From assembly GCA_025464975.1 (NCBI GenBank), contig JAODMT010000023.1, positions 1-54,305 of the forward strand: a stretch of DNA of 54,305 bases, written 5' to 3'. Each line of letters begins with the position of its first letter. Position 1 is the stretch's first letter. Under the pieces are notes generated by a model. That model searched no databases and was not told the DNA's origin. It saw only the letters and a list, made by a program, of their open reading frames with translations. The translations under genes were made by a program, and so were the position numbers. The DNA is from Microbacteriaceae bacterium. GTDB lineage: Bacteria; Actinomycetota; Actinomycetes; Actinomycetales; Microbacteriaceae. Shown piece by piece: positions 1 to 54,305 of this stretch.

Positions 1-553
1 CGTTGTTGCGGTTCTTGTCGAGCTCGAGGATCTTCGCTTCGATCTCCTGGCCGAGGTACGGGGTCAGGTCGCGAACCCGGCGCAGCTCGATGAGCGAGGC
101 CGGAAGGAATCCGCGGAGTCCGATGTCAACGATGAGGCCACCCTTGACGACCTCGATCACCGAACCGGTGACGACGCCGTCGGCATCCTTGATCTTCTCC
201 ACATCGCCCCACGCGCGCTCGTACTGAGCCCGCTTCTTGGAGAGGATGAGGCGGCCTTCTTTGTCTTCCTTCTGGAGGACGAGGGCCTCGACCACGTCAC
301 CGACCTGGACGACGTCGGTGGGGTCCACATCGTGCTTGATGGAAAGTTCGCGGGAGGGGATAACACCCTCAGTCTTATAACCGACGTCGAGGAGAACCTC
401 GTCACGGTCGATCTTGACGACGGTGCCCTCGATGAGGTCTCCGTCGTTGAAAAACTTCAGCGTCTTTTCGACCGCGGCAAGAAAGTCTTCAGCAGATCCG
501 ATGTCGTTGATGGCGACCTGCTTTGGTGCCTTATCGGTCGTTACGATTGTCAT
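1..553 (-). CDS. rpsA: 30S ribosomal protein S1, N-terminal part (cut by window edge)
   Basis: Reading leftward from an ATG at 551-553, the frame stays open to the window edge and encodes about 184 residues of ribosomal protein S1. The protein holds mRNA on the 30S subunit during initiation. Two S1 (OB-fold) repeats are visible: the first contains EGTVVKIDRDEVLLDVGYKTEG and continues to GRLILSKKRAQ, and the second begins at VTGSVIEVVKGGLIVDIG and runs into RGFLPASLIE. The start is supported by GGAG about 11 nt upstream and by the MTIVTTDKAP N-terminus, typical of actinobacterial S1. The C-terminal S1 repeats lie outside the window. Actinobacterial synteny (polA beside rpsA) fits, although here a few kilobases of accessory genes separate them. 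Confidence 0.95.
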   Translation of the reverse strand, partial: MTIVTTDKAPKQVAINDIGSAEDFLAAVEKTLKFFNDGDLIEGTVVKIDRDEVLLDVGYKTEGVIPSRELSIKHDVDPTDVVQVGDVVEALVLQKEDKEGRLILSKKRAQYERAWGDVEKIKDADGVVTGSVIEVVKGGLIVDIGLRGFLPASLIELRRVRDLTPYLGQEIEAKILELDKNRNN

Positions 554-742
554 GTAGTAGTTGCTCCAGGATGGACGGTTGTCAGGCCGATCGCAGCGAA
601 GTACCCGGTTTATGGATGATTCGTGTTGTTCCGCGATTGGCAGGCGGATGAATAGTCACAGATCTGCGACGTCTCAGTCTAGCGCCTTGCGCGCAGGGTC
701 AGTAAAGACCCAGTCGCGGACACCTTGTGGCGGAGAATCCTA

Positions 743-771
743 TTGTCATTCGTTTGGTTCCTCATGAGACT
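743..771 (+). promoter_or_regulatory. candidate promoter of the TetR-type gene at 828
   Basis: TTGTCA (743-748) is followed after 17 nt by GAGACT (766-771), a sigma-70-like pair with a good -35 and a weak -10. It lies in the 274-nt divergent gap between rpsA (minus strand) and the regulator at 828. No other structure was recognised in that gap. Assignment is by eye only. Confidence 0.3.
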
Positions 772-827
772 AGGGGCGTGATCATGGGTACTCAATTCGT
801 CGATCGACCGGGCGGTTGGATCTAGTG

Positions 828-1373
828 ATGGCTCGGGCGGCTCTCAACGCTGACCTCATTGTGAGGGAGGCGCTGGCAATTGTCGATGAGATCGGTATAG
901 CCGAGCTAACCTTTGGAGCCGTCGCCAGCCGGGTCGGCGTCGCGACTCCCCGGCTGTACGCCCACGTCGATGGTCTTGGCGAGCTTCGCACCCTGATCCG
1001 GCGAGGCATCCTCGAGCAGATGTCCGACACGATTCGGTTGGCGTTGGCCGGGGTTACCGGCAATGCCGCCGTGCTCGCCTTGCTTCACGCGGTGCGTGGA
1101 TACGCTTTGGCGTATCCGTTCCGCTATCTCGCGATGCAAGCGCAGACGCGGGCCGACCCCGAACTTGCCGATGTTGCCGCCGGGCTGCTCGGGCTGTACA
1201 ACAGCGTGGTGCAGTCCTTCGACCTCGCGGAGTCCGAGGCAACGCACGCGATGCGACGCATCCGCGCGGCGTTGTACGGGTTTGTCTCCCTCGAGCTTTC
1301 CGGCGCCTTCGGACACGAGGACACCGATGAGAGCTTCCGCCGCCTCGCGGAAATGATCGTCGCGAGCCTCTAA
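828..1373 (+). CDS. TetR/AcrR family transcriptional regulator
   Basis: A 181-residue protein with an N-terminal TetR helix-turn-helix: LIVREALAIVDEIGIAELTFGAVASRVGVATPRLYAHVDGLGEL, where 'GVATPRLYAHV' is the recognition-helix segment. The C-terminal part resembles the WHG-type ligand-binding domain found in many actinobacterial TetR proteins. The ATG at 828 was chosen because the helix-turn-helix begins only about 10 residues later; a GTG at 825 and a TTG at 816 are alternatives, and no clear ribosome binding site separates them. It is transcribed alone from the plus strand and converges on the epimerase gene, with the two stop codons overlapping (1370-1373). It may control the divergent or convergent neighbours, but no operator was recognised and the ligand is unknown. 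Confidence 0.85.
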   Translation: MARAALNADLIVREALAIVDEIGIAELTFGAVASRVGVATPRLYAHVDGLGELRTLIRRGILEQMSDTIRLALAGVTGNAAVLALLHAVRGYALAYPFRYLAMQAQTRADPELADVAAGLLGLYNSVVQSFDLAESEATHAMRRIRAALYGFVSLELSGAFGHEDTDESFRRLAEMIVASL

Positions 1374-2326
1374 CGGCGGGCGGCCACGATCTCGAGCAGT
1401 GCCGGCTCGAGCGTTGGATGCCGAAATCGGTAGCCGGCGTCCCGCAGTCGCTCCGGAGCGACCCACCGGCTCTTGAGCACCAGTTCGGTCTCGGTGTGGA
1501 TCACCGACGAGCCGAGTTCGAGCATCCAGCGGAACGCGGGGAGGCCGAAGCGCACCCCAAGCACGCCTCGAAGGGTCTTCATCAACGACACATTGTCGGT
1601 CACCCCCGGAGCCGACGCGTTGACGACGCCAACGATCTCCGGGTGTTCCCGCAGAAACCGGATGATTCCCGCAACATCGGCGATGTGGATCCAACTGAAC
1701 CGCTGACGCCCGCCGCTCGCGCGCTTCTCGTGGAACGTCCCGCTCTCCACCCGTCGACGGGTGGAGAACCACCGGCCGTCCAGTTGCGGGCCGCCGAGGC
1801 CGAACCGCGCGAGCCGGATGAGCGCGCTGAGCGCGCTGCCGTCGCCGAGCACTATCGCCATGCGCAGCGCGACCCGTCGGGTGCGGGGAAGGTCACCCGC
1901 GAAGAACGACTCCTCCCAGGCTCGAGCGACCCCGACCGAGAATCCGTCGCCGAGCTCTCCTGTGGATTCGGTCATCGGCCGATCCTCGGCGTGCCGATAG
2001 ATCGTGGCCGTCGACGAGTTGATCCACAGTTCGGGCGGATCTTCGCAATCGCGAATGGCCCGGGCAAGCTCGTTCGTCGTATCGACGCGAGAGCGACGGA
2101 TCTCGTCCCGATTTGCGGTGGTGTAGCGGCAGTTGACGCTCTTGCCGGCCAGATTGATCAGCAGATTCGAGCCGTCGAGCACGTCGGTGATTGCAGCGGT
2201 GTCTCTCCATCGCGCATCGGGTCCATCCCGGCCGATCAGGCTCACGATCGCGCCCTCCGCCCGAAAGGCTCGCGCCAGGTAGGTGCCGATGAAACCGGAT
2301 GCCCCCGCGATGACTATTCGGTCCAT
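1370..2326 (-). CDS. TIGR01777 family epimerase (SDR39U1/YfcH-like)
   Basis: A 318-residue extended short-chain dehydrogenase-like protein. The N-terminal Rossmann motif is IVIAGASGFIGTYLARAF (residues about 4-21), with the family's later hallmarks LINLAGKSVNCRY and a C-terminal 'LRDAGYRFRHPTLEPAL' segment typical of the DUF1731 tail of TIGR01777 proteins. The family resembles NAD(P)-dependent nucleotide-sugar epimerases, but its substrate is unknown. The start is ATG at 2326: the Rossmann motif follows immediately, whereas upstream extension adds only low-quality sequence. The start overlaps the DUF4166 gene by 13 nt, implying translational coupling. Its 3' end overlaps the convergent TetR-type gene by 4 nt. 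Confidence 0.85.
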   Translation of the reverse strand: MDRIVIAGASGFIGTYLARAFRAEGAIVSLIGRDGPDARWRDTAAITDVLDGSNLLINLAGKSVNCRYTTANRDEIRRSRVDTTNELARAIRDCEDPPELWINSSTATIYRHAEDRPMTESTGELGDGFSVGVARAWEESFFAGDLPRTRRVALRMAIVLGDGSALSALIRLARFGLGGPQLDGRWFSTRRRVESGTFHEKRASGGRQRFSWIHIADVAGIIRFLREHPEIVGVVNASAPGVTDNVSLMKTLRGVLGVRFGLPAFRWMLELGSSVIHTETELVLKSRWVAPERLRDAGYRFRHPTLEPALLEIVAARR

Positions 2327-2958
2327 GTGTGCCGCTCCCCCGGAATGATCTCGTAGCGGAATGTGCCCGAGTACTCGTACAGTCTCCCGATCAACGGCGC
2401 GTCGAGCGTCACTGACACCCGCTGCATTCCCGTCGCGGCATCGACACTTTCGGCGAGGCACACCCGAGGCGCCAAGACCCGAGGCACGGCGACGTGGCGG
2501 TCACCGACGCGCACGGAGATCGCGGTCGAGTTGAGGTGAAGGCTGCCGTTCACCACGGCCGGCCGAAGCACCGCCCGGATGCGCCGGGAGCTGCCGAGAT
2601 GGTCGACGAGGACACCCTGTTCCGCCGTGATGGCGTCAACCATTGCCCATGGTCCGCGCCCAAACCGGAATAGCCGGGTCGCGATGATCCCGACGTTGCC
2701 GTTCAGGTCGCGAACCGGCTGTCTATTGGTGACCTCGAATGGCACATCCCGTTCCCATGCCGGGAACAGGATGTGCGCGCGTTGCAGCAGCCACAGTGCG
2801 GGCCACAGCCATCGCCTCGGCGTCCCGACGTTCGTGAAGACGCCGGTCGCGACGCCGAGGTGACCTGCGGGTACCGCGCTGAAGTAGCGGTTGAGACTCG
2901 GCGCGAGTTCATCGAGAACGCTTCCGAGTGCAATTTCGTACGGAGACGCGCACGGCAC
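2314..2958 (-). CDS. DUF4166 domain-containing protein
   Basis: A 214-residue protein matching what I recall of DUF4166: an N-terminal SPYEIALGSVLDELAPSLNRYF segment, a central FPAWERDVPFEVTNRQ segment, and a C-terminal YEYSGTFRYEI stretch. Function is unknown; in other genomes DUF4166 is often fused or adjacent to an epimerase or saccharopine-dehydrogenase-like domain, and here it precedes a TIGR01777 epimerase with a 13-nt overlap. The start codon is GTG at 2958, the only reasonable initiator before the conserved N-terminus. It begins 22 nt after the stop of the DUF885 gene, so the three genes may form one transcript. No signal peptide or membrane segment is evident. Confidence 0.75.
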   Translation of the reverse strand: MPCASPYEIALGSVLDELAPSLNRYFSAVPAGHLGVATGVFTNVGTPRRWLWPALWLLQRAHILFPAWERDVPFEVTNRQPVRDLNGNVGIIATRLFRFGRGPWAMVDAITAEQGVLVDHLGSSRRIRAVLRPAVVNGSLHLNSTAISVRVGDRHVAVPRVLAPRVCLAESVDAATGMQRVSVTLDAPLIGRLYEYSGTFRYEIIPGERHTWTE

Positions 2959-2980
2959 GGACGAGCCAGGCGCCGGTGAA

Positions 2981-4669
2981 TCAGTGATTGAGCATCGCAG
3001 ACTTCAGAGTGTCGAGGCCGACACCGCCGATGTCGAGCGCCTTCTTGTGGAACGCCTTGATGTCGAAATCGGCGCCCTCGCGGCGGGCGTATTCGTCCCG
3101 CAGCTGCTCCCAGATTCGTTGACCGATCTTGTACGCCGGGGCCTGCCCGGGCCAGCCGAGGTATCGGTTGACCTCGAAGCGGACAAAGCCCTCGTTCATG
3201 TTCACGTTTCGTCCGAGAAATCCGAAGGCGTAGTCGCCGGTCCACTGGCCGGAGCCGTCGGGAAGCGGCTTCTCGAGGTGCACCCCGATGTCCAGGACTA
3301 CGCGAGCGGCCCGCATCCGCTGGCCGTCGAGCATCCCGAGCCGGTCGGCCGGGTCGTCGAGGTAGCCGAGCTGTTCCATGAGCCGCTCGGCGTAGAGCGC
3401 CCAGCCCTCGGCGTGCCCGGAGGTTCCGGCGTTCCGGCGCCAGGTGTTGAGGAGCGCCTTGTTGTAGACGGCCTGACCGATTTGCAGGTGATGGCCGGGA
3501 ACGCCCTCGTGGTACACGGTGGTGAGTTCACGCCAGGTGTCGAACTCCGTGACTCCCTCGGGGACGCTCCACCACATCCGGCCGGCCCGGGAGAAGTCGT
3601 CGGTTGGCGGGGTGTAGTAGATGCCGCCCTCCTGGGTCGGGGCGATCCTGCATTCGAGACGACGCACCTCGGCGGGAATGTCGAAGTGAACCTTCGACAG
3701 TTCCTCGACGGCGCGATCGCTGGTCTCCTGCATCCACCGCTGCAGCGCGTCGGTTCCGTGCAGCTTTCGGCTTCCGTCCCGATCAAGGAGGTCGATCGCC
3801 TCGGCGACACTCGCCCCCGGCTTGATCTGATTGGCGATCGACTCCTGTTCGGCCGTCATGCGGGCGAGCTCTTCGATGCCCCATTCGTAGGTCTCGTCGA
3901 GATCGACGACCGCGCCGAGGAAGTCGCGCGAGGCGAGGGCGTAGATCTCGCGGCCGACGGCGTCACGCTCCGGGGCATGCGGGGCGAGCTCGGTCGCGAG
4001 AAACTCCGAGAGGGTCGAATACGCTCGCGCGGACGCCCGAGCCCCCTCGGCGAGGTCGCGCGCGAGCGACTCGGGAAGGTCACCGTCAGCGGCCCGCGCT
4101 CCCTCGGCGAGCTGGAAGAAGAATCCGGCCTCCGACCGCTGCTTTTCCGCCTGCGCGATGACCTCGCGGATCTGTCGCGCGGCCGGCACGTTTCCGGCGG
4201 CGATTCCGGCGCGGAGGGTCTCGAGGTAGCCATCCATCGCCGCCGGCAGATTGTGCATCCGCGTCGCGATGTGAGACCAGTCGGTCTCCGTGTCGGTCGG
4301 CATGAGGTCGAAGATCTCCCTCAGCCCCTGCGGCGGGGAGGCGATCACGTTGAGGTCGCGCTGTTCGAACCCGGCGTCGTGTTTATCGACCTGGAGCTGC
4401 AAATCGCGAGAAAGGTCCATCTTGGTGACCGCGTCAACGTCATCCACCGGCGTCGCTGCCGCGATTCGGGCGAGGGTCGCCTTCGCTTCGGCAACCGCGC
4501 GTTCGGCGCCGGCCGGCGAGTAGTCCGCGTATTCACCCTCTCGGCCCGGTCGCCCGAGGTAGACGCTCAGCTCGGGGAAGAGTTCGAGCTCGGTGTCGAT
4601 CCACGCTTCTGCGATGGCGTCGATGGGGGTCGGTTGGCGGACCTCGTGGGTCTGGGCAGCATCAGTCAT
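2981..4669 (-). CDS. DUF885 family predicted metallopeptidase
   Basis: A 562-residue protein of the DUF885 family. The diagnostic zinc-site motif is YHEGVPGHHLQ at roughly residue 385, followed about 30 residues later by GHAEGWALYAERLMEQ, which would supply the downstream glutamate. This HE..(P)GHH...E arrangement resembles gluzincin metallopeptidases, and the family is predicted to be peptidases of unknown substrate. No signal peptide is seen, so it is probably cytoplasmic. Translation starts at ATG 4669 with MTDAAQTHE. It lies 22 nt upstream of the DUF4166 gene and 85 nt downstream of ptsH. Confidence 0.85.
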   Translation of the reverse strand: MTDAAQTHEVRQPTPIDAIAEAWIDTELELFPELSVYLGRPGREGEYADYSPAGAERAVAEAKATLARIAAATPVDDVDAVTKMDLSRDLQLQVDKHDAGFEQRDLNVIASPPQGLREIFDLMPTDTETDWSHIATRMHNLPAAMDGYLETLRAGIAAGNVPAARQIREVIAQAEKQRSEAGFFFQLAEGARAADGDLPESLARDLAEGARASARAYSTLSEFLATELAPHAPERDAVGREIYALASRDFLGAVVDLDETYEWGIEELARMTAEQESIANQIKPGASVAEAIDLLDRDGSRKLHGTDALQRWMQETSDRAVEELSKVHFDIPAEVRRLECRIAPTQEGGIYYTPPTDDFSRAGRMWWSVPEGVTEFDTWRELTTVYHEGVPGHHLQIGQAVYNKALLNTWRRNAGTSGHAEGWALYAERLMEQLGYLDDPADRLGMLDGQRMRAARVVLDIGVHLEKPLPDGSGQWTGDYAFGFLGRNVNMNEGFVRFEVNRYLGWPGQAPAYKIGQRIWEQLRDEYARREGADFDIKAFHKKALDIGGVGLDTLKSAMLNH

Positions 4670-4754
4670 GAACCGAGCTTAAGACAGCTTCCGGCGACTA
4701 TTGGCGAATCTTTCCGGCGATTTTGTCCGCCGAGCTTCGGGTCGTCCTCGCGTG

Positions 4755-5024
4755 CTAGGCCTGGTCCAAATCGGTGTTGAGAATGTCAGTGAGGCTATCG
4801 AGGGCCTGATCCGCCCCGTCGCCCTCCGCAGAGATAGTGACCACCTCTCCGTGGCCGATGCCGAGCGAAAGCACACCGAGGATGCTCGCGGCGTTGACAC
4901 TCTTTCCAGAGGCGCTGGTCAGCGTGATGGGAACGCCGAGCTTGGCCGCGGCCTGGCTGAAGAGGGATGCGGGGCGGGCATGCAGGCCGACGCTCGAGGC
5001 GACGGCGACGGTGCGTTCTGGCAT
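4755..5024 (-). CDS. ptsH: Phosphocarrier protein HPr
   Basis: An 89-residue protein with the HPr fold and both regulatory sites. His15 lies in SVGLHARPAS and is the residue phosphorylated by enzyme I. Ser47 in GKSVNAASILGVLSLG corresponds to the regulatory Ser46 of Firmicutes HPr; a regulatory role in this organism is not shown. HPr shuttles phosphate from PEP to the IIA proteins of sugar phosphotransferase systems in the cytoplasm. A good AAGGAG site precedes the ATG at 5024. The gene follows a IIA gene by 30 nt, and both follow polA. Enzyme I and membrane permease genes are not in the window. Confidence 0.95.
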   Translation of the reverse strand: MPERTVAVASSVGLHARPASLFSQAAAKLGVPITLTSASGKSVNAASILGVLSLGIGHGEVVTISAEGDGADQALDSLTDILNTDLDQA

Positions 5025-5054
5025 TTCGTACTCCTTGGGGTTCGTTCCGGGCGG

Positions 5055-5501
5055 CTATTCGAGTATCGCGTAGACCTGGTCTTCCGTGACCGCCATCCGG
5101 AGGGATGAGGCCGCCCGGGGCTCGAGAAGAACCCTGGCGAGCCGCGACACCAGCGCGATGTGGCCACCGCCCAGAGCCGCGATGCCGACGCAGACCCGCA
5201 CGTCGTTTCCCTGCCAGTCGACGCCGTCGGGGAAGCGGAGAACGACAATGGCGTCCCGCAGCACCCAGTCCCTCGCGGCGAGGGTACCGTGCGGAATGGC
5301 AATGCCCTCCCCAACGTAGGTCGACACGGACCGTTCCCGCGCGAGCATCGCGTCGATGTAGCCGGCCTCAACAGCTCCGGCGTTGAGCAGTGCCCGACCG
5401 GTCTGCCGAACGGCATCCTCGCGGTCGGTCGCGGTCGCCGTCAGGTGAATCGAGCCCACGGCGAGCAGGCTCGAGAGCGCCGGTTCCGCCTCCCCCGCCA
5501 C
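5055..5501 (-). CDS. PTS IIA component, fructose/mannitol (EIIA-2) type
   Basis: A 148-residue stand-alone IIA protein. The phosphorylated histidine is His71 in GIAIPHGT, the hallmark of the PTS_EIIA_2 (mannitol/fructose/Ntr) family, and the surrounding VSTYVGEG and VGIAALGGGH segments fit. It would accept phosphate from HPr, encoded 30 nt downstream. No IIB or IIC domain follows, so it either serves a permease encoded elsewhere or acts as a regulator. The start is GTG at 5501, only 2 nt after the polA stop codon, which makes coupling to polA translation likely. Confidence 0.88.
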   Translation of the reverse strand: MAGEAEPALSSLLAVGSIHLTATATDREDAVRQTGRALLNAGAVEAGYIDAMLARERSVSTYVGEGIAIPHGTLAARDWVLRDAIVVLRFPDGVDWQGNDVRVCVGIAALGGGHIALVSRLARVLLEPRAASSLRMAVTEDQVYAILE

Positions 5502-5503
5502 GA

Positions 5504-8182
5504 TCAGTGCGCCGCCGCATCCCAGTTCTTGCCGAGCCCCACTTGCACCTCGAGCGGAACGGAGAGATCGGCCGCGTGCGCCATCCGGTCGGTCACGACC
5601 TCGGTCACCGCCTCAAGCTCACCCTCCGCCACCTCGAACACGAGCTCGTCGTGCACCTGCAGAAGCAGCCGAGACGAGAGCCCCTTCGCCACGAGGTCGT
5701 CGGCGACACCGAGCATCGCGATCTTCAGAATATCCGCGGCCGAGCCCTGGATCGGCGCGTTGAGAGCGGCGCGCTCCGCGTTCTGCTTGAGCACCCGGTT
5801 GTTCGATCTGAGGTCGGGGAACGGGCGACGTCGACCGAAGATGGTCTCGGTGTAGCCATCCTCGCGGGCCTGCTCGACGACGCTGCGGAGGTAGTCGCGC
5901 ACCCCGCCGAAACGTTCGAAGTAGTCGCTCATGAGCTGCTTGGCTTCCGCGTTCTCGATGCGCAGCTGCTTGGAGAGGCCGAATGCACTCAGCCCGTAGG
6001 CCAGACCGTAGGACATCGCCTTGACCTTCGTTCGCATCGCCGAGGTCACGTCCGGCGGGTCGACCCGGAAGATGCGGGATCCGACGAAGCGGTGAAGGTC
6101 CTCACCCGAGTGGAAGGCCTCGATGAGCCCCGGGTCGCGGGAGAGGTGCGCCATGATCCGCATCTCGATCTGCGAGTAGTCCGCGGTGAGCAGGGTGGTG
6201 AACTCGGGGCCGCTCTCGAATGCCTGCCGAATCTGCCGGCCGACCTCGGTGCGAACCGGGATGTTCTGCAGGTTGGGGTCGGTCGAGGAGATCCGCCCGG
6301 TGCTCGTGCCGGTCTGGTCGTACCGGGTGTGGACCCGGTGATCGTCGGCTATCGCCTTCTCGAGCGTGTCGACGATCTGGCGCAGCTTCGTGGCGTCCCG
6401 ATGCTGAAGCAACAGGTCAAGGAACGGATGCGGGTTCTGCTCCTGCAGGTCGGCAAGCGACGCGGCGTCGGTGGAGAACCCGGTCTTGTTCGACCGGGTC
6501 TTCGGCATGTTCAGATCTTCGAACAGCACCTGCTGCAGCTGCTTCGGGGAACCGAGGTTGATCTCCCGGCCGCCGATCTCCGCGTACGCACGGGTGGCGA
6601 GGTCGGCCGCGCTCTCGCCGAGCTCGCGATTCAGCCGAGCGAGAATCTGCGCGTTGACCGTCACCCCCGTCGATTCCATGAGCGAGACGACCGGCACGAG
6701 CGGAAGTTCGATGGTGTCGAGCACCCGCCGGGAGCCGTCATCCAGACGCTCGGCGAGGTATTCGGCCAGCCGGAGCACGTACCAGGCCTCGGTGGCGACG
6801 CTCACCGGCTCGGTCTCCGGAACAAGCTGGTTCGGGTCCGGCTGGTCGAGGTGCTCGCCGAGGTGCGAGTACACCTGTTCCGGCAGGCTCTGGTCGTGAC
6901 CGCCGGGCTTGAGCAGCCAGGCGGCGAGGGTCGTGTCGAACGCAACTCCGCGGAGCGTCATTCCGGCCTTCTGCACGAGTTTGAGCGCCGGCTTGTAGTT
7001 GAAGAGATATTTCGGCGCGTCGCTTACGAGCCACGCGGTGAACGCGTCGTAGTCCGGCCGCCCCGGTGCCCACGGCACATGGGCGGAGTCGTCGCTCGAG
7101 GCCAGCCCGAAGCCGGTGAGCCCGTCCGGCCCGGTCTCGAGGTGCAGCCCGAGCGGGCGCGTCCCCTTCGCGGTAACGGTGTCGATCCAGTGTCCGAGTT
7201 CCTCGTCGACGAGGGTCCGGATGCCGGGAACGAGCGAGACCGCCGCGGCAGAGCCCTCTCCCGAACTGGCGATCGAGACGTTCTCGCCTGCTGCCGCCGC
7301 GACCTTCAGCACACGATCGAGCAGAGTGCGGAACTGCAACCGGTCGAATACCTGGCGCACCGCGGCCTCGTCGATCGGACGCCGCTCGAGATCTGCCGGC
7401 CCGACCGGAAGCGTCACGTCGGTGAGCAGGTGATTGAGCTTGCGGTTACGAATGGCTCGGTCCTTCTGCTCCCGCAGCTTTTCCCCGACGACGCCCTTGA
7501 TCTCGTCGGCGTGCTCGAGCACGGCGTCGAGGCTGCCGAACTGAACGATCCACTTGACCGCGGTCTTCTCGCCGACCTTGTCGATGCCGATCAGGTTGTC
7601 CGCGGTCTCGCCGACGAGAGCCGCGACATCCGGATACTGGTGCGGTTCGATGCCATAGCGCTCGAACACCGCGTCGCGATCGTATCGCTTGAGCTCGGAG
7701 ACACCGCGGGCGTTCGGGTAGAGCAGAGTCACGTCGTCATTGACCATCTGGATTGCATCCCGGTCGCCGGAGACGATGAGAACCCGGAAGCCCTGCTCCG
7801 CGCCCTGGACCGCGAGGGTCGCGAGGATGTCGTCCGCCTCGTAGTCCTCCTTTGCGAGGGTCTGGATGCCCATGGCGTGCAGCGCCTCTTCGAGCAGGGG
7901 GATCTGGCCGACGAACTCCGGCGGGGTCACGCCGCGGGTGCCCTTGTACTCCGGGTACTCCCGGGTGCGGAAGGAGAAGCGGGAAATGTCGAAGGCGACG
8001 ACGAGGTGGGTTGGCCTCTCATTCGCGAGCAGGTTGATCAGCATCGCGATGAAACCGTGGATGGCGTTTGTGTGCTGGCCCTCCCGGTTCTGGAAGCTGT
8101 CGACTGGCAGGGCGTAAAACGCCCGGAAGGCAAGCGAATGCCCGTCGATAACGAGGAGGGTAGGCTTTTCGTTGTCCGGCAC
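5504..8182 (-). CDS. polA: DNA polymerase I
   Basis: An 892-residue polymerase for Okazaki-fragment maturation and repair. The N-terminal 5'-3' exonuclease domain opens with LLVIDGHSLAFRAFYALP and includes YEADDILATLA and SGDRDAIQMV. The polymerase domain carries motif A (TADYSQIEMR, near residue 668), motif B (RTKVKAMSYGLAYGLSAFGL) and motif C (LLQVHDELVFEV, near 840). The middle domain has LGLHLETG where proofreading enzymes have a D-x-E pair, so the 3'-5' exonuclease appears inactive, as is usual in Actinobacteria. The ATG at 8182 lies 54 nt from the divergent thioesterase gene; the two IIA/HPr genes follow closely downstream. Confidence 0.97.
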   Translation of the reverse strand: MPDNEKPTLLVIDGHSLAFRAFYALPVDSFQNREGQHTNAIHGFIAMLINLLANERPTHLVVAFDISRFSFRTREYPEYKGTRGVTPPEFVGQIPLLEEALHAMGIQTLAKEDYEADDILATLAVQGAEQGFRVLIVSGDRDAIQMVNDDVTLLYPNARGVSELKRYDRDAVFERYGIEPHQYPDVAALVGETADNLIGIDKVGEKTAVKWIVQFGSLDAVLEHADEIKGVVGEKLREQKDRAIRNRKLNHLLTDVTLPVGPADLERRPIDEAAVRQVFDRLQFRTLLDRVLKVAAAAGENVSIASSGEGSAAAVSLVPGIRTLVDEELGHWIDTVTAKGTRPLGLHLETGPDGLTGFGLASSDDSAHVPWAPGRPDYDAFTAWLVSDAPKYLFNYKPALKLVQKAGMTLRGVAFDTTLAAWLLKPGGHDQSLPEQVYSHLGEHLDQPDPNQLVPETEPVSVATEAWYVLRLAEYLAERLDDGSRRVLDTIELPLVPVVSLMESTGVTVNAQILARLNRELGESAADLATRAYAEIGGREINLGSPKQLQQVLFEDLNMPKTRSNKTGFSTDAASLADLQEQNPHPFLDLLLQHRDATKLRQIVDTLEKAIADDHRVHTRYDQTGTSTGRISSTDPNLQNIPVRTEVGRQIRQAFESGPEFTTLLTADYSQIEMRIMAHLSRDPGLIEAFHSGEDLHRFVGSRIFRVDPPDVTSAMRTKVKAMSYGLAYGLSAFGLSKQLRIENAEAKQLMSDYFERFGGVRDYLRSVVEQAREDGYTETIFGRRRPFPDLRSNNRVLKQNAERAALNAPIQGSAADILKIAMLGVADDLVAKGLSSRLLLQVHDELVFEVAEGELEAVTEVVTDRMAHAADLSVPLEVQVGLGKNWDAAAH

Positions 8183-8236
8183 CCAGCCAGCCTATCCGCG
8201 GCCGCCGACACCTCGAAGCGCTCCAGGAAGAAGCCA

Positions 8237-8662
8237 ATGACGATCCTGCCCGACAACCTTGACCCGGAACTGGTTGAACGGCTCGTCAACTCTGGAGGTG
8301 GGGCGCTCGCCCGGAAGATGGGCTTCGAGTTCCTCGAATTGTCTGCGGAACGCTCCGTCGCGACGATGCCGGTCGAGGGAAACACGCAGGTCATCGGAAT
8401 CCTGCACGGCGGCGCGCACGTCGTGCTCGGCGAGACCCTCGGGTCCGTGTCGTCGGCGATTCACGCCGGCCCGGGACGGGTCGCGGTGGGAATCGAGATC
8501 AACGCGTCGCACAGTCGGTCGGTGGCAACCGGAGTCGTCACGGCGACCTGCACCGCAATCAGCCTCGGCCGGACCCTCGCCACGCACGAGATCGTGATTC
8601 GTGATGAGCAGGGTCGCCGACTGTCGACCGTGCGGATCACGAACTTTCTGAAGGACGCGTAG
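8237..8662 (+). CDS. PaaI-type hotdog-fold thioesterase
   Basis: A 141-residue single hotdog-domain protein. The core ILHGGAHVVLGETLGSVSS is the typical 'HGG...E/D' helix of PaaI/YbgC-like acyl-CoA thioesterases, and the later VATGVVTATCTAISLGRTLATHEIVIRDEQGR is the antiparallel sheet that completes the fold. Such enzymes hydrolyse acyl- or aryl-CoA thioesters; this substrate is unknown. ATG 8237 is supported by an AGGAAG site 6 nt upstream. The gene diverges from polA across 54 nt, and its position between polA and pdtaR is common in related actinobacteria. A hairpin after the stop separates it from convergent pdtaR. Confidence 0.88.
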   Translation: MTILPDNLDPELVERLVNSGGGALARKMGFEFLELSAERSVATMPVEGNTQVIGILHGGAHVVLGETLGSVSSAIHAGPGRVAVGIEINASHSRSVATGVVTATCTAISLGRTLATHEIVIRDEQGRRLSTVRITNFLKDA

Positions 8663-8706
8663 CGCGCCTCCCGGCGACCTCGGCCCCAGGCCGGGCCGCC
8701 GCAGTA

Positions 8707-8727
8707 CGGCGGGAGGGCCCCCCGCCG
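8707..8727. terminator. hairpin terminator between convergent genes
   Basis: CGGCGGG (8707-8713) pairs with CCCGCCG (8721-8727) around a 7-nt loop. It lies in the 69-nt gap between the thioesterase stop and the pdtaR stop, where it could end transcription from both sides. No U-tract follows on either strand, so it is a GC-stem terminator at best. Confidence 0.5.
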
Positions 8728-8731
8728 GAGA

Positions 8732-9337
8732 TTACTTCTTTGCGGAGAGCTGCTCGATGATGGCCTGCGCGACGTCGTGCATCGTGAGGCGGCGGTCCAT
8801 CGAGGCCTTCTGAATCCAGCGGAACGCTTCCGGCTCGGTCAGTCCCATCTTCTCGTTGAGAAGCCCCTTTGCCCGGTCGACGAGCTTCCGGGTCTCGAAG
8901 CGCTCGACGAGGTCGGTGACCTCGGCCTCGAGCGTGATGATCTGCGCGTAGCGAGCGAGAGCGATCTCGATCGCCGGAAGAAGGTCGCTCGGAGTGAACG
9001 GCTTCACGACGTAGGCGAGGGCTCCGGCCTCGGTTGCCCGCTCGACGAGCTCCTTCTGGCTGAAGGCCGTGAGCAGCACGACGGGGGCGATGTGGTTCTT
9101 GGTGAGTCGCTCGGCCGCGGAGATTCCGTCGAGGAGCGGCATCTTCACATCCATGATGACGAGATCCGGTCGAAGCTCGGTCGCGAGCGCGACCGCGGTC
9201 TCTCCGTCACCGGCCTCGCCAACCACCTCGAATCCGTTGTCTCGAAGAGTTTCGACAATATCGAGGCGAATGAGCGACTCGTCCTCGGCCACTACGACGC
9301 GGCGGGGGGATTGAGGGGCGTTTTCCTGGTCTGGCAC
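8732..9337 (-). CDS. pdtaR: ANTAR-domain response regulator (PdtaR-like)
   Basis: A 201-residue two-domain regulator. The receiver domain has acidic residues VVVAEDES, phospho-acceptor Asp63 in DLVIMDVKMPLLDG, the conserved Thr in VVLLTAFS and Lys in YVVKPFTP. The C-terminal ANTAR domain (about residues 135-195) contains FETRKLVDRAKGLLNEKMGLTEPEAFRWIQKASMDRR. ANTAR proteins bind paired RNA hairpins and act as antiterminators. In Mycobacterium the orthologue Rv1626 (PdtaR) works with the histidine kinase PdtaS, which is not encoded here. The position between polA and the tRNA-Leu/pyk region is conserved among actinobacteria. Start ATG 9337; it diverges from the tRNA gene over 39 nt. Confidence 0.93.
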   Translation of the reverse strand: MPDQENAPQSPRRVVVAEDESLIRLDIVETLRDNGFEVVGEAGDGETAVALATELRPDLVIMDVKMPLLDGISAAERLTKNHIAPVVLLTAFSQKELVERATEAGALAYVVKPFTPSDLLPAIEIALARYAQIITLEAEVTDLVERFETRKLVDRAKGLLNEKMGLTEPEAFRWIQKASMDRRLTMHDVAQAIIEQLSAKK

Positions 9338-9359
9338 GCCCTCAACCCTACGGTATTCT
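9331..9359 (+). promoter_or_regulatory. candidate promoter of tRNA-Leu
   Basis: CTGGCA (9331-9336, four of six matches to TTGACA) and TATTCT (9354-9359) are separated by 17 nt and end 17 nt before the mature tRNA 5' end. The -35 overlaps the first codons of divergent pdtaR. Confidence 0.4.
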
Positions 9360-9376
9360 TGGGCCTGTCATCGTGC

Positions 9377-9459
9377 GCCGGATTGGCGGAATGGTAGACG
9401 CGGAGCACTCAAAATGCTTTGCTCGAAAGGGCGTGCGGGTTCGAGTCCCGCATCCGGCA
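9377..9459 (+). tRNA. tRNA-Leu (anticodon CAA)
   Basis: The acceptor stem is GCCGGAT (9377-9383) paired with ATCCGGC (9452-9458), followed by discriminator A at 9459. The anticodon arm GAGCA-CTCAAAA-TGCTT gives anticodon CAA, reading UUG. A long variable arm (TGCTC-GAAA-GGGCG) identifies it as a class II leucine tRNA, and the T arm is GCGGG-TTCGAGT-CCCGC. CCA is not encoded. It marks the border between conserved genes (polA, pdtaR) and the accessory block. Confidence 0.97.
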
Positions 9460-9468
9460 CGACAAAAA

Positions 9469-9536
9469 CGGCGGTCAGGGGGATGCTACGGCGAGGCGAT
9501 CTTGTTCGCCGAAGCCGAGCTCCCTCCTGACCGCCG
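9469..9536 (-). terminator. long stem-loop terminator of the amidase operon
   Basis: An 11-bp perfect stem (9469-9479 with 9526-9536, CGGCGGTCAGG) encloses a 46-nt loop that itself contains a small GGCGA/TCGCC hairpin. Read on the minus strand, the outer stem is followed directly by TTTTTG, as in an intrinsic terminator for the operon ending with the amidase at 9580. It may also stop tRNA-Leu transcripts from the other side. A separate 14-bp palindrome (GGGGCTTAAGCCCC, 9575-9588) covers the amidase stop codon. Confidence 0.6.
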
Positions 9537-9579
9537 CCTCACTATTGGCGCGCGGCGTCACACCCGCTCCCCCGGGGGC

Positions 9580-11052
9580 TTAAGCCCCGTTCAGCGGCGA
9601 CAGGATGGTCTCGAGCGAACCGGCGAGAGCCATGAGGTCGAGGTCGCTCCAGCGCCTGCCGATCAGCTGAAGGCCGAGAGGCAATCCGTCGATCGTTCCG
9701 AGGGGAATGCTGATGGCCGGATGACCGCTCATGTTCAGTGGATAGGTCAGCGTCCACCCGATGGTGGTCTCCACATCCCGCCCCTCGATGCTCGCCGGAC
9801 CGACGGTCCGGCCCCACTCCCCGTTCCGCACCCCTGCGACGGTCAGGGTGGGCGTTGCGATGACGTCGACATGGGTGAACGCGTCTTCGAGTGCATCGAA
9901 AACCACGGTGCGCAACACGCTGTCGTGCCTGTGTTCGAGCGCGGAAAGCCCGAGCCCGGTTTCGATGAGGGCGGCGAGTTCATCGGGGATCTCATGGCGG
10001 TGGTCGCGGAGCAGGTCCGTCCCCTCGCGAGCGAGAGTTTCCGCATTGAACGCGGTCTGCATGGAGATCAGCCGGAGCCACAGATGTGCGAGCTCCTCGT
10101 GATCGGGCAGCGCGACCGCCAGATCGGTGACCGCGAATGTCGACGAGATGCGATTGACCGCGAGTCGGGTGGCCTCCTGAACCGCGGTCGAGACCGGGAA
10201 GTTGCCGAACGTGGCGTCGTAGCCGATCCGAAACGACTCGACCGAACGGCCGGACCCGGCCGGGGTCGGTGCCCAGGATGGATCGCGCGCCGGTTCGCTC
10301 GCGAAGAGCCCGGTGACGACGCGTGCGTCGGCGACGGTGCGAGCGAGCGCGCCGATGCTCTGGAATGGAATCGACGCCTGGAAAGCGTCCGGTCGACGTT
10401 CCTCGGGGACGGCGAACGCCGATGCCTTCATGCCGACCACGCCGCACATCGCGGCGGGAATTCGCAGCGAGCCGCCGCCATCCGACCCCTGAGCGAGAAC
10501 GCCGAGTCCGGCCGCCACCGAGGCAGCCGCGCCGCCCGAAGATCCGCCGGCGTTGTGGGTGAGGCGATGCGGATTGAGGGTTGGGCCGAACAGCAGGTTG
10601 TCCGTGACGCCCTTGTGACCCATCTCCGGGGTGTTGGTCTTCCCGAGGATCACCGCTCCCGCCCGGCGGAAGCTTCGGACGTGGGGCGGATCGGTAAGCG
10701 AGACGTTGTCCCTCATCGGTTTGAGGCCCATGGTGAAGCGCACGCCAGCCATCGGCTCCACATCCTTCACCGATACCGGGATTCCGTCGAGGGGGCCGAG
10801 GCTCTCCCCCGCCGATCGCCGCCGGTCGGATTCGTCCGCGTCGAGCAAGGCCTGATCGTGGAGAACTGTCACGTACGCGTTAAGGGTCGGGTTGACCCGG
10901 TCGATGCGACGCAAATGAGTTTCGACGAGTTCCCGTGCGCTGAACCGACCGCTGAGCAGACCATCGCTGAGGCTCTCGATCGACTCGAAGCAGAGTTCCT
11001 CATCGCTCGAGGCCGGCCGCAGTGCCTCATCTTCGGAAAGTGAAAGTGTCAC
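9580..11052 (-). CDS. amidase-signature family hydrolase
   Basis: A 490-residue amidase-signature enzyme. The Ser-Ser-Lys machinery is visible: catalytic Lys in IPVSVKD, the glycine/serine-rich core AGGSSGGAAASVAAGLG, and the nucleophile segment GSDGGGSLRIPAAMCGVVGMK. Members hydrolyse amides, carbamates or transamidate Glu-tRNA. The presence of the GatB/GatC partners is not indicated here, and the operon context argues for a catabolic amidase. It is the last gene of the sugar-transport operon; its GTG start overlaps the kinase stop by 4 nt (GTGA). No signal peptide, so cytoplasmic. The exact substrate cannot be read from the sequence. Confidence 0.88.
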   Translation of the reverse strand: MTLSLSEDEALRPASSDEELCFESIESLSDGLLSGRFSARELVETHLRRIDRVNPTLNAYVTVLHDQALLDADESDRRRSAGESLGPLDGIPVSVKDVEPMAGVRFTMGLKPMRDNVSLTDPPHVRSFRRAGAVILGKTNTPEMGHKGVTDNLLFGPTLNPHRLTHNAGGSSGGAAASVAAGLGVLAQGSDGGGSLRIPAAMCGVVGMKASAFAVPEERRPDAFQASIPFQSIGALARTVADARVVTGLFASEPARDPSWAPTPAGSGRSVESFRIGYDATFGNFPVSTAVQEATRLAVNRISSTFAVTDLAVALPDHEELAHLWLRLISMQTAFNAETLAREGTDLLRDHRHEIPDELAALIETGLGLSALEHRHDSVLRTVVFDALEDAFTHVDVIATPTLTVAGVRNGEWGRTVGPASIEGRDVETTIGWTLTYPLNMSGHPAISIPLGTIDGLPLGLQLIGRRWSDLDLMALAGSLETILSPLNGA

Positions 11053-12617
11053 GATGGATGTGCCTCTCGTTTGATTGTCGGATGTTGTTCCGCCGCCTCG
11101 ATGGCCGCGAGGGCGTGCGAAATTGCGGCGGTTTGGTGATAGCCGGCCTTGTACAGTTCGAACATTCGGTCGTACAGCCCCTTGGACGTCCCATCCGGCT
11201 GCACGGGAGGAAGGAACGCGACCGTCGAGACGGCGTCGGTCAGCGAGGGGAATGTGCCGATGCCGACGGCGGCTCGAAGCGCGTCGCCGAGGCTTGCGCC
11301 GACTTGCTGAGCCGGAAGCGATTGCTCGAACCCGCAGACATCCGAGACGATCTGCATGAGCAGCAGGTTTTGTGTCCCGCCGCCAACGGCGAGCACGCGT
11401 TTCACCACGTTGCCCTCGTCGCGCATCGACTCCACGTTGTGACGGATGCCGTAGGCGATCGATTCAAGGACCGCTCTGCAGATATCCGCGCGGGTGTGAC
11501 GCACGGTGAGCCCGAGGAGTGCGCCTCGGGCATCGGGATCGAAGAACGGTGTTCTCTCGCCGACAAGATAGGGCAGAACCAGCAGCCCGTTGGCACCCGG
11601 AATCGACTCGAGCGCGAGGGCGGTCAGATCGGCGAACTCGAGTTCCTCTCCGCCGGAGAGATGGCGCCCGAGTATGTCCCTGGTCCAGGCGACGAGTCCC
11701 CCGGCCATGCCCATCCCGCCGGAGAGCACATGACTTCCGGGCTCGTGGAAGTGCGATGGCCAAAACCGGGTGCTCGCCGGCGCCTCGTGTGTGCGCAAGA
11801 TGAAGAATGCGCTCGTGCCGTACATGATCATCAGATCGCCCTCCTCGCGCATTCCCGCGCTCAGGGCTTCGGCGGCGGCGTCGGCTGTGCCGGCCACCAC
11901 GGGTGTGCCAGCAACCAGCCCCGTGGCCTCGGCCGCCTCCGGCGTCACCGCACCGATCACTTCGCAGCCCCAGGCCAAGCGCGGAAGCAGCGACCTGTCG
12001 CACAGATCGGAATACTCCTCCGACCAGCGCGACCCGGAGACGTCGATGAGCGGAGCGTAGGCAGCAGACGCGTCGTAGACATCCACGACCGCCTCGCCGG
12101 TGAGCTTCTGAATGATGTAGCCCTCCGCGCCCAGAATGCGGTGAGTTCGGGCCCACACCTCCGGCTCGTGATGCTGCAGCCAGAGGATTTTCGGCGCGAC
12201 GGATTGGGAGTCGAGCGCGAGGACCCGCGGATCCCCGTCTCCGAATCGTTCCTTGAGCTCCGCGATCTCTTCGCCTGCTCGAGTGTCGATTCCGTAGAGG
12301 ATCCCCGGGCGAAGCGGCGTTCCGGCCTCGTCAACGGGAAGTACGCACGGGCCGATCGCGCTTACCCCGATGCCCGAGATCTGGGATCCGGCGACCCCCG
12401 ACTCTGCGAGGAGCCTCGCGACCAAAGCGCGGAAGTCCGCCCACCACACCAGGTCCGCATCCTGTTCGAAGTAGCCGGGCCGTGGCATTGCGACGTCGTG
12501 CGCGACTGCGGCCACCGCGATGATCGTGCCGCGCCGATCGACGAGAACCCCCTTCGACGACGCGGTCCCGATGTCGACGCCCAGCGTGTATCGCTCCCCC
12601 GAGTTGGTATTCATCAT
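11049..12617 (-). CDS. FGGY-family carbohydrate kinase (xylulokinase-like)
   Basis: A 522-residue sugar kinase of the FGGY family. The N-terminal phosphate-1 motif is YTLGVDIGTASSKGVLVD; later family features are GTPVVAGTADAAAEAL, LPYLVGERTPFFDPDARGALLGL and the adenosine motif VLAVGGGTQNLLLMQIVSDV. FGGY enzymes phosphorylate sugars or polyols such as xylulose, ribulose, erythritol or glycerol; sequence alone does not fix the substrate, though xylulokinase-like is the closest impression. Two adjacent ATGs (12617, 12614) can serve as the start, 7 nt after the aminopeptidase stop. The ABC transporter upstream presumably supplies the sugar it phosphorylates. Confidence 0.88.
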   Translation of the reverse strand: MMNTNSGERYTLGVDIGTASSKGVLVDRRGTIIAVAAVAHDVAMPRPGYFEQDADLVWWADFRALVARLLAESGVAGSQISGIGVSAIGPCVLPVDEAGTPLRPGILYGIDTRAGEEIAELKERFGDGDPRVLALDSQSVAPKILWLQHHEPEVWARTHRILGAEGYIIQKLTGEAVVDVYDASAAYAPLIDVSGSRWSEEYSDLCDRSLLPRLAWGCEVIGAVTPEAAEATGLVAGTPVVAGTADAAAEALSAGMREEGDLMIMYGTSAFFILRTHEAPASTRFWPSHFHEPGSHVLSGGMGMAGGLVAWTRDILGRHLSGGEELEFADLTALALESIPGANGLLVLPYLVGERTPFFDPDARGALLGLTVRHTRADICRAVLESIAYGIRHNVESMRDEGNVVKRVLAVGGGTQNLLLMQIVSDVCGFEQSLPAQQVGASLGDALRAAVGIGTFPSLTDAVSTVAFLPPVQPDGTSKGLYDRMFELYKAGYHQTAAISHALAAIEAAEQHPTIKREAHPS

Positions 12618-12624
12618 TGCCCGG

Positions 12625-13713
12625 TTAGAAGCTGTACACGCCGCGCTCGAGAACGGTGCGCCCGTCGATCAACACGGAGCCCTCCGTCCTCAAGTCCTTG
12701 ACGATGTCCCAGTGGATCGCCGACACATTGGTGCCTCCGCATTCCGGGTAGGCCCGACCGAGCGCGATGTGCACCGTTCCGGCGATCTTCTCGTCGATCA
12801 GGATGTCGTTGAAGAAGCGATCGATGTGCGGATTCGTGCCGATGCCGAACTCTCCGATCGCGCTGGCGCCCTCGTCCGTTGCGAGGACCGTGCGGAGGAA
12901 GTCCTCGTTCGTGCTGGCGGTTGCTTCCACCAACGTTCCGTGGTCCCAGCGAAGTTTCACTCCCTCGATGAGCCGACCGCCGAACACCGCGGGGTTCTCG
13001 AATTCGATCACGCCGTCGACAGTCTCGGTGACCGGGGCCGTCATCAGTTCGCCGTCGGGAATGTTGATGCCTCCGGCCGCTACGGCCCAGGTGCGACCCT
13101 CGATCGAGAAACGCAGGTCCGTTCCTCTTCCGAGGATCTGCACCGACCGCGCGTCGTGGATGTTGTCCACCCATCCCTGCCACTCGCGGCGAGCCGCGTC
13201 CGAGTCGAGCAGGCAGGCCTTGAAGAACATCTCCGTGACCTCGTCGAGGCTCGAGCCCGCTTGATCGGCGAAGGCCTGATTCGGCACCCGAACAAGCGAC
13301 CAGCGAGTCTGCTTCCACCGCAGTGACGAGATCACCCCCTGCGCAACCTGGTTCGCCGCCAGCCGCTCGGTGGGGATTCCCGCATGGATATCCAGCGGGA
13401 ATCCTCCCCGGAGGGCGATGTACACGTCTGCCCATTCCATCCCGTACGACTCGATCTCCGGCACCCAGGAGAGCTGCTCGTCCGTGCCGAAGCGCAGGAG
13501 CGACTCGCGCATCGTCTCGGAAAGGAACTGAATCTGAGGAAACGCTCCCGCCCGAATGCAGGCCTCATAGACGCCTCTGGCCAACGGGAATGAGTCGGCC
13601 TCCCCCATCGCGATCATGACCCGCTCACCGGCGCTAACCCGAGTTGCCTCGTGAACCAGAAGTCGTCCGATCTCAAACCACCGGGGGTCCTCCGCGATCG
13701 GGGTCGTCGTCAT
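12625..13713 (-). CDS. M29 family aminopeptidase
   Basis: A 362-residue member of the thermophilic-aminopeptidase (AmpS/PepS/AmpT, MEROPS M29) family. The metal-binding C-terminal region is recognisable: IGEFGIGTNPHI, KIAGTVHIALGRAYPECGG and SAIHWDIVKDLR provide the Glu/His/Asp ligands typical of M29. The usual enzyme releases N-terminal residues from peptides and is a cytoplasmic dimer with a large internal cavity. Finding it inside a sugar-uptake operon is odd and suggests a substrate with an amino-acyl or amide link. Its ATG at 13713 overlaps the BtpA stop codon by 4 nt (ATGA). Confidence 0.88.
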   Translation of the reverse strand: MTTTPIAEDPRWFEIGRLLVHEATRVSAGERVMIAMGEADSFPLARGVYEACIRAGAFPQIQFLSETMRESLLRFGTDEQLSWVPEIESYGMEWADVYIALRGGFPLDIHAGIPTERLAANQVAQGVISSLRWKQTRWSLVRVPNQAFADQAGSSLDEVTEMFFKACLLDSDAARREWQGWVDNIHDARSVQILGRGTDLRFSIEGRTWAVAAGGINIPDGELMTAPVTETVDGVIEFENPAVFGGRLIEGVKLRWDHGTLVEATASTNEDFLRTVLATDEGASAIGEFGIGTNPHIDRFFNDILIDEKIAGTVHIALGRAYPECGGTNVSAIHWDIVKDLRTEGSVLIDGRTVLERGVYSF

Positions 13714-14528
13714 CGGGTGGCTACTCCGCGCGCGATCCTCGCGTTGGCGGTCAGTTCGGCGACCCGTGACTCCTCGACCTCGTTCCAGATGTACCCGTCA
13801 CGCTTGAACGCGGTTCCGATGACCGCGCCGTCCGCGATGGAGAGCTGCGCCTCGACCGTCGCCGCGGTGACGCCCGTGTTGGCGAACACCGGAGTGTCGG
13901 GAACCGCGCTCTTCACCACGCGCAGCGTCTCGGAGCTGGTCGCCGCGCCCGCGGTCAGGCCAGACACGCAGAGGGCGTCCGGCCCGGCGTTGAACACTGT
14001 CGAACGCGCGATCGACGCGACGTCACGCTCTCCGACGTACACCGCGGCTTCCGGGACGATGTTGTACAGAAGGCGAACGCCCATGCCGTCCACGGCACGG
14101 CGGTGACGCGCGACCCGGCCGCTGTCGGTGTTCCACAGTCCGTAGTCGCTCGCGTAGACGCCCGTGAACACCTCGCGAACGAACCGCGCGCCGGTGCCGA
14201 CCGCGAGGTCGATCGAAGCGGTCGGGTCCCACAGCACGTTGACCCCGAACGGCACGGTGAGTTCGGAGCGCAGTTCCCCGATGATCCGCGCCATGGTGAT
14301 GGCCGTGATCGGTTCGGTCTTCAAGAGGTAGGGCAGGCTGGCCTCGTTCGAGAACATGACGGCGTCGACCCCGCCGTTCTGGAGGGCGGCGAGATCACGG
14401 CGGGCGGACTCGAGAATGGCCTCGACGCCGGAATCGGAGTCGTACCCGGGGTCACCCGGCAGCGCCCGAAAATGGCACATCGCGATAACGGGCTTCGAGA
14501 CACCGAAGACTTCAGGGATCCAGTTCAT
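13710..14528 (-). CDS. BtpA/SgcQ family protein
   Basis: A 272-residue TIM-barrel-like protein of the BtpA family. Recognisable family segments are KPVIAMCHFRALPGDPGYD near the N-terminus, GGVDAVMFSNEASLPYL, FGVNVLWDPTASIDLAVGTGARFVRE, and the C-terminal VFANTGVTAATVEAQLSIADGAVIGTAFKRDG. BtpA was named from a role in photosystem I stability in cyanobacteria; in non-photosynthetic bacteria the family (including SgcQ) sits in sugar gene clusters and its reaction is unknown. The ATG at 14528 is preceded by AGGAG at a good distance; an upstream in-frame start was rejected. It begins 7 nt after the DeoR stop. A sugar aldolase or isomerase role is a guess from the fold and context. Confidence 0.85.
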   Translation of the reverse strand: MNWIPEVFGVSKPVIAMCHFRALPGDPGYDSDSGVEAILESARRDLAALQNGGVDAVMFSNEASLPYLLKTEPITAITMARIIGELRSELTVPFGVNVLWDPTASIDLAVGTGARFVREVFTGVYASDYGLWNTDSGRVARHRRAVDGMGVRLLYNIVPEAAVYVGERDVASIARSTVFNAGPDALCVSGLTAGAATSSETLRVVKSAVPDTPVFANTGVTAATVEAQLSIADGAVIGTAFKRDGYIWNEVEESRVAELTANARIARGVATR

Positions 14529-14535
14529 TGTTCTC

Positions 14536-15360
14536 CTACTTGCTTTCTTGTTGGTAGTTCGTGGGTCGAGAGGTTCTTGGGTCATGCTCCGGCGGATCGT
14601 TCGCTACAACGACGTTCACTCCGGCCGATTTCAGCGCGGACAGAAGGTCCCCCGCCGGCTCCTCGTCGGTGACGAGGGTGGTGGCCACTTCGAGTCCGGC
14701 GATCCGGGCGAACGCGATCTGTCCGAACTTGCGGGCGTCTGCGACGACGACGACTTCCTTTGCCGATCGGATCATGGCCTGCTTTACGAGCACGTCGTCC
14801 CAGTTGTATTCAGAGAATCCGAACGAGGCATCGATCCCGCCCACTCCGAGGACGAGCCTGTCGACCGACAGCTCGCCGAACGTGTGCCGGGCCAGGTCCC
14901 CGGTGAGCGATGCCTCCCCCGGTCGAACGATTCCTCCGGCGACGATGAGACGGATCTCTGGCTCGTCCACCAGCGCCTCGGCGATCCGGAGTCCCGGGGT
15001 GACGACCGTCAGGTTCCGGCGGCCCCTGAGGCCGTGCGCCACAGCAAGGCAGGTCGAACCGGCGTCGAGGGCCACGCTGTCCCCCTCGGCTATCAGGCTT
15101 GCCGCCAGCTCACCGATCCGCGCTTTTACGTCCACCCTTTCGGCGGTGCGGAGCATATATGGGGGCTCGTAGCTTCGCCCTCGTCCGGTCACCGCACCTC
15201 CGTGCACCCTGCGGGCGAGCGACGCTCGCTCCAGTTCGAGGAGGTCTCGTCGTATCGTCATCGGAGACACCGAAAAACGACTGGCCAGGTGGACGACGGT
15301 GACCGATCCGACATCCTCGAGGTCCTGCAGAATCTGCGACCGGCGGATCGCGGCCTTCAC
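14536..15360 (-). CDS. DeoR/GlpR family transcriptional regulator
   Basis: A 274-residue repressor-type protein. The N-terminal helix-turn-helix is VVHLASRFSVSPMTIRRDLLELE (about residues 22-44), followed by HGGAVTG. The C-terminal DeoR sensor domain contains VALDAGSTCLAVAHGL and LVLGVGGIDASFGFSEYN, resembling phosphosugar-binding isomerase folds. Such proteins usually sense a phosphorylated sugar made by the pathway they repress, here plausibly the FGGY kinase product. The start is GTG at 15360, overlapping the permease stop by 4 nt, so the regulator is cotranscribed with its probable targets. Upstream direct repeats at 20242-20272 are candidate operators. Confidence 0.9.
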   Translation of the reverse strand: MKAAIRRSQILQDLEDVGSVTVVHLASRFSVSPMTIRRDLLELERASLARRVHGGAVTGRGRSYEPPYMLRTAERVDVKARIGELAASLIAEGDSVALDAGSTCLAVAHGLRGRRNLTVVTPGLRIAEALVDEPEIRLIVAGGIVRPGEASLTGDLARHTFGELSVDRLVLGVGGIDASFGFSEYNWDDVLVKQAMIRSAKEVVVVADARKFGQIAFARIAGLEVATTLVTDEEPAGDLLSALKSAGVNVVVANDPPEHDPRTSRPTNYQQESK

Positions 15361-16421
15361 GACCTCGCCTCTGGTTCGGGCGCCCCAGAATCGGTCGGTC
15401 GAATCCGGCCACGGCGCGACCGCGCGAACCGCCGGAACGACAGCCGGCTCGTCGAGACCACGAGAAGCAGCAACAGGCCCCAGGCGAAATTCTTGAAGAA
15501 GTTGCTGTCGCCGTTGTTGACCAGAATCATGTTGAATCCGGTCGAAAGCATCTGCAGCGAGGCGAGCGCCAGGATGACCCCGGCGACGCGCCCCGCGCCC
15601 CCGGAGACGGAGACGCCGCCCAGAACCGCGATGAGGATCGTCAACAGGATGTAGGAAGCGCCGTAACTGGGATTGGCCGAGCTGGTTCTCGCCAGGTTGA
15701 TGATTCCGGCGATGCTCGCGAGCATGCCGCTCGTTCCATACACGGCGAGGGTCACTCGCCCGTTGTTCACGCCGGAGAAGAGCGCGGCCCGAGAATTCGC
15801 GCCGAGCAGATAGGTCTTCACCCCGAGCGGCGTGTGGTTGAGGAATATCCACACCCCGACGATGCACCCGATGAGAATCAGCACCGTGATCGGTATTCCC
15901 GCGATTGCCTGCGTGCCGATGGCCTGCAGGGCGTTGGTTCCTCCGGAGATCGAGACTCCGTTGGTGAGCACTGTCGCCACCCCGCCCCAGAGCGTCATCG
16001 TGGCGAGGGTCGCGAGGATGGGCGGAACTCGCAGCGTTCCGATGAGGAAACCGTTGATGGTGCCGGCGACCGTTCCGACGACCAGCGCGACGAGGATTCC
16101 AACCACCGTGGTCAGACCGTCGGCAAGCCCGGCCGAACTGCAGGAGCGCATCACCATTGCGGCGATTATCGAGGAGAGGTTCGCGACCGCGACGACCGAC
16201 AGGTCGATTCCGGCGAGGATCATCGCGAGTGTCATGGCGAGGCTGAGCACGCCGAGGTCGGAGATCTGCAGGGCCATGGAGCTGAAATTGTCTGCCCGGA
16301 GGAAGGTTTGACCCTCCCAGGCCGAGAGAACGACGAGCACGACCGCGAACACGACGATGAGAACTCGCAGGTGCACATCCCTTGGCCATGCCACGTTTCG
16401 AACGAAGGTCAGTATCTTCAT
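15357..16421 (-). CDS. ABC sugar transporter permease, RbsC type (second)
   Basis: A 354-residue inner-membrane protein of the BPD_transp_2 (ribose/xylose/AI-2) family. Multiple hydrophobic segments are evident from LIVVFAVVLVVLSAW onward, and the family signature region around GVLSLAMTLAMILAGIDLSVVAVANLSSIIAA is conserved. The C-terminal 30 residues are a hydrophilic, Arg-rich tail that ends with overlap into the DeoR start. The ATG at 16421 follows the first permease's stop by 1 nt, so the two permeases are likely made in equal amounts and form a heterodimer. Ligand unknown. Confidence 0.9.
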   Translation of the reverse strand: MKILTFVRNVAWPRDVHLRVLIVVFAVVLVVLSAWEGQTFLRADNFSSMALQISDLGVLSLAMTLAMILAGIDLSVVAVANLSSIIAAMVMRSCSSAGLADGLTTVVGILVALVVGTVAGTINGFLIGTLRVPPILATLATMTLWGGVATVLTNGVSISGGTNALQAIGTQAIAGIPITVLILIGCIVGVWIFLNHTPLGVKTYLLGANSRAALFSGVNNGRVTLAVYGTSGMLASIAGIINLARTSSANPSYGASYILLTILIAVLGGVSVSGGAGRVAGVILALASLQMLSTGFNMILVNNGDSNFFKNFAWGLLLLLVVSTSRLSFRRFARSRRGRIRPTDSGAPEPEARS

Positions 16422-16422
16422 T

Positions 16423-17445
16423 TCACACTCCCCCCACTAGGCGGCGCCTTCGCAACGCTCGGATTGCCGGCACCGTCGTCCCGATGAGCAAGACCACACC
16501 GACGGCGACGTTTTGCCAGGTGGTCGGGACACCGACGAGCACCAGGCTGTTCTCAACGATGCAGATGAGCAGCACCCCGAGCAGGGTTCCGGTGACCGTG
16601 CCCTTTCCCCCCGTGATGAGCGTGCCGCCGAGAACGACAGCGGCGATGACCGCAAGTTCGGTGCCTTGGAGACTGATCGGGTTGGCGTTGCGGTAAAGAG
16701 AGGCGTTCGTGACACCGGCCACCGCGGCCAAGGCACCGACGAGGCCGTAAACGAAGTACTGGACCCTGGCGACCCTCACCCCGGATCGTTCGGCAACCGC
16801 ACGATTGTCTCCCAACGCATAGATGGAGCGCCCGAGCGTCGTCTTGTTCAAGACCAGCGAGATCACCACGGCGAGTGCCAGCAGGATCAGGACCGACGGA
16901 TTCAACGACGCAGTTCCGACTCCGCTCGCTGTGCGCACGGTCAGGAGCGACGCGTTCGACAGATCAACCGTGCCGGAGGGGAGCTTGAAGATGGACACTC
17001 CGCCGAAGAAGTACAGTTCCGCCCCGTAGTAGAGACTCGAGGTTCCGAGGGTGACGATGAGTGTCGGGACCCGGAACCGCGAAATGAAGAAGCCGTTGAT
17101 CAGCCCCATGAAGATGCCGAAGGGAAGGGCGACCAGATAGAGCACGATGCCGGAGCCGTTGAAGTGCGCCGCCACGAGGATGGTCGCACCGATGAAGACC
17201 GCCGTGTCGGCGATTGCGGGGAACGACACGTCGACGCCGCCGGAGATCAAGACCAACAGCACCCCGAGAGCGAGAATCCCGCTCACCGTGGCGAGTCGAA
17301 CGATGTCGAAGACGTTAGACAGGCTCAGGAAGGCCGGGTTGATTGCGGTGATGACGGCGGAGAGAACGACGATGACCAGGGCGATGATGATCTCCTGGGA
17401 TCGCATGGCCCTTCGCAGCCCAACGCGCTGGAATGACTCGGTCAT
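16423..17445 (-). CDS. ABC sugar transporter permease, RbsC type (first)
   Basis: A 340-residue membrane protein of the same BPD_transp_2 family as its neighbour. Recognisable stretches are IIIALVIVVLSAVITAINPAFLS (first membrane segment), GVLLVLISGGVDVSFPAIAD, and the cytoplasmic EAA-like loop near LPFGIFMGLINGFFISRFRVPTLIVTLGT that would contact the ATPase. The C-terminal part has LAVIAAVVLGGTLITGGKGTVTGTLLG, typical of the family. The ATG at 17445 overlaps the ATPase stop by 4 nt (ATGA). Two distinct permeases rather than one homodimeric RbsC is the arrangement seen in AI-2 (LsrC/LsrD) and rhamnose importers. Confidence 0.9.
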   Translation of the reverse strand: MTESFQRVGLRRAMRSQEIIIALVIVVLSAVITAINPAFLSLSNVFDIVRLATVSGILALGVLLVLISGGVDVSFPAIADTAVFIGATILVAAHFNGSGIVLYLVALPFGIFMGLINGFFISRFRVPTLIVTLGTSSLYYGAELYFFGGVSIFKLPSGTVDLSNASLLTVRTASGVGTASLNPSVLILLALAVVISLVLNKTTLGRSIYALGDNRAVAERSGVRVARVQYFVYGLVGALAAVAGVTNASLYRNANPISLQGTELAVIAAVVLGGTLITGGKGTVTGTLLGVLLICIVENSLVLVGVPTTWQNVAVGVVLLIGTTVPAIRALRRRRLVGGV

Positions 17446-18938
17446 GCGGCCACCAACAATTCACCGAGACGCTGCTCGTCGATCTCTGCCCGAAGGAATT
17501 CGTTGGCGACACGACCGTCGCGCATCACGGCTATCCGATGGCACACCTCGAGAAGCTCCGGAATATCGTCGGAGATGACGATGATGCCCATCCCCTGTCC
17601 GGCCAGCTCCCGCAGGAGTTGCAGAATCTCGGACTTCGAGCCCACGTCCACCCCCACGGTTGGTCCGTTCAATATGAGGATCTTCGGCGCCGCCGAGAGC
17701 CACTTAGCGAGCACGACCCGCTGCTGATTCCCGCCCGAGAGCGTGCTCACCGCGCGCGCGATGTCTGGCGTCTTGATGCGCAAGTCCTCCACCCATCTGT
17801 TTGCCGTTTCGTTTGCCTTGCGAGTGTCGAGAAGCCCGGCCTTGTTCCTGAGCGAGTCGATCGTTCGGATGATGATGTTGGCCCCGATGGAATGGTCAAG
17901 GAACAGTCCTTCGGTCAATCGGTCTTCCGGAACGAAGCCGATGCCGTTGCGCATTGCCGTGCGCGGAGAGTCCAGCCGCACCGTCTTGCCGTCGATGACG
18001 AGGGTCCCGTCGGTCATCGACAAGAGTCCAAAGAGGGCGAGCGCGAGAGTGTCCCGGCCCGAACCGAGCAATCCGGTGACTCCGAGGATCTCTCCGGCCC
18101 GCAACTCGAGGTTCACATCGGTGAAACAGCCCGGTCTGGTTCCTCCCCGCAGAGACATGAGCGTCGGACTCGCCGGATCGAGCGGAATCACCGCCTCGGC
18201 GCCAAACTCGATCTCTCTGCCGGTCATCGCCGAAACCAGTGAACGGCGATCGAATTCTGCGGCCGGGCTGTCGGCAACCTTCACTCCGTTGCGGATGACG
18301 ATCGTGTGGTCGGAAATCGCCGCGACCTCATCGAGCTTGTGGCTCACGAACAGGGTGGAGACTCCCTGTTCCTTCAGTCCGAGGATGATATCGAGCAGCA
18401 CGCGGACTTCGCGTTGCGAAAGCGCGGTGGTCGGTTCGTCCATGACGATCAGACGGGCATCCTTGGCCAGCGCGCCGGCGATGGCAACCAACTGACGATC
18501 GACCATCGGCAGGTCGTGCACGTACGCGTCGACGTCGATCGCCACGCGCATCCGCTCGAGTACCTTCCGTGCCTCTTTCCTGGCGCGACCGCGGTGGAAC
18601 CAGCGCACTCCGCCGACCACCTGGCTGCCGAACACAATGTTCTCGGCGACGGTGAGGTGCGGGAACAACGAGAAGTCCTGGTAGATCACCTGAAAGCCGA
18701 GGCCGATGGCGTCACTCGGCTTGTATGAATCGCGAGACACCCCGTCCACGAGAATCGTGCCGGAGCTCGGTGGCTGCACTCCAGCCAAAATCTTGATGAG
18801 TGTCGATTTTCCCGACCCGTTTTCGCCAACCAGGCAGCACACTTCTCCCGCCCGGATGGAGAGGGAGACGTCATTGAGTGCCTGTACGCCGGAGAATTCT
18901 CTGCTGATGTTCTTCAGGGTCAACAGTTCTTGTGTCAC
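17442..18938 (-). CDS. ABC sugar transporter ATPase with two nucleotide-binding domains (RbsA type)
   Basis: A 498-residue fused double ATPase. The first domain has Walker A GENGSGKST, a degenerate signature region (PMVDRQLVAIAGAL) and Walker B LIVMDEP. The second has the family's usual degenerate P-loop (GLLGSGRDTLALALFG), a clean signature LSGGNQQRVVLAKWL, but ILILNGPTVGVDVG instead of the usual ILDEPTxGVD, so the Walker B aspartate and catalytic glutamate are replaced. It probably energises the two permeases with one competent composite site. The GTG start at 18938 gives the canonical N-terminus LLTLKNISREFSGVQAL. It follows two hairpins downstream of the binding-protein gene. Confidence 0.92.
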   Translation of the reverse strand: MTQELLTLKNISREFSGVQALNDVSLSIRAGEVCCLVGENGSGKSTLIKILAGVQPPSSGTILVDGVSRDSYKPSDAIGLGFQVIYQDFSLFPHLTVAENIVFGSQVVGGVRWFHRGRARKEARKVLERMRVAIDVDAYVHDLPMVDRQLVAIAGALAKDARLIVMDEPTTALSQREVRVLLDIILGLKEQGVSTLFVSHKLDEVAAISDHTIVIRNGVKVADSPAAEFDRRSLVSAMTGREIEFGAEAVIPLDPASPTLMSLRGGTRPGCFTDVNLELRAGEILGVTGLLGSGRDTLALALFGLLSMTDGTLVIDGKTVRLDSPRTAMRNGIGFVPEDRLTEGLFLDHSIGANIIIRTIDSLRNKAGLLDTRKANETANRWVEDLRIKTPDIARAVSTLSGGNQQRVVLAKWLSAAPKILILNGPTVGVDVGSKSEILQLLRELAGQGMGIIVISDDIPELLEVCHRIAVMRDGRVANEFLRAEIDEQRLGELLVAA

Positions 18939-18987
18939 GTATTTCTGCTCCGTGGTTGGATGGCGGACGAGTGGACGACTGGTGCCT

Positions 18988-19044
18988 CTCCGGCCATCTG
19001 AGCGATCCCGATGGCCGGAGAAGCGACAGCCGCAGTCGCGGCTG
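18988..19044 (-). other. two intercistronic hairpins after the binding-protein gene
   Basis: A 7-bp stem with 4-nt loop (19027-19033 with 19038-19044) and, 6 nt further on, a perfect 11-bp stem with 11-nt loop (18988-18998 with 19010-19020). They fill most of the 112-nt gap between the binding-protein stop and the ATPase start, the longest gap within the operon. Without a U-tract they look like an mRNA-stabilising or partial-termination element that lets the binding protein be made in excess, as is common for binding-protein transporters. Confidence 0.6.
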
Positions 19045-19050
19045 GGTGAC

Positions 19051-20100
19051 CTAGAAGTTGTACTTCGACATGTTCGCTTTGGTGATGTCGACCCAGCCGG
19101 TCCCCTGCACCGTCTTGCCCGTGACCGTGACTTTGTTGTAGCCGGGCACGCCGAGGTTCGTCCCCGTGGCGATCTTCTTTCCCTCAAGAACGAACTGGGC
19201 AACCTTGTTGCCGGCCATACCGTGGGCGGCCGGGTCCCAGGTCGAGATCTGCGTGATCGCGCCGCTCTTCAGAAGGTCACCGGCATAGGACACGATGCTG
19301 GTGCCGATGACCGCGATCTTGCCGGATAGGCCCGCATCCTGCACGGCCTGGCCCGCTCCAACGACGTCATATGAATCGGCGCCGAGCATTCCCTTGAGGT
19401 TCGGGTACTTCTGCATCATCTGCTTCATCTCGGCATACGACTTCGACTGTACGGAGTCGGTGACGTTGGTGTCGCCAACCTTGCTCATCTTGGGATATTT
19501 CTGCTTCTGGTATGCCACGGCGGCGTTGGTCCACGCGATCTGTGACTGGCTGTTGAGCGCCCCGACGAAGATGGTGTACTGGCCCTGGTCGCCCATCTTC
19601 TTGGCAAGCTGGTCCATCATGTGCCTGCCGTAGGCGGCGTTGTCGAACGGCTCAACGTCGTAGAGAGCGTTCTTGACCCCGGGCGACTCGAGAGCAACCA
19701 CGACGACCCCCTGGGACGTCGCCTGCTTCATCACGGACTCGGCGGTCGATACCTCGATCGGGTCGATGATGAGCGCATCCAGATTCTGGGAGAGCATGTC
19801 TTGCGCGACCTGGTTCTCCTGCGCGGGGTCGGGCTGCGACGGGCCCTGTTCGAATGCGTTGATGCCGGTGTCCTTGCCGAACTGCTTGACGCCGGTCTCC
19901 ATGCGGACGAACCAGTTGAAGCCCATCGACTTCACTACGGTTCCAAACTTGAGCTGGGACGCGCTCTTGCCGGTTCCATTCCACTTCGACGACGACGACG
20001 CTCCGGCCGTCGGAGTCGTTCCGACGGCACTCGAACACGCGGCGAGCGACACGGACAGCGCTGCAGCCGCGACGACTGTGATCAGCCGGGACCTCTTCAT
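19051..20100 (-). CDS. periplasmic-type sugar-binding lipoprotein of an ABC importer
   Basis: A 349-residue lipoprotein. Residues 1-22 are a lipoprotein signal peptide (MKRSRLITVVAAAALSVSLAAC) with lipobox SLAAC and lipidated Cys22, followed by a Ser/Thr-rich linker. The mature part is a type I periplasmic-binding fold (Peripla_BP_4): MGFNWFVRMETGVKQF, QNLDALIIDPIEVSTAESVMKQA and GVVVVALESPGV are the familiar segments, and a later VIGTSIVSY fits. The start is ATG 20100, with AAAGG upstream; 13 extra upstream residues in frame were rejected. It heads the operon and would deliver the unknown sugar to the two permeases. Confidence 0.9.
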   Translation of the reverse strand: MKRSRLITVVAAAALSVSLAACSSAVGTTPTAGASSSSKWNGTGKSASQLKFGTVVKSMGFNWFVRMETGVKQFGKDTGINAFEQGPSQPDPAQENQVAQDMLSQNLDALIIDPIEVSTAESVMKQATSQGVVVVALESPGVKNALYDVEPFDNAAYGRHMMDQLAKKMGDQGQYTIFVGALNSQSQIAWTNAAVAYQKQKYPKMSKVGDTNVTDSVQSKSYAEMKQMMQKYPNLKGMLGADSYDVVGAGQAVQDAGLSGKIAVIGTSIVSYAGDLLKSGAITQISTWDPAAHGMAGNKVAQFVLEGKKIATGTNLGVPGYNKVTVTGKTVQGTGWVDITKANMSKYNF

Positions 20101-20409
20101 GGCAAACCTTTCGTGAACAGAAAAAAGATGATTGTTCAAACACTGGGGATGTTCGTAGTGTCGGAATCAGCAAAAGCTAACAGTGAGAGTGGCGCAGTCC
20201 CGAACCCGTGAAGGCGCCGAGAGGCCCCCTGCCCGCCCAGTGTTTCCGGAAGGTGTCAGACAGGTTTCCGGAGTGTTTCGGTTCAGCGAGAATTCGCGAG
20301 AAAAGGAACACGCTTCGGCGAAGTGAACATTTCTGCCGGGTCGCTCAGCGATCCACCGGCCTTTGTAAATTCTGTGTTGCTTCCCCGGGTTGGAAACCGG
20401 GAAACCGCG
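20101..20409. promoter_or_regulatory. 309-nt non-coding region upstream of the sugar operon
   Basis: No convincing gene lies here. It must contain the operon promoter (minus strand), but no clear -35/-10 pair could be fixed by eye. Next to the methyltransferase end is a weak CCCGG/CCGGG hairpin (20384-20401). The most distinct elements are the direct repeats at 20242-20272, described separately. Confidence 0.45.
20242..20272. repeat. direct repeats, candidate DeoR operator
   Basis: GTTTCCGGA occurs at 20242-20250 and again at 20264-20272, 22 bp apart (two helical turns), and the related GTGTTTCGG follows at 20274-20282. The repeats lie about 140-180 bp upstream of the binding-protein start. 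DeoR-family repressors often bind direct repeats spaced at helical multiples, so this is a plausible operator for the regulator encoded in the same operon. Confidence 0.35.
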
Positions 20410-21228
20410 TCACATCCTCGCGCGCGCGAACAGAACGCTCGCCCGGAGCGGACGCGGCGAACCGTCCGGCTCGGTGAACCTGGCGACGAGAGCGTCACGC
20501 GCGTGCCGCCTTGCGACGTCGTCCAGGCCGGCGAACGCCAGGCCGTACGGGGTTCCGAGGATGCCATTGGCCGCGGTATCCGGGGCCGGCCAGACCGAGT
20601 CGCGGGAGTCGCTCGTGATCTCGACCGGACCGGCTCCGGCCGCATCGAACACCTCGCGCAACCGGTCCGCCGACATCTTGAACGAGTTCGAGTCCCAGGC
20701 GTGCGGAAACGGCTCGTCGATTGCCTCGCGGCGCAGCGATTCGCCGTAACTGTCGAACGGCTCAAGCCGCTCATCTGCGATCCAGACCGCGACCAGGATC
20801 TGACCGCCGGGCCTCAGCACCCGGCGCATCTCTGTGACGGCGGTGACCTTGTCCCGGACGAATTGCAGCCCCTGCTGGCAGAGCACGGCATCGACGGACC
20901 CCGCAGGCAGTGCAAGCTCGGTCGCCGGGCTCACGAGGGTCTCGATGGGGGCCGCCCCCGCCTCCGGTTCCTCGACCAACTGCTCGAGCATGCCGGGGCT
21001 CACGTCGCTCGCGATAACGCGTCCCTCAGGACCGACGGCGCGAGCCGCCGCTCGTGCGACAGCTCCGGTGCCAGATGCGACGTCGAGCACTGTCTGTCCG
21101 GCCTCGAGGGAGGCGACCTCGACGAGCCGATCCGCCCACGGCGCGAAGACCGCGGGATGCAGGTAGCGCCGGTAATTTTCCGGCACCGAACGTGACTGGA
21201 ACAGGCTCGACCGGTCGTTGTCGCTCAT
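20410..21228 (-). CDS. class I SAM-dependent methyltransferase
   Basis: A 272-residue methyltransferase of the Methyltransf_11/UbiE-like group. SAM-binding motif I is VLDVASGTGAVARAAA, followed by the acidic strand end GRVIASDVSPGMLEQL and the post-motif PAGSVDAVLCQQGLQFV; MRRVLRPGGQILVAVW is motif III. The acceptor cannot be predicted; similar proteins act on quinones, small metabolites or remain unassigned. Start ATG 21228. The gene lies 71 nt downstream of the MFS exporter on the same strand and may be cotranscribed with it, which would put it under the adjacent TetR regulator. Confidence 0.85.
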   Translation of the reverse strand: MSDNDRSSLFQSRSVPENYRRYLHPAVFAPWADRLVEVASLEAGQTVLDVASGTGAVARAAARAVGPEGRVIASDVSPGMLEQLVEEPEAGAAPIETLVSPATELALPAGSVDAVLCQQGLQFVRDKVTAVTEMRRVLRPGGQILVAVWIADERLEPFDSYGESLRREAIDEPFPHAWDSNSFKMSADRLREVFDAAGAGPVEITSDSRDSVWPAPDTAANGILGTPYGLAFAGLDDVARRHARDALVARFTEPDGSPRPLRASVLFARARM

Positions 21229-21299
21229 GGTGACGAAGCCTACTGAGAAGACGGTATGACCGCGAGAGAAAACCGGGCCGACCCAACCAGCGAACGGGG

Positions 21300-22829
21300 C
21301 TAGTGAACGGCGACCGGTACGCCGTCATCCGCGCTGCTAGCGGAGGATGCGGGAGCGTGGGAGAGCGACAGGCCCTGCCCACGGCGCCTGAACAGGAACA
21401 CGGACATCAGTGCCCCGAAGGCGAAGAAGCCCGCGCCCCACCAGTAGGCGACCGCATAGCTGTGAACGGCAGCCGCCGTCGCCACCGCCGCAGTCGCCGG
21501 CAGGTGGGAGGTGACGTAGTTGGTTGCCGCCGTCGCGGCGAGGGTGTTCAGCAGCGCGGTCCCGATCGATCCGCCGACCTGCTGGCTGGTATTCACCATC
21601 GCGGAGGCGACGCCGGCGAACTGGCGGTCGACACCCAGGGTGGCCGTCTGCATAGCCGCTGGCATGATCGATCCCATGCCTGCGCCGAGGATCATCAGCG
21701 GAGGGAGCACGTCGGCCGCATAGGTGCTGCTCAGATCGAGGTGCGTCAGGTAGACCATTCCGATCGCGGCGAGGGTCATTCCGATCGGAACCATGATCTT
21801 CGGGCCGAATCGCGGCACGAAGATGTTCGTCGACAGTTGCGCCGCGAGAATCAGCATCCCGATCATCGGCAGGAACGCCAACCCGGTCTGGATGGGCGTG
21901 TAGCCGAGCGAGACCTGCAGGAAGTAGGTGACGAACAGGAAGACCCCGAACATCCCGGCTCCGGCGATGAGAATCGAGCCATATGCCGCACCGCGGTTGC
22001 GATCGAGCACGATCGACAGTGGCAGGAGCGGATGCGCCGCTCGCCGCTGCCAGAGCACGAAGGCGATGAGCAGTACCCCCGCGCCGACGAGCATGCCCCA
22101 GGTCCAGCCGGAGCCCCATCCGTCGGTCTCGGCGTTGGAGAATCCGTAGACCAGCCCGAACAGGGCGCCGGAGACGAGTACAGTGCCAGGGATGTCGAGC
22201 TTCGGACGCGGGCCGGTGCGCTTGACCTGGTCGACGAAGATCGCCGCGCCGATGATGGCGATGATGGCGATGAATACGTTGATGTAGAGGTTCCAGCGCC
22301 AGTCGAAGTCCTGGGTCAGGTATCCACCGAGCAGGAGGCCGACCGCTCCCCCGGCGCCGGCAATCGCGCCGAAGACGCCGAACGCGCGGGCGCGTTCCTT
22401 CGGAACGGTGAAGGTCGTCGTCAGCACGGCGAGGGCGGTCGGCGCGAGAAGCGCGCCGAATGCTCCCTGCAGGGCGCGGGCCCCGACGAGCAATCCGAAG
22501 CTGCCTGCCGCACCGCCGAGGGCTGAGGCAGCGGCGAAGCCGATCAGGCCGATGATGAAGGTGCGCTTGCGGCCGATGAGGTCGGACAGTCGGCCGCCGA
22601 GCAACAGAAGGCTACCGAAGGCGAGCGAGTATGCGGTGATGATCCACTGGCGTTGGCCGTCGGTGAAGCCCAGGTCTGCCTGGGCCGCAGGCAGTGCGAT
22701 GTTCACCACCGTCGAGTCGAGCACGACCATGAGTTGAGCGAGGGCGACGATGGTCAGCGTCCACCACCGGCGGGATGACGCCGCGGGAGGCTTCGAAGCC
22801 GCGTGAGAAATTGATGAACTCTGTGACAT
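21300..22829 (-). CDS. MFS drug-efflux type transporter, 14-TM DHA2 (EmrB/QacA) family
   Basis: A 509-residue membrane protein. Family motifs are LDSTVVNIALP in TM1, motif A GGRLSDLIGRKRTF between TM2 and TM3, and the glycine-rich motif C in TM5 (FGAIAGAGGAVGLLLGGYL) that marks proton antiporters. About 14 hydrophobic segments are evident. Such proteins export toxic compounds or metabolites. ATG 22829 was chosen because the upstream ATG at 22841 lies against the operator/promoter palindrome; the longer form remains possible. It diverges from a TetR regulator, the classic arrangement for inducible efflux. Confidence 0.88.
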   Translation of the reverse strand: MSQSSSISHAASKPPAASSRRWWTLTIVALAQLMVVLDSTVVNIALPAAQADLGFTDGQRQWIITAYSLAFGSLLLLGGRLSDLIGRKRTFIIGLIGFAAASALGGAAGSFGLLVGARALQGAFGALLAPTALAVLTTTFTVPKERARAFGVFGAIAGAGGAVGLLLGGYLTQDFDWRWNLYINVFIAIIAIIGAAIFVDQVKRTGPRPKLDIPGTVLVSGALFGLVYGFSNAETDGWGSGWTWGMLVGAGVLLIAFVLWQRRAAHPLLPLSIVLDRNRGAAYGSILIAGAGMFGVFLFVTYFLQVSLGYTPIQTGLAFLPMIGMLILAAQLSTNIFVPRFGPKIMVPIGMTLAAIGMVYLTHLDLSSTYAADVLPPLMILGAGMGSIMPAAMQTATLGVDRQFAGVASAMVNTSQQVGGSIGTALLNTLAATAATNYVTSHLPATAAVATAAAVHSYAVAYWWGAGFFAFGALMSVFLFRRRGQGLSLSHAPASSASSADDGVPVAVH

Positions 22830-22848
22830 AGATGACACCATATACGAT

Positions 22849-22895
22849 ACTCTTGAGTTTCGGATCTTAAGAGTTCTGAATTTACCTTCCGGTAA
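22849..22895. promoter_or_regulatory. palindromic operator candidates between MFS and TetR genes
   Basis: ACTCTTGAG (22849-22857) and CTTAAGAGT (22866-22874) form an inverted repeat with one mismatch and an 8-nt spacer. A second element, TTACC-TTCC-GGTAA, spans 22882-22895. Both lie in the 99-nt divergent gap, as expected for a TetR protein repressing its own gene and the exporter. A TATCGT box on the minus strand (22844-22849) touches the first palindrome. Confidence 0.55.
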
Positions 22896-22928
22896 CGTGG
22901 AAGCCCAGATTGAATGGAGATAGCCGCA

Positions 22929-23579
22929 ATGACGCAGCTCGACATCCCCGAGGACACAGCGGAGCAGTCACCGAAACTCGGGCGCAAGCGAGATCACACT
23001 CGTGACCCCGAGATTCTGGCTGCCGCACTCGAGGTGCTGGCGGAGACCGGGTACGACGGCATGACCATCGACATGGTCGCGGCTCGCGCCAAGGCAGGAA
23101 AGGCCACTCTCTACCGTCGCTGGCCCTCGAAGGGCGAACTCATCATCGACGCTGTCGCCTGCATGAAACAGAGTGGCAACGACTATTCGCGATTGCCGGA
23201 CACCGGATCGTTGCGCGGCGATCTCGTCGCCATGATCAAACCGCTCTCGATCAAGGACAGCGAGAAGAAACTCCAGATATTGGCTGGGCTCATGTCGATG
23301 CTGTCGCATGACCCGGGGCTCGCCGATGCCGCCAATGCGGCGCTACTCGAGCCAAAGGTCGCGGCCAATCGCGTGCTTATGCAGCGGGCGATCGAGCGCG
23401 GGGAGATCTCGGCGGGCTGCGACATCGACCTCCTGTCGCTGATCACTCCTTCGATGGTTGCCTATCGGGTGCTGATCCTCAGGAAACCGGTCGATTCGGC
23501 GTTCTTGATCTCGCTCATAGACGGAGTGCTGATGCCCGCGGTCGGGCTCGGACCCTCCGCCAACGGCAGAACGGACTAG
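22929..23579 (+). CDS. TetR/AcrR family transcriptional regulator
   Basis: A 216-residue repressor-type protein. The N-terminal helix-turn-helix is ILAAALEVLAETGYDGMTIDMVAARAKAGKATLYRRWPSKGEL, a near-textbook TetR_N domain; the C-terminal half is a TetR_C-like ligand domain with MSMLSHDPGLADAANAALLEP. The ATG at 22929 has GGAGAT about 9 nt upstream; a second ATG at 22914 overlaps that site and was rejected. It faces the MFS exporter gene over a region with two inverted repeats, so it most likely controls the exporter in response to an unknown compound. Confidence 0.9.
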   Translation: MTQLDIPEDTAEQSPKLGRKRDHTRDPEILAAALEVLAETGYDGMTIDMVAARAKAGKATLYRRWPSKGELIIDAVACMKQSGNDYSRLPDTGSLRGDLVAMIKPLSIKDSEKKLQILAGLMSMLSHDPGLADAANAALLEPKVAANRVLMQRAIERGEISAGCDIDLLSLITPSMVAYRVLILRKPVDSAFLISLIDGVLMPAVGLGPSANGRTD

Positions 23580-23645
23580 ACGGACCGTGCCACCAGATTC
23601 GTGACACTGGGCCGAAGGGCCACTCGGGTGGGCGCGATGAGCAGA

Positions 23646-23699
23646 AGAACCTCCCGGGTTGGTGAGACTTTCAACATCTTCACTAAGCCGGGAGGTTCT
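23646..23699. repeat. perfect 12-bp inverted repeat between convergent genes
   Basis: AGAACCTCCCGG (23646-23657) and its exact complement (23688-23699) flank 30 nt. It lies in the 161-nt gap where the TetR gene and pyk converge. It could act as a bidirectional terminator; the long arms and the fact that nothing else is present also leave open a small mobile-element remnant. No transposase sequence was found nearby. Confidence 0.55.
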
Positions 23700-23740
23700 C
23701 CCTCCTTACCAGCCCTTCACAGAACCCACACTGTGACCAG

Positions 23741-25186
23741 CTACTCCGTGGCGTACGCCGGAGCCACCGCGTTGTGCGCGTCGCCGAGGCGGTGAACCCG
23801 CATGTCGTTGGTTCCACCGGAGATCCCGGGAGGGGATCCGGCGATGACGACGACCTTCTCACCGGCTGCCCCGCGCGACTGGCCGAGCAGAACGTCGTCG
23901 ACCTGACCGAAGAGATCGTCGGTGTGCGTCTTTCGGTCGACGAGGTACGTCTCCGTGCCCCACACCCAGGCGAGGCGGTTGCGGATGCCCTCCTCCGGTG
24001 TGAAGGCGATGATCGGGATGCGGTGGCGCAGTCGAGACATCCGGCGGACCGAATCTCCGGACTCGGTGAACACGCACAAATACTTTGCCGAGACGAATTC
24101 GGCGACCTCCGCGGCGGCGAGGGTGATCGCGCCGCCCTGGGTGCGCGGCTTCGTGCCGAGTTCGGCGATGCGCTCCAGCCCGTGCTCCTCCGTCGACATG
24201 ACGATGCGCGCCATGGTCTGAACGGTGATTACCGGGTACTCCCCCACGCTGGTCTCTCCGCTGAGCATGACGGCGTCCGCACCATCCAACACGGCGTTGG
24301 CGACGTCGGAGGTCTCGGCGCGGGTCGGGATCGGGCTCGAGATCATCGATTCGAGCATCTGCGTCGCGACGATGACGGGCTTCGCCATGCGGCGGGACAG
24401 CTCGATGGCGTGCTTCTGCACGATCGGCACGGCCTCGAGCGGAAGCTCGACGCCGAGGTCACCGCGCGCGACCATGATGCCGTCGAACGCGTCGATGATG
24501 GACTCGAGATTATCGACGGCCTGCGGCTTCTCGATCTTGGCGATCACCGGGAGCTTGACGCCCTCTTCGGCCATGATCTCGTGGACCCGGATGATGTCTT
24601 CAGCGCTGCGGACGAACGACAACGCGATGAGGTCGGCGCCGAGCCTGAGCCCCCAGCGCAGGTCGGCCTCGTCCTTGTCGGAGAGCGCCGGCACGTTGAC
24701 CGCGACACCCGGAAGGTTGATGCCCTTGTTGTTGGAGACCGCGCCGCCGACGACGACCTCGGTCGTGACGACCGTTCCGTCGGTGGACAGCACCCTGAGC
24801 TTGACCTTGCCATCGTCGATGAGCAGCGAGTCGCCGCGCTTGACGTCGTTCGGCAGCCCCTTGAACGTCGTCCCCGAGATCTCCCGGTTGCCGATGATCT
24901 CCTCGGTCGTGATCTTGAAGATGTCGCCGACCGCGAGATCGTACGGGCCGCCCTCGAACTTGCCGAGGCGGATCTTGGGCCCCTGAAGGTCGACGAGCAC
25001 GGCAACCGCCCGGCCGGAATCCTTGCTCGCCTGGCGAACATTCGCGTAGACCGCTTCGTGCACGTCGTAGCTGCCGTGACTGAGGTTCATTCTCGCCACA
25101 TCCACCCCGGCATCGATGATCGCCCGGATGTTTTCGTAGCTGGCCGTTGCCGGGCCGAGGGTAGCAACGATTTTTGCGCGTCTCAT
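23741..25186 (-). CDS. pyk: pyruvate kinase
   Basis: A 481-residue glycolytic enzyme that converts PEP and ADP to pyruvate and ATP. Visible landmarks are AKIVATLGPAT at the N-terminus, ARMNLSHGSYD, the active-site segment VIAKIEKPQAVDNL, the metal/PEP site IMVARGDLGVELPLE, and SGETSVGEYP. The C-terminal allosteric domain is complete. ATG 25186 places the canonical MRRAKIVATLG first; a 10-residue upstream extension was rejected. It follows gltD by 73 nt, with an inverted repeat in the gap. The order trpA, lgt, then pyk is a common actinobacterial arrangement, here with gltBD between lgt and pyk. Confidence 0.97.
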   Translation of the reverse strand: MRRAKIVATLGPATASYENIRAIIDAGVDVARMNLSHGSYDVHEAVYANVRQASKDSGRAVAVLVDLQGPKIRLGKFEGGPYDLAVGDIFKITTEEIIGNREISGTTFKGLPNDVKRGDSLLIDDGKVKLRVLSTDGTVVTTEVVVGGAVSNNKGINLPGVAVNVPALSDKDEADLRWGLRLGADLIALSFVRSAEDIIRVHEIMAEEGVKLPVIAKIEKPQAVDNLESIIDAFDGIMVARGDLGVELPLEAVPIVQKHAIELSRRMAKPVIVATQMLESMISSPIPTRAETSDVANAVLDGADAVMLSGETSVGEYPVITVQTMARIVMSTEEHGLERIAELGTKPRTQGGAITLAAAEVAEFVSAKYLCVFTESGDSVRRMSRLRHRIPIIAFTPEEGIRNRLAWVWGTETYLVDRKTHTDDLFGQVDDVLLGQSRGAAGEKVVVIAGSPPGISGGTNDMRVHRLGDAHNAVAPAYATE

Positions 25187-25223
25187 TTGTTTCTTTCTGT
25201 TGGTGGAAACATTCACGAGCAGC

Positions 25224-25242
25224 GGAACGAATCATTCGTCCC
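25224..25242. promoter_or_regulatory. compact inverted repeat upstream of pyk
   Basis: GGAACGAAT-C-ATTCGTCCC forms 9-nt arms with one mismatch around a single base in the 73-nt gap between gltD and pyk. The tiny spacer favours a protein-binding site over a hairpin. It lies about 40 bp upstream of the pyk start. Confidence 0.35.
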
Positions 25243-25259
25243 AAACTCTCGGGTGGATG

Positions 25260-26706
25260 TCAGATAGCGATTGCCCGATCGGTCGGTCGAACCGGGGCGG
25301 GAAGTTCGGTGTGCCCTTCAAGGTAGCGATCGACGGCCGCGGCTGCGGCCCGACCCTCCGCGATGGCCCAGACGATCAGCGACTGGCCACGACCGGCGTC
25401 GCCGGCGACGAAGACGCCGGCCTCGCTGGTCTGGTAGTCGCCATCACGTTCGACGTTACCCCGGTCGAGCGGAAGGCGCAGTTGACTCTCGAGCTCGTCG
25501 CCCTCCGTGCCGGCGAAGCCGAGGGCAAGCAACACGAGGTCGGCCGGGATCTCGCGCTCGGTTCCGGCCTTCGGCACGCGGCGGCCGTCGAGGTACTCGG
25601 TCTCGGCGACGCGGATGGCGCGAACCTCTCCGGTTTCGTTCGCGAGGAACTCGACGGTTGACGCGAGGTAGACCCGCTCACCGCCCTCCTCGTGCGCGCT
25701 CGACACCTCGAACAGGGTCGGGGTCATCGGCCAGGGCTGATGCTCCGGACGCTCGTGCGGCGGTTGCGTTCCAATCGCGAGATTGGTGACCGAGAGGGCG
25801 TGCTGGCGGTGCGCGGTCCCGATGCAGTCGGCTCCCGTGTCCCCGCCGCCGAGGACGACGACGTGCTTGCCCTCCGCCGTGATCTGGTCGACGACCGTGT
25901 CGCCGGCGCCGACCCGGTTCTGCTGCACGAGGTACTCCATGGCGAAGTGCACGCCGGACAGGTCGCGGCCGGGGATCGACAGGTCACGCGGCTTGAGGGC
26001 ACCGGTGGCGACAACGACCGCGTCGTAACGGGCACGAAGCTCGTCCCACGGGATGTCGACGCCGATGTTGACGCCGGCGCGGAATCGGGTTCCCTCGGCC
26101 TGCATTTGCTTGAGCCGCGTCTCGATGTGACGCTTCTCCATTTTGAAGTCCGGGATGCCGTAGCGAAGCAGCCCGCCGATGCGGTCGTCTCGCTCGAAGA
26201 CCGCGACGGTATGCCCGGCCCTGGTGAGCTGTTGCGCCGCGGCGAGTCCCGCCGGTCCCGATCCGACGACCGCGACCGTCTTGCCGGTGAGACGTTCCGG
26301 CGGGTGCGGTTCGACCCAATCGTTGGCGAACGCCTGGTCGATGATCGAAACCTCGACGTTCTTGATGGTCACGGCCGGCTGGTTGATGCCGAGCACGCAG
26401 GATGCCTCGCACGGAGCCGGGCACAGCCGACCGGTGAACTCCGGGAAGTTGTTCGTGGCGTGCAGTCGTTCGATCGCCTGGCGGCCCTCACCGCGCCACA
26501 TCAGGTCGTTCCATTCCGGAATGAGGTTGCCGAGCGGGCAGCCCTGATGGCAGAACGGAATACCGCAGTCCATGCAGCGCCCGGCCTGCTTGCGCACGGT
26601 CGCGACATCGCCCTGCTCGTAGACCTCTTTCCAGTCCATCAGCCGAAGGCTGACGGGTCGACGAGCAGGAAGCTCCCGCTCCCGAGTCTTCAGGAATCCC
26701 TTCGGG

Positions 26707-26714
<8 letters not shown>
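25260..26714 (-). CDS. gltD: glutamate synthase small subunit
   Basis: A 484-residue flavin/Fe-S electron-transfer subunit that feeds NADPH electrons to GltB. N-terminal Fe-S cysteines are in [17 protein letters not shown] and [12 protein letters not shown]; the FAD site is [17 protein letters not shown] and the NADPH site [18 protein letters not shown]. The near-C-terminal [23 protein letters not shown] completes the FAD fold. The GTG start at 26714 overlaps the end of gltB by 8 nt and is served by a strong GGAGGT inside gltB, so the subunits are translationally coupled. Confidence 0.96.
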
Positions 26715-31290
<4,576 letters not shown>

Positions 31291-31387
31291 TTTCGAACCG
31301 TCCTCACGAAGATACGTAGGGCATGTTGGGACTGCGACGGCCCGGAAAGGATGAAGGCTCGCGGGCTGGATCCGGCTCGCTACCGTT

Positions 31388-31408
31388 GGCGCCGTCTTTC
31401 GCGGCGCC
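31388..31408. terminator. GC hairpin between lgt and gltB
   Basis: GGCGCCG (31388-31394) pairs with CGGCGCC (31402-31408) around a 7-nt loop, directly after the lgt stop. No U-tract follows on the lgt strand, so it may attenuate rather than fully stop readthrough into gltBD. The remaining 97 nt up to gltB hold no gene; a gltB promoter is likely but was not identified. Confidence 0.45.
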
Positions 31409-31413
31409 CTCTT

Positions 31414-32445
31414 CTATGACTTCGTGCCGACTCCGCTTGTGACGGGCTTCACGGCGCTGACCTGTGCGGAATCCGATGTGCGGTGGGGGTCGGCATCGTT
31501 GTCGTCCTCGTCGAACTCCGAGTAGGTCTCCACAGAGTGTACCGCAGGCTGCGGCGTCCACTCTCGACCGGGGAGGTAGGGGCTCGGCTCGAGAGCGGGG
31601 TGACGTCGTCGCTGCACGAAGAAGATGATGAGACCGACGAGGATGGCGCCCCACGCGGCCCACACGTTGGTACGAACGCCGAGGAAAATCTCGCTCGGAT
31701 CGATGCGCACCGATTCGAGGTAGCTGCGGCCCAGTCCGTACCAGATGAGGTACAGGGCGATGACCTTGCCCCATTGCAAAGTGAACTTCTTCTCGAGGAA
31801 GAGAATCACGGCGATTCCGATGAGGTTCCAGATGATCTCGTAGAGGAAGGTCGGCAGAAACAGTGTTCCGGCCGGCAGGCCGACCGGGAAGGCCGGGTTG
31901 GTTTTCTCGATCTGGAGTCCCCAGGGCAGGGTCGTCGGAACGCCGAACAGCTCGTGGTTGAACCAGTTGCCGAGTCGTCCGAAGGCCTGAGCGAGCAGGA
32001 GCGCGGGGGCGAGAGCGTCGGCGAAGCTCCAGAAGCGCACGCCGGCGATGCGGCAGCCGATCAATGCGCCGACGGCGCCGAGCACGAGGCCACCGAAGAT
32101 GGCGAGGCCGCCCTCCCAGATGTAGAGAGTCTTCAGCAGGTCCTTACCCGGGCCAAAGTAGTCGTCCGGGTGGGTGAGGACGTGAAAGATGCGGGCGCCG
32201 ATGATGCCGAGCGGCACCGCCCACAGCGCGATGTCGAGCACGACCCCCGGGTCGGCTCCGCGGCGCTTGAGCCGGTACGCGGTGAACACAGTCGCCGCGA
32301 CGATCCCGATCAGGATGCAGATCGCGTACGCGTGGATGTTGATATTGAACGGGAACCAGGTCAGTCCGATGTCCCGAAACCACTGGCCGAGATTAAACAC
32401 CTGCCAAGCGGGATCTGGACTGGGAATGCTCAGGGGAAGAACCAA
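31414..32445 (-). CDS. lgt: prolipoprotein diacylglyceryl transferase
   Basis: A 343-residue inner-membrane enzyme that attaches diacylglycerol to the lipobox cysteine of prolipoproteins. The family signature GRLGNWFNHELFG lies near residue 160, within seven or so membrane segments; IGARIFHVLTHPDDYF and IWEGGLAIFGG are other conserved parts. A hydrophilic acidic C-terminal tail of about 50 residues follows, as in many actinobacterial Lgt proteins. The start used is TTG 32445, with GAAAGG about 11 nt upstream; no ATG or GTG fits the conserved N-terminus, so the exact initiator is uncertain. It follows trpA by 38 nt. Confidence 0.92.
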   Translation of the reverse strand: MVLPLSIPSPDPAWQVFNLGQWFRDIGLTWFPFNINIHAYAICILIGIVAATVFTAYRLKRRGADPGVVLDIALWAVPLGIIGARIFHVLTHPDDYFGPGKDLLKTLYIWEGGLAIFGGLVLGAVGALIGCRIAGVRFWSFADALAPALLLAQAFGRLGNWFNHELFGVPTTLPWGLQIEKTNPAFPVGLPAGTLFLPTFLYEIIWNLIGIAVILFLEKKFTLQWGKVIALYLIWYGLGRSYLESVRIDPSEIFLGVRTNVWAAWGAILVGLIIFFVQRRRHPALEPSPYLPGREWTPQPAVHSVETYSEFDEDDNDADPHRTSDSAQVSAVKPVTSGVGTKS

Positions 32446-32483
32446 GGGCCTGGTTGCCTTTCGTGGTGAAACAAGCGGAAGAA

Positions 32484-33284
32484 CTAGCTAAGCGTACAGC
32501 CCGACGCCAGCACCTTCGCCGCGGCCGCGACCGCTGGCACCCCTCCGTCGGCGAGGGCCTTAACGAGGGACGAACCGACGATCGCGCCGTCCGCGTAGCC
32601 GAGCACTTCGCGAACCTGCTCAGGGGTCGAGATACCCAGCCCGACGCAGGCCGAGGTGGCGCCGGCCGAGCGGAGCCGGGCCACGAGGGTCTTTGCCGCG
32701 ACATCCACATCGCTTCGAGCGCCGGTAATTCCCATCGTCGATACCGCGTAGACGAAACCGCGGCTCTGCTCGACGGCCTGGCGCAGCCGGGCGTCGGTCG
32801 AGGTCGGCGCGGCGAGGAACACCCGGTCGAGTCCGGTGCGGGCCGAGGCGGCCAGCCAAGGCTCGGCCTCGTCCGGGATGAGGTCCGGTGTGATGAGACC
32901 CGCTCCCCCGGCGGCGAGTAAGTCGTCGGCGAATCGCTCGACGCCGTATTGCATGACGGGGTTCCAGTAGGTCATGAGCAGCACCGGAACGTCGGTGCGG
33001 GCCGTGATCTCGGCTACCGCTTCGAAGCCGTGCGAGAGACGGAAACCGCCGTTCAGTGCGGTGAGCGTCGCCGCCTGAATCACCGGTCCATCCATCACCG
33101 GATCGGAGTATGGCAGGCCGAGTTCGATTACATCGACGCCGTTCTCGGCGAGAGCCACGGCGGCCTCGATGCTCGTGCGCAGGTCGGGGAATCCGACCGG
33201 AAGATACCCGATCAGCGCCCCGCTGCCAGCCGCCTTTCGCGCGGCGATGACGCCCTCGACCGAACGGTCGGTCGTGGCGCTCAC
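32484..33284 (-). CDS. trpA: tryptophan synthase alpha chain
   Basis: A 266-residue TIM barrel that cleaves indole-3-glycerol phosphate to indole, which is channelled to TrpB. The catalytic acids are Glu54 and Asp65 in [17 protein letters not shown]. Downstream, [17 protein letters not shown] and [15 protein letters not shown] are the active-site loop segments; [14 protein letters not shown] and [12 protein letters not shown] form the phosphate site. GTG 33284 overlaps the trpB stop by 4 nt (GTGA), which should give the 1:1 subunit ratio. Confidence 0.97.
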
Positions 33285-34543
33285 GCGTTGTCTCCGACAG
33301 CGCCGACGTCGGACGGGAGCTTCCCGGTGACCTCGGCCGTTAGCGCCTCGGTGTCGAGAATGTCGAAGTACTTTCCCGCTGTTTCCATGTCTTTGTCGCC
33401 TCGACCGCTCAGGTTGACCAGAATCGTCGCGTCCGGGCCGAGCTCCCGACCGAGTTTGATGGTGCCAGCGAGGGCGTGAGCCGATTCGATGGCGGGGATG
33501 ATTCCCTCGGTTCTCGACAGCAACCGAAGGGCGTTCATCGCCTCGTCGTCGGTGATCGGGAGGTACTGTGCCCGGCCGATGTCGGCGAGCCAGGCGTGCT
33601 CCGGTCCGACACCCGGGTAGTCGAGGCCGGCCGAGATGGAGTGCGACTCGATGGTCTGGCCGTCTTCGTCCTGCAGCATGTAGCTTCGCGCGCCGTGCAG
33701 TACGCCGGGACGTCCCTTGGTGATCGTGGCGGCGTGCCGGGGAGTCTCCGCGCCGTCGCCGGCTGCCTCGAATCCGTACAGCGCGACCTCCGGGTCGTCG
33801 AGGAAGGCGTGGAAGATGCCCATCGCGTTGGAGCCGCCGCCGACGCACGCGGTCACGGCGTCCGGGAGGCGTCCGGTGAGTTCGAGCACCTGGGCGCGGG
33901 CCTCCTCTCCGATGATTTTGTGAAAGTCACGCACCATGACCGGGAACGGGTGCGGGCCGGCGACCGTCCCGAGAAGGTAGTGCGTCGTGTCGACGTTCGT
34001 CACCCAGTCGCGAAGCGCCTCGTTGATCGCGTCCTTGAGGGTTCGAGAGCCCGTTGTGACGGGGATCACCTCGGCGCCGAGGAGCCGCATCCTCGCGACG
34101 TTGAGGGCCTGCCGCTCCGTGTCGACCTCGCCCATGTAGACGACGCATTCCATGCCGAACAGCGCGGCGGCGGTGGCGCTCGCGACTCCGTGCTGACCGG
34201 CGCCGGTCTCGGCGATCAGTCGCGTCTTTCCGATCCGTCGCGCCAGGAGCGCCTGCCCGAGCACGTTGTTGATCTTGTGCGAGCCGGTGTGGTTGAGGTC
34301 TTCGCGTTTGAGGATGATGCGCGCGCCGCCGGCGTGCTCCCCGAAGCGCGGCACCTCCGTGATGAGGGACGGCCGACCGGTGTAGGTGCGGTGCAGCTCG
34401 GCCAGCTCCTCCTGGAATACGGGATCGATCTTCGCCGCGTTGTACGCGAGTTCCAGCTCGTCGAGGGCGGCGATCAGGGGTTCCGGCACGAAACGGCCGC
34501 CGTACTCGCCGAAGTATGGACCGGTTTCGTCGCGCAATGCCAT
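33281..34543 (-). CDS. trpB: tryptophan synthase beta chain
   Basis: A 420-residue PLP enzyme joining indole and serine to tryptophan. The PLP lysine is Lys90 in [15 protein letters not shown]. Other hallmarks are [20 protein letters not shown], the PLP-phosphate loop [16 protein letters not shown] and the C-terminal [12 protein letters not shown]. The N-terminus [21 protein letters not shown] is canonical, fixing the ATG at 34543 and excluding 35 upstream in-frame residues. It starts 4 nt after the trpC stop and overlaps trpA by 4 nt. Confidence 0.97.
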
Positions 34544-34547
34544 GGCT

Positions 34548-35318
34548 CTAGTTTCCCAAAAATTCTGCGAGGGTACGCACCGGATCGCCCGTGACGAGGG
34601 CCTCGCCGACGAGCACGACGTCGGCGCCGGCCTCGCGATAGTGTGCAACGTCGGCCGCGGATTTCACGGCGGACTCCGCCACGCGGATGACGCCGGACGG
34701 GATGTGCCCGGCCAGGCGGCCGAACAGGTCCTGGTCGAGTTCGAAGGTGGAGAGGTCGCGGGCGTTGACCCCGACCAGACCGGCGCCGATGTCGAGCGCT
34801 CTCGACACCTCTTCGGCGCTGTGGGTCTCGACGAGCGCCGTCATTCCGAGCTGCCGGGTCAGTTCGAACAGGCTCGACAGGGTTGGCTGGTCGAGGGCCG
34901 CGACGATGAGGAGCACGAGGTCGGCTCCCGCTGCCCTCGCCTCGAGCACCTGGTATGGCTCGGCGATGAAGTCCTTGCGGAGCACGGGAATCTGCACCGC
35001 ATCGCGAACCGCTTCGAGGTCGGCGAGCGACCCGGAGAATCGGTGACGTTCGGTGAGAACGCTGATGGCGCTCGCGCCGCCGGTCTCGTACGAGACGGCG
35101 AGGGCCGCGGGGTCCGGGATGTCGGCGAGCGGACCGCGGGACGGGCTGGCTCGCTTCACCTCGGCGATGATTCGCACCCGCTGACTCGGCGCGAGGGCGT
35201 GGAGGGCGTCGATCGCAGGGGCGCGGGCGGCCGCCGCGGCTTCTACTTCGGCAATGCTGCGCAGGGTGCGGCGCTCTGAGGCGTCGCGGAGTGCCCCGGC
35301 GACAAGATCGTTGAGCAC
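34548..35318 (-). CDS. trpC: indole-3-glycerol phosphate synthase
   Basis: A 256-residue TIM barrel that closes the indole ring. Active-site segments are [13 protein letters not shown] (with Glu53 and Lys55), [53 protein letters not shown] and [11 protein letters not shown]. The GTG at 35318 gives the expected [14 protein letters not shown]-terminus; frames further upstream overlap the small membrane-protein gene. It begins 5 nt after that gene's stop. trpD, trpF and trpG are not in the window; as in other Actinobacteria, PriA/HisA may replace TrpF. Confidence 0.96.
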
Positions 35319-35323
35319 TTCGC

Positions 35324-35554
35324 TCAGTGGTCCTTCGGGGTGTACTTGTCCCCGTACACGCCGTATCCGAGGCGCTTGAGCACGTACCCGACGATGAGGC
35401 CGACGATCGCGAGTCCGGCCGATGCCCACACCACGGCCTGCAGGTCGAAGAAGAATGCGACCGTGCCGATGGCGAACGCCACGAGCATGATGATCACAGC
35501 TGTCCACGCGGCGGGCGAGTTGCCCTCGCCTGGCTCCGGGTATTGGTCGCTCAC
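35324..35554 (-). CDS. small HGxxPAAW-like membrane protein in the trp cluster
   Basis: A 76-residue protein with two hydrophobic segments ([18 protein letters not shown] and [19 protein letters not shown]). The N-terminal [10 protein letters not shown] matches the actinobacterial HGxxPAAW family found in trp operons, but here the defining histidine position is Glu (EGNSPAAW). The C-terminus [13 protein letters not shown] is hydrophilic. Function unknown; position between the Trp-associated membrane protein and trpC suggests a role tied to tryptophan synthesis or a linked membrane step. ATG 35554; 33 nt after the preceding gene. Confidence 0.8.
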
Positions 35555-35587
35555 AGATCTCCTTTGTGGGGTGTTTCGGTCAAAAGT

Positions 35588-36289
35588 CTAGCGCGACGTC
35601 GGGTCGCCGCCGCCGCTCAGCCGGTCCCAGTCGGTGACGGGGTCGCCCGGCGCATCCGAGGCATCCGGTGCCGACGGGTCGGTTGTTGCTAGGCGCACGG
35701 GCTGTCGGTAGCGGTCGGATCCGCTCGGCCAGCGCCGACCGGTCACGAGCACCGCGATGCCGAGGATCATGGTGAGGATGCCGGCGATTATGGCTACCAC
35801 CGGGTATCCGGTTGGCGACACGGACTGAACCAGCGCGGCGATCGACCGTCGGCCGGCCACCCCGGTCGCCGCGGAAATCGCTGACGCCGAGGCCACCACC
35901 GGGTTGGACTGGGCGAGAATCGCGGAGAACGCGACGGTGAATCCGATGAGCACCTGGAGCACTCCGAGCACCGTTCTAAAGAACCGTCCGGCGATTGCGA
36001 GGGCCGCCACGAGTGCGAGGCCGGCGAGGGCAAGCGCGACGAGAGCGGGGGCCGCGACGCTGCCGGAGACGGCGAGCACCGTCTTGCCGTCGGCCGCCTC
36101 GCTCAGTCGAAGCGAGTACCACTGGCCGGTCCAGGCGAGAAGGGTGAGGCCGCTGAGCGCGATCGCGGCGATCAGGCTGCGGCTCTTGAGCGCGCGGCCG
36201 GTCCTGGCGGCATCCGGCTGCGCCGTGCCCTCACCACCCGTGCCGTCACCCAGCGCGCCGTCACCCAGCGCGCCGTCACCCTCGGTCAC
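35588..36289 (-). CDS. Trp biosynthesis-associated membrane protein (TIGR02234 type)
   Basis: A 233-residue protein with about four membrane segments: SLIAAIALSGLTLLAWTGQW, a long Ala/Leu-rich stretch near LVALALAGLALVAALAIAG, VLGVLQVLIGFTVAFSAIL and VVAIIAGILTMILGIAVLVTG. The first segment's LLAWTGQWY is typical of the family that follows trpE in Actinobacteria (Rv1610 in Mycobacterium). Function is unknown. The N-terminal 30 residues are a Gly/Asp-rich repeat encoded by a 15-bp tandem repeat. GTG 36289 overlaps the trpE stop by 4 nt. Confidence 0.88.
   Translation of the reverse strand: MTEGDGALGDGALGDGTGGEGTAQPDAARTGRALKSRSLIAAIALSGLTLLAWTGQWYSLRLSEAADGKTVLAVSGSVAAPALVALALAGLALVAALAIAGRFFRTVLGVLQVLIGFTVAFSAILAQSNPVVASASAISAATGVAGRRSIAALVQSVSPTGYPVVAIIAGILTMILGIAVLVTGRRWPSGSDRYRQPVRLATTDPSAPDASDAPGDPVTDWDRLSGGGDPTSR
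36242..36281. repeat. 15-bp tandem repeat in the Trp-associated membrane protein gene
   Basis: The unit GCCGTCACCCAGCGC occurs at 36242-36256 and identically at 36257-36271, then partially to 36281. It encodes the GDGALGDGALGDG N-terminal repeat, keeping frame because the unit is five codons. It lies beside the start codon that overlaps trpE. Confidence 0.9.
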
Positions 36290-37806
36290 TTCACCCTCCG
36301 CATCGCGTTTGCGACGGCGACGGCCCGCAACGGCGCTGCCGCCTTGTTCTGCGATTCGAGGTATTCGGTCGCCGGGTCGGAGTCGGCGACGAGACCGGCC
36401 CCGGCCTGCACTCTGGCCACGCCACCGGCGATGGTCGTGGTGCGGATGGCGATGGCGAGGTCGAGGTCCCCGGCGAAGCCGAAGTAGCCGACGACGCCTC
36501 CGTAGAGACCGCGCTGCGCGACCTCGAGCTCGTCGATGATCTCGAGCGCGCGCGGCTTCGGCGCCCCGGAAAGGGTGCCCGCCGGGAAAGTCGCACGGAA
36601 CACGTCGATCGAGGATGCCCCGGGCGACAGGTTGCCCTCGACCGAGGACACGAGGTGCATGATGTGGCTGAACCGCTCGACCTGCATGAATTCGCTTACC
36701 TCGACCGAACCGGGCAGACAGACCTTCAGCAGGTCATTGCGCGCCAGGTCGACGAGCATCAGGTGCTCGGCCCGCTCCTTCGGGTCCCCCAGCAAATCGT
36801 CGGCGAGGGCGAGGTCTTCCTCCGGTCCGACGCCGCGCGGGCGCGAGCCGGCGATCGGGTGCATGTAGACCCGGTCGTTCTCCACCTTGACGAGGGCCTC
36901 AGGCGACGACCCGACGATCCAATACGGGTCACCGTTCGGGGCCAGGAGGGACAGCAGGTACATGTACGGGCTGGGGTTGAGGGTGCGCAGCACCCGGTAG
37001 ACATCGATCGGATCGGCGGTGATCTCGTGGTCGAACCGTTGCGAAATGACGACCTGGAAGACGTCCCCGTCCCGAATGAATCTCTTGGACGCCTCAACGG
37101 CGGCGTGGAAGGCCGCCGCCTCGATGCGCGGGGTCGGCGAGGCGGCAATGCTCAGGTCCACCTCGGCGAGCCACGCTTCGGACGGCTCGGCGAGCGCCGC
37201 TTGCATCCGGTCGAGTCTCGCCTGCGCTCCGTCCCACATCGCGTCGCTCGGCTCCACCCCGTCGCCCAGCGCCGTCGCGATCAGGAGCACCCCGCCGGTG
37301 CGGTGGTCGACGACGACGAGTTCCGAGACGAAGCTCAAGGCCTGACCGGGCATTGCGAAGTCGGCGGGCGGCACGTTCGGGAGGTGTTCGATCTGACGGA
37401 TGGCCTCCCAGCCGATGAAGCCGACGAGTCCACCGGTCAGCGGCGGGGCGCCGGGGATCGGCGGTGTGGCCCAGCGCTCGTACAGGTGGGCGAGGGCCTC
37501 GAGCGGCGCGGTCGGCCAGTCGGCGCCGAGCGCACGCTCGACCGGCAGTCCGTAGTCGAGCCACTCGGCACGCTCCGCATCCTGGGTGAGCACGCCGAAG
37601 CTCGACACGCCGATGAAGGAATAGCGCGACCAGATTCCGCCCTGCTCGGCCGACTCGAGCAGGAAGGTGCCCGGCTCGCCCTTCGCGAGCTTGCGGTAAA
37701 TGCCCACCGGGGTCTCGCCGTCGGCGAAGAGTTCGCGGATGACCGGAACGACCCGGTGGTCACCGAGAAGCGCATCGAACTGCGCGCGGGTGGTCGACTC
37801 ACTCAT
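36286..37806 (-). CDS. trpE: anthranilate synthase component I
   Basis: A 506-residue enzyme converting chorismate to anthranilate with ammonia from TrpG, which is not in the window. The allosteric Trp-binding element is FLLESAEQGGIWSRYSFIG near residue 50; the chorismate site includes PSPYMYLL, HPIAGSRPRG, DLARNDLLKVC and FPAGTLSGAPKPRALEII. The ATG at 37806 was chosen because 14 upstream in-frame residues lie inside hisI; it overlaps the hisI end by 8 nt. Feedback inhibition by tryptophan is expected from the LLES motif. No leader-peptide attenuator is possible at this start because hisI abuts it. Confidence 0.96.
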   Translation of the reverse strand: MSESTTRAQFDALLGDHRVVPVIRELFADGETPVGIYRKLAKGEPGTFLLESAEQGGIWSRYSFIGVSSFGVLTQDAERAEWLDYGLPVERALGADWPTAPLEALAHLYERWATPPIPGAPPLTGGLVGFIGWEAIRQIEHLPNVPPADFAMPGQALSFVSELVVVDHRTGGVLLIATALGDGVEPSDAMWDGAQARLDRMQAALAEPSEAWLAEVDLSIAASPTPRIEAAAFHAAVEASKRFIRDGDVFQVVISQRFDHEITADPIDVYRVLRTLNPSPYMYLLSLLAPNGDPYWIVGSSPEALVKVENDRVYMHPIAGSRPRGVGPEEDLALADDLLGDPKERAEHLMLVDLARNDLLKVCLPGSVEVSEFMQVERFSHIMHLVSSVEGNLSPGASSIDVFRATFPAGTLSGAPKPRALEIIDELEVAQRGLYGGVVGYFGFAGDLDLAIAIRTTTIAGGVARVQAGAGLVADSDPATEYLESQNKAAAPLRAVAVANAMRRVK

Positions 37807-38206
37807 GCGTGTCTCCAATGGCCGGGTCGCCTGTAGCCGGGTCGTCAACTGCCGGGTCGCCGATTGCCGGGTCTAGCGGGTCGACGTCGAAGCACGAGTG
37901 CGCGCCGGTGTGGCACGCCGCGCCGATCTGCTCGACCTGAACGAGCAGCGTGTCGGAGTCGCAATCGAAGGCCGCGGCCTTGACATACTGCCGGTGTCCG
38001 GAGGTGTCGCCCTTGCGCCAGTACTCGGAGCGGGAGCGGGACCAGAACGTCACCCTCCCCTCGGTGAGGGTGCGGCGCAGGGCCTCGGCATCCATGTATC
38101 CGAGCATGAGCACCTGTTTGGAGTCCCACTGCTGGATCACGGCCGGGAGCAGCCCGGCCGAATCGAATCTGGCCCGCTCGAGTACCGAATCGATGTCGAT
38201 GTCCAT
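37799..38206 (-). CDS. hisI: phosphoribosyl-AMP cyclohydrolase
   Basis: A 135-residue enzyme for the third step of histidine synthesis. The signatures are LMLGYMDAEALRRTL, TFWSRSRSEYWRKGDTSGH and the metal-binding FDCDSDTLLVQVEQIGAACHTGAHSCF with its three cysteines. The C-terminal tail from about residue 107 is a DPA/GDP-rich repeat encoded by a 15-bp tandem repeat, beyond the usual end of the domain. GAGG precedes the ATG at 38206, 15 nt after the hisF stop. The hisE pyrophosphohydrolase is a separate gene three positions upstream. Confidence 0.95.
   Translation of the reverse strand: MDIDIDSVLERARFDSAGLLPAVIQQWDSKQVLMLGYMDAEALRRTLTEGRVTFWSRSRSEYWRKGDTSGHRQYVKAAAFDCDSDTLLVQVEQIGAACHTGAHSCFDVDPLDPAIGDPAVDDPATGDPAIGDTHE
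37815..37874. repeat. 15-bp tandem repeat (4 copies) in the 3' end of hisI
   Basis: Units at 37815-37829, 37830-37844, 37845-37859 and 37860-37874 share GCCGGGTC with variable first bases, plus a partial fifth copy. They encode the DPAIGDPAVDDPATGDPAIGD tail. The copies are more diverged than those in the Trp-associated gene, so this array is older. Confidence 0.88.
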
Positions 38207-38221
38207 CTGCCTACCTCACGT

Positions 38222-38989
38222 TCACGCTAAACGAACCGCGAGGCCGGCCGCGGCCAGCTCGCGTTTGACGTCACCGACGGTCAACTCGCCGTTGTGGAAT
38301 ACCGAGGCGGCGAGCACGGCGTCGGCGCCGGCCTCGATCGCCGGCACGAAGTGTTCGAGGGCACCGGCGCCGCCGCTTGCGATGATCGGAACGCGCGAGA
38401 TCTCCCGCATGAGTCGAACCAGTTCGAGATCGAACCCGTTCTTGGTGCCGTCGGCGTCAATCGAGTTGACGAGCAATTCGCCGGCACCGCGCTCGATCAC
38501 CTCACGCGCCCAGTCGAGGGCGTCGAGGCTCGTCTCCCGCCGTCCGCCGTGGGTCGTCACGACGTAGCCGGAGGGGACTGCCTCCGACCGCTTCACGTCG
38601 AGGGACAGCACGAGCACTTGCGCTCCAAACCGGTCGGCGATCTCCCCCACGAGCTCCGGCCGCGCAATCGCGGCGCTGTTGAGGCCGATCTTGTCGGCGC
38701 CGTTGGCAAGAAGACGGCTGACGTCATCCGGGCCGCGCACTCCGCCGCCGACCGTCAGGGGGATGAACACCTGCTCGGCCGTCGCCCGCACCACGTCGTA
38801 GGTGGTCGACCGGTTATCGACGGTCGCCGTCACGTCGAGGAAGGTGATCTCGTCCGCGCCCTGCTCGTAATAGCGGCGGGCAAGCTCGACCGGGTCTCCC
38901 GCGTCGCGGAGGTTCTCGAACTTCACTCCCTTGACGACCCGGCCGGCCGCCACGTCGAGACAGGGAATCACTCGAACGGAAACGGGCAC
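38222..38989 (-). CDS. hisF: imidazole glycerol phosphate synthase subunit HisF
   Basis: A 255-residue TIM barrel, the cyclase subunit that uses ammonia from HisH. The catalytic aspartates are visible in [32 protein letters not shown] (Asp12) and in VLSLDVKRS near residue 130. [16 protein letters not shown] and [11 protein letters not shown] are the phosphate-binding loops. HisH and HisA are absent from the window. It lies 2 nt downstream of hisG; ATG/GTG context gives the canonical N-terminus [12 protein letters not shown]. The C-terminus ends normally. Confidence 0.96.
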
Positions 38990-38991
38990 GA

Positions 38992-39831
38992 TCAGATCCG
39001 GGCCGCGTGAATCGGGCTGACCAGGATGGCGCGGGCGCCGAGGTCGTACAGCCGATCCATGATGTGGTTGGTTTCGTCCCGCGGCACCATCACCCGAACG
39101 GCGACCCAGTCGCGATCGCGGAGCGGAGAGACCGTCGGGGACTCGAGCCCGGGGGTGATGCCGGACGCCTCTTCGATGAGCGCGACGGGAAGGTCGTAAT
39201 CCATGAGCACGTACTGGCGGGCAACGAGTACCCCCTGAAGCCGACGCTGCAACGTCGTGATTCCGGCGGCCCCGGCTGCGGAGCTGATCAGGACAGCGCT
39301 GGATTCAAGGATCACCGGGCCGAAGATCTCGAGGCCCTGGGCCCGCAGCGTCGAACCGGTCGAGACGACGTCGGCGACGGCATCCGCGACCCCGAGCTTC
39401 ACGGCCGATTCCACCGCCCCGTCGAGCCGCACCAGGTCAGCGGTGATGCCGTGCCGGGAGAGGAACGCGCCGACGAGTCCCGGGTAGCTTGTCGCGACGC
39501 GGACGCCCTCGAGTTCGCTCAGGCCGGTGAACTGTCCGGCGATCCCGGCGAAGCGGAAGGTGGAGGATCCGAAATCGAGGCTCGCGATCTCCACCGCGCT
39601 CGAACCGGAATCGAGCAAGAGGTCGCGACCGGTGATCCCGACATCGAGCGCTCCCGATCCGACATATGTCGCGATGTCCCTCGGCCGGAGGAAAAAGAAC
39701 TCGACCTCATTGCGGGAGTCGAGCAGATTGAGGGCACGCGGGTCGCGTCTGGTCGCATATCCGGCCTCGGACAGCATTTCGGAGGCGGTCTCGCTCAGCG
39801 AACCCTTGTTGGGCACTGCGATTCGCAACAT
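38992..39831 (-). CDS. hisG: ATP phosphoribosyltransferase
   Basis: A 279-residue long-form HisG, the first and feedback-controlled step of histidine synthesis. [19 protein letters not shown] opens the protein, [10 protein letters not shown] and [17 protein letters not shown] are the catalytic segments, and the C-terminal ACT-like regulatory domain ends near [18 protein letters not shown]. The ATG at 39831 has AAGAG about 8 nt upstream and matches the family N-terminus. A GTG at 39876 overlaps the hisE stop by 4 nt (GTGA) and would add 15 residues; it cannot be excluded. Confidence 0.94.
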
Positions 39832-39872
39832 TTCAGGTCTCTTCACTTCGATGGCGGATGAGGCGGCGGCGC

Positions 39873-40136
39873 TCACAGATGCCGGTAGACGTCCCCGGTG
39901 GTCAGGCCCTTCGCGATCATGAGCACCTGCAGGTGGTACAGCAGCTGCGAGATCTCCTCCGCCGTCTCGTCGAGGGACTCGTACTCGGCGGCCATCCAGA
40001 CCTCCGCGGCCTCTTCGACGATCTTCTTGCCGATGGTGTGCACGCCGGCGTCGAGCTCCGCCACCGTGCCAGAGCCGTCCGGCCGGGACACGGCCTTCTC
40101 GCTCAGTTCCGCAAACAGGTCATCGAACGTTTTCAC
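39873..40136 (-). CDS. hisE: phosphoribosyl-ATP pyrophosphatase
   Basis: An 87-residue stand-alone MazG-like hydrolase for the second histidine step. The acidic metal-binding helix is [15 protein letters not shown] followed by [23 protein letters not shown], with the conserved ExxE and ExxD-type acids. The short N-terminal [15 protein letters not shown] is typical. It begins 52 nt after the FKBP stop and is the first histidine gene of the run hisE-hisG-hisF-hisI. Its stop overlaps a possible GTG start of hisG. Confidence 0.95.
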
Positions 40137-40188
40137 AGGGTAAAGGTTACCGGTGTGGCAGGGGACGCTCGCGCCAGCGCGGCGGCGC

Positions 40189-40563
40189 CTAGCTCACACC
40201 GAGCAGGTCGATCACGAAGATCAGGGTGCGACCGGAGAGCTGGTGTCCCGCGCCGGCCGGGCCGTAGGCGAGCGCCGGGGGCACGACGAGCTGGCGGCGT
40301 CCGCCCACCCGCATGCCCGGGATGCCCTCTTGCCACCCGGCGATGAGCGAGCGGAGCGGGAAGTTCACCGACTGGCCGCGGCTCCACGATGAGTCGAACT
40401 CCTCGCCAGACTCGAGGTCGACTCCGAGGTAGTGAACGTCAACGGTGTCGCCCGGCTTCGCTTCCTCGCCTGCGCCGATCTCGATATCGGTCGAGACGAG
40501 CTCCGAGGGAGCCTCGCCCTCATAAAATTCGATTTCCGGCTTGGTCTTGTTGAACTCAGTCAT
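40189..40563 (-). CDS. FKBP-type peptidyl-prolyl cis-trans isomerase
   Basis: A 124-residue single-domain FKBP. Key parts are [32 protein letters not shown], the active-site region [27 protein letters not shown] and the final strand [11 protein letters not shown]. No signal peptide, so a cytoplasmic folding or assembly factor is likely. The ATG at 40563 lies 104 nt after rpe, with 17-bp tandem repeats in between. It stands between rpe and hisE on the same strand, without an obvious functional link to either. Confidence 0.92.
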
Positions 40564-40607
40564 GGCTCAATTCAAGCAGACCGGCCGGTTGGGTGTCACC
40601 ACAGCCC

Positions 40608-40675
40608 GGGCGAACTCGGTGCTTCAGTGACCTCAGTGCCTGGGTGACCTCAGTGGTTGGGTGAATTCAGTGCAC
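40608..40675. repeat. 17-bp tandem repeat (4 copies) spanning the rpe 3' end
   Basis: Units lie at 40608-40624, 40625-40641, 40642-40658 and 40659-40675, with consensus GGGTGACCTCAGTGCTT. The last unit covers the rpe stop codon (40667-40669). A degenerate fifth unit may precede at 40591. The array fills much of the 103-nt gap between rpe and the FKBP gene; a 17-bp period would break frame in coding DNA and is tolerated here. Confidence 0.85.
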
Positions 40676-41329
40676 GTGTGAGCCGGCCGCGGCCCGCAGC
40701 AGCGCGATCTGCTCCTCCGGCCCGCCGGCATTGAACACGCTCGAGCCGGCCACGAACGTGTCGGCTCCCGCCTCGGCGGCGATGCCGATCGTCTTCTCGG
40801 AGATGCCGCCGTCGACCTGCAGCCACACGTCGAGTCCCGATCGGGCGGTCGCCTCGCGGAGCAGCCTCAGCTTCGGCATGGTTGATTCCATAAACTTCTG
40901 GCCGCCAAACCCCGGCTCGACGGTCATCACGAGCACCTGATCGAACTCGGGGAGCAGCTCGAGGTATGGCTCGATCGGGGTGCCCGGCTTCACCGCGATT
41001 CCGGCCCTCGCGCCGATCTGCCTGAGGCGGCGGGCGAGGCCGACGGCATCCGTCACGGCCTCGGCGTGGAAGGTCACGGAGAACGCTCCAGCCTCCGCGT
41101 AGCCGGGCGCCCAGCGGTCGGGGTCATCGATCATGAGGTGAACGTCGAGCGGCAAGGACGACACCCGCTGCAGCGACTCGACCATCCTCTGGCCGAACGT
41201 GAGGTTCGGCACGAAGTGGTTGTCCATCACGTCGACGTGCACGAGGTCGGCGCTCGCGATCCTCCCGAGCTCGCGCTCGAGATTCGCGAAGTCGGCGGTA
41301 AGGATGCTCGGGCTGATTCTCGCGGTCAC
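40667..41329 (-). CDS. rpe: ribulose-phosphate 3-epimerase
   Basis: A 220-residue TIM barrel interconverting ribulose-5-phosphate and xylulose-5-phosphate in the pentose phosphate pathway. The metal-binding residues are in HVDVMDNHFVPNLTFG, PLDVHLMIDDPDRW and WLQVDGGISEKTIGIAAEAGAD; VLVMTVEPGFGGQKF is the second hallmark. Its start is GTG 41329 (VTARISPSILTADFANLE), the family N-terminus. The product xylulose-5-phosphate is also the expected product of a xylulokinase. It lies 399 nt from rsmB across a repeat-rich gap. Confidence 0.96.
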   Translation of the reverse strand: MTARISPSILTADFANLERELGRIASADLVHVDVMDNHFVPNLTFGQRMVESLQRVSSLPLDVHLMIDDPDRWAPGYAEAGAFSVTFHAEAVTDAVGLARRLRQIGARAGIAVKPGTPIEPYLELLPEFDQVLVMTVEPGFGGQKFMESTMPKLRLLREATARSGLDVWLQVDGGISEKTIGIAAEAGADTFVAGSSVFNAGGPEEQIALLRAAAGSHVH

Positions 41330-41422
41330 CGTGCCAGCCTAAGGGACCGTGCGCCCGGCATCCGGGCAGGGCGAGCCGTCGGGGTGAACCGCCACGCTCT
41401 GCACCGCGCGACCACGGGTCGA

Positions 41423-41524
41423 CCGGCCGGAATCCGTTTCTCCGCCGGCATCCGTTTTCTCCTGGCCGAACGCGTTTTTTCCTGGCCAAAATGCGTTTCC
41501 TCCCGGCCAGGAATACGTTTCTCC
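41423..41524. repeat. 20-21 bp degenerate tandem repeat, five copies
   Basis: Units at 41423, 41443, 41463, 41483 and 41504 follow the pattern YGGCC-purine-rich-CGTTT(C/T)(T/C)CC. Each unit ends in a CGTTT-pyrimidine run, so the plus strand is pyrimidine-rich there. Spacing near two helical turns makes protein-binding sites conceivable. Confidence 0.8.
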
Positions 41525-41604
41525 GGAGGTTTGCCGCATTACCCCCGAGCATGCCCTCTGCACCCGGTTCCATGGCGTCCGAAGACGGATTCCTCCGGAG
41601 AAAC
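41517..41604. repeat. 13-bp perfect inverted repeat
   Basis: GTTTCTCCGGAGG (41517-41529) and its exact complement (41592-41604) flank 62 nt. The left arm coincides with the end of the last tandem unit, which suggests the unit was copied in inverted orientation. A large stem-loop could form in RNA on either strand. Confidence 0.75.
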
Positions 41605-41728
41605 CATGCAAGTCGTCGGTCGCATCCGATTGCGTTGCATCCGGGCCGCTACAGGCGAAGCGGCACCGGGCGCACGGACGGGGCGTCAGCCCGAAGCGCG
41701 CTGCCCGGAGCGCGTTGTCCGGCGAGCC

Positions 41729-43189
41729 CTACGTGTTCTCGCGTGTGTCCTTCTCGAGCAGGCAGATGAACATGGCGTCGGTGCCGTTCCGATGCGGCCA
41801 GAGTTGCACGTGGCCGTCGGTCGAGTCGCCCAGTTCGAGCGGCCGCTTGGTCACGGTTCCGAGCACCGCGGCGGTGTCGATCCGAGTCATGCCGGAGACA
41901 CGCTTGAGCACGGACTCCACCACGACCCTGGTCTCCGCGAGGTGCGGAGAGCACGTGACGTAGGCCAGAATTCCGCCGGGCTTGAGTGCGGCGATCGCCG
42001 ACTCGAGCAAGCGGATCTGCAGTTCGGTGAGCTCCGCGACGTCGCTCGGCTGCTTACGCCAGCGGGCCTCGGGGCGCCGGCGCAGAGCGCCGAGTCCGGT
42101 GCACGGTGCGTCGAGCAGGATGCGGTCGAACTGTTCCGGCATCCGCTCGCCCATGAGGATGCCGTCCTGCACGAGCACCTGCGGCGGATCGGCGAACACC
42201 GAGAGCGCCTTACGCACGAGTTCGGCCCGAGCCGGCGTGATCTCGTTCGCCACGAGGGTCGCGCCGTGCTCGCGTGCCTCGGCGGCGAGCAACGCGGCCT
42301 TGCCGCCCGGCCCGGCGCACAGGTCGAGCCAGCGTTCCCCGCGCTCCACCGGGCGAACCCGGCTGAGGGCGAGCGCGGCAAGTTGCGAGCCCTCGTCCTG
42401 TACCCGGGCCCGGCCCTCGTGCACGGCCGGCCAGAGGGCGGGGTCTCCCCCGTCGCTCACGGCGGCGAACGGCGAATACCTGGCCTTCTGGGCGCCGCGG
42501 ATCTCGGAGATGGTCGCAAGACCCGGGAGCGCGACGAGACTCACCCGCGGGGCGAAATTGTCGGCGATGAGCAGGTCTTCGAGTTCGTCTTCCCTTCCCT
42601 CGGCCGCGAGCGCCTGACGGAACGCGCGCACGATCCAGAGCGGGTGTGAGTGTTCGAGCGCGAGCCGTTCCTCGTGGTTCCGCGGTTTGGCCATCACCCG
42701 TTCGTGCCATTCATCCGGCGAGCTGCGGGTAATAGTGCGAAGCACCCCGTTGACGAAACCGGTGGCCGAGCGGGAGCCGACCTCCTTGGCGAGCGAGACG
42801 GCCTCGTCGACCGCGGCGTGCGAGGCGACCCGCATGGAGAGCAGCTGATGTGTGCCGAGCCGCAGCACGTCGAGGATCGGCGAGTCGATCTCGTCGGTTG
42901 ACCGTTTGGCGGCGAGTTCGATGACGGCGTCGTAGTAGCCCTGCTGGCGAAGGGTTCCGTAGGTCAACTCGGTCGCGAGGGCGGCATCCTGCTGGTTCAA
43001 TCGCGCCCGCTCGAGTTTGACCGGCAGGAGGAGGTTCGCGTAGGCGTCGGTTTCCCGCACCGCCATGATCACTTCGAGCGCGATCCGGCGGGCTGGTTGC
43101 ACTCGAGTCGGTTGCACTCGAGCCGGCGGCTCGCCGAGGGGAACCGATCGTTGTCGGCCGCCCGGTCGCCCCGCGTTGCGCTCGCTCAT
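41729..43189 (-). CDS. rsmB: 16S rRNA (cytosine-967 C5) methyltransferase
   Basis: A 486-residue protein with an N-terminal NusB-like RNA-binding domain (about residues 30-170) and a C-terminal methyltransferase. SAM motif I is WLDLCAGPGGKAALLAA; the two catalytic cysteines lie in LLDAPCTGLGALRR and AYVTCSPHLAETR. It methylates C967 of 16S rRNA. Start ATG 43189 overlaps the fmt stop by 4 nt (ATGA); 14 upstream in-frame residues were rejected. The N-terminal tail contains RVQPTRVQPARR from a 15-bp duplication. The fmt-rsmB pairing is the usual one. Confidence 0.95.
   Translation of the reverse strand: MSERNAGRPGGRQRSVPLGEPPARVQPTRVQPARRIALEVIMAVRETDAYANLLLPVKLERARLNQQDAALATELTYGTLRQQGYYDAVIELAAKRSTDEIDSPILDVLRLGTHQLLSMRVASHAAVDEAVSLAKEVGSRSATGFVNGVLRTITRSSPDEWHERVMAKPRNHEERLALEHSHPLWIVRAFRQALAAEGREDELEDLLIADNFAPRVSLVALPGLATISEIRGAQKARYSPFAAVSDGGDPALWPAVHEGRARVQDEGSQLAALALSRVRPVERGERWLDLCAGPGGKAALLAAEAREHGATLVANEITPARAELVRKALSVFADPPQVLVQDGILMGERMPEQFDRILLDAPCTGLGALRRRPEARWRKQPSDVAELTELQIRLLESAIAALKPGGILAYVTCSPHLAETRVVVESVLKRVSGMTRIDTAAVLGTVTKRPLELGDSTDGHVQLWPHRNGTDAMFICLLEKDTRENT
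43095..43124. repeat. 15-bp tandem duplication in the rsmB 5' region
   Basis: GGTTGCACTCGAGTC (43095-43109) is repeated at 43110-43124 with one change. It encodes the RVQPTRVQPA stretch in the flexible N-terminal tail before the NusB-like domain. Frame is preserved. Confidence 0.88.
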
Positions 43190-44115
43190 CGGGCCTCCGT
43201 TCCGGCGCCGGCTGCTCGTCCGCGCCACCAATCCGCTGCGGACATCCCGCGCTTGCCGGCCGGTTGCACGCTCAATAGCTCCACCGGATCGCTCGCCGTT
43301 CCGACCAGAAGGCGGCCGCCGACGAGGGCGAGTCGCCCCGGTCCGAGCGGCGCGACGCCACGCGCGATGGTCGCGTCGAGAATCTTCACGCGCGCGTCGT
43401 CGACGGTGGTAAAAGCGCCCGGCTCGGGGGTGACGCCGCGGATGCGGTCGGCGACGGTGCTCGCGTGCCCGGTGAAGTCGATGTGGGCGTCGGTGAGGTC
43501 GAGCTTCGGTGCGAGAGTCACGTCACCGGACTGCGGTTCGGCCCGCGCCGTGCCGTCCGCGATGGCGTCGACGACTCGTACAAGCAGTTCGGCTCCCGAG
43601 ACGGCGAGCGAATCGAGCAACTGTCCGGCGGTCTCCCGCTGCCCGATCGACTGGGTGAGCTGTCCGAAGACGGCGCCCGCGTCGAGCTCCGGAACGAGTT
43701 GGAACACGGATGCTCCGGTCACCTCGTCTCCCGCGATGATGGCGTGCTGAACAGGGGCGGCACCGCGCCAGCGCGGAAGCAGCGAGAAGTGCAGGTTGAT
43801 CCAGCCGAGGCGGGGCGTCGAAAGCAGCGGTTCGCGCACGAGTCCGCCGTACGCCACGATCACGCCGAGGTCCGGCTCGAGTGCCGCGATTTCCTCGGTG
43901 GCCTTGCCGGCAAGCCGGTTCGCCTTGATGATCGGCAGCCGAAGCGCTTCGGCGGCGGCCCCGACCGCGGTCGGGGTCAGTTCACGGCGGCGGCCCTGCG
44001 GCGAATCCTCCCTCGTGACGACTGCGGCGATGTTGTGCCGGCTCGCGGTGAGGGCGGTGAGGCTTGGCACGGCCGCCGCCGGGCTGCCCGCGAAGACGAT
44101 GACGAGGTCAGACAT
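43186..44115 (-). CDS. fmt: methionyl-tRNA formyltransferase
   Basis: A 309-residue enzyme that formylates initiator Met-tRNA using 10-formyl-THF. The N-terminal domain runs from LVIVFAGSPAAAVPSL to the active-site segment GWINLHFSLLPRWRGAAPVQHAI (Asn, His and the HxSLLP loop) and VFQLVPELDAGAVFGQ with the catalytic Asp. The C-terminal OB-like domain includes IDFTGHASTVADRIRGVTPEPGAFT. Start ATG 44115 is 59 nt after the priA stop. It is followed by overlapping rsmB, so both translation-related enzymes are coupled. Confidence 0.95.
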   Translation of the reverse strand: MSDLVIVFAGSPAAAVPSLTALTASRHNIAAVVTREDSPQGRRRELTPTAVGAAAEALRLPIIKANRLAGKATEEIAALEPDLGVIVAYGGLVREPLLSTPRLGWINLHFSLLPRWRGAAPVQHAIIAGDEVTGASVFQLVPELDAGAVFGQLTQSIGQRETAGQLLDSLAVSGAELLVRVVDAIADGTARAEPQSGDVTLAPKLDLTDAHIDFTGHASTVADRIRGVTPEPGAFTTVDDARVKILDATIARGVAPLGPGRLALVGGRLLVGTASDPVELLSVQPAGKRGMSAADWWRGRAAGAGTEAR

Positions 44116-44174
44116 GGTGAATTTCAGGCAATGGATCGTTTCGATAGGCCGACGGGGGTCAGATGACCACCTGC

Positions 44175-46217
44175 TTACGTTGTGTCGAACGACGAGACGT
44201 CGTCGAAGCGCACTCTCAGTGTAGGCAAGGCGGCGGGCCCGGCGGGCCCCGGTCGCCTTCGTCGACTCGTCGCGATGCGGATCACCTCGGCGCGAAGGCC
44301 CGCTGCGACGGCCGTGCCCTCGCCGTAGTCGAATCGCACGATCGCTCGAACGCCCCCACCCGGAGCGTCGACCGGGCCGAGCACGTCGACCCGGTCGATC
44401 CCGGACACGGCGTCAACCGCTCGCTGCACCGATTCCGCCGTTCCGGTGACCGTTGCGACCCGAACCGCCGGCGGAAATCGGAGGGCACGGCGGTCCGCCA
44501 GTTCCGATCGGATGTAGTCCGCGCGCCGCCAGGTGGCGAGGGCGGAGGCGAGGGTCCCGCCGACGCCGACGAGCACGGTCGTCGCCCCCGGGCCGGCGAG
44601 GGCGATCGCATTGGACCACCAACGAACGCAGTCCTCGCCGACGCGAAGACTCTCCCGCGCGGTCATCCGCTCCCCATCGAGCAGAAGGATCGCCCGGTAG
44701 CCGCCGGCGGCGATCGGTTCCGCCCCGCGCGTTGCGATCACGAGCGCCGGTTCCGGCCCGACCGCGAGGATGGGGCGATCACCGTCGGCGACGATGACCC
44801 GAACGCCGGGGAAGGCCCGGCCGAGGTCTTCGGCGGTTCGAACCGACCCTTGCCCAATGAGCCGGAACGTCGTTCCCGTGCAGTTCGAGCAGCTCCAGTG
44901 AGTGGCGAGTTTGCCGCACCACGAGCAAGACGGCGTCGCGTGGGCCGACTTGAGGTGGAGCGGCCCCTCGCACAGGTCGCAGCGGGCGGTCTGCCCGCAC
45001 TCCGTGCAGGCGAGTCGGGACGCGTAACCGGGCCGCGCAACCTGAACGAGCACCGGACCGTGGTCGAGTCCGGCCCGTGCCTGGCGCCAGGCGCTCGATG
45101 GGATTCGCGCCTGAGCGGCGAGCCGGTCTTCCGATTGCTGCTGCGCGGTGGGAAGCACCCTCGGCTGCACGAGCCGAAGCGGTGCGAGCTCCCCGAGGTA
45201 TCCGACCTCAACGAGCCGTTCGATTTCGGTGCTTCGCGCGTGCGAGAGGAACAGGAGCGCGCAGCCCTGCTGTTCCTGCCGCACGAGGGCGGCGTCCCTC
45301 GAGTGCACGTACGGGCTGAGCGGCTCGGCGTGCAGCGGGTCGCCCTCGTCCCAGATGGCGATCAGCCCGAGCCTCTTCGCCGGCGCGTAGACGACCGAAC
45401 GGTTGCCGACGACGGCGAGCGGAATGTCGCCGAGGCACGCGAGCATTGCGCGGTATCGATCCGGATTGGATTGCTTCGCATCGAGGTGCACGATCCGGTC
45501 ATCCGGAAGCACCGCGCGAAGGGCCGCGACGAGCTGGTCCTGGTCACGGTAGTCCGGTACGGCGAGAATCGCGGATCCGCCGCGCGCGATAGCGTGACTC
45601 GCTGCGGCGGCCATCGTCGTCGCCCAGTGCCCCACCCAGTGGCCCCCGGGCAGCTCGACCACTCCCGGGACCGCATCGACGGCGAGCCGCGCGCCGGATT
45701 CCATGGCCGAATCGACCAGAGCCTGGTCGAAGCCGGCCACCGGTTCGGGACGCACCGGTTCTGCGCGCACGGGGTCGGGACGCACCGCTTCTGCGCGCAC
45801 GGACTCGGGCTCCGCTCCGACGAGGACTTCCGCGGCGGCGAGCCAGTTCTTCTCGACGCGAACCTGCCGCTTCGGGACCGCGAGGCGCACGATGTCGCTC
45901 GCCGTTCCGGCCGCCCGGTCGGCGAGGCGCCTGGCGAGCGCCCACACCTCCGGGGCGAGAACCGGGACCGGTGACACGACGGCTTCGAGGTCGCTCAGCA
46001 CGCCGGAGTAGTCGCCACCCCCGGCGACCTCGACGATGAATCCGTCGGCCAGCCGCCCGGCGGAGCGCAGCGGCACTCGGACGCGAACGCCCGGGCGCGC
46101 GTCGGCGGCGAGCAGAGGCGGGATTCGGTAGTCGAACAGGCGGTCAAGTTGCGGCAGCGGCGAATCAATGAGCACTCGGGCGATCCCGCCCGCTGGCTCG
46201 CCGACCGTGCCGGCCAT
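44175..46217 (-). CDS. priA: primosomal protein N' (replication restart PriA, helicase-motif-poor)
   Basis: A 680-residue PriA protein. The N-terminal DNA-binding domain begins with ARVLIDSPLPQLDRLFDYRIPP. The zinc-binding cysteines are present (CTECGQTARCDLCEG and CSWCGKL...CSNC). The helicase core is degenerate: where a GxGKT Walker A is expected there is GHWVGHWATTMAAA, and the DEEH box is IWDEGD, as reported for actinobacterial PriA, which probably lacks ATPase activity. A linker near residue 145 carries a VRAEAVRPDPVRAEPVRPEP repeat. The ATG at 46217 sits 2 nt after the metK stop; longer upstream frames overlap metK and were rejected. Confidence 0.92.
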   Translation of the reverse strand: MAGTVGEPAGGIARVLIDSPLPQLDRLFDYRIPPLLAADARPGVRVRVPLRSAGRLADGFIVEVAGGGDYSGVLSDLEAVVSPVPVLAPEVWALARRLADRAAGTASDIVRLAVPKRQVRVEKNWLAAAEVLVGAEPESVRAEAVRPDPVRAEPVRPEPVAGFDQALVDSAMESGARLAVDAVPGVVELPGGHWVGHWATTMAAAASHAIARGGSAILAVPDYRDQDQLVAALRAVLPDDRIVHLDAKQSNPDRYRAMLACLGDIPLAVVGNRSVVYAPAKRLGLIAIWDEGDPLHAEPLSPYVHSRDAALVRQEQQGCALLFLSHARSTEIERLVEVGYLGELAPLRLVQPRVLPTAQQQSEDRLAAQARIPSSAWRQARAGLDHGPVLVQVARPGYASRLACTECGQTARCDLCEGPLHLKSAHATPSCSWCGKLATHWSCSNCTGTTFRLIGQGSVRTAEDLGRAFPGVRVIVADGDRPILAVGPEPALVIATRGAEPIAAGGYRAILLLDGERMTARESLRVGEDCVRWWSNAIALAGPGATTVLVGVGGTLASALATWRRADYIRSELADRRALRFPPAVRVATVTGTAESVQRAVDAVSGIDRVDVLGPVDAPGGGVRAIVRFDYGEGTAVAAGLRAEVIRIATSRRRRPGPAGPAALPTLRVRFDDVSSFDTT
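45741..45800. repeat. 15/30-bp tandem repeat in the priA linker
   Basis: Four 15-bp units (45741, 45756, 45771, 45786) alternate in two types, giving a 30-bp repeat copied twice with two or three changes. They encode the RAE/RPDP/RPEP linker between the N-terminal domain and the degenerate helicase core. Confidence 0.88.
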
Positions 46218-46219
46218 GA

Positions 46220-47428
46220 TTAGAGCCCGGTGAGGCTGCGCAAGGCGTCGACTCGGTCGAGCCGCTCCCAGGTGAACTGGGGAAGCTCGCGACCGAAGTG
46301 GCCGTAGGTCGAGGTCGCGGCGTAGATGGGCCGAAGCAGATCGAGGTCTCGGATGATCGCGGCCGGTCGGAGGTCGAACACCTGCTGGATAGCGTCGATG
46401 ATCGTGGTCTCGTCGACATGGGCGGTTCCGAAGGACTCGACGTACAGCCCGACCGGGGAGGCCTTGCCGATCGCGTACGCGACCTGCACCTCGAGGCGGT
46501 CGGCGAGGCCGGCTGCGACGACGTTCTTCGCCACCCAACGCATCGCGTATGCCGCCGAACGGTCGACCTTCGACGGGTCCTTGCCGCTGAACGCGCCGCC
46601 GCCGTGTCGGCTCGAGCCGCCGTAGGTGTCGACGATGATCTTGCGGCCGGTGAGTCCGGCGTCGCCCTGCGGCCCGCCGATTTCGAAGCGGCCGGTCGGG
46701 TTGATGAGCACGGTCGGGTCGACGCTGTCCAACTCGACGCGGTCGAGCACGGGTCGGATCACCAGTTCCTCGACCTCCGCCCGCAACATTTGGGTGCTGA
46801 CGAGCGGAGAGTGCTGGGTGGAGAGCACGACAGTCTCCACGGTGCGCGGAATGATTCCGTCGTATCCGATGGTCACCTGGGTCTTACCGTCCGGCCGGAG
46901 GTAGTCGACCATCCCGGTCTTCCGAACCTCGGCGAGCCGCTCGGCCATGCGGTGGGCGATCCAGATGGGAACCGGCATGTACTCGGGGGTTTCGGTGGTG
47001 GCGTACCCGAACATGATGCCCTGATCCCCCGCGCCCTGCCGGTCGAGGTCGTCGACACTCGACTCCTCGCGGCGCTCGAACGCGTCATCCACTCCCTGCG
47101 CGATGTCGGGCGACTGACCGCCGATCGACACCGACACGCCGCAGGAGCGACCGTCGAACCACACGTCGGACGAGTTGTAGCCGATGTTCCAGATGCGCTC
47201 GCGCACGATTGTCGGGATGTCGACGTAGCCGGAGGTCGTCACCTCGCCGGCGACATGCACGAGACCCGTGGTGACGAGCGTCTCGACGGCAACCCGGCTG
47301 TTCGGGTCGACGGCGAGCAGCGCATCCAGAATGCTGTCGGAAATCTGATCACAGATCTTGTCGGGGTGCCCCTCGGTGACCGACTCCGACGTGAAAAGGC
47401 GGAGGGACGGGGTGGATGCTGCGCTCAT
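46220..47428 (-). CDS. metK: S-adenosylmethionine synthase
   Basis: A 402-residue enzyme making SAM from methionine and ATP. Signature segments are [58 protein letters not shown] and the phosphate loop [19 protein letters not shown]. Length and ends match the family. ATG 47428 is 54 nt downstream of coaBC; that gap is too short for a SAM riboswitch. The gene sits with coaBC, rpoZ and gmk upstream and priA-fmt downstream, the Mycobacterium-like order. Confidence 0.97.
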
Positions 47429-47482
47429 GGTTGATCCAAGCTGGGGAAAGGTGTGAGAGTCGTGCGGCCGTCGGCGGAGCGA

Positions 47483-48673
47483 TCAGACCAGCACGTCAAG
47501 GATGCGGTCGGCCACTGACGTCTTGCTTCCGGAGGCCTCCATCACTATATCTCCGGCCCCGTCCAGCACGATCACTGAGTTGCCGTCCGTGGCAAATCCC
47601 TCCGACCAACCGACCCGGTTGAGGACAAGAAGGTCGCTGCCCTTTCTCACGATCTTCGCCCGTCCGAGCGCGAGGAGCGCGTCGGCGTCCCGCTCGGTCT
47701 CGGCGGCGAATCCGACGAGGATTTGCCCGTCGCGCCGGCGGTCGGCAAGACCGGCGAGGATGTCCGGGTTCTTCACGAGCTCGATGGTGAGCCGGTCGCC
47801 CTGCGTTTCCTTTTTGATCTTCGACTCTGCCACCGACTCCGGACGGTAGTCGGAGACCGCGGCAGCCATGATCACGACGTCCGCTTCTTCGGCGGCGGCG
47901 AACACCGCGTCGGCCAGTTCGAGCGTCGACACGACGTGTTCGACTCGAATGGCGGCCGGGACGCTCACCTCGAGGTTCGCGCCGATGAGCGTCACGGTTG
48001 CTCCCCGTTCGGCCGCGGCGCACGCAAGCGCGACGCCCTGCTTTCCGCTCGACCGGTTTCCGATGAACCGAACTGGGTCGAGCGCCTCCCGTGTTCCGCC
48101 GGCGGTGATCAGGATGCGTCGCCCGGTGAGGTCCTTCGGGCGCAGCACGGCGAGGGCGGCGGCGACGATCTCCTCCGGCTCGGACATGCGTCCCTGACCG
48201 GTGTCGGCTCCGGTGAGTTGCCCGCTCGCCGGGCCGATGACGGTGACGCCGCGCCCCTTGAGCACGGAAATGTTGTGTGCGGTGGCCGCGTTCTGCCACA
48301 TCTCCGTGTGCATCGCCGGAGCGATGACAACGGGTGCCCTCGAGGCGAGCACCGTGTTGCCGAGCAGGTCGTCGGCGATGCCGTTGGCGAGCTTCGCGAT
48401 GGTGTTCGCGGTCGCCGGGGCGATCAGAATGAGGTCGGCCGCTTGCCCGATGGCGACGTGCCGCACCTCGGCGACGCCCTCGTACAGATCGGTGTTGACG
48501 GTGTTGCGGCTGATGGCCTCTAGGGTCGGTTTCCCGACGAAGCGAAGCGCCGCATCCGTCGCGACGACGTGGACGTCGTGACCGGCGAGCACGAGGGAAC
48601 GGACTACGGCGACCGCCTTGTAGGCGGCGATGCCGCCGGTGACGCCGACGACGATATTGAGAGGCTCAGGCAT
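47483..48673 (-). CDS. coaBC: bifunctional phosphopantothenoylcysteine decarboxylase / phosphopantothenate-cysteine ligase
   Basis: A 396-residue coenzyme A enzyme. The N-terminal CoaC flavoprotein has VVGVTGGIAAYKAV, HVAIGQAADLILIAPATANTIAKLANGIADDLL and PAMHTEMW, the actinobacterial version of the PxMNxxMW substrate motif. The CoaB half starts near residue 190 with RRILITAGGTREALDPVRFIGNRSSGKQG and includes ADVVIMAAAVSDYRP and SKIKKE, the nucleotide and ligase sites. ATG 48673; 21 nt after rpoZ. Fused CoaBC is the usual bacterial form. Confidence 0.96.
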   Translation of the reverse strand: MPEPLNIVVGVTGGIAAYKAVAVVRSLVLAGHDVHVVATDAALRFVGKPTLEAISRNTVNTDLYEGVAEVRHVAIGQAADLILIAPATANTIAKLANGIADDLLGNTVLASRAPVVIAPAMHTEMWQNAATAHNISVLKGRGVTVIGPASGQLTGADTGQGRMSEPEEIVAAALAVLRPKDLTGRRILITAGGTREALDPVRFIGNRSSGKQGVALACAAAERGATVTLIGANLEVSVPAAIRVEHVVSTLELADAVFAAAEEADVVIMAAAVSDYRPESVAESKIKKETQGDRLTIELVKNPDILAGLADRRRDGQILVGFAAETERDADALLALGRAKIVRKGSDLLVLNRVGWSEGFATDGNSVIVLDGAGDIVMEASGSKTSVADRILDVLV

Positions 48674-48694
48674 AGGCCGAGCCTAACGCCCGTG

Positions 48695-48961
48695 CTATGC
48701 GGCTGGCTCGGCGAGAGCCTTGACGATGAGCTTGTCCTCGTTGATCTCGTGCATCGCAACAGACAGCGGCTTGTCATCGATCGTGGAATCCACGAGCGGT
48801 CCGACGTTGTCGAACAGGCTGCCTTCGTGCAGATCGGCGTAGTAGTCGTTGATCTGGCGAGCACGCTTCGAGGCGAAGATCACCAGGGCGTACTTCGAGT
48901 CCACCTTCGACAGCAGTTCGTCGATGGGCGGATCGATGATGCCTTTGGCGCGTTCAACCAT
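48695..48961 (-). CDS. rpoZ: DNA-directed RNA polymerase subunit omega
   Basis: An 88-residue omega subunit that helps assemble beta' into RNA polymerase. The core [35 protein letters not shown] is characteristic, as is the acidic [28 protein letters not shown] in Actinobacteria. ATG 48961 overlaps the end of gmk by 8 nt. The gmk-rpoZ pairing is conserved across bacteria. Confidence 0.95.
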
Positions 48962-49880
48962 GCGTGGAACTCCTATAGTTTTTGGGGATTACCATCAAGT
49001 CTACGACCTCGCGGGCCGCGGTGCTCACTTCGGAATTGACAACGCGGAAATCGAACTCGTCCTGCGCCGCCAATTCGGCCTTCGCCGTCTCGAGTCTTCG
49101 CTGCTGTTCCGCGCTGTCTTCGGTGCCGCGGCCGATGAGCCGGCGAACCAGCTCCTCCCAGGTCGGGGGAAGCAAAAACACCAGCACGGCCTCGGGCATC
49201 ACCCGCCGAACGGATCGTGCTCCCTGCAGATCGATTTCAAGCAGCACGCTCTTGCCCGCGGCGAGGGCCTCGTCGATCGGTGCGCGTGGTGTGCCGTAGC
49301 GGAACGCGTTGTGAACGGTTGCCGTCTCGAGCATCTGCCCCGACGTTTCCAACCGGTCGAACTCCTCATCGCTGACGAAGAAGTAGTTGACGCCGTCGAC
49401 CTCGCCCGGTCTCGGCGCGCGAGTGGTGGCGGAGACCGAAAGGTGCACGTCGGGGTAGTTTTCCCGAATGTAGGTCGAAACCGTTCCCTTTCCGACAGCG
49501 GTCGGACCGGCGAGCACGACAAGGCGCGCCAGATCACGGGACCCGCCGCGGTTCTCCCGGTTGTCCAGCCACTCGAGCAGTTTGCGGCGCTGACGCACAC
49601 CGAGGCCGCCAACCCGCTTTGAATCGGCTATCCCGAGCTCTCGCATCGCCTTGGCGACGCGTGTCGGGCCGAGGGACGGGATGCTCGTGAGCAGTTCGCG
49701 AACCCGGAGGCTCGCCTCGGCGGCGGCCGGCGGGTCGGCCCAGGCCGTCTCGAGCACGTCGACGGCGCTGCGGGTGCGATCGTGAACGGCCAGTTTGACG
49801 GCGGCCCGCGCCCGACGCGCGGCGACGGCGGCGTGGGCGGCAGCGACCCTGTCGACCTCCGGCGGGGCTAGGCGCGGCAT
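48954..49880 (-). CDS. gmk: guanylate kinase with fused N-terminal integration host factor (mIHF-like) domain
   Basis: A 308-residue fusion, about 100 residues longer than an ordinary GMP kinase. Residues about 14-105 resemble actinobacterial mIHF: a helical [16 protein letters not shown] stretch, then the helix-hairpin-helix [32 protein letters not shown]. The kinase follows with P-loop [13 protein letters not shown], the GMP-site [23 protein letters not shown] and [24 protein letters not shown]. In Mycobacterium and Streptomyces mihF and gmk are separate neighbours, so here they appear joined. The ATG at 49880 overlaps pyrF by 13 nt; no start closer to the kinase is obviously better. Confidence 0.88.
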
Positions 49881-50858
49881 GCGAAGACCTCGCCGGCTTG
49901 CGCCCGAATGGCCTCGGCTATTCGGTCCGGACCGGCCCGCAGGATGCTGCGGGAGGCGCTGACCACGGCGAACGGTGCCGACGGTCCGTACAGTGCGCCC
50001 AGGTCACCGAATCTGGCGCCCTGATGACCGAAGCCTGGCGCGAGAATGGGGGTCGCGGGCTCACCGACCGCGAGGTCGATGCCAAAGGCACCAAAGTCGA
50101 CCGTTGCCCCGAGCACGAGCCCGATGCTGCCGATGGTCACGCCTTCCGTCGACGCGGTACCGGTCGACTCGGTACCGGTCGACTCCCCGTCGCCGGTTGC
50201 CGGCGTGCCGTCCGTCGCGTTCTTTCGCCCGGCCTGCGCCGCATTCCACTCGCCCACGTCCTCGACGATACTCGCCGCGACCGACTTGCCGGCTCGAGCG
50301 CCGACGACGAGGGTCGCGGTCTGCACGGCGAGAGCCTCTGGGTTCGAGGTCGCGGCGAGCACGAAGAGTCCCTTGCCGGTTTCCTCGGCAAGTCGCATTG
50401 GCCGCTCGATCGATCCGACGCCCATGTAGGCGCTGATGGTGAGGGCGTCCGCCTCGAGCGGGCTCCCCGGGGTGAGCCACGCCTGTCCGTACGCCTCGAC
50501 GCTCGTGCCGAGGTCGCCGCGTTTCGCATCGGCGATCACGAGCAGTCCAGCGGCCCGTGCCGCAGCGAGCACGCTTTCCAGCGCACCGAACCCGGCCGCT
50601 CCGTACCGTTCGAAGAAGGCGACCTGTGGCTTGACGATGCCAACCGTGCCGACCGCGGCATCCACAACCCGGAGTCCGAACTCGCGCGCACCATCGGCGC
50701 TGTCCGCGAGCCCCCAGTCGGCGAGGAGGAAGGAATGCGGGTCGATGCCGACGCAGAGTTGCCCGTGGCGGTCGAAGGCCGAGCGGAGGCGGCCGCCGAA
50801 GCCGCCGGCCGCGGCGCCCTCAGTGGGGGCGCCGGGCCGATCGGGAGCGGCGGGCCGG

Positions 50859-50866
<8 letters not shown>
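49868..50866 (-). CDS. pyrF: orotidine 5'-phosphate decarboxylase, actinobacterial type 2
   Basis: A 332-residue OMP decarboxylase for the last step of UMP synthesis. The catalytic motif is [12 protein letters not shown] with Lys115; [25 protein letters not shown] and [11 protein letters not shown] support the type 2 family. The C-terminal APGFGHQGA phosphate site is present. An unusual Gly/Ser/Thr-rich insert (about residues 212-245, with [15 protein letters not shown]) interrupts the barrel before the VLGATV strand and comes from a 15-bp duplication. GTG or ATG start at 50866 overlaps carB by 8 nt; the stop overlaps gmk by 13 nt. Confidence 0.94.
50156..50185. repeat. perfect 15-bp tandem duplication in pyrF
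   Basis: GGTACCGGTCGACTC at 50156-50170 is repeated exactly at 50171-50185. It encodes the [10 protein letters not shown] part of the low-complexity insert. The lack of changes suggests a recent duplication. Confidence 0.92.
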
Positions 50867-54163
<3,297 letters not shown>

Positions 54164-54164
<1 letters not shown>

Positions 54165-54305
54165 TACTTCTTGTCCTCAGTCTTGGATTCGGTGGCAGTC
54201 TTTGTCTCTGGCTTTGCCGAAGCGTCCGCCATCAGCTCGATGAAGCGGTCGAAGAGGTAGGCGGCGTCGTGCGGTCCGGCTGCGGCTTCGGGGTGGTACT
54301 GCACC
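54164..54305 (-). CDS. carA: carbamoyl-phosphate synthase small subunit, C-terminal end (cut by window edge)
   Basis: The last 46 residues of the glutaminase subunit. [21 protein letters not shown] holds the catalytic His and Glu of the Cys-His-Glu triad (His353 and Glu355 in E. coli numbering). After the conserved end there is a Lys/Glu/Thr-rich tail ([21 protein letters not shown]), longer than in most CarA proteins. The TAA stop overlaps the carB start by one base (TAATG), so the two subunits are coupled. The 5' part is outside the window. Confidence 0.93.

Follow-up and report, generated by a model that had tools for sequence, protein, structure and literature searches.

The window analysed here, a 54,305-nucleotide stretch from a Microbacteriaceae bacterium, carries a run of nine genes on the minus strand. 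The run opens with a substrate-binding lipoprotein (SBP) gene (20100-19051, ATG start; Peripla_BP_4, AauA/5bra type), followed after a 112-nt spacer containing a strong stem-loop (18939..19050, minus strand; z -4.3) by a double ATPase of the RbsA/AraG type (CUT2; 18938-17442, GTG start). Two BPD_transp_2 permeases come next, the first of the RbsC/AraH type (17445-16423, overlapping the ATPase gene by 4 nt) and the second after a 1-nt gap (16421-15357), and then a DeoR/GlpR-family regulator (15360-14536, GTG start, 4-nt overlap with permease 2). The remaining genes encode a BtpA/SgcQ-family protein (14528-13710, 7-nt gap after DeoR), an M29 metallo-aminopeptidase-like protein (13713-12625, 4-nt overlap with BtpA), an FGGY carbohydrate kinase (12617-11049, 7-nt gap after M29) and an amidase-signature enzyme (11052-9580, GTG start, 4-nt overlap with FGGY). 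Gene calls, with each named Pfam family above its cut-off, bear out the order and spacing proposed in the sequence-only reading, and once the starts are refined, every junction after the ATPase gene is either an overlap or a gap no longer than 7 nt, exactly as that reading described. The operon is an accessory insert adjoining a convergent tRNA-Leu(CAA) gene at the insert edge (9377..9460, plus strand). No sigma-70 promoter was found in the window between 20050 and 20450; a short inverted repeat lies there, TCCGGAA/TTCCGGA (20245-20272), and may serve as an operator.

The conserved core of this operon is M29, FGGY kinase and BtpA. Among 80 loci from several phyla retrieved with the M29 protein (loci, not genomes, as some share one MAG), 69 encode an FGGY kinase, 64 BtpA and 30 an SBP of the window's type, and in the 47 loci with at least 5 kb of flank on both sides the kinase is present in 41 and BtpA in 42. 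Neither BtpA nor FGGY was found near other actinobacterial M29 genes (0 of 29 loci, from 33 matches of which four had no locus and were left out), where the flanks span about 1.5 kb; those of the 80 loci reach as much as 10 kb. Over the 52 of the 80 loci with full-length genes, the distances of M29, BtpA and FGGY are correlated (r 0.56 to 0.78; 0 of 999 permutations as high), and mean identities across loci are 53% for M29, 59% for BtpA and 41% for the kinase. Three operons (L040, L042 from Bellilinea, L044 from Anaerolinea) contain little besides a transporter, DeoR, M29, FGGY and BtpA, and some loci keep M29 and BtpA alongside other transporter types. Carriers include one that can be cultured, Pseudonocardia kunmingensis (L019). 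Such grouping of M29, FGGY and BtpA across many phyla is more than a chance assembly.

The sequence-only reading had made its case depend on the genes staying together in relatives; M29, BtpA and FGGY do, as do the transporter and DeoR in many loci, and the amidase does not. In 3 of 13 genomes from the same genus the amidase accompanies the operon, and in none of the 47 well-flanked relatives, so it was rejected as a core gene and the proposed defining pair of two amide hydrolases falls away. Among the genomes examined it is a lineage-specific addition, found with the operon only in those three. It carries the amidase signature (PF01425, 296.3 bits; cut-off 27), reaches no NCBIfam cut-off among 25 of 26 matches listed, and has an aryl acylamidase as its nearest solved structure. 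The kinase belongs to the FGGY family (FGGY_N 147.7 bits, FGGY_C 125.8 bits, both above cut-off), and its best NCBIfam score is to xylulokinase TIGR01312, at 300.5 bits below the equivalog cut-off of 380.25. A simple xylulose or D-ribulose operon was rejected, since the kinase falls below the xylulokinase cut-off and BtpA and M29 would be left unexplained. The suggestion of an undescribed catabolic set agrees with the open-licence PMC literature, where we found no paper combining BtpA, FGGY and an ABC transporter, M29, FGGY and aminopeptidase, or BtpA, sugar kinase and aminopeptidase.

Evidence on the imported compound comes from the SBP. The D-ribulose pocket of its relative AauA has been solved, with contacts from K37, W43, E118, H167, E196 and S223 to a free ketose (PMC12307932). 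Aligned to this pocket, the window SBP keeps K57, W63, E138 and S243, has Q187 in place of the histidine, and has D or S at AauA position 196, depending on the alignment. The K, W and E of the AauA type are present in all 29 aligned SBPs (the window plus 28 others; ORFs of at most 280 aa or at most 100 bits were left out), and the histidine in 25. Judged from these residues, the retained K, W and E make a ribulose-like ligand probable, and the Q for H, together with the loss of the E196 position in the window's group, would make it depart from D-ribulose toward C4/C5. The Aau system of EHEC and the Rbl system of Citrobacter rodentium, both for D-ribulose, share with the window an ABC transporter, a related SBP and the pocket K, W and E, and Rbl also has an FGGY kinase; the window SBP, however, is only 36% identical to that of Aau, and "BtpA" and "aminopeptidase" are absent from the main text of the Aau/Rbl paper.

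The M29 protein is a clear family member (PF02073, 194.5 bits; cut-off 27), and its model matches PepS, AmpS and AmpT with query TM of 0.70-0.87. The six residues of the EEHYHD motif are essential in LmAmpII (PMC7023490), and the window protein keeps this metal motif as E222, E288, H315, Y322, H334 and D336; across 60 aligned M29 proteins E, E, H, H and D are invariant and Y is present in 59. Although it shares fold and motif with the aminopeptidases AmpS, AmpT, PepS and AmpII, it is about 50 residues shorter than the solved enzymes, and its clade, unlike them, lies mostly in a sugar-operon context. The clade also has two invariant arginines (R132, R142), mostly missing from non-operon relatives, and 12 residues between Y and H versus 26 in LmAmpII. 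The arginines suggest a changed substrate, and with the shorter spacing they raise the prospect that peptide-bond chemistry may have been lost. A NicX-type dioxygenase, which has a related fold, was considered and rejected (profile E 0.49; query TM 0.55-0.59 versus 0.70-0.87 to M29 peptidases).

BtpA is likewise securely placed in its family (PF03437, 273 bits, cut-off 30; TIGR00259, 283.8, cut-off 153.4), and falls well short of the photosystem I biogenesis protein BtpA (NF045918, 132.7 bits against an equivalog cut-off of 400). Its residues K242, E62, E119 and E160 are invariant. Its structure model (pLDDT 94) has phosphate-binding barrels as Foldseek neighbours, namely PcrB, RPE, KDPGal aldolase, TrpA and TrpC (query TM 0.51-0.62), and there is a profile match to TrpA (E 0.006). 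BtpA is therefore a predicted phosphate-binding TIM barrel, which fits an aldolase or isomerase role and would probably place it after the kinase. Among the matches listed from the open-licence PMC literature, we found no reaction assigned to BtpA.

SgcQ nests within the clade of M29-linked BtpA proteins, and those of E. coli and Salmonella are 59-61% identical to the window BtpA (60.7% for one Salmonella SgcQ). The sgc operon (sgcXBCQAER), which is carried by laboratory E. coli, is likewise a cluster in which a metallo-aminopeptidase-family protein accompanies a DeoR regulator and an uptake system that phosphorylates sugar; it differs in having M42 rather than M29, a Gat-type PTS rather than an ABC transporter with FGGY, and an additional ribulose-phosphate-epimerase-like protein. 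By our working definition (an SgcQ-clade BtpA, a metallo-aminopeptidase-family gene, a sugar-phosphorylating enzyme and DeoR) the window has sgc-like content, a likeness rather than membership, as the families of M42 SgcX, PTS SgcABC and epimerase-like SgcE are absent from its nine genes.

Sixteen further loci were retrieved by BtpA alone (20 matches minus the window, two centre genomes and G460). Thirteen have an FGGY kinase (one weak, 78 bits) and two a Gat-type PTS. M29 occurs in three, M42 in three (one cut at the contig end) and M24 in one, on the opposite strand; this M24 gene, in L156, is separated from BtpA by about 1.2 kb and may not belong. One locus (L169) has FGGY, M42 and BtpA in a same-strand run. 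Locus L064 carries M42 in addition to three M29 genes, so M42 does not always stand in for M29. M29, M42, M24 or fucose-isomerase-type genes are absent from 8 of the 16, five of which share one arrangement. Five Chloroflexi loci have a common arrangement.

The retained M29 motif, and the unrelated metallo-aminopeptidase family M42 in its place in other BtpA operons, support a hydrolytic step at an aminoacyl or amide link and leave the earlier proposal of an imported compound with both a sugar and such a link plausible. The eight BtpA loci that lack such a hydrolase gene count against it, L159 most sharply. Our joint reading, a tentative one given somewhat less than even odds, is a catabolic operon for a ribulose-like sugar with an aminoacyl or amide substituent, acting via M29, FGGY and BtpA. 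The CUT2 ABC transporter and AauA-like SBP would import a small ribulose-like (ketopentose or furanose) sugar bearing the substituent; M29, as a dinuclear metallo-hydrolase, would remove it, and the amidase-signature enzyme may assist or broaden the range in this genus. FGGY would then phosphorylate the sugar, and BtpA would turn the sugar phosphate into an intermediate of central metabolism by retro-aldol cleavage, epimerisation or isomerisation, with DeoR repressing the operon until an inducer is present. We infer the substrate's identity, the order of steps, the regulation and every reaction in this scheme.

Rather unlikely, in our judgement, is that the imported compound is just an unusual ketose, or a precursor of one, and that M29 (M42 elsewhere) was co-opted to act as a metal-dependent isomerase, epimerase or lactonase rather than an amide hydrolase, ahead of phosphorylation by FGGY and epimerisation or cleavage by BtpA. 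The two signature arginines and the free ketose bound by AauA are in its favour, and the short operons L040, L042 and L044 have no other isomerase or dehydrogenase to supply the kinase. Moreover, possible ketose makers appear elsewhere: an SDR dehydrogenase often lies near FGGY or BtpA in M29-less clusters among 15 hand-picked plasmid BtpA loci, and L157 has a fucose-isomerase-type protein, while L159 (CUT2 transporter, weak FGGY match, BtpA, DeoR) has no M29, M42, M24 or fucose-isomerase-type gene in 18 kb. Against this, M29 keeps its peptidase catalytic residues, and two unrelated peptidase folds, M29 and M42, are more easily explained by hydrolysis than by isomerisation.

A different order of events, which we consider less probable still, has FGGY, or else a PTS or, in distant operons, PfkB, phosphorylate an intact N-linked sugar, of the ribulosamine/Amadori type or nucleoside-like, with BtpA splitting the sugar-nitrogen bond and the hydrolases degrading or pre-trimming the nitrogen part. 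In fructose-asparagine and fructoselysine operons a sugar kinase works with an enzyme cleaving the phosphorylated sugar-amine, and the former also include an amide hydrolase; their enzyme families all differ from the window's. The contacts described in AauA are at C2-C5 of D-ribulose and none at C1 (PMC12307932), so a C1 substituent could fit. According to PMC13343008, E. coli sgc shows 16-25-fold induction under nitrogen-containing conditions, a correlation across different growth conditions; in July 2026 that paper still described the operon as lacking a known substrate or function. Several kinds of BtpA cluster place enzymes of C-N-bond chemistry beside a sugar kinase or transporter: in the hand-picked plasmid loci PIG-L deacetylase, gamma-glutamyltransferase, and phosphotriesterase-like, glutamine amidotransferase-like, TenA or Zn-hydrolase proteins with a PfkB-type kinase, and in other clusters creatininase and M24. 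BtpA, however, resembles phosphate-binding-barrel epimerases and aldolases, and to our knowledge it is unlike the known deglycases. Very improbable is an ordinary D-ribulose or pentulose operon with M29, BtpA and amidase as bystanders or housekeeping peptidases: C. rodentium does rely on an Aau-like transporter together with a dedicated D-ribulokinase for its use of D-ribulose, in an operon that also has an isomerase gene, but M29 and BtpA are more conserved than the kinase and are kept in some loci with other transporters.

Extending the hydrolysis-first reading beyond this operon, BtpA/SgcQ could be the enzyme acting at the phosphate stage of a widespread but undescribed salvage pathway for sugars that are linked to amino acids or amides, a possibility we regard as doubtful. 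Interchangeable M29 or M42, perhaps M24, would perform the opening hydrolysis and FGGY or PTS the phosphorylation, which would also explain the orphan sgc operon of E. coli. With a conserved trio of enzymes that can be purified, and an SBP related to one with a solved D-ribulose pocket, the list of candidate substrates is short and this orphan becomes directly testable. What BtpA does, and what the related sgc genes of E. coli do, is now open to testing, and our findings suggest that some gene products labelled as aminopeptidases in sugar operons belong to the pathway and are not housekeeping peptidases.

Nine minus-strand genes run from 20100 down to 9580 of the window (G000:C6:1-54305 of a 3.22 Mb source genome), as the sequence-only reading had stated, and the tight packing that it described holds from the ATPase to the amidase, where neighbouring genes either overlap by 4 nt or lie 1 to 7 nt apart. 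The sole larger gap, 112 nt after the gene for the substrate-binding lipoprotein (SBP), forms with a few flanking bases a predicted strong stem-loop (-54 kcal/mol, z -4.3). The transport genes belong to the Pfam families Peripla_BP_4, ABC_tran (two stretches) and BPD_transp_2 (two proteins), and the remaining genes to HTH_DeoR with DeoRC, BtpA, Peptidase_M29, FGGY_N with FGGY_C, and Amidase. Among the matches listed, none of the nine proteins reaches an NCBIfam equivalog cut-off, and the BtpA/SgcQ subfamily model is the only one whose cut-off is passed; the FGGY kinase scores best to xylulokinase, but below that model's cut-off.

A genome-contig scan with the window M29 protein yielded 162 relatives, the best 80 of which (39–99% identity) were kept, with record titles naming Microbacteriaceae, Pseudonocardia, Anaerolineae, Spirochaetes, Atribacteria, Desulfobacterales, Verrucomicrobia, Enterovibrio, Oscillospiraceae and others; the M29 of one Microbacteriaceae MAG (L014) is 99% identical. 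The expected co-occurrence was borne out for M29, FGGY and BtpA in these best 80 of 162 stretches, 69 of which hold FGGY and 64 BtpA, with DeoR in 34 and a CUT2-type binding protein in 30. Where the M29 locus has at least 5 kb on both sides, BtpA is present in 42/47 (same strand in 38) and FGGY in 41/47 (same strand in 39); BtpA is absent at L060, L081, L023, L025 and L046, and FGGY at L060, L062, L070, L020, L022 and L046. All 24 genomes queried, which of the five loci without BtpA included L060 and L081, have a BtpA match somewhere. The loci of other actinobacterial M29 proteins (35–41% identical) contain neither BtpA nor FGGY (0/29), within flanks of only ~1.5 kb. Distances for M29, BtpA and FGGY are correlated across 52 loci (r 0.56, 0.65 and 0.78; none of 999 permutations reached these values), consistent with the three having been transferred or inherited together. 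Three operons (L040, L042, L044) hold little beyond the transporter, DeoR, M29, FGGY and BtpA.

Twelve M29 loci, mostly from Chloroflexi (L065-L069, L072-L074, L078, L080, L082, L083), have one or two IF-2B-family (MtnA-like) genes near M29, and some of these loci a peptide-type (Dpp) transporter. M24-type and creatininase-family genes follow M29-FGGY in Desulfobacterales and related loci (L028, L035, L061). In six spirochaete loci (L030, L032, L038, L047, L054, L089), Dak1-family genes and a ureidoglycolate-lyase-like protein on the opposite strand accompany BtpA-M29-FGGY, ahead of an ABC transporter of the same type. One Oscillospiraceae locus (L064, 7804-11074) has three tandem M29 genes with M42, FGGY and BtpA.

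The amidase, which the sequence-only reading had counted as a second amide hydrolase of the pathway, did not hold up as a core part, being found in 0/47 well-flanked M29 loci. A match above 80 bits occurs in one of the 80 loci (L018), and a second, at L014, is a cut-off fragment (66 bits); both come from Microbacteriaceae MAGs. The same 3 of 13 same-genus genomes carry both M29 and amidase. Within the M29 loci and same-genus genomes examined, this pattern argues for a genus-level addition that has since been kept. In one of the same-genus genomes, G002, 54 nt separate the kinase from the amidase ORF (487 aa) that follows it, and the sequence beyond that ORF has no match to the tRNA-Leu/polA region. 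G002 also holds M29 twice, on contigs C133 and C134 (86% and 88% identity to the window protein), owing to either a duplication or a mixed bin.

The operon adjoins tRNA-Leu in the window and in G010. In G004, of the same genus, polA-tRNA-Leu is followed within ~300 nt by the methyltransferase gene sequence that lies beyond the operon in the window; G007 has no operon match, and ~11.8 kb of other DNA separates tRNA-Leu from the next matching stretch. The interval from tRNA-Leu to the methyltransferase (window 9377-9460 and 20410), empty in G004, carrying the operon in G000 and G010 and other DNA in G007, is an insertion site, and the operon, missing there in G004 and G007, is thus accessory.

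BtpA links the operon to sgcXBCQAER of E. coli and Salmonella, whose SgcQ proteins are 59–61% identical to the window BtpA. The sgc clusters also encode an M42 peptidase, a PTS, an epimerase-like protein and DeoR. In a quick 74-row tree (SH-aLRT support only, the M29 label deriving from how rows were fetched), SgcQ nests inside the clade of M29-linked BtpA, as do two rhizobial BtpA proteins beside a PIG-L deacetylase. Because M29-based fetching biased this label, we drew loci by BtpA only (E <= 1e-75) from four phyla (396, 201, 198 and 299 genomes). Of the 20 matches, 16 were counted, after exclusion of the window, two centre genomes and G460, which was among the M29 loci already. M29 is present in three (L158, L166 and L164, the last probably the same locus as L063) and M42 in three: an sgc-type operon (L167), a same-strand run FGGY-M42-BtpA (L169) and a locus cut at a contig end (L165). 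The M24 gene of L156 is a doubtful operon member, since it is on the opposite strand, ~1.2 kb from BtpA; L157 has a fucose-isomerase-type gene. Eight of the 16 (L159, L160, L168 and five of one arrangement) lack all four types. The kinase is FGGY in 13/16 (weak in L159, 78 bits), and two of the 16 have a Gat-type PTS. With BtpA identity of at least 54%, 6/8 loci have M29, M42 or M24, compared with 1/8 (M42) of the others. L159 (BtpA 58%), with a CUT2 transporter, FGGY, BtpA and DeoR and without M29, M42 or M24, is a genuine exception. That unrelated peptidase families fill one role favours a hydrolytic step, albeit not a universal one. More distant BtpA proteins (L124-L127, 24–31% identical) are part of a different gene set, common to these loci: LacI (3/4), SBP, ABC transporter, phosphotriesterase-like, glutamine amidotransferase-like, PfkB/ribokinase, BtpA, and last TenA or a Zn-dependent hydrolase, a sugar kinase again together with C-N enzymes.

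One study (PMC13343008) reports 16-25-fold sgc induction on nitrogen-containing slow-growth substrates, no growth defect in deletion mutants, and unknown substrate and function, the authors proposing unusual carbohydrate or pentitol metabolism; another describes sgc as taking up an unknown sugar (PMC5797941). BtpA or M29 joined with FGGY operons was not found in open-licence PMC literature.

The M29 model resembles PepS, AmpT and AmpS (query TM 0.70-0.87) more than the related dioxygenase 7cn3/7cup (0.55-0.59). Six residues are described as essential in a study of LmAmpII (PMC7023490); five are kept in 60/60 of the M29 clade and Tyr in 59/60, and across a broader 80-row alignment the figures are 76 for Tyr and 78 for His334 and Asp336. 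R132 and R142 are invariant (80/80), whereas among 29 control M29 proteins R142 is found in none (27 have Leu) and R132 in three; these clade arginines hint at a changed specificity.

The predicted BtpA structure (mean pLDDT 94.3) belongs to a clear superfamily, its best 50 Foldseek matches in the PDB including PcrB, ribulose-phosphate 3-epimerase, KDPGal aldolase, HisF, TrpA, TrpC, dihydropteroate synthase and similar barrels, and the range of query TM (0.51-0.62) singles out no nearest enzyme. The best sequence match of its profile is TrpA (positions 190-241, E 0.006). Together, barrel neighbours and TrpA match make phosphate binding likely, in which case BtpA would act downstream of the kinase. 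Its score falls below the photosystem I equivalog cut-off, and 42 aligned BtpA sequences share 32 invariant columns.

The three best solved relatives of the SBP are 5bra, 3d02 and 9i1m. The last is AauA of EHEC, which, according to PMC12307932, binds D-ribulose (Kd about 2 uM) through K37, W43, E118, H167, E196 and S223. Over 264 positions the window SBP is 36% identical to AauA, retaining the K, W, E and S contacts, with H replaced by Q. In an alignment of it with 28 SBPs from M29 loci, all 29 proteins have K, W and E and 25 have H, and S223 is retained in the window SBP only. The ligand is therefore probably ribulose-like at C2-C3 and different toward C4/C5. The sequence-only interpretation is thus supported in part: the operon very likely encodes an undescribed catabolic set, and the best single reading of its substrate, which we offer tentatively, is a sugar that carries an aminoacyl or amide link.
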